Below, piece after piece: positions 1 to 41,916 of a stretch of DNA of 41,916 bases. Each line of letters begins with the position of its first letter. The first letter of the stretch is position 1. The notes beneath the pieces are model-generated. The model saw nothing but the letters and a program-made list of their open reading frames with translations. It ran no database searches and had not been told where the DNA came from. The DNA is from Saprospiraceae bacterium (GTDB lineage Bacteria; Bacteroidota; Bacteroidia; Chitinophagales; Saprospiraceae), in assembly GCA_026986005.1 (NCBI GenBank), contig JALSPK010000082.1, forward strand, positions 1-41,916. The letters run 5' to 3'. A program made the translations under genes and the position numbers.

Positions 1-132
1 TAAAAGAATCATATATTTTGAAGGAATAGTGGCGCTATTTCAAAAAATATTGATAAATTTTAATGCAAAAAGAACGTTTTTCAGCCAAAATGATTCTATC
101 TGTGTAGTTACATGATATCGCAAAAAGATTAT

Positions 133-166
133 TTTTAAATTTTAATGACTTTATGGAAAGACACTA
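133..166 (-). repeat. 34-bp dispersed repeat, copy 1
   Basis: This matches 2157-2190 at 32 of 34 positions in the same orientation. On the minus strand both begin TAGTGTCT and contain CCATAAAGTCATT. More distant copies lie at 6077-6110 and 17299-17332 on the plus strand. This copy sits 20 bp past the 3' end of the M1 peptidase gene. The other bases of 1-186 show no gene that I can support. Confidence 0.75.
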
Positions 167-186
167 TCAAGACTTAGAATGCATAT

Positions 187-2079
187 CTACTTTGATTTTG
201 GCGTGAGTTCAATTGTATTATTACTTTTATCAACGTCTACTATCCAATCTGCTCCAAGGGAAATAGAAGTAATCTCATCAAATCGCTTCAGGGGAAATAT
301 CAATTTTTCATTATCATTTTTCCACACTTTCATATTGAGTTGGATATCAGAATTAGTGCCGTCTTTATAGTTTATTTGTATTACAACCGGCAATGCCAAT
401 TTACCAATGTTAGAAACTTCTAAAATATTGCCTTCCTTGATTGAAATTCCTAAATCAGCATATCCAAAATCAAAAAACCAGTTTTTCCAAAACCAATTTA
501 AGTTTTCTCCTGATAAATCATTAATCGAATTAAAATAATCATAAGGCATTGGGTGCTTACCTGCCCATCTGTTCATATATCCACGTTGAGCCTTCAAAAA
601 TCGCGCTTCTCCCAGATAATTTTTTAGATAATAGTATGCCAAAAAAGGTTTGTTGTAACTAGCTTGTCGGTAAGGTCTTCTCAGTCTGAGCAAATCGACA
701 GGGACAAAGATTGGCACTTCAAGATCACTTCCTGCAAAACTAGCATAAGTCCCCATCCTTCTTTCAAGATAATTGTAATCCGAATCATTAGAAAGATGAC
801 TTTCTATATAAAAGCTCGGGAAGAAAGTAGCCCAACCTTCATCCATCCAAGCATATTTGCGCTCATTTGTCCCAACAAAAAAAGGAAAATATGAATGTCC
901 CACTTCATGATATGTCAATCCTACATTTCCAACCCACGTATTGTCCTCAGCGTCATTGCACATCATCGGAAATTCCATGCCTGCATTACCATTAAATATC
1001 TTCATGGATGGAAATGGGTAAGGTATACCCGGTATTTTAGTAGAATAATCAGTTAAAACCGTGTCCAATAAATTAATAATCCTTGGATAAAACTTCCTGT
1101 CTTTTGCATATGCTGTGCATAAAAACGTCTTCCTTCCTGTTTTCTTATCCACAACAATAGTCTTGGCATCCCATCTGAATCTATTTGATGTACCTAATGC
1201 AAAATCAGTAACATGTTTTGCTTTATAATGCCAAGTCAATTTATCACCGGGAAGTGTTACCTTCCGCTTTTCTACTTCATCTTTTCGTATAATACTTATC
1301 ATTTTTCCAACTACATGGGCATCTTTCCATCTCTGCAAATACTCGGGAGTAAGAACCTTTTCAGGATTTTGCAATTCTCCTGTTGCCCAGACTTTGAAAT
1401 CTCCCGGAACAGTAATACTCACATCATAGTCTGCATATTCACCATAAAACTCACCAAATCCCGTATAATTATGCCTATCCCAACCGTTGATGTCATCATA
1501 AACTGCGATTTTGGGATAAAAATAAGTAATCATAAATGTACTGTCTCCATAGTTCCCCGAACGTATTACTGCATTCAAGGGAAAGCTATATCTCCAGCCA
1601 AAATCCAAGTCAATACTTGAGTTAGGGGGCAATGGTTTATCAAGGTCAATATACATGTTTGTTCCTGACTTTCTTAGCTTTTTGCTTTTCATCGGAAGAT
1701 CGACATCTCTCACTTTTAATTTTTCGATAACTATTCCATCATGCATGATTTTCCTATTCATGCCCCAATCGTGAGTATGATTGTTTTTATTGTAAATATT
1801 TCCAAGCAATGTAATCACCAAACGCTTTAATGTATCAGGGCTATTGTTTACATATTTTATGCTTTCGCTGCCTTTTAATAAATAAGTCTTAGGATTAAAA
1901 TCAATATTTATTTTATATGAAGGCTTGTTCTGCCAGTAATTTTTTCCAGGAGCACCATTAGTAGCTCTAAAGCCAGCTAAAAAGGATTTGGACATGTTTC
2001 TAGGTATGTATAAATTTTTGGTTTGTCCTGAAATTAGCATTGGAAAAATAACTGCAATTATGTAAAATATACTTTTCAT
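187..2079 (-). CDS. M1-family zinc metallopeptidase (aminopeptidase-like), exported
   Basis: A 630-residue protein with a hydrophobic N-terminal signal sequence ending near residue 18, so it is probably periplasmic or surface-exposed. The gluzincin zinc site is visible: HEVGH at residues 391-395 and the third ligand E414 in WMDEGWATF, 18 residues on. Upstream, GMEF at 367-370 corresponds to the GxMEN substrate-binding motif of M1 aminopeptidases. The first 240 residues look like the beta-saddle N-terminal domain of the family, and the C-terminal part is helical followed by a beta-rich tail. It is expected to remove N-terminal residues from peptides, but the specificity cannot be read from the sequence. 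The gene stands alone, bracketed by two copies of a 34-bp repeat (133-166 and 2157-2190). The start is the only ATG that gives a full signal peptide. Confidence 0.9.
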   Translation of the reverse strand: MKSIFYIIAVIFPMLISGQTKNLYIPRNMSKSFLAGFRATNGAPGKNYWQNKPSYKINIDFNPKTYLLKGSESIKYVNNSPDTLKRLVITLLGNIYNKNNHTHDWGMNRKIMHDGIVIEKLKVRDVDLPMKSKKLRKSGTNMYIDLDKPLPPNSSIDLDFGWRYSFPLNAVIRSGNYGDSTFMITYFYPKIAVYDDINGWDRHNYTGFGEFYGEYADYDVSITVPGDFKVWATGELQNPEKVLTPEYLQRWKDAHVVGKMISIIRKDEVEKRKVTLPGDKLTWHYKAKHVTDFALGTSNRFRWDAKTIVVDKKTGRKTFLCTAYAKDRKFYPRIINLLDTVLTDYSTKIPGIPYPFPSMKIFNGNAGMEFPMMCNDAEDNTWVGNVGLTYHEVGHSYFPFFVGTNERKYAWMDEGWATFFPSFYIESHLSNDSDYNYLERRMGTYASFAGSDLEVPIFVPVDLLRLRRPYRQASYNKPFLAYYYLKNYLGEARFLKAQRGYMNRWAGKHPMPYDYFNSINDLSGENLNWFWKNWFFDFGYADLGISIKEGNILEVSNIGKLALPVVIQINYKDGTNSDIQLNMKVWKNDNEKLIFPLKRFDEITSISLGADWIVDVDKSNNTIELTPKSK

Positions 2080-2156
2080 GATATTTGAAATTATTAGTTA
2101 CAAAACTCCAAAAATAATCAAAATATCTACAAAATATATCAGAATATAAAAAAATC

Positions 2157-2190
2157 TTTTAAATTATAATGACTTTATGGATAGACACTA
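2157..2190 (-). repeat. 34-bp dispersed repeat, copy 2
   Basis: Direct repeat of 133-166 (32 of 34 identical, same orientation). It lies 77 bp upstream of the M1 peptidase start, so the gene is flanked by the pair. Reading in the direction of the gene it begins TAGTGTCTATCCATAAAGTC. Confidence 0.75.
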
Positions 2191-2255
2191 AATAATCCTT
2201 GTGAAAGAAGATCTGAGTAATTTTTGTTAAAGTAAGATTTCTAAGGAAGTTTTTT

Positions 2256-2289
2256 AAAAATCAGGTTTTATATATAGGGTCTGATTTTT
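2256..2289 (-). terminator. Weak hairpin, possible terminator of the Rpn remnant
   Basis: A perfect 9-bp inverted repeat, AAAAATCAG / CTGATTTTT, with a 16-nt loop. It lies 30 bp beyond the stop of the Rpn-like remnant on the minus strand. The T-run is part of the stem, so termination would be weak. Confidence 0.35.
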
Positions 2290-2318
2290 AATGATTTTAA
2301 TTACTTTTTAGACAGTTA

Positions 2319-2672
2319 CTATCTGTTGTCTTTGATTGTTTTTTGAACTTTCTCCTCATTTAGTCCGGTTATGGCTGAAAGAATAGAAATAGAGATACCA
2401 TTTTGATGTCCTCTCATGATAACATCAATTGTTTTTCTTTCAATTCCTTGTTCCAATCCTTGTTCCAATCCTTCTTTTATTCCTTCTTGTTTTATTAATT
2501 GATAAGTTGTCAAAATTTCTTTTTTAGCATTCGGTGAAAAAGTTTCCAGTATTTTTTTCAATTCATCTAAGTTTATCTCCACTATTTCATTGAATTTATA
2601 CCAAACTGCTACCAATAGGCTGATTATAAAAAGTTTAATTTTCGCTTCTTCATCTTCAAAAAATATTTCCAT
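2319..2672 (-). pseudogene. Remnant of an Rpn-family nuclease/putative transposase (C-terminal part)
   Basis: A 117-residue open frame matching the C-terminal region of Rpn/PD-(D/E)XK 'recombination-promoting nuclease' proteins. It shows a helical segment, then the low-complexity run EGLEQGLEQGIERK (12-bp repeats in the DNA), then a short helix-turn-helix-like tail (SILSAITGLNEEKV). Family members are usually about 250-320 residues with the nuclease domain at the N-terminus. That domain is absent here: upstream, the frame closes at a TGA near 2702 and repeat DNA begins at 2721. I therefore read it as a decayed or truncated gene without nuclease activity. A free-standing small protein is less likely. 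Confidence 0.65.
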
Positions 2673-2720
2673 AGCCTTAGCTATGCAAAGATTTTTTTTT
2701 CATTGAATAAGCAAAAACTA

Positions 2721-2737
2721 CAGAACAACTGACCCGT
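2721..2737 (-). repeat. 17-bp GGGTCAGTTGTTCTG motif, copy 1
   Basis: CAGAACAACTGACCCGT is the reverse complement of 3271-3287 with one mismatch (16 of 17), so the two form an inverted pair 550 bp apart. Related copies lie at 17451-17467 and 18165-18181. Confidence 0.65.
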
Positions 2738-2999
2738 AAAAATAATAGTTTTAATAACATCTTGAACATGAATGATATAAAAAATTCAATTGATTTTATA
2801 GTGTGAATTAGAGATGACCCAAAAATTTAATAATCTAAATAAACAGGTTGAACTGGTAAAACATTCTAATGAAACACTTCAGACCAAGTACCTCTAATGC
2901 CAGATTACAAAAAAAAGTTCAAAGGACAAAGTTCAAAGGACAAAAGACAAAATATAAAATGAATAAATGGTGAATTATGAATGATGAGTTACAAAGCCG

Positions 3000-3034
3000 G
3001 CTTTGAAGTCATGCTATCGCATGCTTTCAAGTCC
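3000..3034 (+). repeat. Dispersed 35-bp hairpin repeat, solitary copy
   Basis: Begins GCTTTGAAGTCATGC and ends GCATGCTTTCAAGTCC. The arms fold into a stem of about 12 pairs with one mismatch around a TATC loop. It is identical to 17501-17535 and close to 17784-17818 and 18085-18119. As in copies 2 and 3 of the distant cluster, it is preceded by 'tgaattatgaat'-type words and GCCG. Confidence 0.8.
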
Positions 3035-3145
3035 TACCTTCAATTATCGAAAAATGATTAGCCATGAAGCCAAGCAAATACCAGCAGCATTAATCTGTCA
3101 TGATTTTATCAACCCACCCACTACTGATGTAGCGGTTCCTTCATT

Positions 3146-3170
3146 ACCAAAAGAGGTTTACTCTTTTGGT
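3146..3170. repeat. Perfect 10-bp hairpin
   Basis: ACCAAAAGAG and CTCTTTTGGT pair perfectly around a 5-nt loop (GTTTA). No T-run follows on the plus strand, so it is not a standard terminator. No neighbouring gene explains it. Confidence 0.6.
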
Positions 3171-3242
3171 TCTCTCCTTCGTCAAGACCGTTCAGTCATG
3201 CATCAAGGCAAAAAATGAAAATATTTTTAATAAAATGATTTT

Positions 3243-3289
3243 ATTAATTTTGGGGTTACCTTAATTCCCAACGGGTCAGTTGGTCTGAA
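3243..3289 (+). repeat. 47-bp repeat containing the GGGTCAGTTG motif, copy 2
   Basis: This aligns without gaps to the reverse complement of 18165-18211, 38 of 47 identical by hand count. Shared blocks are ACCTTAATT and CAGTTG. It contains the 17-bp inverted-pair motif at 3271-3287. Confidence 0.65.
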
Positions 3290-3369
3290 ATATTTGTCTT
3301 ATAAAGTTCCTTTGATTTCCTATATCCGTTTCGAGTAATTATATAACTTTCTTAAATTTAAATTTTAAT

Positions 3370-3669
3370 ATATATGGCTCAAAGCTAAACAGTTTTCCTT
3401 GCCGTGATAATATACAAACGGTACTACGAGTTGAAGTTTTTCCCAGTTCTTTAGTTGGCTTTGATATGCATTTGACAGATATGTCAGTAACTGAATGGAA
3501 ACATATTTGTCGGTATAAGCAGTATTATGATGGCGGTTTGGTATAAGCCTTGACAGGATTTTGTATATAAAAAATATGCGGTTTATATTAGAAAATCCTT
3601 TGATGGCTAGTATAAATACGATTTTTAGTATTAAAAAACTATTAGTTTTATTATTTTTGAGCCATATAT
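3370..3669. mobile_element. Possible MITE-like element with 14-bp terminal inverted repeats
   Basis: ATATATGGCTCAAA at 3370-3383 is exactly inverted as TTTGAGCCATATAT at 3656-3669. The 272 bp between them has no convincing open frame. It ends 55 bp before the start of the kinase-RapZ gene. The motif is AT-rich, so a chance pair cannot be excluded, and no clear target-site duplication is visible. Confidence 0.4.
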
Positions 3670-3724
3670 GTATTATTTATAATGCAAACTCGTTACAACA
3701 TCATAAAATGAAATATATCGAATA

Positions 3725-5143
3725 ATGAACGAATCAATAGTAAGTATATTTATAAAATGGAGTGGAGAAGCTCCCTATAAGATAACTCCTCTACCACAAT
3801 CCGGATCAAGTAGGAAATATTACAGAATCAAATCTGCAAACAAAATTGCAATAGGAGTTGAAAATACTGATAGAAAGGAAAATATCGCCTTTTTGGAATT
3901 CACTAAACATTTTTTGAAAAAAGGTATCAATGTTCCCAAAATATTGCATTCTGATTTGGATAACGATGTTTATCTCTTGGAAGACCTCGGAGATGTGACT
4001 TTGTTCTCTTTCCTTTCCGATAAAAAGAAAACCGGTAAATTTCCTGCAAAACTTAAAAGTGTTTATAAGCAAGTACTTGATCAATTGCCGGAAATTCAGA
4101 TTAAAGCATCAGAAGGTCTGCCTTATGTCTATTGTTATCCACGTTCGGAATTTGACAAGCAATCAATGATGTGGGACTTGAGTTATTTTAAATATTATTT
4201 TTTAAAATTGGCGCAGATTGAGTTTGATGAACAGGCTTTGGAAAATGATTTTCAATCTTTCACGGACTATCTTCTTACAGCAGATAGAGATTATTTTTTG
4301 TATCGTGATTTTCAATCAAGAAATATAATGCTAAAGGATGAAAATATTTATTTCATAGATTATCAAGGTGGTAGAAAAGGAGCTCTTCAGTATGATGTAG
4401 CATCATTGCTTTATGATGCCAAAGCTGCAATTCCTGATGATATAAGAGCTGAATTGTTGGATTATTATATAAGCAATCTTAAAAAATATATTAATGTTGA
4501 CGAAATTAAATTCAAAAATTACTACTTTGGATATGTTCTCATTAGGATAATGCAAGCGATGGGTGCTTATGGATTTAGGGGGTTTTACGAGAAAAAAGCT
4601 CATTTTCTTGCAAGTATTCCTTTTGCTATAAAAAACATGAAAGGAATTCTTGATAGTATTGAATTGCCAATTGAACTACCGACTTTGATGTCCGTTTTGA
4701 ACAAACTTGTAAACTCAGAGAGACTACAGAAAATAGGCAAGGAAAGGAAAAAATTGACAGTTAGTGTTAATAGCTTTTCCTATAAAAGAGGAATTCCGAT
4801 AGATGAATCAGGACACGGAGGGGGATTTGCCTTTGACTGTAGGGCTCTAAATAATCCGGGAAGATATGAACAATATAAGGAATTGACAGGAAAAGACCTT
4901 AAAGTCATCAATTTCCTAGAACAAGAGGAAGATGTCCATAAGTTTATTAAAAACGTAAAAGGTCTTGTTGATATATCTTTAAATACTTATCTGAAACGTG
5001 AGTTCAGCAACCTTATGATTAATTTTGGATGTACCGGTGGACAGCACAGATCAGTATATATGGCAGAGCATTTTGCTAATTACCTTAAGAATAAATACAA
5101 TGTAAAAGTTGTACTTAGGCACAGGGAACAAGAAATGAAATAA
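3725..5143 (+). CDS. AmgK-like sugar kinase fused to a RapZ C-terminal domain
   Basis: A 472-residue two-domain protein. Residues 1-320 are an aminoglycoside-phosphotransferase-fold kinase: DLGD at 87-90, the catalytic loop YRDFQSRN at 193-200 (catalytic D195, metal-binding N200), IDYQGG at 211-216 (metal-binding D212), then YDVASLLYD. This pattern matches the anomeric N-acetylmuramate/GlcNAc kinases (AmgK), which feed cell-wall sugar recycling. Residues 343-470 match the C-terminal domain of RapZ, including GCTGGQHRSV at 435-444 and RHRE at 465-468. In Escherichia coli that domain senses glucosamine-6-phosphate and binds the GlmY/GlmZ RNAs. The P-loop half of RapZ is missing. Its stop overlaps the start of the next gene by one base (TAATG), so they are probably translationally coupled. 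An amino-sugar kinase with a sensory domain is an inference. Confidence 0.85.
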   Translation: MNESIVSIFIKWSGEAPYKITPLPQSGSSRKYYRIKSANKIAIGVENTDRKENIAFLEFTKHFLKKGINVPKILHSDLDNDVYLLEDLGDVTLFSFLSDKKKTGKFPAKLKSVYKQVLDQLPEIQIKASEGLPYVYCYPRSEFDKQSMMWDLSYFKYYFLKLAQIEFDEQALENDFQSFTDYLLTADRDYFLYRDFQSRNIMLKDENIYFIDYQGGRKGALQYDVASLLYDAKAAIPDDIRAELLDYYISNLKKYINVDEIKFKNYYFGYVLIRIMQAMGAYGFRGFYEKKAHFLASIPFAIKNMKGILDSIELPIELPTLMSVLNKLVNSERLQKIGKERKKLTVSVNSFSYKRGIPIDESGHGGGFAFDCRALNNPGRYEQYKELTGKDLKVINFLEQEEDVHKFIKNVKGLVDISLNTYLKREFSNLMINFGCTGGQHRSVYMAEHFANYLKNKYNVKVVLRHREQEMK

Positions 5144-6075
5144 TGAAAAAGAAATTATCTGTAATAGTACCTATTTTTAATGAAGAGCAGATACTTGCTG
5201 AATTGTACCAAAGATTGACCAAAGCTGTTATTTCTATCACAGGCGAATATGAACTGATTTTTGTAAATGACGGAAGCAAAGATTCTTCTTTTGAAATAAT
5301 CCAAAAACTATCAACACAAGATGCAAATGTTAAATACATTGATTTTTCGCGAAATTTCGGACATCAGATTGCAGTCACTGCCGGTTTGGATTTTTCAGTA
5401 GGTCAAGCGATAGTCATTATAGATGGAGACTTGCAAGATCCGCCGGAATTGATACCTGAAATGTACAAAAAGTATAAGGAAGGTTATAATGTAGTGTATG
5501 CCAAAAGAAAAGAGCGGAAAGGTGAAACATGGTTTAAAAAATTTACTGCTAAGGCATTTTATCGTATATTACAAAAAATGACTTCCATAGATATCCCTTT
5601 AGATACAGGTGACTTTAGGCTGATAGATAGAAAAGTAGTAGACAATCTAAAAAAGATGAAAGAACAGAATAAATTTCTACGTGGTCAAATAGCTTGGATG
5701 GGGTATAAATCAAGCTATGTAGAATTTGTGAGAGATGAAAGGCGCTTTGGTACTACCGGGTATCCTTTGAGTAGGATGGTCAAGTTTGCTATAGATGGTA
5801 TTACCGGATTTTCAAACAAACCCTTGGTATATGTGCGTAATATGGGTATAATTGTTTCAATAATCGCATTTATAATTATGCTTTATGCATTGTACTCTTA
5901 TTTTATCTTGGAAAGAGTGATAACAGGATGGACATCTATGATAGTAGCATCTATGTTTATCGGTGGTATACAGTTAATGTCATTGGGCATCATAGGTGAA
6001 TATATCGGCAGGATAAATACAGATGTGCGTAAAAGGCCTCTATATATAGTGAATAATAGTAATATTAAAATATAA
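5143..6075 (+). CDS. GT2 glycosyltransferase of the GtrB/DPM1 type (polyprenyl-phosphate sugar synthase)
   Basis: 310 residues. The N-terminal GT-A domain shows VPIFNEE at 9-15, VNDGSKD at 41-47 and the metal-binding DGDLQDPPE at 94-102. TGDFRL at 155-160 and KFLRG at 177-181 are typical of the DPM1/GtrB/ArnC group. Two membrane segments follow at about 232-256 and 264-286, in the usual GtrB arrangement. Such enzymes transfer a sugar from a nucleotide donor to undecaprenyl or another polyprenyl phosphate on the cytoplasmic face. The next gene encodes a GT-C membrane glycosyltransferase, the class that uses such lipid-linked donors. The start ATG overlaps the stop of the kinase-RapZ gene. The sugar is unknown. 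Confidence 0.88.
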   Translation: MKKKLSVIVPIFNEEQILAELYQRLTKAVISITGEYELIFVNDGSKDSSFEIIQKLSTQDANVKYIDFSRNFGHQIAVTAGLDFSVGQAIVIIDGDLQDPPELIPEMYKKYKEGYNVVYAKRKERKGETWFKKFTAKAFYRILQKMTSIDIPLDTGDFRLIDRKVVDNLKKMKEQNKFLRGQIAWMGYKSSYVEFVRDERRFGTTGYPLSRMVKFAIDGITGFSNKPLVYVRNMGIIVSIIAFIIMLYALYSYFILERVITGWTSMIVASMFIGGIQLMSLGIIGEYIGRINTDVRKRPLYIVNNSNIKI

Positions 6076-6076
6076 T

Positions 6077-6110
6077 TAGTGTCTGTCTATAAAGTGCTTG
6101 ATTTTTGAAA
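6077..6110 (+). repeat. 34-bp dispersed repeat, copy 3
   Basis: Begins TAGTGTCTGTCTATAAAGTG. It is 33 of 34 identical to 17299-17332 and about 25 of 34 to the reverse complement of the pair at 133-166 and 2157-2190. It sits one base after the GT2 stop codon and 46 bp before the GT-C start. Confidence 0.7.
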
Positions 6111-6156
6111 AAAAAATTTTGATTAGATTCTGGACAAATAATTAATACTGATATTT

Positions 6157-7710
6157 ATGATAAAAAATAGTCTAAAGAATAGTTGTTTTTCTTTGTCGAT
6201 ACTTATTGTTTTAGTTGTGGTATCCTTTGTATACAATTACATTTATATTTCTCAATTTGGCCCTTCATCTGTACATACATGGAGGCAGAGTGACAGTGCT
6301 TCACTTGCTATGAACTATTTTCATAATGGGCTATCGTTTTTCAATCCAAAAGTTCATGCTCTGATTTCAGGTGATAGTGCAGCGGCAAGTGAGTTTCCCT
6401 TAACATATTATTTAGCTGCTTTTTTTTATAAGATTTTTGGTAATCATGATTATATACTCAGGATAATAGATTTATTGCTTTATTATATTGGGATTTATTT
6501 TTTGGCACAATTGCTAAAGGATTATTTCTATGATAATATTATTCTTGCATTCTCAATAATTTTAATATTATTAGGAATGCCGGTTTTAGCATTTTATGGT
6601 TATAGTTTTATCCCTAATACTCCCGCGCTTGGTTTATTATTCGCAGGATCATATTTTTACTACAGATACAGGTTTAAAAGTAAGAATTCAAATTTTTATC
6701 CGGCGATACTCCTTTTTACCTTAGCCGGTCTCATAAAACCAACAATGCTTATATTGTTTTTAAGTATTATATTTACAGAATCTATTGCAACCGCACTAAA
6801 GATATATAAACGTTTTAATGTTAAAGATTTAGTGGTTGTTTTTGTTGGTGTAGTACTCCCCGTAGCGATGTGGGTGTTTTGGGTAAAACACTATAATGCT
6901 ATACACCATTCCGGTGTGTTTTCTACCTCAATAGTGCCATTTACAATGCTGGAAGCTAAGGATTTACGATTTGCATTACACAATATTTCTACAGGGTTTG
7001 ATGGAAGGGTTTTTCAGTATACATTAATGAAGTTTTTCTTTGCGGTAATAGTATTTAATCTTATATATTTTTTAAGACGATTTGATTTGTTATCAATTTT
7101 TTATTTTATATTTTTTATAGGTACTGCTTCTTTTTTGTTATTATGGATGAAGAGGTTTACTGTTCATGATTACTATACAATTGATATTATTCCGTTTTAT
7201 ATTTTCAATATTGTTATTTTCTTTAAGATAGTGAGTGACAGGTTAAAAAATAATAGACTAAAAATTATTTTTAGTGTTTTAACTTTATCACTTGGTATTT
7301 ACAATGTGTTTTTTGCCGGAGAATACATGAAATTACAATTCCTAAATAAGGAAAATGTTTCTTTGAACTATCCGAAAAGCTTTTATTATAATAAACATGA
7401 ATTTAAAGCATTTTTAGATAAAAATAATTTGAAATTTAATAAAACAAAGATAGCAGTTTATCCTGATGACTCACCAAACATCAGCTTGTATTACTTTGAT
7501 TGTAGAGGAAGGACTTTAGCTCATGACTTTGACAAATTCTATTATCTTAAAGATCTGTACAATGATGCAGGGATAGAATATTTTATTGTCATAGATAAAA
7601 AAGTATTGAGCAACAAAGATTTAATGAAATATTTAGTACGCCCTATAGATTCTTTAAATAATGAAATATTTGTTTATGATATAAAAAATATTGCCAGGGT
7701 TTCGCATTAA
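6157..7710 (+). CDS. Polytopic GT-C membrane glycosyltransferase (family 39-like)
   Basis: 517 residues with about ten to twelve hydrophobic segments over residues 13-385 and a soluble C-terminal portion (about 390-517). After the first membrane helix, the large periplasmic loop carries HTWRQSDSAS (residues 40-49), a pattern typical of GT39/ArnT-like proteins, with the catalytic acidic residue expected in this loop. Family members move sugars from polyprenyl-phosphate donors to lipids, glycans or proteins in the periplasm. The GtrB-like enzyme directly upstream could supply the donor. The two genes are separated by 81 bp containing a 34-bp dispersed repeat, so co-transcription is likely but not certain. 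The acceptor cannot be read from the sequence. Confidence 0.75.
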   Translation: MIKNSLKNSCFSLSILIVLVVVSFVYNYIYISQFGPSSVHTWRQSDSASLAMNYFHNGLSFFNPKVHALISGDSAAASEFPLTYYLAAFFYKIFGNHDYILRIIDLLLYYIGIYFLAQLLKDYFYDNIILAFSIILILLGMPVLAFYGYSFIPNTPALGLLFAGSYFYYRYRFKSKNSNFYPAILLFTLAGLIKPTMLILFLSIIFTESIATALKIYKRFNVKDLVVVFVGVVLPVAMWVFWVKHYNAIHHSGVFSTSIVPFTMLEAKDLRFALHNISTGFDGRVFQYTLMKFFFAVIVFNLIYFLRRFDLLSIFYFIFFIGTASFLLLWMKRFTVHDYYTIDIIPFYIFNIVIFFKIVSDRLKNNRLKIIFSVLTLSLGIYNVFFAGEYMKLQFLNKENVSLNYPKSFYYNKHEFKAFLDKNNLKFNKTKIAVYPDDSPNISLYYFDCRGRTLAHDFDKFYYLKDLYNDAGIEYFIVIDKKVLSNKDLMKYLVRPIDSLNNEIFVYDIKNIARVSH

Positions 7711-7947
7711 ACGGCAATAGAATTATGATTTTATAGCCAAAAATTAGCAGTGCAAATTCTAAATTCTATATGATCATCATAAAAAGTGTTTTATGTTTCA
7801 AAGCACTAGACCGGTATAGCTTCTATTGTTGTCCTTATTCAGCAAAAATGAAATAATCAAGACAACTGCATATTTATAACAAAAATAAAATTTATTTCAC
7901 CCAATTTCCGTTATCTTTTCAATATATATAATATAATAGTTTTTTTT

Positions 7948-8691
7948 ATGCGCGTGATAAGGATTTTAATATTGGTTTTGAGTGTCGTCTCGGGTCTTTT
8001 TTCTCAAAATGATGTTTTGATAAATGCCAAAAAGGAATATAGCAAAGGAAATTTTGCAAAATCAATTGAATTGTATGATTCTTTGGTAGAATCAAAGCAA
8101 TACTCCCCGGAATTGTATTACAATTTGGGTAATTCTTACTTCAAACAGGGAGAATTTGGTAAAGCGATTTTGAATTATGAAAAAGCTCTGAAATATAAAC
8201 CAAACGATAATGACATAAAACACAATATTTTTTTAGCAAAAAGAAAGATTGATTCTGAGATTGTCGAACTTCCAGATTTTTTTCTCAATAGATGGTGGAT
8301 AGGAGTGACTAATCTTTTCAGCCTTGGGATATGGACAGCTCTTTCATTTTTAAGTGCCCTGTTATTAGTTATTGTTTTTGGCTTTTATTGGTTCAAAGAT
8401 TATAGTTTTAGTGGCTGGTTTTCTTTGTATGTTTTCGTTTTGATTCTATTTTTAACTGTATCAATATTTGCATCATTTAGAAAGGAAAAAATAATTTATA
8501 AAAGTGATAAATGTATTCTTATAAAATCGGATTCCCTTTTCAACGCTCCTGATAGTAGGAGCGAGTTGTTGTATAAATTAGAACCCGGAGAAAAATTTCA
8601 ATTGATAGATAGTATCAATAATTGGTATAAAGTTAAACTTTTGAATAAGGAAACCGGTTGGATTGATAAATCAAATTGTGAAAAAATATGA
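7948..8691 (+). CDS. BatE-like TPR / SH3-domain membrane protein
   Basis: 247 residues. A signal-like hydrophobic start (residues 1-18) precedes tetratricopeptide repeats at about 22-95 (YYNLGNSYFKQGEFGKAI, then NYEKALKYKPNDNDI). Two membrane segments lie at about 125-148 and 155-176, and a bacterial SH3-like domain at about 185-245 ends in GWIDKSN. This is the architecture of BatE from the Bacteroides aerotolerance operon. Here the gene is alone: no batA-D, no MoxR ATPase and no von Willebrand-type genes are nearby, so its link to that pathway is by architecture only. The 237 bp upstream show no feature I can name. A weak AT-rich hairpin (ACTATT/AATAGT, 8691-8712) followed by T-rich DNA could end the transcript. 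Confidence 0.75.
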   Translation: MRVIRILILVLSVVSGLFSQNDVLINAKKEYSKGNFAKSIELYDSLVESKQYSPELYYNLGNSYFKQGEFGKAILNYEKALKYKPNDNDIKHNIFLAKRKIDSEIVELPDFFLNRWWIGVTNLFSLGIWTALSFLSALLLVIVFGFYWFKDYSFSGWFSLYVFVLILFLTVSIFASFRKEKIIYKSDKCILIKSDSLFNAPDSRSELLYKLEPGEKFQLIDSINNWYKVKLLNKETGWIDKSNCEKI

Positions 8692-8741
8692 CTATTCTAT
8701 TAATTTAATAGTTATTTTTACATTATTTGATTTTTTGTTAA

Positions 8742-8749
8742 TATCTTTG
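8742..8749 (+). promoter_or_regulatory. Candidate -7 element for purD
   Basis: TATCTTTG fits the Bacteroidota -7 consensus TAnnTTTG and lies 68 bp before the purD start. I see no good TTTG element at the usual spacing of about 19 bp, so it is a candidate only. Confidence 0.4.
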
Positions 8750-8817
8750 GAGCATTATACTGAAATTGCTTTTTTTATTATTGAATAGAGGTTTTATTAT
8801 TTTTAAATACTTGTATT

Positions 8818-10083
8818 ATGAATATCCTATTAATTGGATCAGGAGGTAGGGAGTCTGCTTTTGCATGGAAGCTTCACCAAAGCCCTCTCTTAGAAAAATT
8901 GTATATTTCTCCGGGCAATCCCGGTACAGAACAGTTTGGCACTAATGTAAATATAGATATAGATAATATTGAAGAGCTAGTTGGTTTTATCACAAAGTCA
9001 AATATTGAGATGGTAATTATAGGGCCGGAAGAGCCCTTAGTCAATGGTATTTATGATAAATTGAAAACACTATTACCCAAACTCAAAATAATCGGTCCTT
9101 CTAAAAGGGGAGCGATGCTTGAAGGAAGTAAGGCTTATGCTAAAGAGTTTATGAAGGAATTTGGTATTCCAACAGCAGATTATAAAGTATTCAACAAACA
9201 ACAAAAAGAAGATGCTTTTCACTTTATTGACACTATAAAAACACCAATTGTAATTAAAGCAGATGGCTTGGCAGGAGGAAAAGGCGTAATCATTACAGAG
9301 GATAAAGATCAAGCTAAAAAAGATATTGCTGATATTTTTGATGGCAAATTCGGAAGTGCCGGTGACAATGTAATCATTGAAGAATTTTTGGATGGGGTAG
9401 AGTATTCAGTGTTTGTAATCACAGACAGCAAAAGTTACAAAATGCTGCCAATCGCTAAGGATTATAAAAGAGTAGGTCTTGCTGATACAGGGCTAAATAC
9501 AGGAGGTATGGGTGCGATATCACCTGTTTCATTTATCAATGATGATTTATTGATAAAGACTGTTGTCAAAATAATACAACCTACTATCTCCGGAATATGG
9601 CAAAAAGATATCGACTATAAAGGATTTATTTTTTTCGGACTTACCAATGTCAATGGAGATCCATACGTCATAGAATACAATTGTAGAATGGGTGATCCTG
9701 AATCTGAAGTAGTATTTCCAAGATTAAAAAATGATCTTGTAAAACTCTTAAACTCTCTTTACACCAATGATATAAGTGAACATACAATTGAACACGAAAG
9801 CAACTATGCTGTAACAGTAATGTTGACCTCGTCAAATTATCCGGAAAATTACGAAACAGGAAAAGAAATTAAAAACCTTGATAAGATAGAAGATAGTATC
9901 ATTTTTCATGCAGGTACAAAAAAAGAAGATGGTAAAATCTTGACAAATGGAGGTAGGGTCCTAACAGTCACCTCCTTGGCTAAGAAAAAAGAAGATGCTT
10001 TATTGCAAAGTTTGAAAAATGCAAATTTAATTGACTTTGACAACAAGTACTTTAGAGATGATATAGGATTTGATGTGGAATAA
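8818..10083 (+). CDS. purD: Phosphoribosylamine-glycine ligase (GAR synthetase)
   Basis: 421 residues, the normal PurD length. It catalyses the second step of de novo purine synthesis in the cytoplasm: phosphoribosylamine + glycine + ATP to glycinamide ribonucleotide. The N-terminal nucleotide-like fold starts MNILLIGSGGRESAF. GPEEPLVNG follows near residue 65 and GSKAYAKEF near 102. The ATP-grasp core shows IKADGLAGGKGV near 146-157, NTGGMGAISP near 225 and EYNCRMGDPE near 284, all family signatures. It is a single-gene unit, with a candidate -7 element 68 bp upstream and a hairpin at 10115-10144 downstream. Confidence 0.97.
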   Translation: MNILLIGSGGRESAFAWKLHQSPLLEKLYISPGNPGTEQFGTNVNIDIDNIEELVGFITKSNIEMVIIGPEEPLVNGIYDKLKTLLPKLKIIGPSKRGAMLEGSKAYAKEFMKEFGIPTADYKVFNKQQKEDAFHFIDTIKTPIVIKADGLAGGKGVIITEDKDQAKKDIADIFDGKFGSAGDNVIIEEFLDGVEYSVFVITDSKSYKMLPIAKDYKRVGLADTGLNTGGMGAISPVSFINDDLLIKTVVKIIQPTISGIWQKDIDYKGFIFFGLTNVNGDPYVIEYNCRMGDPESEVVFPRLKNDLVKLLNSLYTNDISEHTIEHESNYAVTVMLTSSNYPENYETGKEIKNLDKIEDSIIFHAGTKKEDGKILTNGGRVLTVTSLAKKKEDALLQSLKNANLIDFDNKYFRDDIGFDVE

Positions 10084-10114
10084 CTTTAGTTCCTACTGTC
10101 CTTGCAAGCAAAAA

Positions 10115-10144
10115 AAGAGATTACCAAAATATTGATAATCTCTT
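10115..10144 (-). terminator. Hairpin with the T-run on the minus strand
   Basis: AAGAGATTA and TAATCTCTT form a perfect 9-bp stem with a 12-nt loop. On the minus strand it is followed directly by a T-run. On the plus strand no T-run follows, although both neighbouring genes are on the plus strand. It may still mark the 3' end of the purD transcript. Confidence 0.45.
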
Positions 10145-10293
10145 ACATAACCCCAAAATGCCAACCTTGAGAAGGTGGACATTAATATGACGGTTCTCAA
10201 AATGTAAGTCACATATTTTCAGAAAAAAAGATTATTATTTATTAAGTTTAATAGATTTTTTGTTAAAAATATCAATTTTATCCCAACACTAGT

Positions 10294-10301
10294 TATCTTT
10301 G
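10294..10301 (+). promoter_or_regulatory. Candidate -7 element for the GGGP synthase-rsgA operon
   Basis: TATCTTTG fits the Bacteroidota TAnnTTTG consensus and lies 17 bp before the ATG at 10319. No clear -33 element is seen at 19 bp, and the leader would be very short. Confidence 0.4.
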
Positions 10302-10318
10302 TTGCAAATAAATGGTTT

Positions 10319-11068
10319 ATGCTTAATAAAATATATAAGGATATTGTAAAAGGAAAAGAAAATGGCAAAAAAAGATTTGCAGTACTGCTTGATCCTGATA
10401 AGATGCGGCTAAGACAATTTGAAAAGACTCTAAAGTTGGCAATTGATTCACATGTCGATTATTTTTTTATAGGAGGAAGTCTTATAGTCAGTGATATGCT
10501 CGATAAAACTTTGGAATCCATTAAAAAGGAATGTGATATACCTATGATATTATTTCCCGGGAGCTCATTTCAGTTGAGTTATAAGGCTGATGCATTATTG
10601 CTCTTATCTCTGATATCGGGTAGAAATGCAGAACTACTAATAGGGAAGCATGTCGTAGTCGCACCTTATCTAAAATTGAGTCCTCTTGAGATTGTTCCTA
10701 CGGGATATATGCTTATAGATGGAGGAGTACCAACGACAGTAACCTATATGTCAAACACAAATCCAATCCCTGCCAATAAGCCTGATATTGCTGCTAGTAC
10801 AGCAATGGCAGGTGAATTACTTGGACTTAGGACAATATTTATGGATGCCGGTAGCGGAGCAATGAACCCAATTCATGAAGATATTATTGAAGCAGTATCC
10901 AATACTATAGACATCCCGCTTATCGTGGGTGGGGGGATAAAAACAGCTAAAAAAGCATATGAAGATGCAAAAGCAGGGGCTGACCTAATTGTAATAGGTG
11001 ACATTATTGAGAAGACCCCGGATTTACTCCCCGAACTGGCGAACGCAATTCATTCATTTAATAAATGA
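10319..11068 (+). CDS. Geranylgeranylglyceryl/heptaprenylglyceryl phosphate synthase
   Basis: 249 residues, the normal length for the PcrB/GGGPS TIM-barrel family. It shows AVLLDPDK near residues 21-28, FIGGS near 50, LFPGSSFQL near 77-85, GYMLIDGG near 127-134, and the phosphate-binding segments MDAGSGA near 173 and VGGGIKTAKKAYE near 202-214. The enzyme joins a polyprenyl diphosphate to glycerol-1-phosphate to form an ether lipid precursor. Homologues are widespread in Bacteroidota, although the final product there is not well defined. rsgA starts 6 bp after its stop codon, so the two are co-transcribed. Confidence 0.92.
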   Translation: MLNKIYKDIVKGKENGKKRFAVLLDPDKMRLRQFEKTLKLAIDSHVDYFFIGGSLIVSDMLDKTLESIKKECDIPMILFPGSSFQLSYKADALLLLSLISGRNAELLIGKHVVVAPYLKLSPLEIVPTGYMLIDGGVPTTVTYMSNTNPIPANKPDIAASTAMAGELLGLRTIFMDAGSGAMNPIHEDIIEAVSNTIDIPLIVGGGIKTAKKAYEDAKAGADLIVIGDIIEKTPDLLPELANAIHSFNK

Positions 11069-11074
11069 TTTGTT

Positions 11075-12025
11075 TTGATAAATAAAGCGACTGTTATAAG
11101 ATCAACCGGTTCATGGTATGAAGTAGAGTCCGATATAGGCAAAGTGGTCAAATGCAGAATAAAAGGAAAATTTAGACTTCAAGGGATGAAATTGACCAAT
11201 CCTGTAGCTGTTGGCGATATTGTCGATATTGAAATTGAAGATATTGAAGAAAAAACAGGAATAATTAAAAATATTCATCCTAGAAAGAATATTGTCGTCA
11301 GGCAATCTCCCCGCAAAAAACATTTTCTTCACTTGCTTGCCAGCAATATAGATCAAGCCATCTTAATAATAACTATAAATCAACCAAAACTGAAACAAGG
11401 TTTTATCGATAGGTTTTTGTTGATGACTGAGCCATACAATATCCCCGTTTCTATTATCTTTAATAAATCAGATATCTATAATGAAGGGGACTTGAGAGTT
11501 TTTGATTATCTAAGACAAGTATATACAAAAATCGGTTATGATTGTTTTTTGTCCTCTGCAATAGAAAGGGAGGGTATTGATACTATAAAAAAGAAGATGA
11601 AAGATAAGATTAGTCTTGTAGCCGGTCAATCAGGAGTAGGTAAATCAACATTGATAAATAGTATTCAACCAAAACTGAATTTAAAGACAAAAGAGTTGAG
11701 TAACTATACAGGAAAAGGACAACACACTACTACTTTTGCAGAAATGTTTGATTTGGACTTCGGTGGCAAAATAATAGATACTCCGGGCATCAAAAATCTG
11801 AGTTTTAACAATCTTGAAGTTCTTGATGTCGCTCATAACTTTAGAGAGTTTTTTAATAAATCCAAGTTATGCAAATATTCGAATTGTACCCACCGCAACG
11901 AACCGGGATGTGCTGTAAAGGAAGCCATGGAAAACGAAGAAATATCTGAACTGAGATACTACAATTATCTTCAAATACTAGAGGAAATAGAAGCACAAAA
12001 CCACTGGGAAAGACATAAGATGTAA
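11075..12025 (+). CDS. rsgA: Ribosome small subunit-dependent GTPase A
   Basis: 316 residues. It is a circularly permuted GTPase that assists late 30S subunit maturation. An OB-fold occupies about residues 1-75. The GTPase motifs come in permuted order: NKSD at 130-133 (G4), then GQSGVGKST at 184-192 (G1), then DTPG at 235-238 (G3). The C-terminal zinc site is C266, C271, H273 and C279. I place the start at a TTG (11075): in-frame upstream the TGA ending the previous gene is met within three codons and no ATG is available. TTG is an unusual start, and translation is probably coupled to the gene 6 bp upstream. Confidence 0.95.
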   Translation: MINKATVIRSTGSWYEVESDIGKVVKCRIKGKFRLQGMKLTNPVAVGDIVDIEIEDIEEKTGIIKNIHPRKNIVVRQSPRKKHFLHLLASNIDQAILIITINQPKLKQGFIDRFLLMTEPYNIPVSIIFNKSDIYNEGDLRVFDYLRQVYTKIGYDCFLSSAIEREGIDTIKKKMKDKISLVAGQSGVGKSTLINSIQPKLNLKTKELSNYTGKGQHTTTFAEMFDLDFGGKIIDTPGIKNLSFNNLEVLDVAHNFREFFNKSKLCKYSNCTHRNEPGCAVKEAMENEEISELRYYNYLQILEEIEAQNHWERHKM

Positions 12026-12153
12026 TCTCTTTTCAACTGAGCTGTATGAAACGGTAAAATGTATACACAATTGTTCTCATGAAAAACCATAAGTCTATTG
12101 TTAATACCAGGACATTCTGCTCAAATTGAAATAATCTAACTATTACCTTTATT

Positions 12154-13278
12154 CTACTCGAAAAATGATTTTACCGCATCTATTATTACTGCTTGAATTT
12201 CATCCGTCATTTCAGTATGAATTGGCAGGGAAATCACCTCTTTGCACAGTAAATCGGTAGAAGGTAAAAAATCTACCGCTCCTGACAAGTGCTTAAATGC
12301 TTCTTGTGCATATAAAGGAACAGGATAATAGATATTATTTGGTATTTTTTTGTCATTGAGATATTGGTTCAGCTCATCTCTTTTGCCATTGGTGATGCGC
12401 ATGGTATATTGATGAAATACATGAGTTGATTCAGCTGTTCTTACAGGAGTCTGAATGAATTCGATATCGCTAAATGCTTTATCATAATTATCTGCAACTT
12501 TTCTGCGCGCTGAAGCGTACTCGTCAAGGTAATTTAGTTTTATATCCAAGATGGCTGCCTGGATGGAGTCCAATCTGGAATTTACACCTATTTTATCGTG
12601 ATAATATCTCTTTTCCATACCGTGATTTGCAATTATTCTCATTTCATTTGCCAATTTATCACTATTAGTAAATATGGCTCCCGCATCTCCATAAGCACCC
12701 AAGTTTTTTGCCGGAAAAAATGATGTTGTACCGATATCACCTATCGTGCCGGCTTTAGCTATAGTGCCATCGCTAAAAGTATAATCTGCTCCAATCGCCT
12801 GAGCATTGTCTTCAATGACATATATATTATGTTTTTTGGCAACCTTCATTATCCCCTCCATGTCTGCGGTTTGACCGTATAGATGGACAGGCACCACGGC
12901 TTTAGTTGCAGCTGTTATAGCTTTTTCTACAATTTCACCCGTGAGATTGTAGGTATTTGGATCAACATCAACCATTATAGGAGTAATGCCTAGTAGTGCT
13001 ATTACCTCTGCTGTGGCTACAAATGTAAAAGCTGGCACTATAACTTCGTCACCAGGTTTTAATCCTAGAGCCATCAATGCTATTTGTAAAGCATCCGTTC
13101 CATTGGCTACCGGAATAGCATACTTTACTTTAAGGTAATCTTCAAGATGAATTTGCAAATCTTTGACCTTTGGTCCGTTGATATAGGCAGAAGATTCAAG
13201 CACTTCTATTACTGCTTTATCTATTTCTTTTTTAATCTTTTTGTATTGACCTTTTAGGTCTACCATTTGAATATTCAT
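12154..13278 (-). CDS. DegT/DnrJ/EryC1-family sugar aminotransferase
   Basis: 374 residues, the normal family length. It is a PLP-dependent enzyme that aminates a keto group on a nucleotide sugar, a step in surface-polysaccharide synthesis. Visible features are the N-terminal DLKGQY (7-12), the substrate/PLP region NGTDAL (59-64), EDNAQAIGA with the PLP-nitrogen-binding D157, and SFFPAKNLGAYGDAG with the Schiff-base lysine K191. The sequence is reminiscent of WbpE/WlbC-type enzymes that act on UDP-3-keto sugars, but I would not assign a substrate. It is the last gene of a minus-strand block with a Wzz-like protein and a RemB/Wzi-like protein, 157 bp downstream of the Wzz-like gene. Confidence 0.9.
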   Translation of the reverse strand: MNIQMVDLKGQYKKIKKEIDKAVIEVLESSAYINGPKVKDLQIHLEDYLKVKYAIPVANGTDALQIALMALGLKPGDEVIVPAFTFVATAEVIALLGITPIMVDVDPNTYNLTGEIVEKAITAATKAVVPVHLYGQTADMEGIMKVAKKHNIYVIEDNAQAIGADYTFSDGTIAKAGTIGDIGTTSFFPAKNLGAYGDAGAIFTNSDKLANEMRIIANHGMEKRYYHDKIGVNSRLDSIQAAILDIKLNYLDEYASARRKVADNYDKAFSDIEFIQTPVRTAESTHVFHQYTMRITNGKRDELNQYLNDKKIPNNIYYPVPLYAQEAFKHLSGAVDFLPSTDLLCKEVISLPIHTEMTDEIQAVIIDAVKSFFE

Positions 13279-13435
13279 CGTAATATTTTTTTACTTTTAT
13301 AAATAATAATTCCAATCAAAACGACAAAGTCGCAAGTTTTGTTATTAAAAATCTATTAATTCTATAAATAATATTCGAAAAAAAATAGATATTTCCTTTT
13401 TGATTATTTGACTATGCATTGCAATACTAATATTT

Positions 13436-14536
13436 CTATTCTTCAGATATTGCATCTCTATATATTTTTCTCAATATGACAAACAAACCACCTAAAAACA
13501 AACCCAAAATGAGTCCGATAATTATTGACTTCGGCAAAGATCTTTTTGTTCCGTCCAAAGGTAAAATAGGTCTATCAATAGGCTGAACAAAAGGTGTTTT
13601 ATTCCTAAGCGTAAAATCGGCTATTTCCAGATTTTTCAATACTTCTCCATACAAAATAGCAAGTTTCTTTACTTCCTGCTGAAGTTTGCTTTTCCTCAGT
13701 TTAGCAGATTTTGTCCATAGTCCTTGAGCTCTGTCTTCAAAGGCAGCTAACGCCGTTTGTTTATACGATAATTCTCCTTCTATTGAGTCTACTTTTTCTT
13801 TAAGTATGTCGTAAGTTGCTTTTTGTTTCTCTATTGTTTTATCTATAAAAAACTTACTTAATTCATCAAAAATATCATTAGCCAAAGCTATTGAAAGCTC
13901 AGGGTCATTGGAATTTATAGATATTTCCATTATGCCCGACTCTTCATCAAACTTATTTGACATCAATCCCGCACCTCCGTTTGCACTTCCTGCTATGCTT
14001 TCATATACTGCTTTAAAAGCTGCCTTGGAGTCAAGATCAAAAGAGTCAATTGCTCCACTTTTAAATTGAAATCCTTTAAGTGGATTGGACTTATTAAGTA
14101 GCTTATTGTACCAAGGTACATTTGCCCATTTCCCAATTGTATCCAAATGCTTGATAACATGATTTGCTAACAAATCATTACTTTCGTTTACTGTCTCATT
14201 TTTGAAAATTGCATCACCGATAATTCTTCTGGATTTGCTTAAAGTCATCATCTTCTTCTTGCTATATTTACCTTTTCCTCCAAACCCAATCTCTCCCAGC
14301 AGGCTGCCCAATCCCCCCAAACTTCCCTCTCCTTTGTTTAACATGAAAGTCAAAGTCGCAGAATAGGATGGTCTCTCATTAAGTGATTTATATAATAAAA
14401 ATAAGACAAAAAATATAATAAACCCAAGGAAAATAGTTTTATTATTAATCAATTCATTCTTAAAATCTCTTACTCTAATAATAAGATCCCTCAATGAAAT
14501 ATCGTCACTAGTGTATTTATTCTTATCTGAATCCAT
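13436..14536 (-). CDS. Wzz-like chain-length determinant / polysaccharide co-polymerase
   Basis: 366 residues with the Wzz topology: a cytoplasmic N-terminus (ISLRDLIIRVRDF), membrane helix 1 at about 34-50, a large periplasmic helical domain (50-330) with a coiled-coil-like stretch at about 240-300, a proline-rich PIDRPILPLDGTKRS turn, and membrane helix 2 at about 337-357. Such proteins set the length of O-antigen or capsule chains made by a Wzy polymerase. No tyrosine-kinase domain is fused at the C-terminus. A glycine-rich stretch (about residues 70-92) follows the first beta strand. The adjacent sugar aminotransferase and the RemB/Wzi-like protein support a role at the cell surface. No Wzy, Wzx or Wza gene is in the window. 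Confidence 0.82.
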   Translation of the reverse strand: MDSDKNKYTSDDISLRDLIIRVRDFKNELINNKTIFLGFIIFFVLFLLYKSLNERPSYSATLTFMLNKGEGSLGGLGSLLGEIGFGGKGKYSKKKMMTLSKSRRIIGDAIFKNETVNESNDLLANHVIKHLDTIGKWANVPWYNKLLNKSNPLKGFQFKSGAIDSFDLDSKAAFKAVYESIAGSANGGAGLMSNKFDEESGIMEISINSNDPELSIALANDIFDELSKFFIDKTIEKQKATYDILKEKVDSIEGELSYKQTALAAFEDRAQGLWTKSAKLRKSKLQQEVKKLAILYGEVLKNLEIADFTLRNKTPFVQPIDRPILPLDGTKRSLPKSIIIGLILGLFLGGLFVILRKIYRDAISEE

Positions 14537-14618
14537 CTATGTTTTTAAAGCATTCAATTAATTTAAAACGCGTAAATGTACTACAATTTTTAATTACAAA
14601 CAATTATATATTAAAAAA

Positions 14619-16367
14619 TTAATAGTCAATACATTTATTATCAATATTAGCTCTTATCCCAAAACTAAAAGAAAACTCTTTGAAATTTGAGTTGCTCTCT
14701 TCAAAAGAATCTTTCCTGTACATTGTATCGAAGTCCAAAAAATAATTGTGATATAACATATAACTAAAATTCAATGAAAATTGAGCTATCTTTCTCAGTT
14801 TGCCATCACTAATCCGATAACCAAATTCTCGGATATTTCCATCTACATCTTTTGGCCTATTATCATTTGATCTCAATATATTTCCACCATAACTAAATTT
14901 GTTATAGTCTTCACCTTTAGCTGCAAAAAGAGCCTTTGTCCTAATCATTAATTTAGTGATTGGAGAATATTTTAATTCAATAATCAGCTCTTTAAAATTT
15001 GCTCCCAAAGGATGTGCCAAAGCCTGATTGTAATGGCTGTATGACAAAATACTATCTCTATGAGCATAAGTATATGGTCTTACAATATTGCTCTCTACCT
15101 GTAAGTCAAGATGATTTATTTTTAAAATATCAAAGTATTTAAACCCAATTTGGAAACCATATTTGTTGCCCCACCAGGTAGGGTCTTCTTTTATTTTTGA
15201 AAAATTAAACTCATCCAATAGCAATTGTCCATAAAATGAACCGCCTTTAAAAATATTATATTTCCAGTTTAAACCTACTAAAACATTGTCTCCACTACCT
15301 GTGAACTGTTCAACTGTCCTGTACAATATTATCGGGTTTAGATATTGTAATTCAAATCTATTTCCATTTCCTTTGTTTCTACTGAAAATCACACTTTCAA
15401 AAAGACTTATTTCAAAATTTTTGTGCAGCTTGAAGCTCAAATAGTGAGCAGCCATATATTTCTTTGGCAAAATAGTATCAATGCTTATTCTCTCACGGCT
15501 TGTCTCTGACAATTCAGCAAATACATTTTGATAATGAAATTTCCAAATCCGTGTATCAAATTTCAAATAATAGTAATTTGTACTGTAATCAGATAGCAAC
15601 AATGAACGAACCCCGTCTCCGAGATATACCTTACCATGTCCCAATTGCATCAAAAGATTTTTAGTAATACTAAAACCGATGTAAGCTTGAGCATTTAGAA
15701 AATCATACCCCTGTGCTCCCTTGAAAATACTGCTTTTGTATGGTTTGTAAAACGCTTGTCCCGGAATGGCTAAGTCGCGTTTTATTTTCCTATTGATATG
15801 CGTTAAAAAACCTTGCTGCGTCTCATACAGGGATGAATAGAAATATATTTTTTTATCTAATAATCCGGAAATTCTAAAGCCCCTTGTATTATTGAAAATA
15901 TATGAATTTGACTTGATATCTTTTCCAAATCTAAAATTAATAACCGGATCTACCTTTATAAAAAAATCTTTGTGATGTCCAGCGTAAAATGATGAAGAAG
16001 ATTTGTATAAATACTTTAAAAATCCGGTATGGCTAGCAGCTATTTTTTTTGAAATCTCATCGTATTTATCCTTACCATAAATATACATTAACCAATCGAT
16101 ATTATCTTTCAGTATATACTCTATATCTTCTATATCTCTAGAAGAAATTTCACGATCTGACTCCAATATCTCAATACTTGTCCTGACGATATCCGAAACG
16201 CTATAAGGTTTAATAGAAGAATGTATTTTGGTATTTGGCCTAAATTTAATTAATAACCTGTCAAAAGCATTATACAGCTTTTGATTGTCGGTGACCACTA
16301 TGGTTTGTGTATTCCCAACTCCTAATGCTAAAACTACTATAATAAATATTATAAAACCTTTTTTCAT
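14619..16367 (-). CDS. RemB / Wzi-like outer membrane protein
   Basis: 582 residues with an N-terminal signal peptide (about 1-20), a helical region at about 25-110, then many alternating amphipathic strands of the kind seen in 16-18-strand outer membrane barrels. The central segments NAQAYIGFSITKNLLMQLGH, RSLLLSDYS and YYLKFDTRIWKFHYQN recall the capsule-assembly Wzi family and the Bacteroidota gliding-motility protein RemB. This is my recognition of pattern, not an alignment. The likely role is binding or anchoring surface polysaccharide at the outer membrane. It lies 18 bp downstream of the ferredoxin-NADP reductase gene and 82 bp upstream of the Wzz-like gene, so it probably belongs to one transcript with the polysaccharide genes. 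Confidence 0.65.
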   Translation of the reverse strand: MKKGFIIFIIVVLALGVGNTQTIVVTDNQKLYNAFDRLLIKFRPNTKIHSSIKPYSVSDIVRTSIEILESDREISSRDIEDIEYILKDNIDWLMYIYGKDKYDEISKKIAASHTGFLKYLYKSSSSFYAGHHKDFFIKVDPVINFRFGKDIKSNSYIFNNTRGFRISGLLDKKIYFYSSLYETQQGFLTHINRKIKRDLAIPGQAFYKPYKSSIFKGAQGYDFLNAQAYIGFSITKNLLMQLGHGKVYLGDGVRSLLLSDYSTNYYYLKFDTRIWKFHYQNVFAELSETSRERISIDTILPKKYMAAHYLSFKLHKNFEISLFESVIFSRNKGNGNRFELQYLNPIILYRTVEQFTGSGDNVLVGLNWKYNIFKGGSFYGQLLLDEFNFSKIKEDPTWWGNKYGFQIGFKYFDILKINHLDLQVESNIVRPYTYAHRDSILSYSHYNQALAHPLGANFKELIIELKYSPITKLMIRTKALFAAKGEDYNKFSYGGNILRSNDNRPKDVDGNIREFGYRISDGKLRKIAQFSLNFSYMLYHNYFLDFDTMYRKDSFEESNSNFKEFSFSFGIRANIDNKCIDY

Positions 16368-16385
16368 TAATTTTTGAATCTGTAA

Positions 16386-17192
16386 TTAAAATTCCTCTGC
16401 ATGAATTTGTCCGGGCTCTCTTCTCTTGTGATCTTTAAATCCATCTTTGTAAAGAGTCTCTTTCATTGAATTAATCATATTAGGATTACCGCATAAGAAG
16501 ACATGTGTATTTTCTGCTTTTGGTTCAAATCCTATCTTTTCACTAAATTTAGGATCTTCCCATATCTTTTCAATAAATCTAGTATCTCCTGACCATCCGG
16601 CAGGTTCTTTGTCAGGCTCTGTAATAGTAGGATAATATGTGAATTTACTAAACATATTACTCAATAACTTCAACTCTGAAAAATATCCCAAATCCCAACT
16701 ATTTGAAGCTCCTTGGATGATAACGATATGCCCTTTCCTGTGAAGCGCATCAGTACGCAACATACTCATATAAGGTGCGACACCTGTACCTGTAGCAATA
16801 AGCACTACATTCTGATCTTCGTCAACCTGATCCAAAGTAAACATTCCCGTTGGTTTTTGACTCATATAAATACGATCGCCAATTTCAAGCTTGAATATTC
16901 GCGGAGTCAGAGAACCGGATCTAACAATGGAAATATAGAATTCGACATACTCGTCTGTCGATGATGAGGCTATCGAATATGCTCTTCTTATCATTTTATC
17001 AGGGTCTTGCTCTTTGAACTCTGTTGTCGCTTCAGCAGCTTTTGGCGCAGATCCCGGCAAACCCAATACTACAAATTGTCCGGCTTTAAATTCGGGTAAG
17101 TTCCATTCATCAGGCTTCACCCTTATTATCCTCATTGAAGGCGATACCTTGATTATATTTGTAACTAAACTATTAAGTTCTATTTTTGCCAT
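16386..17192 (-). CDS. Ferredoxin-NADP reductase (bacterial FNR type)
   Basis: 268 residues. A FAD-binding barrel is followed by a NADP-binding Rossmann domain. RAYSIAS at 70-76 is the FAD-binding motif. GTGVAPY at 135-141 and CGNP at 234-237 are the NADP(H)-domain motifs, with the conserved cysteine at 234. It exchanges electrons between NADPH and ferredoxin or flavodoxin in the cytoplasm. Residues 49-66 form a short insertion before the FAD motif, a common variation. It is the first gene of the minus-strand block running into the RemB-like gene 18 bp away. The functional link to polysaccharide genes is unclear and may only be shared transcription. A TATCTTTG element lies 35 bp upstream. Confidence 0.9.
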   Translation of the reverse strand: MAKIELNSLVTNIIKVSPSMRIIRVKPDEWNLPEFKAGQFVVLGLPGSAPKAAEATTEFKEQDPDKMIRRAYSIASSSTDEYVEFYISIVRSGSLTPRIFKLEIGDRIYMSQKPTGMFTLDQVDEDQNVVLIATGTGVAPYMSMLRTDALHRKGHIVIIQGASNSWDLGYFSELKLLSNMFSKFTYYPTITEPDKEPAGWSGDTRFIEKIWEDPKFSEKIGFEPKAENTHVFLCGNPNMINSMKETLYKDGFKDHKRREPGQIHAEEF

Positions 17193-17227
17193 AGTTGATT
17201 AAAATTTGCTTTTGTATATAAAGTCAA

Positions 17228-17235
17228 CAAAGATA
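17228..17235 (-). promoter_or_regulatory. Candidate -7 element for the FNR gene
   Basis: CAAAGATA on the plus strand reads TATCTTTG on the minus strand, matching TAnnTTTG, 36 bp before the FNR start. No clear -33 element is present at 19 bp. Confidence 0.45.
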
Positions 17236-17298
17236 CAAAGCATTTGTTTTTTATAGCTTATAAACTTAATTTTTTTTTCAATTACGAATATGTTTAAA

Positions 17299-17332
17299 TA
17301 GTGTCTGTCTAAAAAGTGCTTGATTTTTGAAA
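17299..17332 (+). repeat. 34-bp dispersed repeat, copy 4
   Basis: 33 of 34 identical to 6077-6110 (the difference is a T to A inside TCTATAAAG). Begins TAGTGTCTGTCTAAAAAGTG. No gene starts directly after it. Confidence 0.7.
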
Positions 17333-17366
17333 AATAAAGGTTTTTTTTCTGTTAACATCTAACGCA

Positions 17367-17402
17367 CCATTTCTCCGTTGCTCTGCAAAATCTGCATAAA
17401 AT
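17367..17402 (+). repeat. 36-bp direct repeat, left copy
   Basis: Begins CCATTTCTCCGTTGCT. It matches 18248-18283 at 33 of 36 positions in the same orientation, 881 bp apart. The pair brackets the tandem hairpin array. Confidence 0.65.
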
Positions 17403-17450
17403 CTCATATTTATCTTATTTTCAAACAATAATTAAATCTTTTGTTTGTAT

Positions 17451-17467
17451 TGGGTCATTTGTTCTGA
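17451..17467 (+). repeat. 17-bp GGGTCAGTTGTTCTG motif, copy 3
   Basis: TGGGTCATTTGTTCTGA resembles the motif at 3271-3287 and the reverse complement of 2721-2737. It forms an inverted pair with 18165-18181, as copies 1 and 2 do, but with the arms facing the opposite way. Confidence 0.5.
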
Positions 17468-17500
17468 ATTTACGAAGCGAAGCGAAGCAAACGTAAGCCA

Positions 17501-17783
17501 GCTTTGAAGTCATGCTATCGCATGCTTTCAAGTCCTGGAAGGCGTTTCAAATTTATTTGCGACAGAAAAAACCAGCGGAACTTGCCGATACGTAAGTGCC
17601 GGGTAAAAGAGGTGATAAAACAAACAGAGAAAATGAAAGACAAAAGGATGATGAATAATGAATTAACTACATCGAATACAACTTAATGTTCCTTAATGTC
17701 TTAATGGTTTAAAATATCAAAAGACAAAAGGACAAAGACAAAAGGATTTAATGATGAATGATGAATTATGAATTAAAAAGCCG
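17501..17783 (+). repeat. Tandem hairpin unit 1 (283 bp)
   Basis: Opens with the 35-bp hairpin (17501-17535), then a GTTTCAAAT/ATTTGCGAC half-matching palindrome, then a second hairpin at 17576-17601 (CGGAACTTGC / GTAAGTGCCG, one mismatch and one G-T pair), then purine-rich DNA with 'gacaaaag' words. Nearly identical to unit 2 over its first 220 bp. Confidence 0.8.
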
Positions 17784-18084
17784 GCTTTGAAGTCACGCTA
17801 TCGCATGCTTTCAAGTCCTAAAAGGCGTTTCAAATTTATTTGAAACAAAAAAAACCAGCGGAACTTGCCGATACGTAAGTGCCGGGTAAAAGAGATGATA
17901 AAACAAACAGAGAAAATGAAAGACAAAATGATGATGAATAATGAATTAACTACATCGAATACAACTTAATGTTCCTTAATGTCTTAATGGTTTAAAATAT
18001 CAGAAGACAAAAGGAAAAAGACGAAAGATAAAAGTACAAAGATAATTGTGAATTATGAATAGTAAATGATGAATTAAAAATCCG
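17784..18084 (+). repeat. Tandem hairpin unit 2 (301 bp)
   Basis: Same order as unit 1. The first hairpin (17784-17818) has CACGC opposite GCATG, which breaks one pair. The second palindrome is perfect here (GTTTCAAAT TT ATTTGAAAC), and the third hairpin is at 17859-17884. The end of the unit diverges from unit 1 in its purine-rich part. Confidence 0.8.
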
Positions 18085-18119
18085 GCTTTGAAGTCACGCT
18101 ATCGCGTGCTTTCAAGTCC
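18085..18119 (+). repeat. Tandem hairpin unit 3 (hairpin only)
   Basis: Only the first hairpin is present. Both stem positions differ from unit 1: CACGC faces GCGTG, restoring the pair that is broken in unit 2. Confidence 0.8.
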
Positions 18120-18164
18120 TGCCTTGCACCATAAAAAAAATGATGCTTTAAAAGGTGTCGCAAA

Positions 18165-18211
18165 TTCAAAACAACTGCCCCATTGTAAATTAAGGTGACC
18201 TCAAAATCAAT
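18165..18211 (-). repeat. 47-bp repeat containing the GGGTCAGTTG-type motif, copy 4
   Basis: Its reverse complement aligns without gaps to 3243-3289 (38 of 47 identical by hand count). It contains the motif copy at 18165-18181. Confidence 0.65.
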
Positions 18212-18247
18212 ATGTTTTATTTTTTTGCTCTGCTACTCTCTGACTCC

Positions 18248-18283
18248 CCATTTCTCCGTTGCTATGCAAAATCGGGATAAAAT
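18248..18283 (+). repeat. 36-bp direct repeat, right copy
   Basis: 33 of 36 identical to 17367-17402, same orientation, on the far side of the tandem hairpin array. Confidence 0.65.
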
Positions 18284-18418
18284 ATTTCTTTTATCTCAGG
18301 CTTTGATAGCCTTTATACATTTTTTTATGATTCTCAGTTTGTTAATAGTCCTTTTTTGTTCAACAACACTCCATTTGATCCTTCCATCGTATTTTAGCTC
18401 AATTCTAATTGGATTGGC

Positions 18419-21400
18419 TTACATTGGTTTTATCATTTTTTCAATAAATTCAATTTCTTCTTTTGTTAAATTATATTTTTTGTAAAGTTGTTGGTCTATT
18501 TCTTCAATTGATTTATTCCAATCTATATCCGACTTTGCCGTAAAATCTTGTAAAGGAACAAATTTATATGTTTTTGATGTTGCGTCTTGACTTGCTTTAC
18601 CAATACTATGCTGAAATCTAGCAAATTTAGTTTTGAAATACTTACAAATATTTGATGCAGATAATTCATTTAATTCCAAATCAACACCAACAACAATGTA
18701 CGATTCAGTACAAATTGAATTGGGCTTTCCTATAATTGTATTAAGGTTGTCATCATTTAGTTCTGTTCCAATATTATTTGCTCTAGGAGTAAATACTTTG
18801 TATTTACTAATCCAATCTGTATTTTTTGTTATTTCATCCCTTTCAATATAGCCAATTTGATAACCTTTGCCATAACAAATAACAGGTTTCTTTAGTTTAT
18901 TTTTATTTGGTCTAAAGACTGTGATATTTTTAACAATATTTGCTTCATAACCAAAAGGCTTTCTTGATGAGATATAATTCTCGAAAGTCTTAACTTCTTT
19001 GTCTGATTTAATTTTATTTAAAATTTCAATTGCTAAACTGTGACGTATTAATATATCAGAATCTTTAGTTTTTAAATTTCTATAATAAATTTTTGGGGTT
19101 AAATTATCATTATATGTGTGTACTTTTGTGAAACTTTTTGTGTTATCATATTTGCTATTCCACAGCAAATAACAAATACCACCTCTTAGATTAATGTTTG
19201 GGAAAATCAAATCTGGCTTTAGAAAGTCGTGTAGTTCTGAGATATTTTTGTCGTTAAGCATTTGGTCTCTAAATGTGTCTAGTCCTTTACCTCCAGCATA
19301 CCATCTTGTTGGCATAATCATAGAAATAAAAGTAGGGTTAAGATTCTTTGCTATATTAACAAAATCTTGATAAATGGGTTTGGCACTTGCTCTAGCACCA
19401 CCGTCACTTTCTTGATATGGCGGATTACCAACTATTACATCAAATTTCATATTTTTATTGTTTAATTTTATTGTTTCATCTTTAATCAAATCGTGTTCTT
19501 TGATTAAATCGTAAGATGTGTATTTACGTTCTATGTTATCTAAGTTTAATTCTAGAAGTTTGTACACCTTTCTTGTAAATTCATAAGCTATTTTAGATGT
19601 AGGTATAGAATAAAAATTATTGGCTACATCTTTACCAAACTTCTTATAAACTGCATAAACAAACTCACCTTGTTTTGAGGCAATATCAAGTAGTAGAGAT
19701 GGTTTACTTATTGCCTTACTTGGTAGGGAATTAATTATTTTATCTGTAACAATTTCAGGGGTTACAATTTCAGAATCAGATAAGCGACTAAATTTTTTCA
19801 TAGCATTACTCGCTCTTTCAATAGTCGAAATAGTTGTGTCGTTTGCTAAAGAATTAATATTGTGAATTTTATAATCTAATTCGCTTAAAACAAATGGATT
19901 GATGTGTTTTTGAAATAATGAAAGTATATCAAGTTCAAGGTTTAAATTTGAAGCAATACGTTTATTATCAACAATACTTTTTATTTGGTTAATAATTTCT
20001 TGAAGTGATTTAACTTTAGAATCTGTTAAAAATGAAAAGAAAAGAATTCTTGCGTAATACATAGCAAATTTCCCTTTATAGTCAATCTTTTCTTCTTTTG
20101 TGTGTTTTTGTTTTGTGCCAACTTCATCTGTATCGTCATCATCATCAGAAACATCATCTACATCAATATCATTTCCTTCTCCTTTTGTAGGTTTTATTTC
20201 AAGTCCTTGTTTAGAACCTATTTTACTTTGTTTTTCTATTTCTGCTTTTATTGCTTCTATTTCTAATAAAGACATATCTATTGATATAGATGTAGCTTCA
20301 TCAATCACACTTCTTTCACTTGAATACTTTCTTACTGAATCAATAATATCTGATGGTTCTATTTGAACAATTTTATTGTTGTTTATTACTACAATTGGTG
20401 AAATTTCGAGTTCTCTTGAAATTCTTTCTTCCAAATTAGTATTACCATTGGCTTCTGTATTTACATTATATATTTGTGATTTTTGTTCCTGCATTTGGAA
20501 CATTCTATTAGGATTAAAATCAACTAATAAGGTTTGAGGTTTCATATTATATTTTACAATATCTCCATTTGGTTCTTTGTAAATTTTAATAAATTGACTT
20601 TGTAACCGAAAAATTGCTTGGTCATACTCTTGTGGTGATGCTGTATCTTTTAAATACAACATAGTGTCCCATTGTGGAACAGTACTACCAGTAAGCATTC
20701 TATTTACGGTTAATGTAATTGTCTTCTTACCTTCACTTTCATAGTTTGCTATTTTGGATTTTACCGACTGAGTATCTTTATATATTTTTTCATTTTCAAC
20801 TCCAGAAATATTAATTACTTCATACGAACTTAGATTTCTAAATTCATTACTTTTTATTAATTCTTCAAAAGCATCACAAGATGCACGATAAGGTAAAACA
20901 CACACAATATGACGGCACATTTTACCGTCTTTTAATTTATCATAATCTAAAAAACTTAATAAATTATCATCTTCTTGAGAGCCATCAATTACTTTTAATA
21001 AGTCTATTATTTCTTGTTCGTAGATAAATTTTTTGTGTAGGTTGTTAGTTTTATCTTTAAGTATTGATTTTGGCTTTAATAATTCAGAAAAAGCATAGGT
21101 AATTCCATTCTTTTTCAGTTCTTCCATTTTTCTTCTTGATGATTCATTGGGATTAAAGGCAAATCTTATCATTTGAGGAAAACCATAATAAGGATTATCC
21201 CATTCTTTAATTTCGTCTTTTGTTAAATTTTCTTCATTCCATTTTCTTTGGTCTTCTGCAATATTTGTGAACTGGTAAAATGCTATTATATCGTTTTTAG
21301 TAAATTCACTATTCATTAAAATACGATAAGGTGTTCCTGAAAGATGTATGCGAACTTTGGGTTTTAGAGTTTTAGTGGCTGTTTCTAATTCATCAATTGA

Positions 21401-22366
21401 ATTATCGTTTAGTTTTTGCTCACTTTTTAATTCTTTAGATTTAAAATCTTTTAAAACTTTACCATATTCTAGTGCTCTTGCACCAAAATGAGTTTCATCA
21501 ATAAGCAATAAGTCAATTTGATTTTCAAATACTTCCTTATGTTTTGTTTTTATATCATCTCCTTGTAAATCTTGTAGCGTTAGAAATAAAGCAATTTTTT
21601 CCTTTGCTTCAATTTTTTCTTTGATAACTGTATCGCTTTGTAAAAGTGAATTACTATCTAAAAAAGAAAAACCAACAAATTTGATATGACTTTCAACAGT
21701 CTTTTTCCACTCTCCTTTTACATCAGCTTTTGCAGAAACAATTAATACAATTTTAGCGTCCATCTCAACTGCACAACACATTGATGTAAAAGACTTACCA
21801 AAACGCATTACAGCATACATTAATAAGTTGCTTCTGCCTTTTTTTATAGCTTCTTTAAATCTGTCAATGGTTTCTTGTTGGTTTGGTCTTGGTTCATATT
21901 TTTCTTCTCTTTTGTATGTATGAATTATTGGAATATGACTGTCTTCAAATTTATAATATTGATATTTTGAATCATTATTATTGTGACAATATTTGATATC
22001 AATAATAGCATTAATTAAATCTTCTGCTGAAGTATCTTTAAAAAATTCATTTGAGTAATATGTAATTGAATCTAAAGAATCGCGTAACAAACGCGATTTG
22101 TTAATTTCATTTTCTAAGTATTTATGTACGGCAAAATCTCTAAAAAATGTTTTTTCATCTACTTTAGCAATTTCTTGAAATTTCTTTTCAAGATTTGGGA
22201 AATGTTTTCTCCATTCATTAAGTCTTGTTTCTACAGGTCTGTATGTGTCGCCTACTTTTAAATAATTTGGGATTGTTTTAGTCGTGAAAGCATAAATTTG
22301 CGGTTCAACTCTACCAATGATTATATTGTTAAGTAATTCTGTATTTATTAAATTATTTTCTGCCAT
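18419..22366 (-). CDS. Single-chain restriction-modification enzyme: GIY-YIG-like nuclease, SF2 helicase, adenine methyltransferase, target recognition
   Basis: 1315 residues in at least four parts. Residues 20-90 resemble the T5orf172/GIY-YIG fold: QIYAF (23-27), YLKVGD (35-40), and R43 and R48 as candidate catalytic arginines. Residues 155-600 are an SF2 helicase/translocase: RFGKSFTS (188-195, Walker A), DETH (290-293), HLSGTP (341-346), and QAIFRLQ (583-589, motif VI-like). An acidic linker lies at 733-748. Residues 860-1070 are a gamma-class N6-adenine methyltransferase: EIVTPEIV (866-873, motif X), a divergent motif I LLLDIASKQGEF (891-902), and NPPY (980-983). A C-terminal region at about 1130-1275 probably recognises DNA. 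It resembles type ISP enzymes in layout but has a different nuclease. It follows the M-like gene by 12 bp and the XRE gene, forming an operon. The base composition looks more AT-rich than the flanks by eye. Confidence 0.85.
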   Translation of the reverse strand: MAENNLINTELLNNIIIGRVEPQIYAFTTKTIPNYLKVGDTYRPVETRLNEWRKHFPNLEKKFQEIAKVDEKTFFRDFAVHKYLENEINKSRLLRDSLDSITYYSNEFFKDTSAEDLINAIIDIKYCHNNNDSKYQYYKFEDSHIPIIHTYKREEKYEPRPNQQETIDRFKEAIKKGRSNLLMYAVMRFGKSFTSMCCAVEMDAKIVLIVSAKADVKGEWKKTVESHIKFVGFSFLDSNSLLQSDTVIKEKIEAKEKIALFLTLQDLQGDDIKTKHKEVFENQIDLLLIDETHFGARALEYGKVLKDFKSKELKSEQKLNDNSIDELETATKTLKPKVRIHLSGTPYRILMNSEFTKNDIIAFYQFTNIAEDQRKWNEENLTKDEIKEWDNPYYGFPQMIRFAFNPNESSRRKMEELKKNGITYAFSELLKPKSILKDKTNNLHKKFIYEQEIIDLLKVIDGSQEDDNLLSFLDYDKLKDGKMCRHIVCVLPYRASCDAFEELIKSNEFRNLSSYEVINISGVENEKIYKDTQSVKSKIANYESEGKKTITLTVNRMLTGSTVPQWDTMLYLKDTASPQEYDQAIFRLQSQFIKIYKEPNGDIVKYNMKPQTLLVDFNPNRMFQMQEQKSQIYNVNTEANGNTNLEERISRELEISPIVVINNNKIVQIEPSDIIDSVRKYSSERSVIDEATSISIDMSLLEIEAIKAEIEKQSKIGSKQGLEIKPTKGEGNDIDVDDVSDDDDDTDEVGTKQKHTKEEKIDYKGKFAMYYARILFFSFLTDSKVKSLQEIINQIKSIVDNKRIASNLNLELDILSLFQKHINPFVLSELDYKIHNINSLANDTTISTIERASNAMKKFSRLSDSEIVTPEIVTDKIINSLPSKAISKPSLLLDIASKQGEFVYAVYKKFGKDVANNFYSIPTSKIAYEFTRKVYKLLELNLDNIERKYTSYDLIKEHDLIKDETIKLNNKNMKFDVIVGNPPYQESDGGARASAKPIYQDFVNIAKNLNPTFISMIMPTRWYAGGKGLDTFRDQMLNDKNISELHDFLKPDLIFPNINLRGGICYLLWNSKYDNTKSFTKVHTYNDNLTPKIYYRNLKTKDSDILIRHSLAIEILNKIKSDKEVKTFENYISSRKPFGYEANIVKNITVFRPNKNKLKKPVICYGKGYQIGYIERDEITKNTDWISKYKVFTPRANNIGTELNDDNLNTIIGKPNSICTESYIVVGVDLELNELSASNICKYFKTKFARFQHSIGKASQDATSKTYKFVPLQDFTAKSDIDWNKSIEEIDQQLYKKYNLTKEEIEFIEKMIKPM

Positions 22367-22378
22367 AAATCACTAAAA

Positions 22379-23374
22379 TTACTTTTTTACCAAGTCAATA
22401 AATCTAACATTTTGTCCTTTTTTACCTGAAACTTCATTTTTTATTGACCAATCTTTTATTATGCAATAAATTCCATTGTGTTTAAACATATCATTAGTAA
22501 GGCATCCTTTGCAAAAAGATTTTACTTTTTCTTCTTCCCCAAATAGATTAATTGTTTTTATTTCACTTTCTGTACAAGATAATGGAACTACACTTTTTAA
22601 ACCGTCCATTTGCCACACATTCCAAGAAATAATATTTGCAATGGTTTGAATTGATTTAAGAGAAGGCTCTTTTCTAAATTTGTATTTATAATTTTCTATA
22701 AATGTATATAGCATTGATTCCCTAGCAAGTAGTAAGCTATCTCCTTGCCATTCGTAAGCATAAGTGTTTTCATAAGCAATTTCTGCCCAACTTATCCATT
22801 CTTCTAAATTCTTAACATTTTCATTAATTATTCTTAATTTTCGGTCTAACAAACCTATTCTATCTTCAACTTCAATAAACTCCCCATTAGTTGCATCATA
22901 TCGACTGGTAATATATGGTGCTTCTCCACAAGCAATTTCAAGTCGTTTATCCCTAATGTAATCTTTCCAAGTTTTGTTGTTAGGAAATGTAATTTTTTCT
23001 TTAATTGTTTTCCATTTATTTCCTTTGATTTCTATATTGAAAATATTTTCTCGCTGGAACCAAGATTTGTCTATTAAATTGTTTTGGGCGTTACAAATCC
23101 AAGATGGTGTAAATACTTCTGCCATTTTTTTTACCCTTGACAGTTGTAATACAGAATCTTTTTGTACTCTTGTCATTATCACGTTTCCATTTGTACCAGT
23201 AATCAATTCAGGTTTAATTTCTTTTTTATTGATATAATTTTCTCCCAAATATTCATAATTACTAGTAGCCCAAATAATATTTCTTTGAGTAGTGTGGTCA
23301 TACAGAAGCATATCCAAAACTTCTGGATATGCTTCTAGTATTTCATTTTCTAATATGTCTATTTGAGTGTTCAA
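22379..23374 (-). CDS. Divergent methyltransferase-like 'restriction endonuclease subunit M'
   Basis: 331 residues. It belongs to a family usually annotated as restriction endonuclease subunit M. AEVFTPSWICN (85-95) looks like motif X of N6-adenine methyltransferases. RLEIACGEAPYITSRYD (144-160) looks like a collapsed motif I/IV, and YEWQGDSLLLARE (207-219) resembles the segment after motif IV. A normal NPPY or DPPY is absent, so catalytic activity on its own is doubtful. Four cysteines (267, 288, 291, 304) near the end might bind metal, which is an inference. It lies 20 bp after the XRE gene and 12 bp before the large restriction enzyme. A role as a specificity or methylation partner of that enzyme is the natural reading. 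Confidence 0.7.
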   Translation of the reverse strand: MNTQIDILENEILEAYPEVLDMLLYDHTTQRNIIWATSNYEYLGENYINKKEIKPELITGTNGNVIMTRVQKDSVLQLSRVKKMAEVFTPSWICNAQNNLIDKSWFQRENIFNIEIKGNKWKTIKEKITFPNNKTWKDYIRDKRLEIACGEAPYITSRYDATNGEFIEVEDRIGLLDRKLRIINENVKNLEEWISWAEIAYENTYAYEWQGDSLLLARESMLYTFIENYKYKFRKEPSLKSIQTIANIISWNVWQMDGLKSVVPLSCTESEIKTINLFGEEEKVKSFCKGCLTNDMFKHNGIYCIIKDWSIKNEVSGKKGQNVRFIDLVKK

Positions 23375-23394
23375 TTCAGTTCTTTAATTGGTAT

Positions 23395-23571
23395 TTATAA
23401 ATCGTTTATCTCAACATTCAGTATATTGGCTATTTTATACAAATCTTTTAAGCTTGGTTGTCTTCCGTTCTGAGCATAAGAGTTTACCATATTGTAACTT
23501 TTACCCAATTGTTCAGCAAGCCAAATGTGCTTTATTCCTTTTTTTTCTAAAACCTCTTTTATTCGGTTCAT
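23395..23571 (-). CDS. Small XRE-family helix-turn-helix regulator (C-protein-like)
   Basis: A 58-residue protein: MNRIKEVLEKKGIKHIWLAE followed by QLGKSYNMVNSYAQNGRQPS and a final helix ending EINDL. This is a compact Cro/C1-type domain. LAEQLGKSYNMVNSYAQNG forms the helix-turn-helix, and the QPSLKDLYKIANILNV segment is the typical closing part of XRE proteins. It is the first gene of the restriction-modification operon, 20 bp before the M-like gene. Controller proteins in this position delay or balance restriction-gene expression in many systems. Three TGAATG half-sites 56-89 bp upstream of its start could be its operator. The start ATG is preceded by an A-rich leader without a strong Shine-Dalgarno, as is usual in Bacteroidota. 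Confidence 0.85.
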   Translation of the reverse strand: MNRIKEVLEKKGIKHIWLAEQLGKSYNMVNSYAQNGRQPSLKDLYKIANILNVEINDL

Positions 23572-23626
23572 TTTTTTGAATTTTTTATTCAGGTGCTAAG
23601 TTAAAATATTTTTTAGATTATCTCAT

Positions 23627-23660
23627 TGAATGAGTATAAAAACATTCATTTCTTTGAATG
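23627..23660 (-). promoter_or_regulatory. Candidate operator: three TGAATG half-sites
   Basis: TGAATG (23627-23632), CATTCA (23643-23648) and TGAATG (23655-23660) give two overlapping inverted repeats with 10-bp and 6-bp spacers. This is the sort of multi-half-site operator bound by XRE controller proteins. It sits 56 bp upstream of the XRE start. Confidence 0.45.
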
Positions 23661-23734
23661 CTTTATTCCAATCTTTAAATGAAATACCTCTTTTCTAAAA
23701 TGAGCTCAACCTTGTTCTTGATGTCGTGATTTTC

Positions 23735-23770
23735 AATCAAAGATATGGGGAGTCTAATCCCCCTTTGATT
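23735..23770 (+). terminator. Strong hairpin followed by T-run (terminator-like)
   Basis: AATCAAAG pairs with CTTTGATT (8 bp) and, after a 4-nt bulge, GGGG pairs with CCCC around an 8-nt loop. TTTTT overlaps and follows the right arm on the plus strand. It sits between divergent genes, where no plus-strand transcript is expected to end, so it may be left from an earlier gene arrangement or may insulate the cassette. Confidence 0.55.
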
Positions 23771-23905
23771 TTTCTATTGGTACTTTTGGTAATTCCTTAA
23801 ATACGATTTTGTATGTAATTACAATTTGTTATTTTTTTTTAATGTCCAAAGTTTTTTTAAATTTATTCAGTTAAGTTCTTCGATTTAGACTGATTTCTTC
23901 TAATA

Positions 23906-26017
23906 ATGGGTAACTTTGTGAAAAGATTAAAGCATACAATGAAAAATATACAAGCACCCATAGCAAAAAAGATTCCATTTGAAATGGAAAAACATGGAGA
24001 CATACGAATTGACAATTACTTTTGGATGAGATTGAGTGACGAACAAAAGAATAGTGAGAATCCTGATAATCAAACTCAAGATGTATTGGATTATCTCAAT
24101 GCTGAAAACGATTACAAAGATGAAATAATGTCTGATACCAAAGGTTTTCAAGAGCTATTGTTTAAAGAAATGAAAGGAAGAATTAAAGAGGATGATAGCT
24201 CTGTCCCGTACTATAAAAATGGTTACTATTATATAGTCAAATATGGCAAAGGACTTGAATATCCAATATATAGCAGAAAAAAAGAGACTTTGAATAATCC
24301 AGAAGCACTACTTTTGGATGTCAATAAACTAGCGGAAGGTTTTAGCTATTACAATGTTTCTTCATTGTCGGTGAGTCCTAGCAACGAATTATTGATTTTT
24401 GGAGAAGATACTGTAAGTAGACGTATATATACGTTAAAATTTAAAGAATTGATTTCAGGTGAGCTATTGAAAGACGAAATAAAAGGTACTACAGGATATG
24501 GTATTTGGGCCAATGATAATAAAACTGTTTTTTATGCTAAAAAGGACGAAACATTAAGGTCATATAAAATATTTAAACACATTTTAGGAACGAGTCAAAA
24601 CGATGATGTGGAAGTTTACCATGAGAAGGATGATACCTTTTCTACATTTGTGGCAAAGACCAAATCCGGAAAATATATTGTTATAGGTTCAAAATCTACT
24701 ATTTCGGATGAATACCGGTATTTGGATGCAAATAATCCGGATGGAGAATTTCATATTTTTCAAGAAAGAATTAAAGACTTGGAATATGATATTTATCACC
24801 ATTCGGATAGATGGTACATAAGAACTAATGACAAGGAAGCACTTAATTTTAAAATTATGAGCTGTTTCGAATCAAAGACTTCTAAAGAATATTGGACAGA
24901 ATTTATTGAACATAAAGAAGATGTGTTAATATCCGACCTAGATGTTTTTACGGATTTTATTGTAGTCTCCGAAAGGGTAAATGGCAACACAACTCTAAGA
25001 GTTATTGAGAATGGAGCAAAAGATTATAGAATTGAATTTCCTGAAAGTGCATATTTTGTTTTCACTTCTTCCAACCACGAATTTGACACTTCCATATTAC
25101 GATTAAAATATTCTTCTTTGACTACTCCGATGTCAACCTTTGATTTTAATATGAAAACAAAATCAAGAACATTGCTTAAGGAAGTTGAAGTATTAGGAGA
25201 CTTTAATCAATCAAATTACAAGAGCGAGCGATTTTATACTAGTGCTAGAGATGGTATTAAGATTCCGATTAGCTTAGTTTATCATAAAGATACAAAAATA
25301 AACAGCGAAACATCATTATTGCTTTATGGTTACGGCTCGTATGGTATCAGCATTGACCCTTACTTTAGCTCTGCAAGACTTAGTCTTCTAGATAGAGGTT
25401 TTGTATTTGCAATTGCCCATATCAGAGGTGGTCAAGAGATGGGTAGAAAATGGTATCTTGAGGGGAAAAAACTAAAAAAGAAAAATACTTTTTTTGATTT
25501 TATAGATGTAGCAAAGTTTTTAATTAGTTCAAATTATACTTCTTCTAAACATCTTTATGCGATGGGAGGAAGTGCCGGAGGATTATTGATGGGCGCTATC
25601 ATCAACTATCAACCCACATTGTGGAATGGAGTGATCGCTGCAGTTCCCTTTGTCGATGTAGTCTCCACTATGTTGGACGACACTATCCCCCTTACTACCG
25701 GAGAATATGACGAATGGGGAAATCCAAATGATGTAGAGTTTTATCACTATATCAAATCATATTCACCTTACGACAATATCGAAAAAAAATCATATCCAAA
25801 CTTGCTTATCACTACTGGGTATTGGGATTCACAAGTGCAGTATTGGGAGCCTGCAAAATGGATAGCGAAAATGAGAGAGCTAAAAACTGATGAGAATATT
25901 TTATTGATGCATTGTGATATGGAGACAGGCCATGGAGGAGCTTCCGGTAGGTTCAAAAGACTGAAGGAAGTAGCACTTGAATACTCATTCTTATTGAAAA
26001 TGGAAAAATTGATATGA
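23906..26017 (+). CDS. ptrB: Oligopeptidase B-type S9 prolyl oligopeptidase family peptidase
   Basis: 703 residues, the normal length for protease II. An N-terminal seven-bladed propeller (about 20-420) is followed by an alpha/beta-hydrolase domain. The catalytic triad is visible: S556 in GGSAGGLL, D641 in YWDSQVQY and H676 in GHGGASGR. The early segment DNYFWMRL is typical of the family. It cleaves short peptides after basic residues in the cytoplasm, and no signal peptide is seen. An alternative ATG at 23939 gives a start (MKNIQAPIAKK) more like relatives, so the first 11 residues are uncertain. Its stop overlaps the next gene's start by 4 bp (ATGA). Confidence 0.93.
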   Translation: MGNFVKRLKHTMKNIQAPIAKKIPFEMEKHGDIRIDNYFWMRLSDEQKNSENPDNQTQDVLDYLNAENDYKDEIMSDTKGFQELLFKEMKGRIKEDDSSVPYYKNGYYYIVKYGKGLEYPIYSRKKETLNNPEALLLDVNKLAEGFSYYNVSSLSVSPSNELLIFGEDTVSRRIYTLKFKELISGELLKDEIKGTTGYGIWANDNKTVFYAKKDETLRSYKIFKHILGTSQNDDVEVYHEKDDTFSTFVAKTKSGKYIVIGSKSTISDEYRYLDANNPDGEFHIFQERIKDLEYDIYHHSDRWYIRTNDKEALNFKIMSCFESKTSKEYWTEFIEHKEDVLISDLDVFTDFIVVSERVNGNTTLRVIENGAKDYRIEFPESAYFVFTSSNHEFDTSILRLKYSSLTTPMSTFDFNMKTKSRTLLKEVEVLGDFNQSNYKSERFYTSARDGIKIPISLVYHKDTKINSETSLLLYGYGSYGISIDPYFSSARLSLLDRGFVFAIAHIRGGQEMGRKWYLEGKKLKKKNTFFDFIDVAKFLISSNYTSSKHLYAMGGSAGGLLMGAIINYQPTLWNGVIAAVPFVDVVSTMLDDTIPLTTGEYDEWGNPNDVEFYHYIKSYSPYDNIEKKSYPNLLITTGYWDSQVQYWEPAKWIAKMRELKTDENILLMHCDMETGHGGASGRFKRLKEVALEYSFLLKMEKLI

Positions 26018-27573
26018 TACGAGAGATTCAAATAAGAGTTAGCCTTAAAGAAGCAAATGGGAAAGTTGTACTTAAAAATAAAGCGGCAAAAATATTAAGA
26101 TTAGAACTTGATGAAATCAATAGGTTGATTGTTTTGCGAAAGTCAATTGATGCACGAAAGCCCTTGATATATTTCAACTATAAAGTAAAAGTTTTTATCA
26201 ATGAAGAGACTTTAGAAGAAAATCCGGTCAAATTGAATTACAAAAATGTTTCAAATGCAAAAGAAATTCATATTATTGGATTTGGCCCTGCCGGAATGTT
26301 TGCAGCCTTGAGATGTTTGGAGCTAGGGTATAAACCGGTTGTTTTTGAGAGAGGTAAAAGAGTCAATGAGCGAAGAAGGGATATTAAAGCAATAAATCAA
26401 AATCATTTTGTAAACAAAAATTCCAATTATTGCTTTGGAGAAGGAGGTGCCGGCACTTACTCTGATGGTAAATTGTATACCAGAAGTTTGAAACGAGGTG
26501 ATGTAAGAAAAATATTTGAAGTCCTTGTTCAACATGGTGCTCCGGGGCAGATATTAGTGGATTCACATCCGCATATCGGGACTAATAAACTACCAAGAGT
26601 CGTAGAGAATATCCGTAATACTATATTAAATTTTGGAGGAGAAATTCATTTTGATTCCAAAGTAACAGATTTTGTTATTGGAGACAAACAAATCAAAACA
26701 ATAGTTTTGGAAAACGGAAAAGAATTTGATGTATTTGCCGTAATATTAGCAACAGGTCATTCTGCAAGAGATATCTATTATCTATTGAAAAAGAAAGAAA
26801 TAAAATTAGAAGCTAAATCCTTTGCAATGGGAGTTCGTATTGAACATCCGCAACAAATAATAGACTCAATACAATATCATTGTTCAACAGAGAGAAATCC
26901 ATTATTGCCGGCAGCTTCATACAGCCTTGTACAACAAATCAATGACAGAGGAGTGTATTCATTTTGTATGTGTCCGGGAGGTTTTATAGTCCCGGCGGCT
27001 ACAGCTCCGGAGGAAGTGGTCGTAAATGGCATGTCCCCCTCAAGTAGAAATAGCAAATTTGCAAATTCAGGTATTGTTGTTGAGATAGATGCAAGAAGAG
27101 ACCTTTATAAGTATGAAAAATACGGAATTTTCAAAGGGCTGGAATTTCAAAAAGACCTAGAAAAACTTGCTTGGGTGGCAGGAGGTAAATCTCAAACCGC
27201 ACCGGCACAAAGACTGACAGATTTTGTAGAAGGAAATATGTCTATATCTTTGAATACAACATCTTATCAACCCGGGTTAAAATCGGCTCCATTACATTCA
27301 CTCTTGCCAAAAATGATCGGTAAAAAACTAAGAAAAGGATTAAAAGAATTCGGTAATAAAATGCATGGTTTTTACACTCAAGAAGCCAATGTAATCGGTG
27401 TGGAATCTCGGACATCTTCTCCTGTTAAAATTCCAAGGGATAAAAAACTTGAACATATAGAAATTAAAGGTCTGTTTCCATGCGGAGAAGGTGCAGGATA
27501 TGCAGGAGGCATCGTCTCTGCAGCGATGGATGGAGAGAGATGTGTTGAAGCAGTTATTGACAAGTTGAGTTAG
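26014..27573 (+). CDS. Uncharacterised FAD-dependent dehydrogenase (COG2509 type)
   Basis: 519 residues. An N-terminal domain (about 1-75) precedes a flavoprotein core with the dinucleotide-binding motif IIGFGPAGMFAAL (87-99), FERGKRVNERRRD (111-123), the conserved CFGEGGAGTYSDGKL segment, and a C-terminal FAD-closing region FPCGEGAGYAGGIVSAAMDG. This pattern is found in a widely conserved family often named only 'FAD-dependent oxidoreductase'. The reaction is unknown. The start overlaps the stop of the oligopeptidase gene by 4 bp, so translation is likely coupled. Confidence 0.88.
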   Translation: MIREIQIRVSLKEANGKVVLKNKAAKILRLELDEINRLIVLRKSIDARKPLIYFNYKVKVFINEETLEENPVKLNYKNVSNAKEIHIIGFGPAGMFAALRCLELGYKPVVFERGKRVNERRRDIKAINQNHFVNKNSNYCFGEGGAGTYSDGKLYTRSLKRGDVRKIFEVLVQHGAPGQILVDSHPHIGTNKLPRVVENIRNTILNFGGEIHFDSKVTDFVIGDKQIKTIVLENGKEFDVFAVILATGHSARDIYYLLKKKEIKLEAKSFAMGVRIEHPQQIIDSIQYHCSTERNPLLPAASYSLVQQINDRGVYSFCMCPGGFIVPAATAPEEVVVNGMSPSSRNSKFANSGIVVEIDARRDLYKYEKYGIFKGLEFQKDLEKLAWVAGGKSQTAPAQRLTDFVEGNMSISLNTTSYQPGLKSAPLHSLLPKMIGKKLRKGLKEFGNKMHGFYTQEANVIGVESRTSSPVKIPRDKKLEHIEIKGLFPCGEGAGYAGGIVSAAMDGERCVEAVIDKLS

Positions 27574-27604
27574 TCTGAATTTTTCACCTTTGGTATTAGA
27601 TATA

Positions 27605-27635
27605 TTGATAATTATAATATGTTTTTGTATCTTTG
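27605..27635 (+). promoter_or_regulatory. Candidate promoter for parE
   Basis: TTG at 27605-27607, 20 bp of spacer, and TATCTTTG at 27628-27635 fit the Bacteroidota -33/-7 pattern. The leader to the ATG at 27654 would be about 12 nt. Confidence 0.55.
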
Positions 27636-27653
27636 TGCATTAAATAGAGAAAG

Positions 27654-29546
27654 ATGGACAACAATGTACAATACAATGAAGACAATATAGTCTCCCTCGA
27701 TTGGAAAGATCATATCCGATTGAGACCCGGAATGTATATCGGTAAATTGGGAGATGGAAGCGCTCCTGATGACGGAATATATATATTGATAAAAGAGGTT
27801 TTGGACAATTCTATTGATGAATATGTGATGGGATATGGAAAAAAAGTAGAGATATCAATTAAAGATGATAAAGTGACAGTTAGGGATTATGGACGAGGTA
27901 TTCCTTTGGGAAAGGTTGTGGATTGTGTCTCAAAAATAAATACCGGAGGAAAATATGACTCCAAAGCTTTTAAGAAATCAGTAGGTTTGAATGGAGTAGG
28001 GACAAAAGCAGTAAATGCACTATCTGATTACTTTATGGTAAAGTCTGTCAGAGATGGAAAAAGCAAGATGGCAGAGTTTAAAAAAGGAGAAATAACCTCC
28101 AATGGAAAGATAATAAAGTCATCTGAAGCTAATGGTACAATAATTGAATTTGTTCCTGATAGCACGATATTTAAAAATTTTCATTTCAGAGCGGAATTTG
28201 TGGCGGATATGCTTTGGAATTATGCATTTTTAAACTCCGGGCTTAGACTTAAGTTTAATGGTGAGACGATGTACTCAAAAAACGGTCTCTTGGATTTATT
28301 ATCAAAAAAAGTAAATGAAAAAAACATAAAATATCCAATTATCTATCTCAAGGGTGAAGATATCGAAATAGCGTTGACTCATGCCAATAGCTACGGAGAC
28401 GATTACTACTCATTTGTCAATGGGCAATTCACTACACAGGGCGGCACTCATCTCAATGCCTTTAGAGAAGCCATAGTAAAGACAATTCGTGAGTTTTACA
28501 ATAAAAATTTTGATTCAAGAGATGTCCATGCAGGTGTTATTGCAGCTATTAGCGTAAGAATTGAAGACCCTATATTTGAGTCGCAAACAAAAACAAAACT
28601 AGGTTCAAATAATGTTGGCCCCGATGGTCCAAGCATGAGGGCATTTATTGGGAATTTTATTTCTACGGAATTGGATAATTTTCTACATAGAAATGATGAG
28701 ATTGCTAAGGCAATATTAGCTAAGATAAAGCAAGCAGAAAAGGAGAGGAATGAGATAGCCGGAATAAAAAAAATCGCTAGAAAAAAGGCAAAAGTTGCAA
28801 ACCTTCACAATAAAAAACTCAGAGATTGCAGAGTTCATTACAACATGACTAAAGGAGATCCTGAAATTAAAGATAAATCCACCATCTTTATCACAGAAGG
28901 GGACTCTGCTAGTGGGTCAATTACAAAAGCCAGAAATGTCCAGACCGAAGCCGTATTTAGTTTGAGGGGAAAACCATTGAATTGTTTTGGTCTTACTAAG
29001 AAAATCGTATACCAAAATGAAGAATTCAATCTCCTTCAACATGCTCTCAACATAGAGGAGGGATTGGAAGGGCTACGCTATAATAGAGTAGTGATTGCTA
29101 CTGATGCAGATGTGGACGGAATGCATATAAGGTTATTGTTATTGACATTTTTCTTACAATTTTTTCCCGAGTTGGTGACACACAACCATTTGTTTATATT
29201 AGAAACTCCATTATTCAGAGTGAGAGATAAGAAGCAAACATTCTATTGTTATTCTGAGGAGGAAAAGCAAAATGCCATCTCATCGTTAAGAGGAAAAGCT
29301 GAAATTACAAGATTCAAAGGCTTAGGTGAAATATCGCCTGATGAGTTTGGTGGATTTATCGGAGATGATATAAGACTGAGCCCGGTAAATCTTCAAAGTT
29401 CGACAGAAGTGGAAGATCTTTTATCGTATTATATGGGTAAAAATACACCGGACAGGCAAGAATTTATCATTGGCAATCTAAAAGTTGAGCTCAACGATTT
29501 TGACATAGAGAAGAAAGCAAAAGAAGCTGCATTGGTTGAAGTATAA
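27654..29546 (+). CDS. parE: DNA topoisomerase IV subunit B (type IIA topoisomerase ATPase subunit)
   Basis: 630 residues. The GHKL ATPase fold shows EVLDNSIDE (Bergerat N box), DYGRGIP and [21 protein letters not shown] near the start is a GyrB/ParE hallmark. The TOPRIM domain shows TEGDSASGS with catalytic E415, and DADVDG with metal-binding D484, D486 and D488. No GyrB-type insertion is seen in the TOPRIM part, and the length and sequence favour ParE over GyrB. It pairs with ParC to decatenate sister chromosomes. parC is not in the window: the gene is followed by a bidirectional terminator and the convergent SusD gene. A promoter-like element starts 49 bp upstream. Confidence 0.9.
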
Positions 29547-29549
29547 AAA

Positions 29550-29576
29550 AAGAAGCCGTCCTATTGACAGCTTCTT
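29550..29576. terminator. Bidirectional terminator between parE and susD-like gene
   Basis: AAGAAGCCGTC and GACAGCTTCTT form an 11-bp stem with one C/A mismatch and a 5-nt loop. CTTTT follows on the plus strand and a T-run on the minus strand, so it serves both converging genes. Confidence 0.8.
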
Positions 29577-29603
29577 CTTTTGTATTATACTATAAAATAT
29601 ATT

Positions 29604-30929
29604 TTATATAGCTGGATCTGCCGGAATATTTTTATTGTTTATTCTTTCCTCATAAGGATAAGGGTAAAAGTTTCTGTTTCTTTCACTTTTTACATCCACT
29701 TCTTTTGAAGGTACAAATTCATTGTGAATCCTTCTGCTATCCTCTAGTCTCATTCCAGAGAAAAATAATTCAGCACACCTATTCATATAAATCTCATCAA
29801 GTATTGCTTTCAAATCACCTGAATCACCGGACCATTTGTCAAGACTCGCATTAATGCCAAAAACATCATCTGTTTTCTCACGTACAGTGTTAATCGCATC
29901 AACTGCATCAGCTAGTTTTCCTAATCTCGCATAAGATTCTGCCTTGATCAAAGTCATTTCTCCAGGCAAATACACCGGAATACTCATACTTTCGGAACTA
30001 AAGAACCCAAGAAGTCCTTCGATTGGCCATGCTCCTGTCTCGTCTGTTCCAACCGAGTCCAAAGGCGATAAATAAAAGGCAATTCTGCCATCACTTGGGT
30101 CAGGAGCTAAATCACCGGTCAAGCCAAAATTGTCAGTAGGCCAGGTATCAGGATTGTCAAAAACCGCAAATTGATATACAGGATTCTTTTGATTTACACC
30201 ATCATATATCCAAACGGATTTTGCAGTCAAATCAACTTTGTCGGCAGCGTCAATTGCTGCTTGATAATTGCCTGCCATAAGATTGTATCTGGCAGCATAA
30301 GCATTGAGAACATCAGCAAAACTAAAATCGGTAGAAACCAAAGAATTGATATAACTTGCTGCGTCAGCATCTGTCTCATTAATTGCACTATTCAATAAAT
30401 TAACACATTCTTTTAGTACATCACTTCTGTCACTAAAAACAGCATTCCCATCAAATGAATTATCAATTGGTACTTTTTCAAAACTTTGAACCAAATACCC
30501 AAGCGTCATAGCTTTGAAAAACTTAGCATAGGCTTTGAGTCCGGCTTTTTTAGCAGGTTCAATATTTACATTATCAATATTCGCAATGATTTCTTCTGCC
30601 ACTCCCTTGTCTCTTAACAATCTGCTCCATATTTTTGCTACACCTGTATTTTCATTTGGTAAAACTGTTCCTCCTTGAGCCAATTCAAAAGGCGTAGCAA
30701 ATGTACTGGTAATACCAATTTCTCTTGTTGTGATACCGGGTACTTCTACTATCGCCCCGTAAGATGATGTTGCAAAATGATTGGTCATACCCACAACAGC
30801 GCCTACGATTCCTGCCTCAGTAGAATATACCTGATCATTAGTAATTTGATTTTTATTTGTAAAGTCCTTCTCACAACTGGAGAGAACCAATACAAAAGAT
30901 AGAATTATAAATAATTTTATATTTTTCAT
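29604..30929 (-). CDS. SusD/RagB-family outer membrane nutrient-binding lipoprotein
   Basis: 441 residues with a lipoprotein signal: hydrophobic stretch, then LVLSSC with lipidated C19. The helical body and the C-terminal features (RSERNRNFYPYP-like ending, EIYMNRCAELFFSGMRLEDS near 380-400) fit the SusD/RagB family, in which such proteins cap a SusC barrel and bind glycan or peptide ligands. It lies 18 bp downstream of its SusC partner, in the usual order. No glycoside hydrolase, peptidase or sensor gene is attached, so the ligand cannot be guessed. The bidirectional terminator at 29550-29576 ends the transcript. Confidence 0.9.
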   Translation of the reverse strand: MKNIKLFIILSFVLVLSSCEKDFTNKNQITNDQVYSTEAGIVGAVVGMTNHFATSSYGAIVEVPGITTREIGITSTFATPFELAQGGTVLPNENTGVAKIWSRLLRDKGVAEEIIANIDNVNIEPAKKAGLKAYAKFFKAMTLGYLVQSFEKVPIDNSFDGNAVFSDRSDVLKECVNLLNSAINETDADAASYINSLVSTDFSFADVLNAYAARYNLMAGNYQAAIDAADKVDLTAKSVWIYDGVNQKNPVYQFAVFDNPDTWPTDNFGLTGDLAPDPSDGRIAFYLSPLDSVGTDETGAWPIEGLLGFFSSESMSIPVYLPGEMTLIKAESYARLGKLADAVDAINTVREKTDDVFGINASLDKWSGDSGDLKAILDEIYMNRCAELFFSGMRLEDSRRIHNEFVPSKEVDVKSERNRNFYPYPYEERINNKNIPADPAI

Positions 30930-30947
30930 GATTTTATTCTTTTTAGA

Positions 30948-33923
30948 TTAAAAATTAAAGTTTACTCCAACTTTATATACTTTTGGAATTGGTATATTTC
31001 CAAAATCTTGTCCTCTTGCTCCATTACTTGCTCCTTCAAAATTGACCTCAGAATCATATCCCCAATAGTTTGATATGTTAATTAAATTGGAGCCGCTTAA
31101 AATAAATCTTACCGATCTAACATAAGGTGAGTTTAGCTTCAAATCATAGCTAAGTGATAACTCTCTAAGTTTAATAAATGAGCCATCTTCAACAAAGCCT
31201 TCGTAAATATAATACTGATTGCTGTAATATCCCTTTGGCTTTTCTCCGGCTAATTCTCTTCCGTAAAAATAGCCGCCACCGTATTTCAATGCGATTCTTT
31301 TGTCCCAATCCATAACATCAAATCCTTGTACGGCATCAAAATGAGCTCTCAAAGTAAATCCTTTGTATGTAAATTCATTTGTGAATGATGCTAAAAAATC
31401 AGGATTTGGATCTCCTAATATTTTTTTCAATTTCTCTCCTTTTGGTTGTCCATTATCATCAAAATCTTGTACTGCAACAGTTATTGTTTCACCATCACTG
31501 GTCTTCTTCATTTCGTAATGCCCCTGTGCTCTTTGTGGAATACCATTAGCATCCAATACTAACTTTCCGTCTTTTCTAGCAAAGAAAAATCCGTAAAAAA
31601 CCCCTAAAGGCTCATCTGTTTGGGCTATTGAAGTACCAAATCCACCCAATGATATTCTACCTCCCTCTACGTGTGTTACTTTATTTGTGTTTTTACTAAA
31701 CGTAGCTTTAATATTCCATTTGAAATCTTTAGTATTTACGACAAATGCATTTGCACCGATTTCAATACCTTTATTTGTAAGACTACCGAGGTTTTCCAAT
31801 CTCGTAGCATAACCTGTCGATGGTGCAAGGTTTCTTTGCAACAACAAGTCTTCTACATTTTGACTGTAATAAGTTATTTCAAAACCCAATCTATTTGATA
31901 ATAGAGACATATCAACACCAAATTCCAATTCGGTTTGACGTTCAGGTCTTAAATCTATGTTTCCTGAAGTTGTACTTGGGTAATAAGATGTGTTTCCATT
32001 ATAAGAGCCAACACCGTAATTGTAATAAATACCATAAGGATTTCTGTCCAATGCAGTAAGATTACCGGCTTGACCCCAAGCTCCTCTGACTTTGAATGTA
32101 TTAAATATATTACCTAAAGAATTAGCCCAAAAATCTTCATCTGATAGTGTGTAGGACATACTTACCTTGGGATAAAACTGTTGCCTCTGATCCTTTCCAA
32201 AAGTTGAAGAACCATCAACTCTTCCTGCTAAGGTTAAAAACAATCTGTTATTATAACCAAAATGTTGCTGTACATAGCCACCCCAATAAGAGATCTCCTT
32301 TAGGTAATTGCTACCTGTTGCATCTCCTGATATAATATCAATATTATTAAATTCAGGTATTTTATCATTTGCCAAGACAATTCCTTCATAATCTTTATTT
32401 TGATAGCTATATCCAAAACCTGTTGTAGAGCTAATAATAGGATTAACATTAAATTTATAAGAACCGTCAAAACTGCTATTTAAAATATTTGTTTCTGCTC
32501 TATTCTTTGTCAAGTTACCTTTAGAGTCTCTAGTGAATCCGAAAGGAATCTTGAATTTACCTGCAGAGGAAGTATGATCATAACCAAATGTGTATTTTAG
32601 GTTTAATCCGGCAATAGGCGTTGCTTTTAACTGTATATCAGATATATTTCGTATGTTCTTTTGATAGATATCAATCAAATCAATATCTTCATAAGGATTA
32701 CTCATCCAACCTACATTTGGATACTTTCCATATTTATCGGGTTTTCCATCAACTGAATTATCTGCAAATAATAATGCCACCATTGGGTTGCCTGTCCAAG
32801 CATTAGCAAATGGTATCTCTTTGGATTTGTTGAATGAAGAATAATTACCTACGCTTACGGATAACCAATTTGTCAATATTTGATCCAATCTAACCCTAAA
32901 GGTCTTCCTGTCAAAATTGGTGTTTCTTAGTATCCCCCCATTATTTAAAATAGAACCTGAAACCGAATATTTTGTATTGTCATTACCTCCATTGACACTT
33001 ATATGATTTTCGTGTCCTTGACTGTTGTCAAATATATAATCCTGATAATTGTACCTCTCCGCATTTTCTGTTACATATTCACCGGCATCGTTCTTAACCC
33101 ATTTTTTATTTACATCATTGTAAGGTTTCAATTTCAAAACGCTATTGAAATTGATACTTGAAGAAATAGATATTTTTGGCTTTCCCGATTTTCCTTTCTT
33201 AGTAAATATTTGAATAATACCATTGCTGGCTAGAGATCCGTAGAGCGCAGCAGCAGCAGCTCCTTTTAGAACTTCTATTTTTTCTATATCATTCATATCT
33301 ATATCCGCTAATGGATTTTGTGAATAACTACCGAGGCTCACTACTGATCTCGCGTCACCATTCACTATCACTCCATCTATCATTATAAGTGGATCTGAAC
33401 TACCTAATATAGTCGAGGGGCCTCTCAATCTTATAGACATACTTGAAGAAGGGCTACCGGAGTTTCTTGTGATCTGTGCACCGGAAATTCTTCCTTGCAA
33501 TGCTTCTGTAATACTTGAGCTGGGAGCTTCTCCCAAATCTTCGGCATTTACAGAATTAATAGTTGAGCCCAATTGTTTTTTTGTGGTCAAACCCGAAGCT
33601 CCGGTAATGACTACCGCATCCAGCTTCAATAGATCATTTGTCATAATAAAATCCAGTAAACTTCCATTTACTGCCTTTTTTGCCGTCTTGTAACCGATAT
33701 AACTGCATTCAATTAGGTCGTCATTTTTTGCATTTATCTCAAACATTCCATCTATGTTTGTAAGTGTGACATCCTGATTTGTTAGGTTTTTGATGGTAGC
33801 TCCTATTAAAGGCTCTCCACTACCATCGGTTACTGTGCCTTTTATAAGGCTTGACTGAGCTGTCATTTGCCCAAATAGCAAAACGAACAGCAGTCCGTAA
33901 AACATTTTAAATTTGGTTTTCAT
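30948..33923 (-). CDS. SusC/RagA-family TonB-linked outer membrane transporter
   Basis: 991 residues. A signal peptide (about 1-22) is followed by a carboxypeptidase-D-like beta domain (25-100: IKGTVTDGSGEPLIGATI), a TonB-dependent receptor plug (about 110-240, with LQGRISGAQI and IEKIEVLKGAAAAALYG), and a large beta barrel ending in VYKVGVNFNF, a typical terminal strand with final aromatic. It imports ligands handed over by the SusD lipoprotein using TonB energy. It is the first gene of a two-gene minus-strand unit. No anti-sigma or ECF sigma genes lie nearby, and the protein lacks an N-terminal signalling (STN) domain. Confidence 0.95.
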   Translation of the reverse strand: MKTKFKMFYGLLFVLLFGQMTAQSSLIKGTVTDGSGEPLIGATIKNLTNQDVTLTNIDGMFEINAKNDDLIECSYIGYKTAKKAVNGSLLDFIMTNDLLKLDAVVITGASGLTTKKQLGSTINSVNAEDLGEAPSSSITEALQGRISGAQITRNSGSPSSSMSIRLRGPSTILGSSDPLIMIDGVIVNGDARSVVSLGSYSQNPLADIDMNDIEKIEVLKGAAAAALYGSLASNGIIQIFTKKGKSGKPKISISSSINFNSVLKLKPYNDVNKKWVKNDAGEYVTENAERYNYQDYIFDNSQGHENHISVNGGNDNTKYSVSGSILNNGGILRNTNFDRKTFRVRLDQILTNWLSVSVGNYSSFNKSKEIPFANAWTGNPMVALLFADNSVDGKPDKYGKYPNVGWMSNPYEDIDLIDIYQKNIRNISDIQLKATPIAGLNLKYTFGYDHTSSAGKFKIPFGFTRDSKGNLTKNRAETNILNSSFDGSYKFNVNPIISSTTGFGYSYQNKDYEGIVLANDKIPEFNNIDIISGDATGSNYLKEISYWGGYVQQHFGYNNRLFLTLAGRVDGSSTFGKDQRQQFYPKVSMSYTLSDEDFWANSLGNIFNTFKVRGAWGQAGNLTALDRNPYGIYYNYGVGSYNGNTSYYPSTTSGNIDLRPERQTELEFGVDMSLLSNRLGFEITYYSQNVEDLLLQRNLAPSTGYATRLENLGSLTNKGIEIGANAFVVNTKDFKWNIKATFSKNTNKVTHVEGGRISLGGFGTSIAQTDEPLGVFYGFFFARKDGKLVLDANGIPQRAQGHYEMKKTSDGETITVAVQDFDDNGQPKGEKLKKILGDPNPDFLASFTNEFTYKGFTLRAHFDAVQGFDVMDWDKRIALKYGGGYFYGRELAGEKPKGYYSNQYYIYEGFVEDGSFIKLRELSLSYDLKLNSPYVRSVRFILSGSNLINISNYWGYDSEVNFEGASNGARGQDFGNIPIPKVYKVGVNFNF

Positions 33924-34069
33924 AATGTGTGTTTTTTGTTAAAAATAATATTTCAAAGGATAAAATTACAATTTCCTTTCATTCTAACAAAAAAATAACG
34001 TTAATTTCCACTAACAGGTATTCCCAAAGACAATCTATGCTATGGTAATATTGAATTTGGTTAATTATC

Positions 34070-37000
34070 CTATCTTATCAAAGTTACATTGCCTTGTTTG
34101 ATAATCGTCTCACACTCATTGATATCTACTTCCATGTAATAACCATAAGTTCCTGCCGGTGCTTCTTTGCCGTCAAAAACACCATCCCAACCAATATCAG
34201 GATTATTATTATCATAGACAAGATTTCCCCATCTATTGTATATTTTGAAGGTTGTAAATTTTATATTTCCTTCAAAATCATCATTAGTGACTACCGGTCC
34301 AAAAGTGTCATTTTCACCATCTCCGTTGGGAGTAAATACATTTGGAATAATGTAAAAAGCGTTAAATTCTTCAACACTAATCGTTTTAGTGATTTCGTCT
34401 TCACAATTGTTTGTAGTGTTTATGGCCTTTAAAGTAACCTCGTAAGTTCCCTTACCGGGATATTTAATAAAAATCGGGTTCTTAGCATCTTCGATTTCAC
34501 CTTCAGTTTGCCAAAGAAATTTATTTGCCCCTATTGACAGATTGTTAAGATATGCGTGACCTGTGCAAAAAACCGATGTGTCATATTTTTCAAAATTTGC
34601 TATTACTTTATTTACAAGTAGCGGTATATCGATACTAACCTCACAATTATCTGTACTTTTCAATATAATTTTAGCATCTGTTGTGTCAATTGCCCTATCA
34701 AATTTATGCTTTACCGGATTTTCGCCTATTATAGTAATACCATCACCAAAATCCCATTTATAACTATTGACATCTACCTGATCTATCAAAGTAAATTCAA
34801 TAGTGTCTCCTATACAGATGGAAAATTTATCTGAAATAACTTTTCCCTCCGGGCCTACTACAACAAAAGACTTAGTAATAGTATCGGAACATCCATAAAA
34901 TGAATTTGCAACTAAAGATACTTCGTGTTTGCCTTTTGGAAATTCAATCACTTGTGTTTTCTTTGTAGTATTTGATAATGTTACATCTTTAAAATTCCAT
35001 CTAATATATCCCGGACCATCTATCGTAGAAGTATCATTAAAAGTTAATATTTGGGGATAACACAATGGCGATATATTATCAGCATCTGAGTAAAAATCAG
35101 CAATTGGTGTATTTACCACGTTGATTAACGTAGAACTATCACCAGAACAGCCTGAGTTTTCTTCAGTAAAATGAAGAAATAAAGGATAGAGACCGGCTTT
35201 ATCCATTATTACGGAATTATCTTTTTGATAAAAAGTATCCACTCCTTCAAGATTCCAAATATAACTAAGCTTTGAGCCTTGTGATGTAAACTCTGATGCG
35301 GAAAAATGCAATTCATCACCTACACATAAATTATTTTGAGGGTCAACAAATATAGATGCATCAGGTCTGTAAATAATTAATTGTTGAAAAAATGAATCCA
35401 TGCATCCCAAAGCATCTGTTACTCGCAAGTCAACATTTGTGTAATCATAGATATATGACTTGTCATAAGAAAACACAGGTGCTCTTTCTGTAGATCCATT
35501 TTGCCATGACCAAGAGAGTGTAGTGTCGCTAGTAGAATTGTTTATGACCTGTACTTCTGTAGGGACACAGATAGTATCTTTGTCAAAAGATATATCAAGA
35601 TCTATTCCGTATGATTTGGTATGTTTAATGATAGTGTCCTTGCAGCCATTGACATCTTCTACCATAAGGACAACCGTATTGTCACCTCGGGGAAAGATTA
35701 TAGGGATAGAATCATGCCATGTTCTGATTGGTCTTGGGTTAGTTGGGATTAGCCAAGTGAAGCTTTGTGAACATCCGCGGTTTACATCTACGCTTTTACT
35801 AGCATCAAGAATAAACTGTTCACTGTCGCATATTTTATCAGGAGTTTCAAGTTTTGCCTTTATATTTGTAATTGCAAATTCTACGGAATCAAAGGTCGAT
35901 GTGCATCCTGACTCGGTATCAATCGCCTCCAGTTTTGCCGAATAAAGTCCTGTATCCTCAAAATTCACTTCAAAATCAGTTTTGTCTAAAACAACATCTC
36001 CATCAATCGTCCATATTAATTTATTAGCATTGATACTTTTATCTGTAAATTTTACGCTATTGGGCTTGGCGCAATCAATACTATAACCTAAGTCGGCTTT
36101 TGCACCATTTACTTTTATATTATAAGAAGCTGTGTCATATACATAACAGCCGTTGTATTCCGCAGTTACCACTACGGGGTATTCACCGGGCAATGCTGTA
36201 AATACATGGGTTGGATTCTTATCCTTCCAGCATTGGTTAAATCTTCCATTATCTGTATTTACATGAACTGCATCAATACGGGGATCATCATTTTTGAAAG
36301 TTATCTTAATAGAGTCTCCAAGACATATTTCTGTCTTATCGATTTCATAAATGGGAGCTATTGGCTCACCCACGCGTATCCATTCACCGGCAGAGGTGTC
36401 AAGACATCCCGACTCTGTCTCTATAAATAGTTTCACATAATAATCTCCCGGTTCTTCAAATGTGTATTCATGGTCTTCATCAGAGTACAAAATGGTTGAG
36501 TCACCGGTGCTATATGTGTACTTCCTCCAAACGATCGGGTCAATTGATTCGCAAGAATCAGAAAATGTAACTGTTAGCGGTGCACATCCCTGAGCAACAT
36601 CAGGGGCAAAATGAGCGTTGGGTTCCGACATTACATAGTATTTGACTCCGGTTGAATAGCATGAATTTCTTGTTTTTACCGTTAATAGCATTTTTAATTT
36701 CTTTCTTAAATGCCAAAAAAGAGAATCTCCTTCAGGAGCATCATAAGTAATTGTACCGTACGGTTTATCCGTATTTACAAAAATATTCTCGCCTTTAATA
36801 AGGAGGTGGTAATTTACAAAGGAAGAATCTTTTGCTAAAAAATCAATAACGGCAGGATCATGGCAACTAATGTATGGATCCAATTCAAATTCAGGATCGG
36901 GTTTTTCAACAAATACAGTAATGGTCGTATCAGAATAACATTGATAGTTGCTATTATAAATACGGAAAGAAATCTTATTTATTCCTTCCTTCTTAAAGTT

Positions 37001-38017
37001 TACAAACACTTTTGTACTATCACATAAAGAATCGACAATAACATTAGGTAGTTCCACAGTACCAATAATTGTATCAATATTGGTTCTGTTTTCAAAAGTT
37101 GTAGGAAAATTCAAATCATAGCGTGGATAGATGGGGTTTTCAAGAAAATCAGCATAAAAACAGGCGGTATCCGGAAAATTCAAATCAAAAACAGGCTTTC
37201 CGATATGTATTGACTTCTGTTTTTGAAACACACAACCCTCCGGGGTATAAATAGTGAGAGTTATGATATAATCTCCGGCAGTATAAAATACCGTATCCGG
37301 ATTATATTCTGTTGATGTTTCTCCATTACCAAAATCCCAGTGGTAGGTATCTCCGTCTTCTTTTGGAGTTATATTATTGAATTTAATCTTACCAGTATAA
37401 TCACAGATAAAATCCCTACTTGGGATAAAATTTATGTTTAATTGATTGGTCTTGACATATTTTTCAATATTATAAGTTACATCACATTGAACAATATCAG
37501 TAATTATCTCCAATGAGACTTTGAACTCTCCCTCTACTGTGTATATGTGAATAGGATTCTTGGCGGTTGATTCTTCTCCATCTCCAAATGCCCATTTATA
37601 ACCCAATATTTTTATCTCGGAATCCAAACTGACATCAGAGGTAAAGCTAACTGTCAATGGCGTGCATCCGGATGTAGTATCAGCTGTAAAATTCACTATC
37701 GGATCTTCATATACCTTAATGTTTATCTCTCCAATCTTCTTTCCACCCTGACCCTCGTAAAGCTTAACTTTATAATTTCCGGGATGAGTAAAAATATGCT
37801 TCGGATTCTGAAGTGTAGATGTAGCATTTCCTTCAATAAACTCCCAATAATAAGCAGACATGCTCGCTGAAGTAAATTTAACTTCAAGAGGGCTACATCC
37901 TTTGGTTACGGAAGCTGTTTGTGCAAAAATTGATGAGTTTATTAAAAAAAACAATCCTACCAATAATACGTAGATTCTATGCTTTCTTGTTATTGCGGAA
38001 TATTCTTTGTAGTCCAT
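34070..38017 (-). CDS. Giant PKD-repeat surface protein with type B (CHU_C) T9SS sorting domain
   Basis: 1315 residues. The signal peptide comes after a charged N-terminal extension (hydrophobic core about 16-32). The body is built of Ig-like/PKD modules: GCSPLEVKFT, GCTPLTVSFT and GCAPLTVTF mark module starts, and WAFGDGEES, WDFGNGETS and WDFGDGIT are PKD cores. Many paired cysteines suggest disulfides outside the cell. The last 98 residues (IPNVFTPNGDGENDTF, YNRWGNLVYD, GWDGVFDGKEAPAGTY) form the gliding-motility-associated CHU_C domain, the type B signal for type IX secretion. It is the last gene of the PorP/SprF operon, one base after the M43-like gene. Likely a secreted adhesin or matrix protein. 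Confidence 0.93.
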   Translation of the reverse strand: MDYKEYSAITRKHRIYVLLVGLFFLINSSIFAQTASVTKGCSPLEVKFTSASMSAYYWEFIEGNATSTLQNPKHIFTHPGNYKVKLYEGQGGKKIGEINIKVYEDPIVNFTADTTSGCTPLTVSFTSDVSLDSEIKILGYKWAFGDGEESTAKNPIHIYTVEGEFKVSLEIITDIVQCDVTYNIEKYVKTNQLNINFIPSRDFICDYTGKIKFNNITPKEDGDTYHWDFGNGETSTEYNPDTVFYTAGDYIITLTIYTPEGCVFQKQKSIHIGKPVFDLNFPDTACFYADFLENPIYPRYDLNFPTTFENRTNIDTIIGTVELPNVIVDSLCDSTKVFVNFKKEGINKISFRIYNSNYQCYSDTTITVFVEKPDPEFELDPYISCHDPAVIDFLAKDSSFVNYHLLIKGENIFVNTDKPYGTITYDAPEGDSLFWHLRKKLKMLLTVKTRNSCYSTGVKYYVMSEPNAHFAPDVAQGCAPLTVTFSDSCESIDPIVWRKYTYSTGDSTILYSDEDHEYTFEEPGDYYVKLFIETESGCLDTSAGEWIRVGEPIAPIYEIDKTEICLGDSIKITFKNDDPRIDAVHVNTDNGRFNQCWKDKNPTHVFTALPGEYPVVVTAEYNGCYVYDTASYNIKVNGAKADLGYSIDCAKPNSVKFTDKSINANKLIWTIDGDVVLDKTDFEVNFEDTGLYSAKLEAIDTESGCTSTFDSVEFAITNIKAKLETPDKICDSEQFILDASKSVDVNRGCSQSFTWLIPTNPRPIRTWHDSIPIIFPRGDNTVVLMVEDVNGCKDTIIKHTKSYGIDLDISFDKDTICVPTEVQVINNSTSDTTLSWSWQNGSTERAPVFSYDKSYIYDYTNVDLRVTDALGCMDSFFQQLIIYRPDASIFVDPQNNLCVGDELHFSASEFTSQGSKLSYIWNLEGVDTFYQKDNSVIMDKAGLYPLFLHFTEENSGCSGDSSTLINVVNTPIADFYSDADNISPLCYPQILTFNDTSTIDGPGYIRWNFKDVTLSNTTKKTQVIEFPKGKHEVSLVANSFYGCSDTITKSFVVVGPEGKVISDKFSICIGDTIEFTLIDQVDVNSYKWDFGDGITIIGENPVKHKFDRAIDTTDAKIILKSTDNCEVSIDIPLLVNKVIANFEKYDTSVFCTGHAYLNNLSIGANKFLWQTEGEIEDAKNPIFIKYPGKGTYEVTLKAINTTNNCEDEITKTISVEEFNAFYIIPNVFTPNGDGENDTFGPVVTNDDFEGNIKFTTFKIYNRWGNLVYDNNNPDIGWDGVFDGKEAPAGTYGYYMEVDINECETIIKQGNVTLIR

Positions 38018-38018
38018 A

Positions 38019-38780
38019 TTACCAATGTTTTTGTGCTGCCTTGAAATAATTTTCAGCCATTTTTAGATATTGTTCGTTTGAAAATTTACAATGGCAATAA
38101 AAAAATCCGGACATTACATTAGTTACATCAGGAGTGTAATACTCTCCATTTGCATCAGTTTTCAAACTTTTAAATGTGCAGTCTCCTGTAATATAAGGGT
38201 TTATTTGGGTTCCGAAAACATAAGGATCTGCCGGTGTGTCACATATCTTATCACCCGCAGTTTTACAATTTGACCCATCTACCAATTCTTCTCCACTTCC
38301 CTTGTGTGTATGTTGCAGACCAAAAAAATGTCCCAAAACTTGTGGCAATGCATTCAGCTGTGATATAAATAGATTACCATTTCTCATTGAATCTATTGAC
38401 CCCATACAAATTTCTTTTATATAAGGGTTAAAAAAAGTTGTATGAATGACGTATACATTTATTCTGTTGTGCTGAACGTACAAATTGGATAGTTCTTTCA
38501 TTTCATGGTATCCTAAAATATCATAATTATAATTGAAAACCGTATCCATTTCGCACATCTTGAAAGAAATACAAATAGGCGCAAATATTTCATTTGCTCT
38601 TTCAATTGCTTCTCTCATTTTATCTTCAGTTACTGTTTTGTATTTGGTGTTGTTTACCGCGTGAACAAATAAATTGAATTGCTTGTCTACGCAAGGCAAA
38701 TCCCGATTAAAATGAAAGTTTGATTGACCAAACAATATTGTAGTAGTAAAAATTAATAATATTATAAATTTATTCTTCAT
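38019..38780 (-). CDS. M43 (pappalysin)-like protein lacking the catalytic HE pair: probable pseudoprotease
   Basis: 253 residues with a signal peptide (1-19). The segment GEELVDGSNC (164-173), KICDTPADP (179-187) and the Met-turn NVMSGFFY (221-228) are those of M43 cytophagalysin/pappalysin proteases. The zinc motif HExxHxxGxxH should begin at residue 147, but Q147 and V148 stand in place of the first histidine and the catalytic glutamate. H151, G154 and H157 remain. The codons are CAA and GTT at 38337-38342, and the frame is intact. The protein is therefore probably inactive as a protease and kept as a binding or structural part. It sits 9 bp after the PorP/SprF gene and one base before the PKD/CHU_C gene. 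Confidence 0.82.
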   Translation of the reverse strand: MKNKFIILLIFTTTILFGQSNFHFNRDLPCVDKQFNLFVHAVNNTKYKTVTEDKMREAIERANEIFAPICISFKMCEMDTVFNYNYDILGYHEMKELSNLYVQHNRINVYVIHTTFFNPYIKEICMGSIDSMRNGNLFISQLNALPQVLGHFFGLQHTHKGSGEELVDGSNCKTAGDKICDTPADPYVFGTQINPYITGDCTFKSLKTDANGEYYTPDVTNVMSGFFYCHCKFSNEQYLKMAENYFKAAQKHW

Positions 38781-38789
38781 ATCTATTTA

Positions 38790-39806
38790 TTATAGTTCCG
38801 GACAAATTAAAACAGGAGGTACGGTTCTTTTCTTATGAATCTCAATAATTTTGAATAGCCCAAATTCAATTCCGCCTTTATGATTGTTGTATTGAGCCGC
38901 GCTTGATGTTGTTATATCATAAGCCATACCAATATCAAATTTTTTATATCTCAATCCCATCAATACTTGCATTGCATCATTTAGTCTGTACCCCAAGCCA
39001 AAATAGATCATATCATCTTTTCTTTTATTTTTACTAAGTTTGAAGAATGATTTAAACTGTGGCATTATATTCAATGCATTTTTACTAAATGATGCTATTA
39101 TTTGGGGTTCTACCATAAATCTTTTGGTAATACCAAGATGCAATCTTGTATGTAGTGTTATTCTTCTATCCAAATAATTATTGTAACTTATACCTTTGTA
39201 CTCGGGTTTAGTAACATGATAAGCGGCCACCCCGATAATAAATCTTGAAGCTTTTGATAGTTTTGATTCAAAAGAAATACCAATATTTATATCTTTAAAA
39301 CTTGCTTTATATGCACTAAGAGCGACTCTGTCTGTCAACGTTACTCCGGGATCTACATGATCTGAACCTAACACGATTCTATCTCCATCTATTCTTTTCT
39401 GTAATAAACCGTATTGAACACCTACACTTAGCACATTCTTATGTTTGTTATCAAAAGACAAATGATAACCACCATTTAAAATGACGCCTTGAGTAACTAA
39501 TAGTGCTGAACCTGCTTTGTCATTGTAAGCCTGAATACCAATCCCTATCCAATCATTTTTTCTAATAGAAATAGAAATCGGAGCATCAACAAATACGTTA
39601 AATGTCTTATACCCTTCTCCCATCAACTGCCTGCCTTGATCTCTGTAAGTACCTCCTAGCCGTAAAGTACCATAGAAACTTCCTGTAAGCGCAGGATTCA
39701 TGTAGAGCGGAGAATATCTCATATTGGTTTGATTCAAATCTTGCCCTAAAATTACACAAGCAAAACTTAAAAAAACAAGAGATAAAAATATTTTCTTTAT
39801 ACGCAT
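38790..39806 (-). CDS. PorP/SprF-family type IX secretion outer membrane protein
   Basis: 338 residues. A signal peptide (1-21) precedes QTNMRYSPLYMNPALTGSFY, the family's N-terminal signature, followed by regular beta-strand pairs of an outer membrane barrel (GIGIQAYNDKAG, LSFDNKHKNVLSVGVQYGLL, GLGYRLNDAMQVLMGLRYKK). SprF in Flavobacterium is needed to export the adhesin SprB, and PorP/SprF paralogues are commonly encoded next to type B T9SS cargo. Here the gene leads an operon ending in such a cargo, so a dedicated secretion or anchoring partner is the likely role. The promoter at 39903-39933 fits the consensus well. Confidence 0.92.
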   Translation of the reverse strand: MRIKKIFLSLVFLSFACVILGQDLNQTNMRYSPLYMNPALTGSFYGTLRLGGTYRDQGRQLMGEGYKTFNVFVDAPISISIRKNDWIGIGIQAYNDKAGSALLVTQGVILNGGYHLSFDNKHKNVLSVGVQYGLLQKRIDGDRIVLGSDHVDPGVTLTDRVALSAYKASFKDINIGISFESKLSKASRFIIGVAAYHVTKPEYKGISYNNYLDRRITLHTRLHLGITKRFMVEPQIIASFSKNALNIMPQFKSFFKLSKNKRKDDMIYFGLGYRLNDAMQVLMGLRYKKFDIGMAYDITTSSAAQYNNHKGGIEFGLFKIIEIHKKRTVPPVLICPEL

Positions 39807-39902
39807 TTAAATTGTGTTTTTCAGTTTAATCGGTAGACTATCCATCTGTAAACATATCTACCCTTTACCTATAAGATAACATTTTGTATGTCTAACGCTG
39901 CT

Positions 39903-39933
39903 CAAAGCTATAAAAAAAACTCAAAATGTCAAA
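39903..39933 (-). promoter_or_regulatory. Promoter of the PorP/SprF operon
   Basis: On the minus strand TTTG (39930-39933), an exact 19-bp spacer, and TAGCTTTG (39903-39910) match the Bacteroidota promoter TTTG-N19-TAnnTTTG. It lies 97 bp upstream of the PorP/SprF start and between two minus-strand genes. It is the best promoter match I found. Confidence 0.7.
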
Positions 39934-39939
39934 TAAAAT

Positions 39940-40758
39940 CTAATCTAAAAATATATCAGGTAATATTTTATTTTCTTTATTAAAGCTATAATCAGAAAAA
40001 TCTTTAATTCCTGCTTCCTTCAACACTTCTTCGTCAATAAAAAAATTACCTGTTGTCGTCTTACTATTCTTTTTAAAGATCTCAAAAGCTGCATCTGCAA
40101 CTATTTGTGGTCTTCTAGACAATTTCATCCCCTCATCTCCCATCAAATATTTGATTGCTGCTGTACCTATTATTGTCTTTGGCCATAACGAATTAACTCC
40201 AATGCCATATTCTTTCAATTCGACGGAAAGTCCTAGAGTAGTCATACTCATCCCGTATTTACTTATGGTGTATGCAAGATGATTGCCAAACCATTTAGGA
40301 TTCAAGTTAATCGGTGGTGATAAAGTTAAAATATGAGGGTTTGTTGATCCTTTAAGATGGGAAATAGCGTATTTTGATACCATAAAAGTTCCTCTAGCGT
40401 TTACTTGTTGCATCAAATCATACCTTTTCATGGGTAATGCCTGAGTATCCATCAATAGTATTGCACTAGCATTATTCACTAAAATATCTATTCCTCCAAA
40501 TTTGTCAACAGCATCATCAAAACACTTCTTGACAGATATCTCATCCCTTACATCAATCTTTAATGGAAGAGCTCTTCCTCCGGATTTTACGACTTCTTCA
40601 GCAACTGTAAATATTGTTCCGGGCAATTTGGGATGTGGAACATTACTCTTACCGGTCACTACAATATTAGCTCCTGAAGAAGCCATTTTCAATGCAATTT
40701 CCCTACCAATCCCTCGAGTTGCACCGGTTATGAATACAGTTTTATTTTTAAATTCCAT
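39940..40758 (-). CDS. Short-chain dehydrogenase/reductase, HSDL2-like
   Basis: 272 residues with a full classical SDR core: TGATRGIG at 11-18 (NAD(P) binding), NNAS at 95-98, a serine at 147 in LSPP, and Y163/K167 in YTISKYG (catalytic pair). The extended N-terminal loop GKSNVPHPKLPGTIF and the TLSPPINLNPKWF segment recall hydroxysteroid dehydrogenase-like protein 2 (HSDL2) and its bacterial relatives, thought to act on lipid or CoA-linked hydroxyacyl substrates. It lacks the C-terminal SCP2 sterol-carrier domain of animal HSDL2. It stands alone on the minus strand. The substrate is not readable from the sequence. Confidence 0.88.
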   Translation of the reverse strand: MEFKNKTVFITGATRGIGREIALKMASSGANIVVTGKSNVPHPKLPGTIFTVAEEVVKSGGRALPLKIDVRDEISVKKCFDDAVDKFGGIDILVNNASAILLMDTQALPMKRYDLMQQVNARGTFMVSKYAISHLKGSTNPHILTLSPPINLNPKWFGNHLAYTISKYGMSMTTLGLSVELKEYGIGVNSLWPKTIIGTAAIKYLMGDEGMKLSRRPQIVADAAFEIFKKNSKTTTGNFFIDEEVLKEAGIKDFSDYSFNKENKILPDIFLD

Positions 40759-41155
40759 GTTTATATTTTAAGGTTATAATATTTAGATAACGACAAGTCA
40801 ATCAATATCGCTGCTAAAATTACAATAGATTTAGCTTATAACCAAAAGAAAAGGTGGAAAACATAAAATTTTTCTCACACTCATCCCAAGCTTTTCCCTT
40901 AGGGGGTAAGTTGACTTGTATTTCCAAATCGAAACTTGCCTTCTCATTTAAACCGGTATAACTCCCTTTCATAACTACCAAGTTGCGGTTTATGTCACAA
41001 TTTTTTTAATGGCTTATATAATAGAATACTTATTTCCTGTTGCTCAAGGATATGCAAAAACCGCTATATTTGTTTTGTTAATTTGAACTAAAAGTATTTT
41101 TATTTTGTTATAATCTAGATAAAATATTGTATTTCATTAAATAAAACGAATAATT
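40759..41155. other. Intergenic region between SDR and LEA-like genes
   Basis: 397 bp. Apart from a promoter-like pair near its right end (41040-41072) I see no gene, repeat or RNA that I can support. Confidence 0.6.
41040..41072 (+). promoter_or_regulatory. Candidate promoter of the LEA-like gene
   Basis: TTG at 41040-41042 and TATATTTG at 41065-41072 (TAnnTTTG) with a 22-bp spacer, slightly longer than ideal. The leader would be about 75 nt. Confidence 0.45.
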
Positions 41156-41854
41156 ATGGGATGGTTAAAAAAAATATTTTTTGGTGCTAAATCAGTAGCA
41201 AAATCAGCAACAGATCAAGTTGCAGATATCGGTGATGTTATTGTGGATAAAGCGAAGGACGCTTATGATGATGTAGCTGATGTGGCTGGAGATGTAATAG
41301 AAAAAGGAAAAGATTTGACAGAAGATGTGTTTGATAAAGCAAAAGATTTCAGTTCAGATGCTGTTGATAAAGCAAAAGATGTATTGGAAGACGTAACAGA
41401 AGTTGCAAGTAGTGCTGTCGATAAAGGCATGGATATGACCAAAGGATTGGTTGATAAAGCAGAAGAGGTTGGTGGAACTGTATTTGATAAAGCTAAAGAT
41501 GCATTTGAAGACGCCACGGATATAGCTAAAGATGTTATGGAAAAAGGTAAAGAAGTTGTAAATGATGTTGTAGAAAAGGGTACGGGATTGAAGGATGAAT
41601 TAGTAGATGAATCTAAAGATGGTCTGGATAATATTTTGGATAAAGCAAAAGATGCAGTAGAGAAAGGAAAAGATTTGGCAGGAGATGCTGTTGATAAAGT
41701 GAGTGATGTGAAAGATGTGGTTGTTGAAAAAGTTAAAGAAAGTGCAGAGAAGGCAAAAGATGTCGCAGGGGAAATGATTGAAGGAGGTGATAATTTAGCT
41801 ACAAAAACGATGAATGAAGCAAAAAATATTGTAGATAATAAGGATGATGTTTAG
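41156..41854 (+). CDS. Repetitive LEA-like / apolipophorin-like amphipathic helical protein
   Basis: 232 residues, no cysteine, and almost entirely K, D, E, A, V and G. After a short hydrophobic, basic start (MGWLKKIFFGAKSVAKSA) it consists of degenerate 11- and 22-residue repeats of the type VxDKAKDxxxD: VDKAKDAYDD, FDKAKDFSSD, VDKAKDVLED, FDKAKDAFED and LDKAKDAVEK, alternating with EKGKD words. This periodicity is that of group 3 late-embryogenesis-abundant proteins and related stress proteins, which are disordered in water and form amphipathic helices on drying or on membranes. The N-terminus might touch the membrane. It is monocistronic with its own promoter-like element and a strong terminator. 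A desiccation, freezing or membrane-stress role is inferred from composition only. Confidence 0.7.
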   Translation: MGWLKKIFFGAKSVAKSATDQVADIGDVIVDKAKDAYDDVADVAGDVIEKGKDLTEDVFDKAKDFSSDAVDKAKDVLEDVTEVASSAVDKGMDMTKGLVDKAEEVGGTVFDKAKDAFEDATDIAKDVMEKGKEVVNDVVEKGTGLKDELVDESKDGLDNILDKAKDAVEKGKDLAGDAVDKVSDVKDVVVEKVKESAEKAKDVAGEMIEGGDNLATKTMNEAKNIVDNKDDV

Positions 41855-41878
41855 ATAATAAATTAATTAAGATTTTGT

Positions 41879-41908
41879 AAGGGTATCTAATTTATTTTGG
41901 ATACCCTT
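41879..41908 (+). terminator. Intrinsic terminator of the LEA-like gene
   Basis: AAGGGTATC and GATACCCTT form a perfect 9-bp stem with a 12-nt loop, followed by ATTTTT. It lies 24 bp after the stop codon. Confidence 0.9.
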
Positions 41909-41916
41909 ATTTTTAA

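What the first reader, a model, noticed from the sequence alone, without database searches (positions are those of the whole stretch)
18419..23571. Three-gene R-M cassette whose nuclease looks like a GIY-YIG domain fused to a helicase and methyltransferase
Seen: one 1315-residue chain carries an N-terminal T5orf172/GIY-YIG-like segment (QIYAF, YLKVGD), SF2 helicase motifs (RFGKSFTS, DETH), a methyltransferase with NPPY, and a probable recognition region. It is preceded by a divergent M-like gene and a 58-residue XRE gene. Known: type ISP enzymes such as LlaBIII join nuclease, translocase, methyltransferase and recognition domain in one chain, but with an Mrr-like nuclease and no separate M partner. 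Inference: this could be a translocating single-chain system with a different cutting module and an obligatory second subunit. The GIY-YIG glutamate is not obvious, so cleavage by this domain is unproven.
Basis: partly seen in the sequence, partly recalled or inferred. Interest (0 to 1): 0.65.

Follow-up and report, generated by a model that had tools for sequence, protein, structure and literature searches.

The report
DNA methyltransferase split across two genes
A bacterial defence cassette appears to divide its DNA-marking enzyme between two proteins: a small one that should hold the methyl donor, and the end of a large DNA-cutting motor that holds the catalytic and target-reading half.

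Summary
The three genes are real and intact at the stated coordinates. R has a T5orf172 (GIY-YIG clan) N-terminus, an SF2 motor and an Eco57I-type methyltransferase with NPPY. PADLOC already holds full-length models of R and M, so the cassette is a catalogued type IIG system.

Apparently undescribed is how the methyltransferase is built. M carries motifs X, I, II and III and stops before motif IV: 0 of 124 unfused M proteins has NPP-aromatic. R has NPPY, but its first SAM-site glycine is Lys in 92 of 92 chains. Nature supplies the join: three viral contigs and phage FNU4 encode M fused to R's C-terminal half, and phage PTm1 carries M plus that half, with no motor found. A fusion model aligns end to end with solved adenine methyltransferases. 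Across 59 relatives, similarity of M and of the C-half does not follow that of motor plus pseudo-half; the step lies at R ~965 in three examined.

Best reading: M plus R's C-half form one split N6-adenine methyltransferase, while R keeps a pseudo SAM half on the motor. That the C-half switches between the two, choosing modification or restriction, is the bold, untested reading.

The parts
23395..23571 (-). XRE-type HTH gene, 58 aa (HTH_3); probable controller; optional
   Evidence: tblastn hit within 400 nt upstream of M in 37 of 78 genome loci with at least 230 nt upstream, of 80 in all
22379..23374 (-). M gene: SAM-binding (N-terminal) half of a gamma-class N6-adenine MTase, 331 aa, TTG start, no NPPY
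23099..23119 (-). M motif X, EVFTPSW
22913..22942 (-). M motif I (SAM site), LEIACGEAPY; first glycine kept, second replaced by Ala
22742..22762 (-). M motif II, YAYEWQG (acid kept)
22601..22621 (-). M motif III region, NVWQMDG; M ends before motif IV
18419..22366 (-). R gene, 1315 aa: nuclease-like domain, SF2 motor, pseudo SAM half, NPPY half and target recognition domain
22007..22297 (-). R 24-120: T5orf172 / GIY-YIG-clan domain; invariant K37, G39, D77, E107
21329..21901 (-). R 156-346: SF2 helicase core (ResIII; RFGKS, DETH); the motor block used in profiles is R 150-690
19469..19834 (-). R 845-966: pseudo SAM-binding half (psN)
19673..19675 (-). Lys898 codon: Lys at the first motif I glycine position (LLLDIASKQG)
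18422..19468 (-). R 967-1315: catalytic half with NPPY plus target recognition domain (CH); occurs elsewhere as a separate gene
19415..19426 (-). R 981-984: motif IV NPPY

Best explanation
This is an ATP-dependent restriction-modification cassette whose single N6-adenine methyltransferase is split between two genes. M supplies motifs X, I, II and III (the methyl-donor half). The last ~350 residues of R (CH) supply motif IV (NPPY) and the target recognition domain. Together they should form one ordinary gamma-class adenine methyltransferase that marks the host's sites. The rest of R is a T5orf172/GIY-YIG-clan nuclease-like domain, an SF2 translocase and a pseudo SAM half (psN, Lys for Gly). On unmarked DNA, R should translocate and cut. 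Shown here by computation: motif division, complementary degeneracy, natural fusions, a natural M+CH pair without a motor, the break point, gene pairing, and that each N-half together with CH models as a complete methyltransferase fold. Inferred: methylation by M+CH, translocation, cutting by the N-terminal domain.
For: (1) Complementary loss (window included): NPP-aromatic in 0 of 124 unfused M proteins, a glycine motif I in 123 of 124; NPP-aromatic in 86 of 86 R-type chains that hold psN and CH, Lys at the first motif I glycine in 92 of 92 chains that hold psN with motor or CH (84 by a pattern open to any residue, 8 read from its printed lines). (2) The distant M family (11 aligned) has textbook motifs (EPACGNG, YGVDI, GDAL); its first member matches only the first half of MmeI_Mtase (21-118 of 259) and N6_Mtase (23-120 of 311), and 9 and 2 of 11 members match these two families; it aligns with the window-type M family at 98.5% probability, motif on motif. 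(3) Natural fusions M-CH: L115, L117, L122 and phage FNU4 (with its listed ATG the FNU4 chain starts just after motif X, though the frame is open upstream). (4) CH as its own gene starting at MKFD..NPPY: PTm1 and L094; also separate in L113 and L116; PADLOC holds CH as a 348-position family. PTm1 has HTH, M and CH, and neither PTm1 nor FNU4 is among the 5 of 50,697 phage records that match R 1-689. (5) The fusion model (pLDDT 90, pTM 0.88) aligns between residues 66 and 655 with CamA (Z 18.2, 416 aligned, 5.2 A). (6) Mean identity to the window for 27 class A and 32 class B relatives: M 66 and 64%, motor 79 and 24%, psN 77 and 23%, CH 57 and 43% (ranges 32-77 and 30-61); in L022, L034, L037 the step lies at R 965.
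Against: R's own psN-CH also models as a complete methyltransferase (pLDDT 89, pTM 0.83, CamA Z 20.5, 412 aligned), so in this chain CH is already partnered in cis and M would have to displace psN or bind a second copy; no complex was modelled. psN is well conserved within a motor class, so it does something. The window-type M family has Ala at the second motif I glycine (CGEAP), so its SAM binding is itself not proven. Counts are of sequences, many related, not of independent events. No member's recognition site, methylation or cleavage is known to me. Profiles found no usable solved relative of the fusion, the N-terminal domain or psN-CH. Nine of 12 viral contigs with M alone show no CH anywhere, though they are only 5-57 kb.
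Confidence: 0.72

Rival explanations
1. R's own methyltransferase is active by itself with an unusual Lys-containing SAM site, and M is a regulatory or DNA-binding pseudo-subunit.
For: psN-CH in cis models as a complete methyltransferase fold; psN is conserved within each motor class; window-type M has Ala at the second motif I glycine.
Against: Lys in 92 of 92 chains where the three solved enzymes aligned have Gly, and motif II without its acid in the sequences looked at; the distant M family keeps a textbook SAM site; fusions and the motor-less pair join M to CH without psN.
Confidence: 0.12
2. An ordinary type IIG enzyme with a second, independent methyltransferase M that marks the other strand.
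For: PADLOC labels R as type IIG REase-MTase and M as a type II MTase.
Against: M has no NPP-aromatic in 124 of 124, and the distant M family matches only the first half of MTase families; M ends before motif IV, so no recognition domain follows it.
Confidence: 0.08
3. M bridges to a second R: a complex with two CH halves, one with M (active) and one with psN (inactive, target-reading), as in dimeric R-M enzymes, without any exchange.
For: Both N-halves model as complete folds with CH; where CH is fused to M the motor still keeps psN.
Against: In the window CH is tied to psN in cis, so a free CH for M needs displacement or a second chain; stoichiometry unknown.
Confidence: 0.2

Closest known systems
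Type ISP enzymes LlaBIII / LlaGI
   Same: N-terminal nuclease, SF2 ATPase, then MTase and recognition domain in one chain (PMC4666363, abstract and passages seen); both models align with the LlaBIII and LlaGI MTase regions (Z 16.2-18.5)
   Different: T5orf172/GIY-YIG-clan domain, not Mrr; degenerate SAM half; constant separate M half
PADLOC type IIG REase-MTase (PDLC03626) with MTase_II (PDLC03390, PDLC03375)
   Same: window R and M fit PDLC03626 and PDLC03390; PTm1's separate CH fits PDLC03375: the family is catalogued
   Different: filed as an enzyme plus type II methyltransferases; the model names and descriptions shown do not state a split
Split cytosine methyltransferases M.AquI and M.EcoHK31I
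   Same: one methyltransferase whose conserved motifs lie on two polypeptides (PMC3404938, passages seen)
   Different: C5 enzymes, cut within the variable region after motif VIII, or with motif IX apart; here an N6-adenine type cut between motifs III and IV, with one half on a restriction motor that also holds a pseudo copy of the other
METTL3-METTL14 type heterodimers (recalled)
   Same: one partner catalytic, one degenerate
   Different: there each chain is a full fold; M here is half a fold

Membership tests
Type ISP R-M | no separate methylation gene | tested here: not met
   M beside the motor in 74 of 80 loci, 6 contig ends; M-like gene near 10 of 11 motors, one contig end. Whether R could act alone was not testable
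Type ISP R-M | Mrr-family nuclease | tested here: not met
   T5orf172 over R 24-120, no Mrr family among the hits up to E 1
Type ISP R-M | SF2 helicase-like ATPase | tested here: met
   ResIII hit; GKS/GKT and DETH/DEAH columns at least 90% conserved in each of 28 class A and 32 class B chains
Type ISP R-M | translocation and collision-triggered cleavage | not testable with these tools
   needs biochemistry
PADLOC type IIG REase-MTase | full-length model match | tested here: met
   PDLC03626, 2-1359 of 1359, 1451 bits
Type IIG (endonuclease and complete MTase in one chain) | complete MTase motifs in the chain | tested here: not met
   Lys for the motif I glycine in 92 of 92 chains
T5orf172 / GIY-YIG clan | profile match above the curated cut-off | tested here: met
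   23.3 bits (whole R) and 27.5 bits (N-terminus alone) against 20; 26 of 30 members match
T5orf172 / GIY-YIG clan | catalytic acid | tested here: inconclusive
   Asp77 and Glu107 invariant in 30 of 30; no fold predicted, no activity
gamma-class N6-adenine MTase | motif I and motif IV in one fold | tested here: met
   met jointly by M+CH: natural fusions and model; not met by M or R alone
split methyltransferase | both parts needed for activity | not testable with these tools
   inferred from motif division

The most novel reading that the evidence does not exclude
The catalytic/target half CH is shared by two competing N-halves: M (SAM-binding) and psN (SAM-less, welded to the motor). CH with M marks the site; CH with psN reads the site and fires the motor and nuclease. 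The choice between modification and restriction would then be a physical exchange of half a protein fold, and a phage that brings its own M or M+CH could push the host enzyme to the harmless side.
Probability: 0.33. Interest if true: 0.82.

Novelty: new variant of a known kind. Interest (0 to 1): 0.62.

Why it matters
How a translocating restriction enzyme decides between marking and cutting the same site is a long-standing question. Here the two acts seem to depend on different N-halves joined to one catalytic/target half, and nature offers it built three ways (CH on the motor, CH free, CH on M), so the decision could be tested by mixing parts. It also corrects annotation: proteins filed as 'restriction endonuclease subunit M' or 'type II methyltransferase' would be half enzymes, which matters when methylomes are assigned to genes. 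The M+CH pair would be a natural split adenine methyltransferase with exchangeable target domains.

Tried and rejected
Reading QMDG of M as a lost motif IV: rejected, since the distant M family shows textbook motifs II (YGVDI) and III (GDAL) at these places. Calling the phage M genes orphans: weakened, since 3 of 12 contigs with M alone in the fetched stretch carry a CH match elsewhere, two of them partial and weak. Two of the three were opened: the match lies in ORFs of 1,927 and 1,813 aa with motor domains; my own CH profile found CH only in the first. The other 9 contigs show none but are 5-57 kb. Specificity shuffling as the main point: only 2 of 109 loci with a motor have more than one CH ORF, ORFs of 150 aa or more counted; L006 has a tandem CH copy with a 99% identical 300-nt flank. 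XRE as an obligate part: rejected, 37 of 78. Profile searches of the PDB with the fusions, the N-terminal domain and psN-CH gave no usable match; only the distant M family matched MTases. Single-protein scans of viral contigs with the FNU4 fusion and with CH found no relative; the M scan found 3. The GK[ST] count is too loose to cite; the conserved columns are used instead. Literature, 10 searches, seen as listings with starts of abstracts: none showed a paper on a split adenine MTase of this kind. Of the papers listed I saw passages of five and of a sixth, PMC3874165. The MhoVII paper (a fusion of two MTases) was not opened. The library lacks most subscription journals, and REBASE could not be read.

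Rows dropped: before the counts, 21 loci were left out: L001-L005 and L129-L140 (short genome search stretches, several overlapping longer loci) and L086, L090-L092 (same records as L105, L110, L108). Near-identical viral contigs (such as L119/L120, L123/L124) were kept. The 80 genome loci are the closest of 320 relatives. Of 79 plasmid records with a motor match, 4 were opened from that list; all 4 have a small M-like gene. One of the 9 loci with a gap between M and motor (L058) has a motor reading frame that starts late, so its gap is not an inserted gene.
Full report
What is there. Three minus-strand genes, XRE (58 aa), M (331 aa, TTG start) and R (1315 aa), lie between unrelated genes of a Bacteroidota-like genome (the host group is inferred from relatives and neighbouring genes). 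G+C drops to about 28% in the cassette. M occurs in 5 of 150 genomes of the family, own included and one a weak partial match, and in 1 of 20 near relatives, the own one: a patchy, probably acquired system. R matches T5orf172, ResIII and Eco57I in Pfam and PADLOC's type IIG model over its whole length; M matches a PADLOC type II methyltransferase model. The cassette is therefore of a catalogued kind.

Is M constant? Of the 80 closest of 320 relatives in public genomes, 74 have a motor gene downstream of M, 65 within 120 nt and 9 after a gap of 551-1,367 nt. In the three gaps opened there is an extra gene; in L058 the gap only reflects a late-starting motor frame. The other 6 contigs end within 1.6 kb. 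Starting instead from the motor, 295 genomes of the class gave matches at E 1e-10 in 11, own included. Around the 11 matches outside the own genome an M-like gene was found at 10; the 11th contig ends. Gene order varies: M then R, R then M, or three genes (small M, psN-CH methyltransferase, nuclease-motor), in some loci with other genes between. Four plasmid systems opened of 79 matched also have a small M-like gene.

The two halves. In gamma-class methyltransferases motif I forms the SAM site and motif IV, NPP(Y/F/W), the catalytic site (PMC3874165, passage seen). M has motifs X, I, II and III and ends before motif IV; R has NPPY but a damaged motif I. In one search (window included), 0 of 124 unfused M proteins carry [DNS]PP-aromatic and 123 of 124 carry a glycine motif I. 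Of the R-type chains, 86 of 86 that hold psN and CH carry NPP-aromatic, and 92 of 92 that hold psN with motor or CH have Lys where the first glycine belongs (84 by a pattern open to any residue, 8 read by eye from the printed lines). In the sequences looked at, the acid of motif II is missing too: FYSIPTS here, VFGIGIT or LFGTSIT on plasmids. The three solved enzymes aligned (MmeI and two type I M subunits) have the glycine. The distant M family reads like the first half of a textbook methyltransferase, stops at position 118-120 of the MmeI_Mtase and N6_Mtase profiles for its first member, and aligns with the window-type M family motif on motif (98.5%, E 1.7e-15). Its alignment with psN is weaker (61.7%) but again sets the motif I glycine stretch against DIASKQG. 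Against this, the window-type M has Ala at the second motif I glycine (CGEAP). Motif names X, II and III are by recall and position.

Natural joins and cuts. Architectures in the 28 viral loci: M next to a full R in 8, and in 1 more with R in two frames; M, CH and motor-psN as three genes in 2; M-CH fused with a separate motor-psN in 3; M plus CH without motor in 1 (phage PTm1); M alone in the stretch in 12; one distant form. Phage FNU4 has an M-CH fusion whose listed start lies just after motif X. In L094 the chain after the motor ends with psN just before motif IV, and CH is its own gene starting MKFDFAIGNPPYQ (the motor there is in two overlapping frames). PTm1's CH starts MKFDIIVGNPPYQ, near HTH and M. 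A tblastn of R 1-689 against 50,697 phage records matched 5, PTm1 and FNU4 not among them. M plus CH is what a phage would keep to mark its own DNA (inference).

Structures. The natural fusion L122 (671 aa; 68-row alignment of 3 fusions with separate M and CH rows, motif columns checked) was modelled at pLDDT 90 and pTM 0.88. It aligns between residues 66 and 655 with the single-chain adenine methyltransferase CamA (Z 18.2, 416 aligned, 5.2 A) and with LlaGI, LlaBIII, DrdV, MmeI and TaqI. The window's own R 831-1315 (psN-CH) was modelled at pLDDT 89 and pTM 0.83 and aligns between 16 and 470 with the same CamA chain (Z 20.5, 412 aligned, 5.5 A). So M and psN appear to be equivalent partners of CH.

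Evolution. Aligned to the window, 27 class A and 32 class B relatives have mean identities of 66 and 64% for M, 69 and 16% for the N-terminal domain, 79 and 24% for the motor, 77 and 23% for psN, and 57 and 43% for CH with wide, overlapping ranges. In the three class B chains examined (L022, L034, L037) identity rises from 11-21% (R 945-964) to 60-65% (R 965-984), the start of CH. Similarity of M and of CH thus does not follow that of motor and psN, as if they were two units with the joint inside the R chain.

The nuclease. T5orf172 matches 26 of 30 N-termini scanned. K37, G39, D77 and E107 are invariant in 30 of 30. Motor motifs (GKS/GKT, DETH/DEAH) are conserved in both classes.

How it most likely works. 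Shown: division of motifs, complementary loss, joins and cuts, pairing. Inferred: M+CH methylates adenine at the site read by CH; on unmarked DNA R's motor translocates and the N-terminal domain cuts, as type ISP enzymes do with an Mrr nuclease (PMC4666363, abstract and passages seen). Open: whether psN-CH and M-CH are two states of one enzyme (the bold reading), coexist in one complex, or psN is only a dock.

Known or new. Natural split methyltransferases are known for cytosine-C5 enzymes (M.AquI, M.EcoHK31I; PMC3404938, passages seen). Ten searches of the open library showed none for this adenine type in their listings. REBASE could not be consulted, so specialists may know the pairing. I file it as a new variant of a known kind.

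Noticed in passing
window 17495-18120: Non-coding repeat of about 283-300 nt spacing in imperfect copies just downstream of R; 71 matches in the own genome, a high-copy intergenic element.
   Followed up: partly
L006 10479-11717: Tandem second CH copy after R: 300-nt flank 99% identical to the R gene, then a different target domain; a spare specificity cassette.
   Followed up: partly
L108 11098-11895 (+) and 11937-12761 (-): Two further CH fragments on opposite strands downstream of R; possible store of target domains.
   Followed up: no
L166 531-6314, L167 1778-7219: Viral contigs of 233 and 411 kb encode 1,927- and 1,813-aa motor proteins related to R, far from their M gene.
   Followed up: partly
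L023 1762-2865, L033 7807-8859, L029 7534-8406: Extra genes between M and R in some loci; the first two look alike and resemble DUF1016 nucleases, the third an ORF6N/KilA-N protein (names recalled).
   Followed up: no
L112 5869-6660; L095 6636-7232, L096 6603-7205: Short M genes with no CH or R beside them; for L112 no CH in the whole 37-kb contig. In the gut phage scaffolds L095 and L096 the 5' part of M lies across a stop or outside the main frame.
   Followed up: partly
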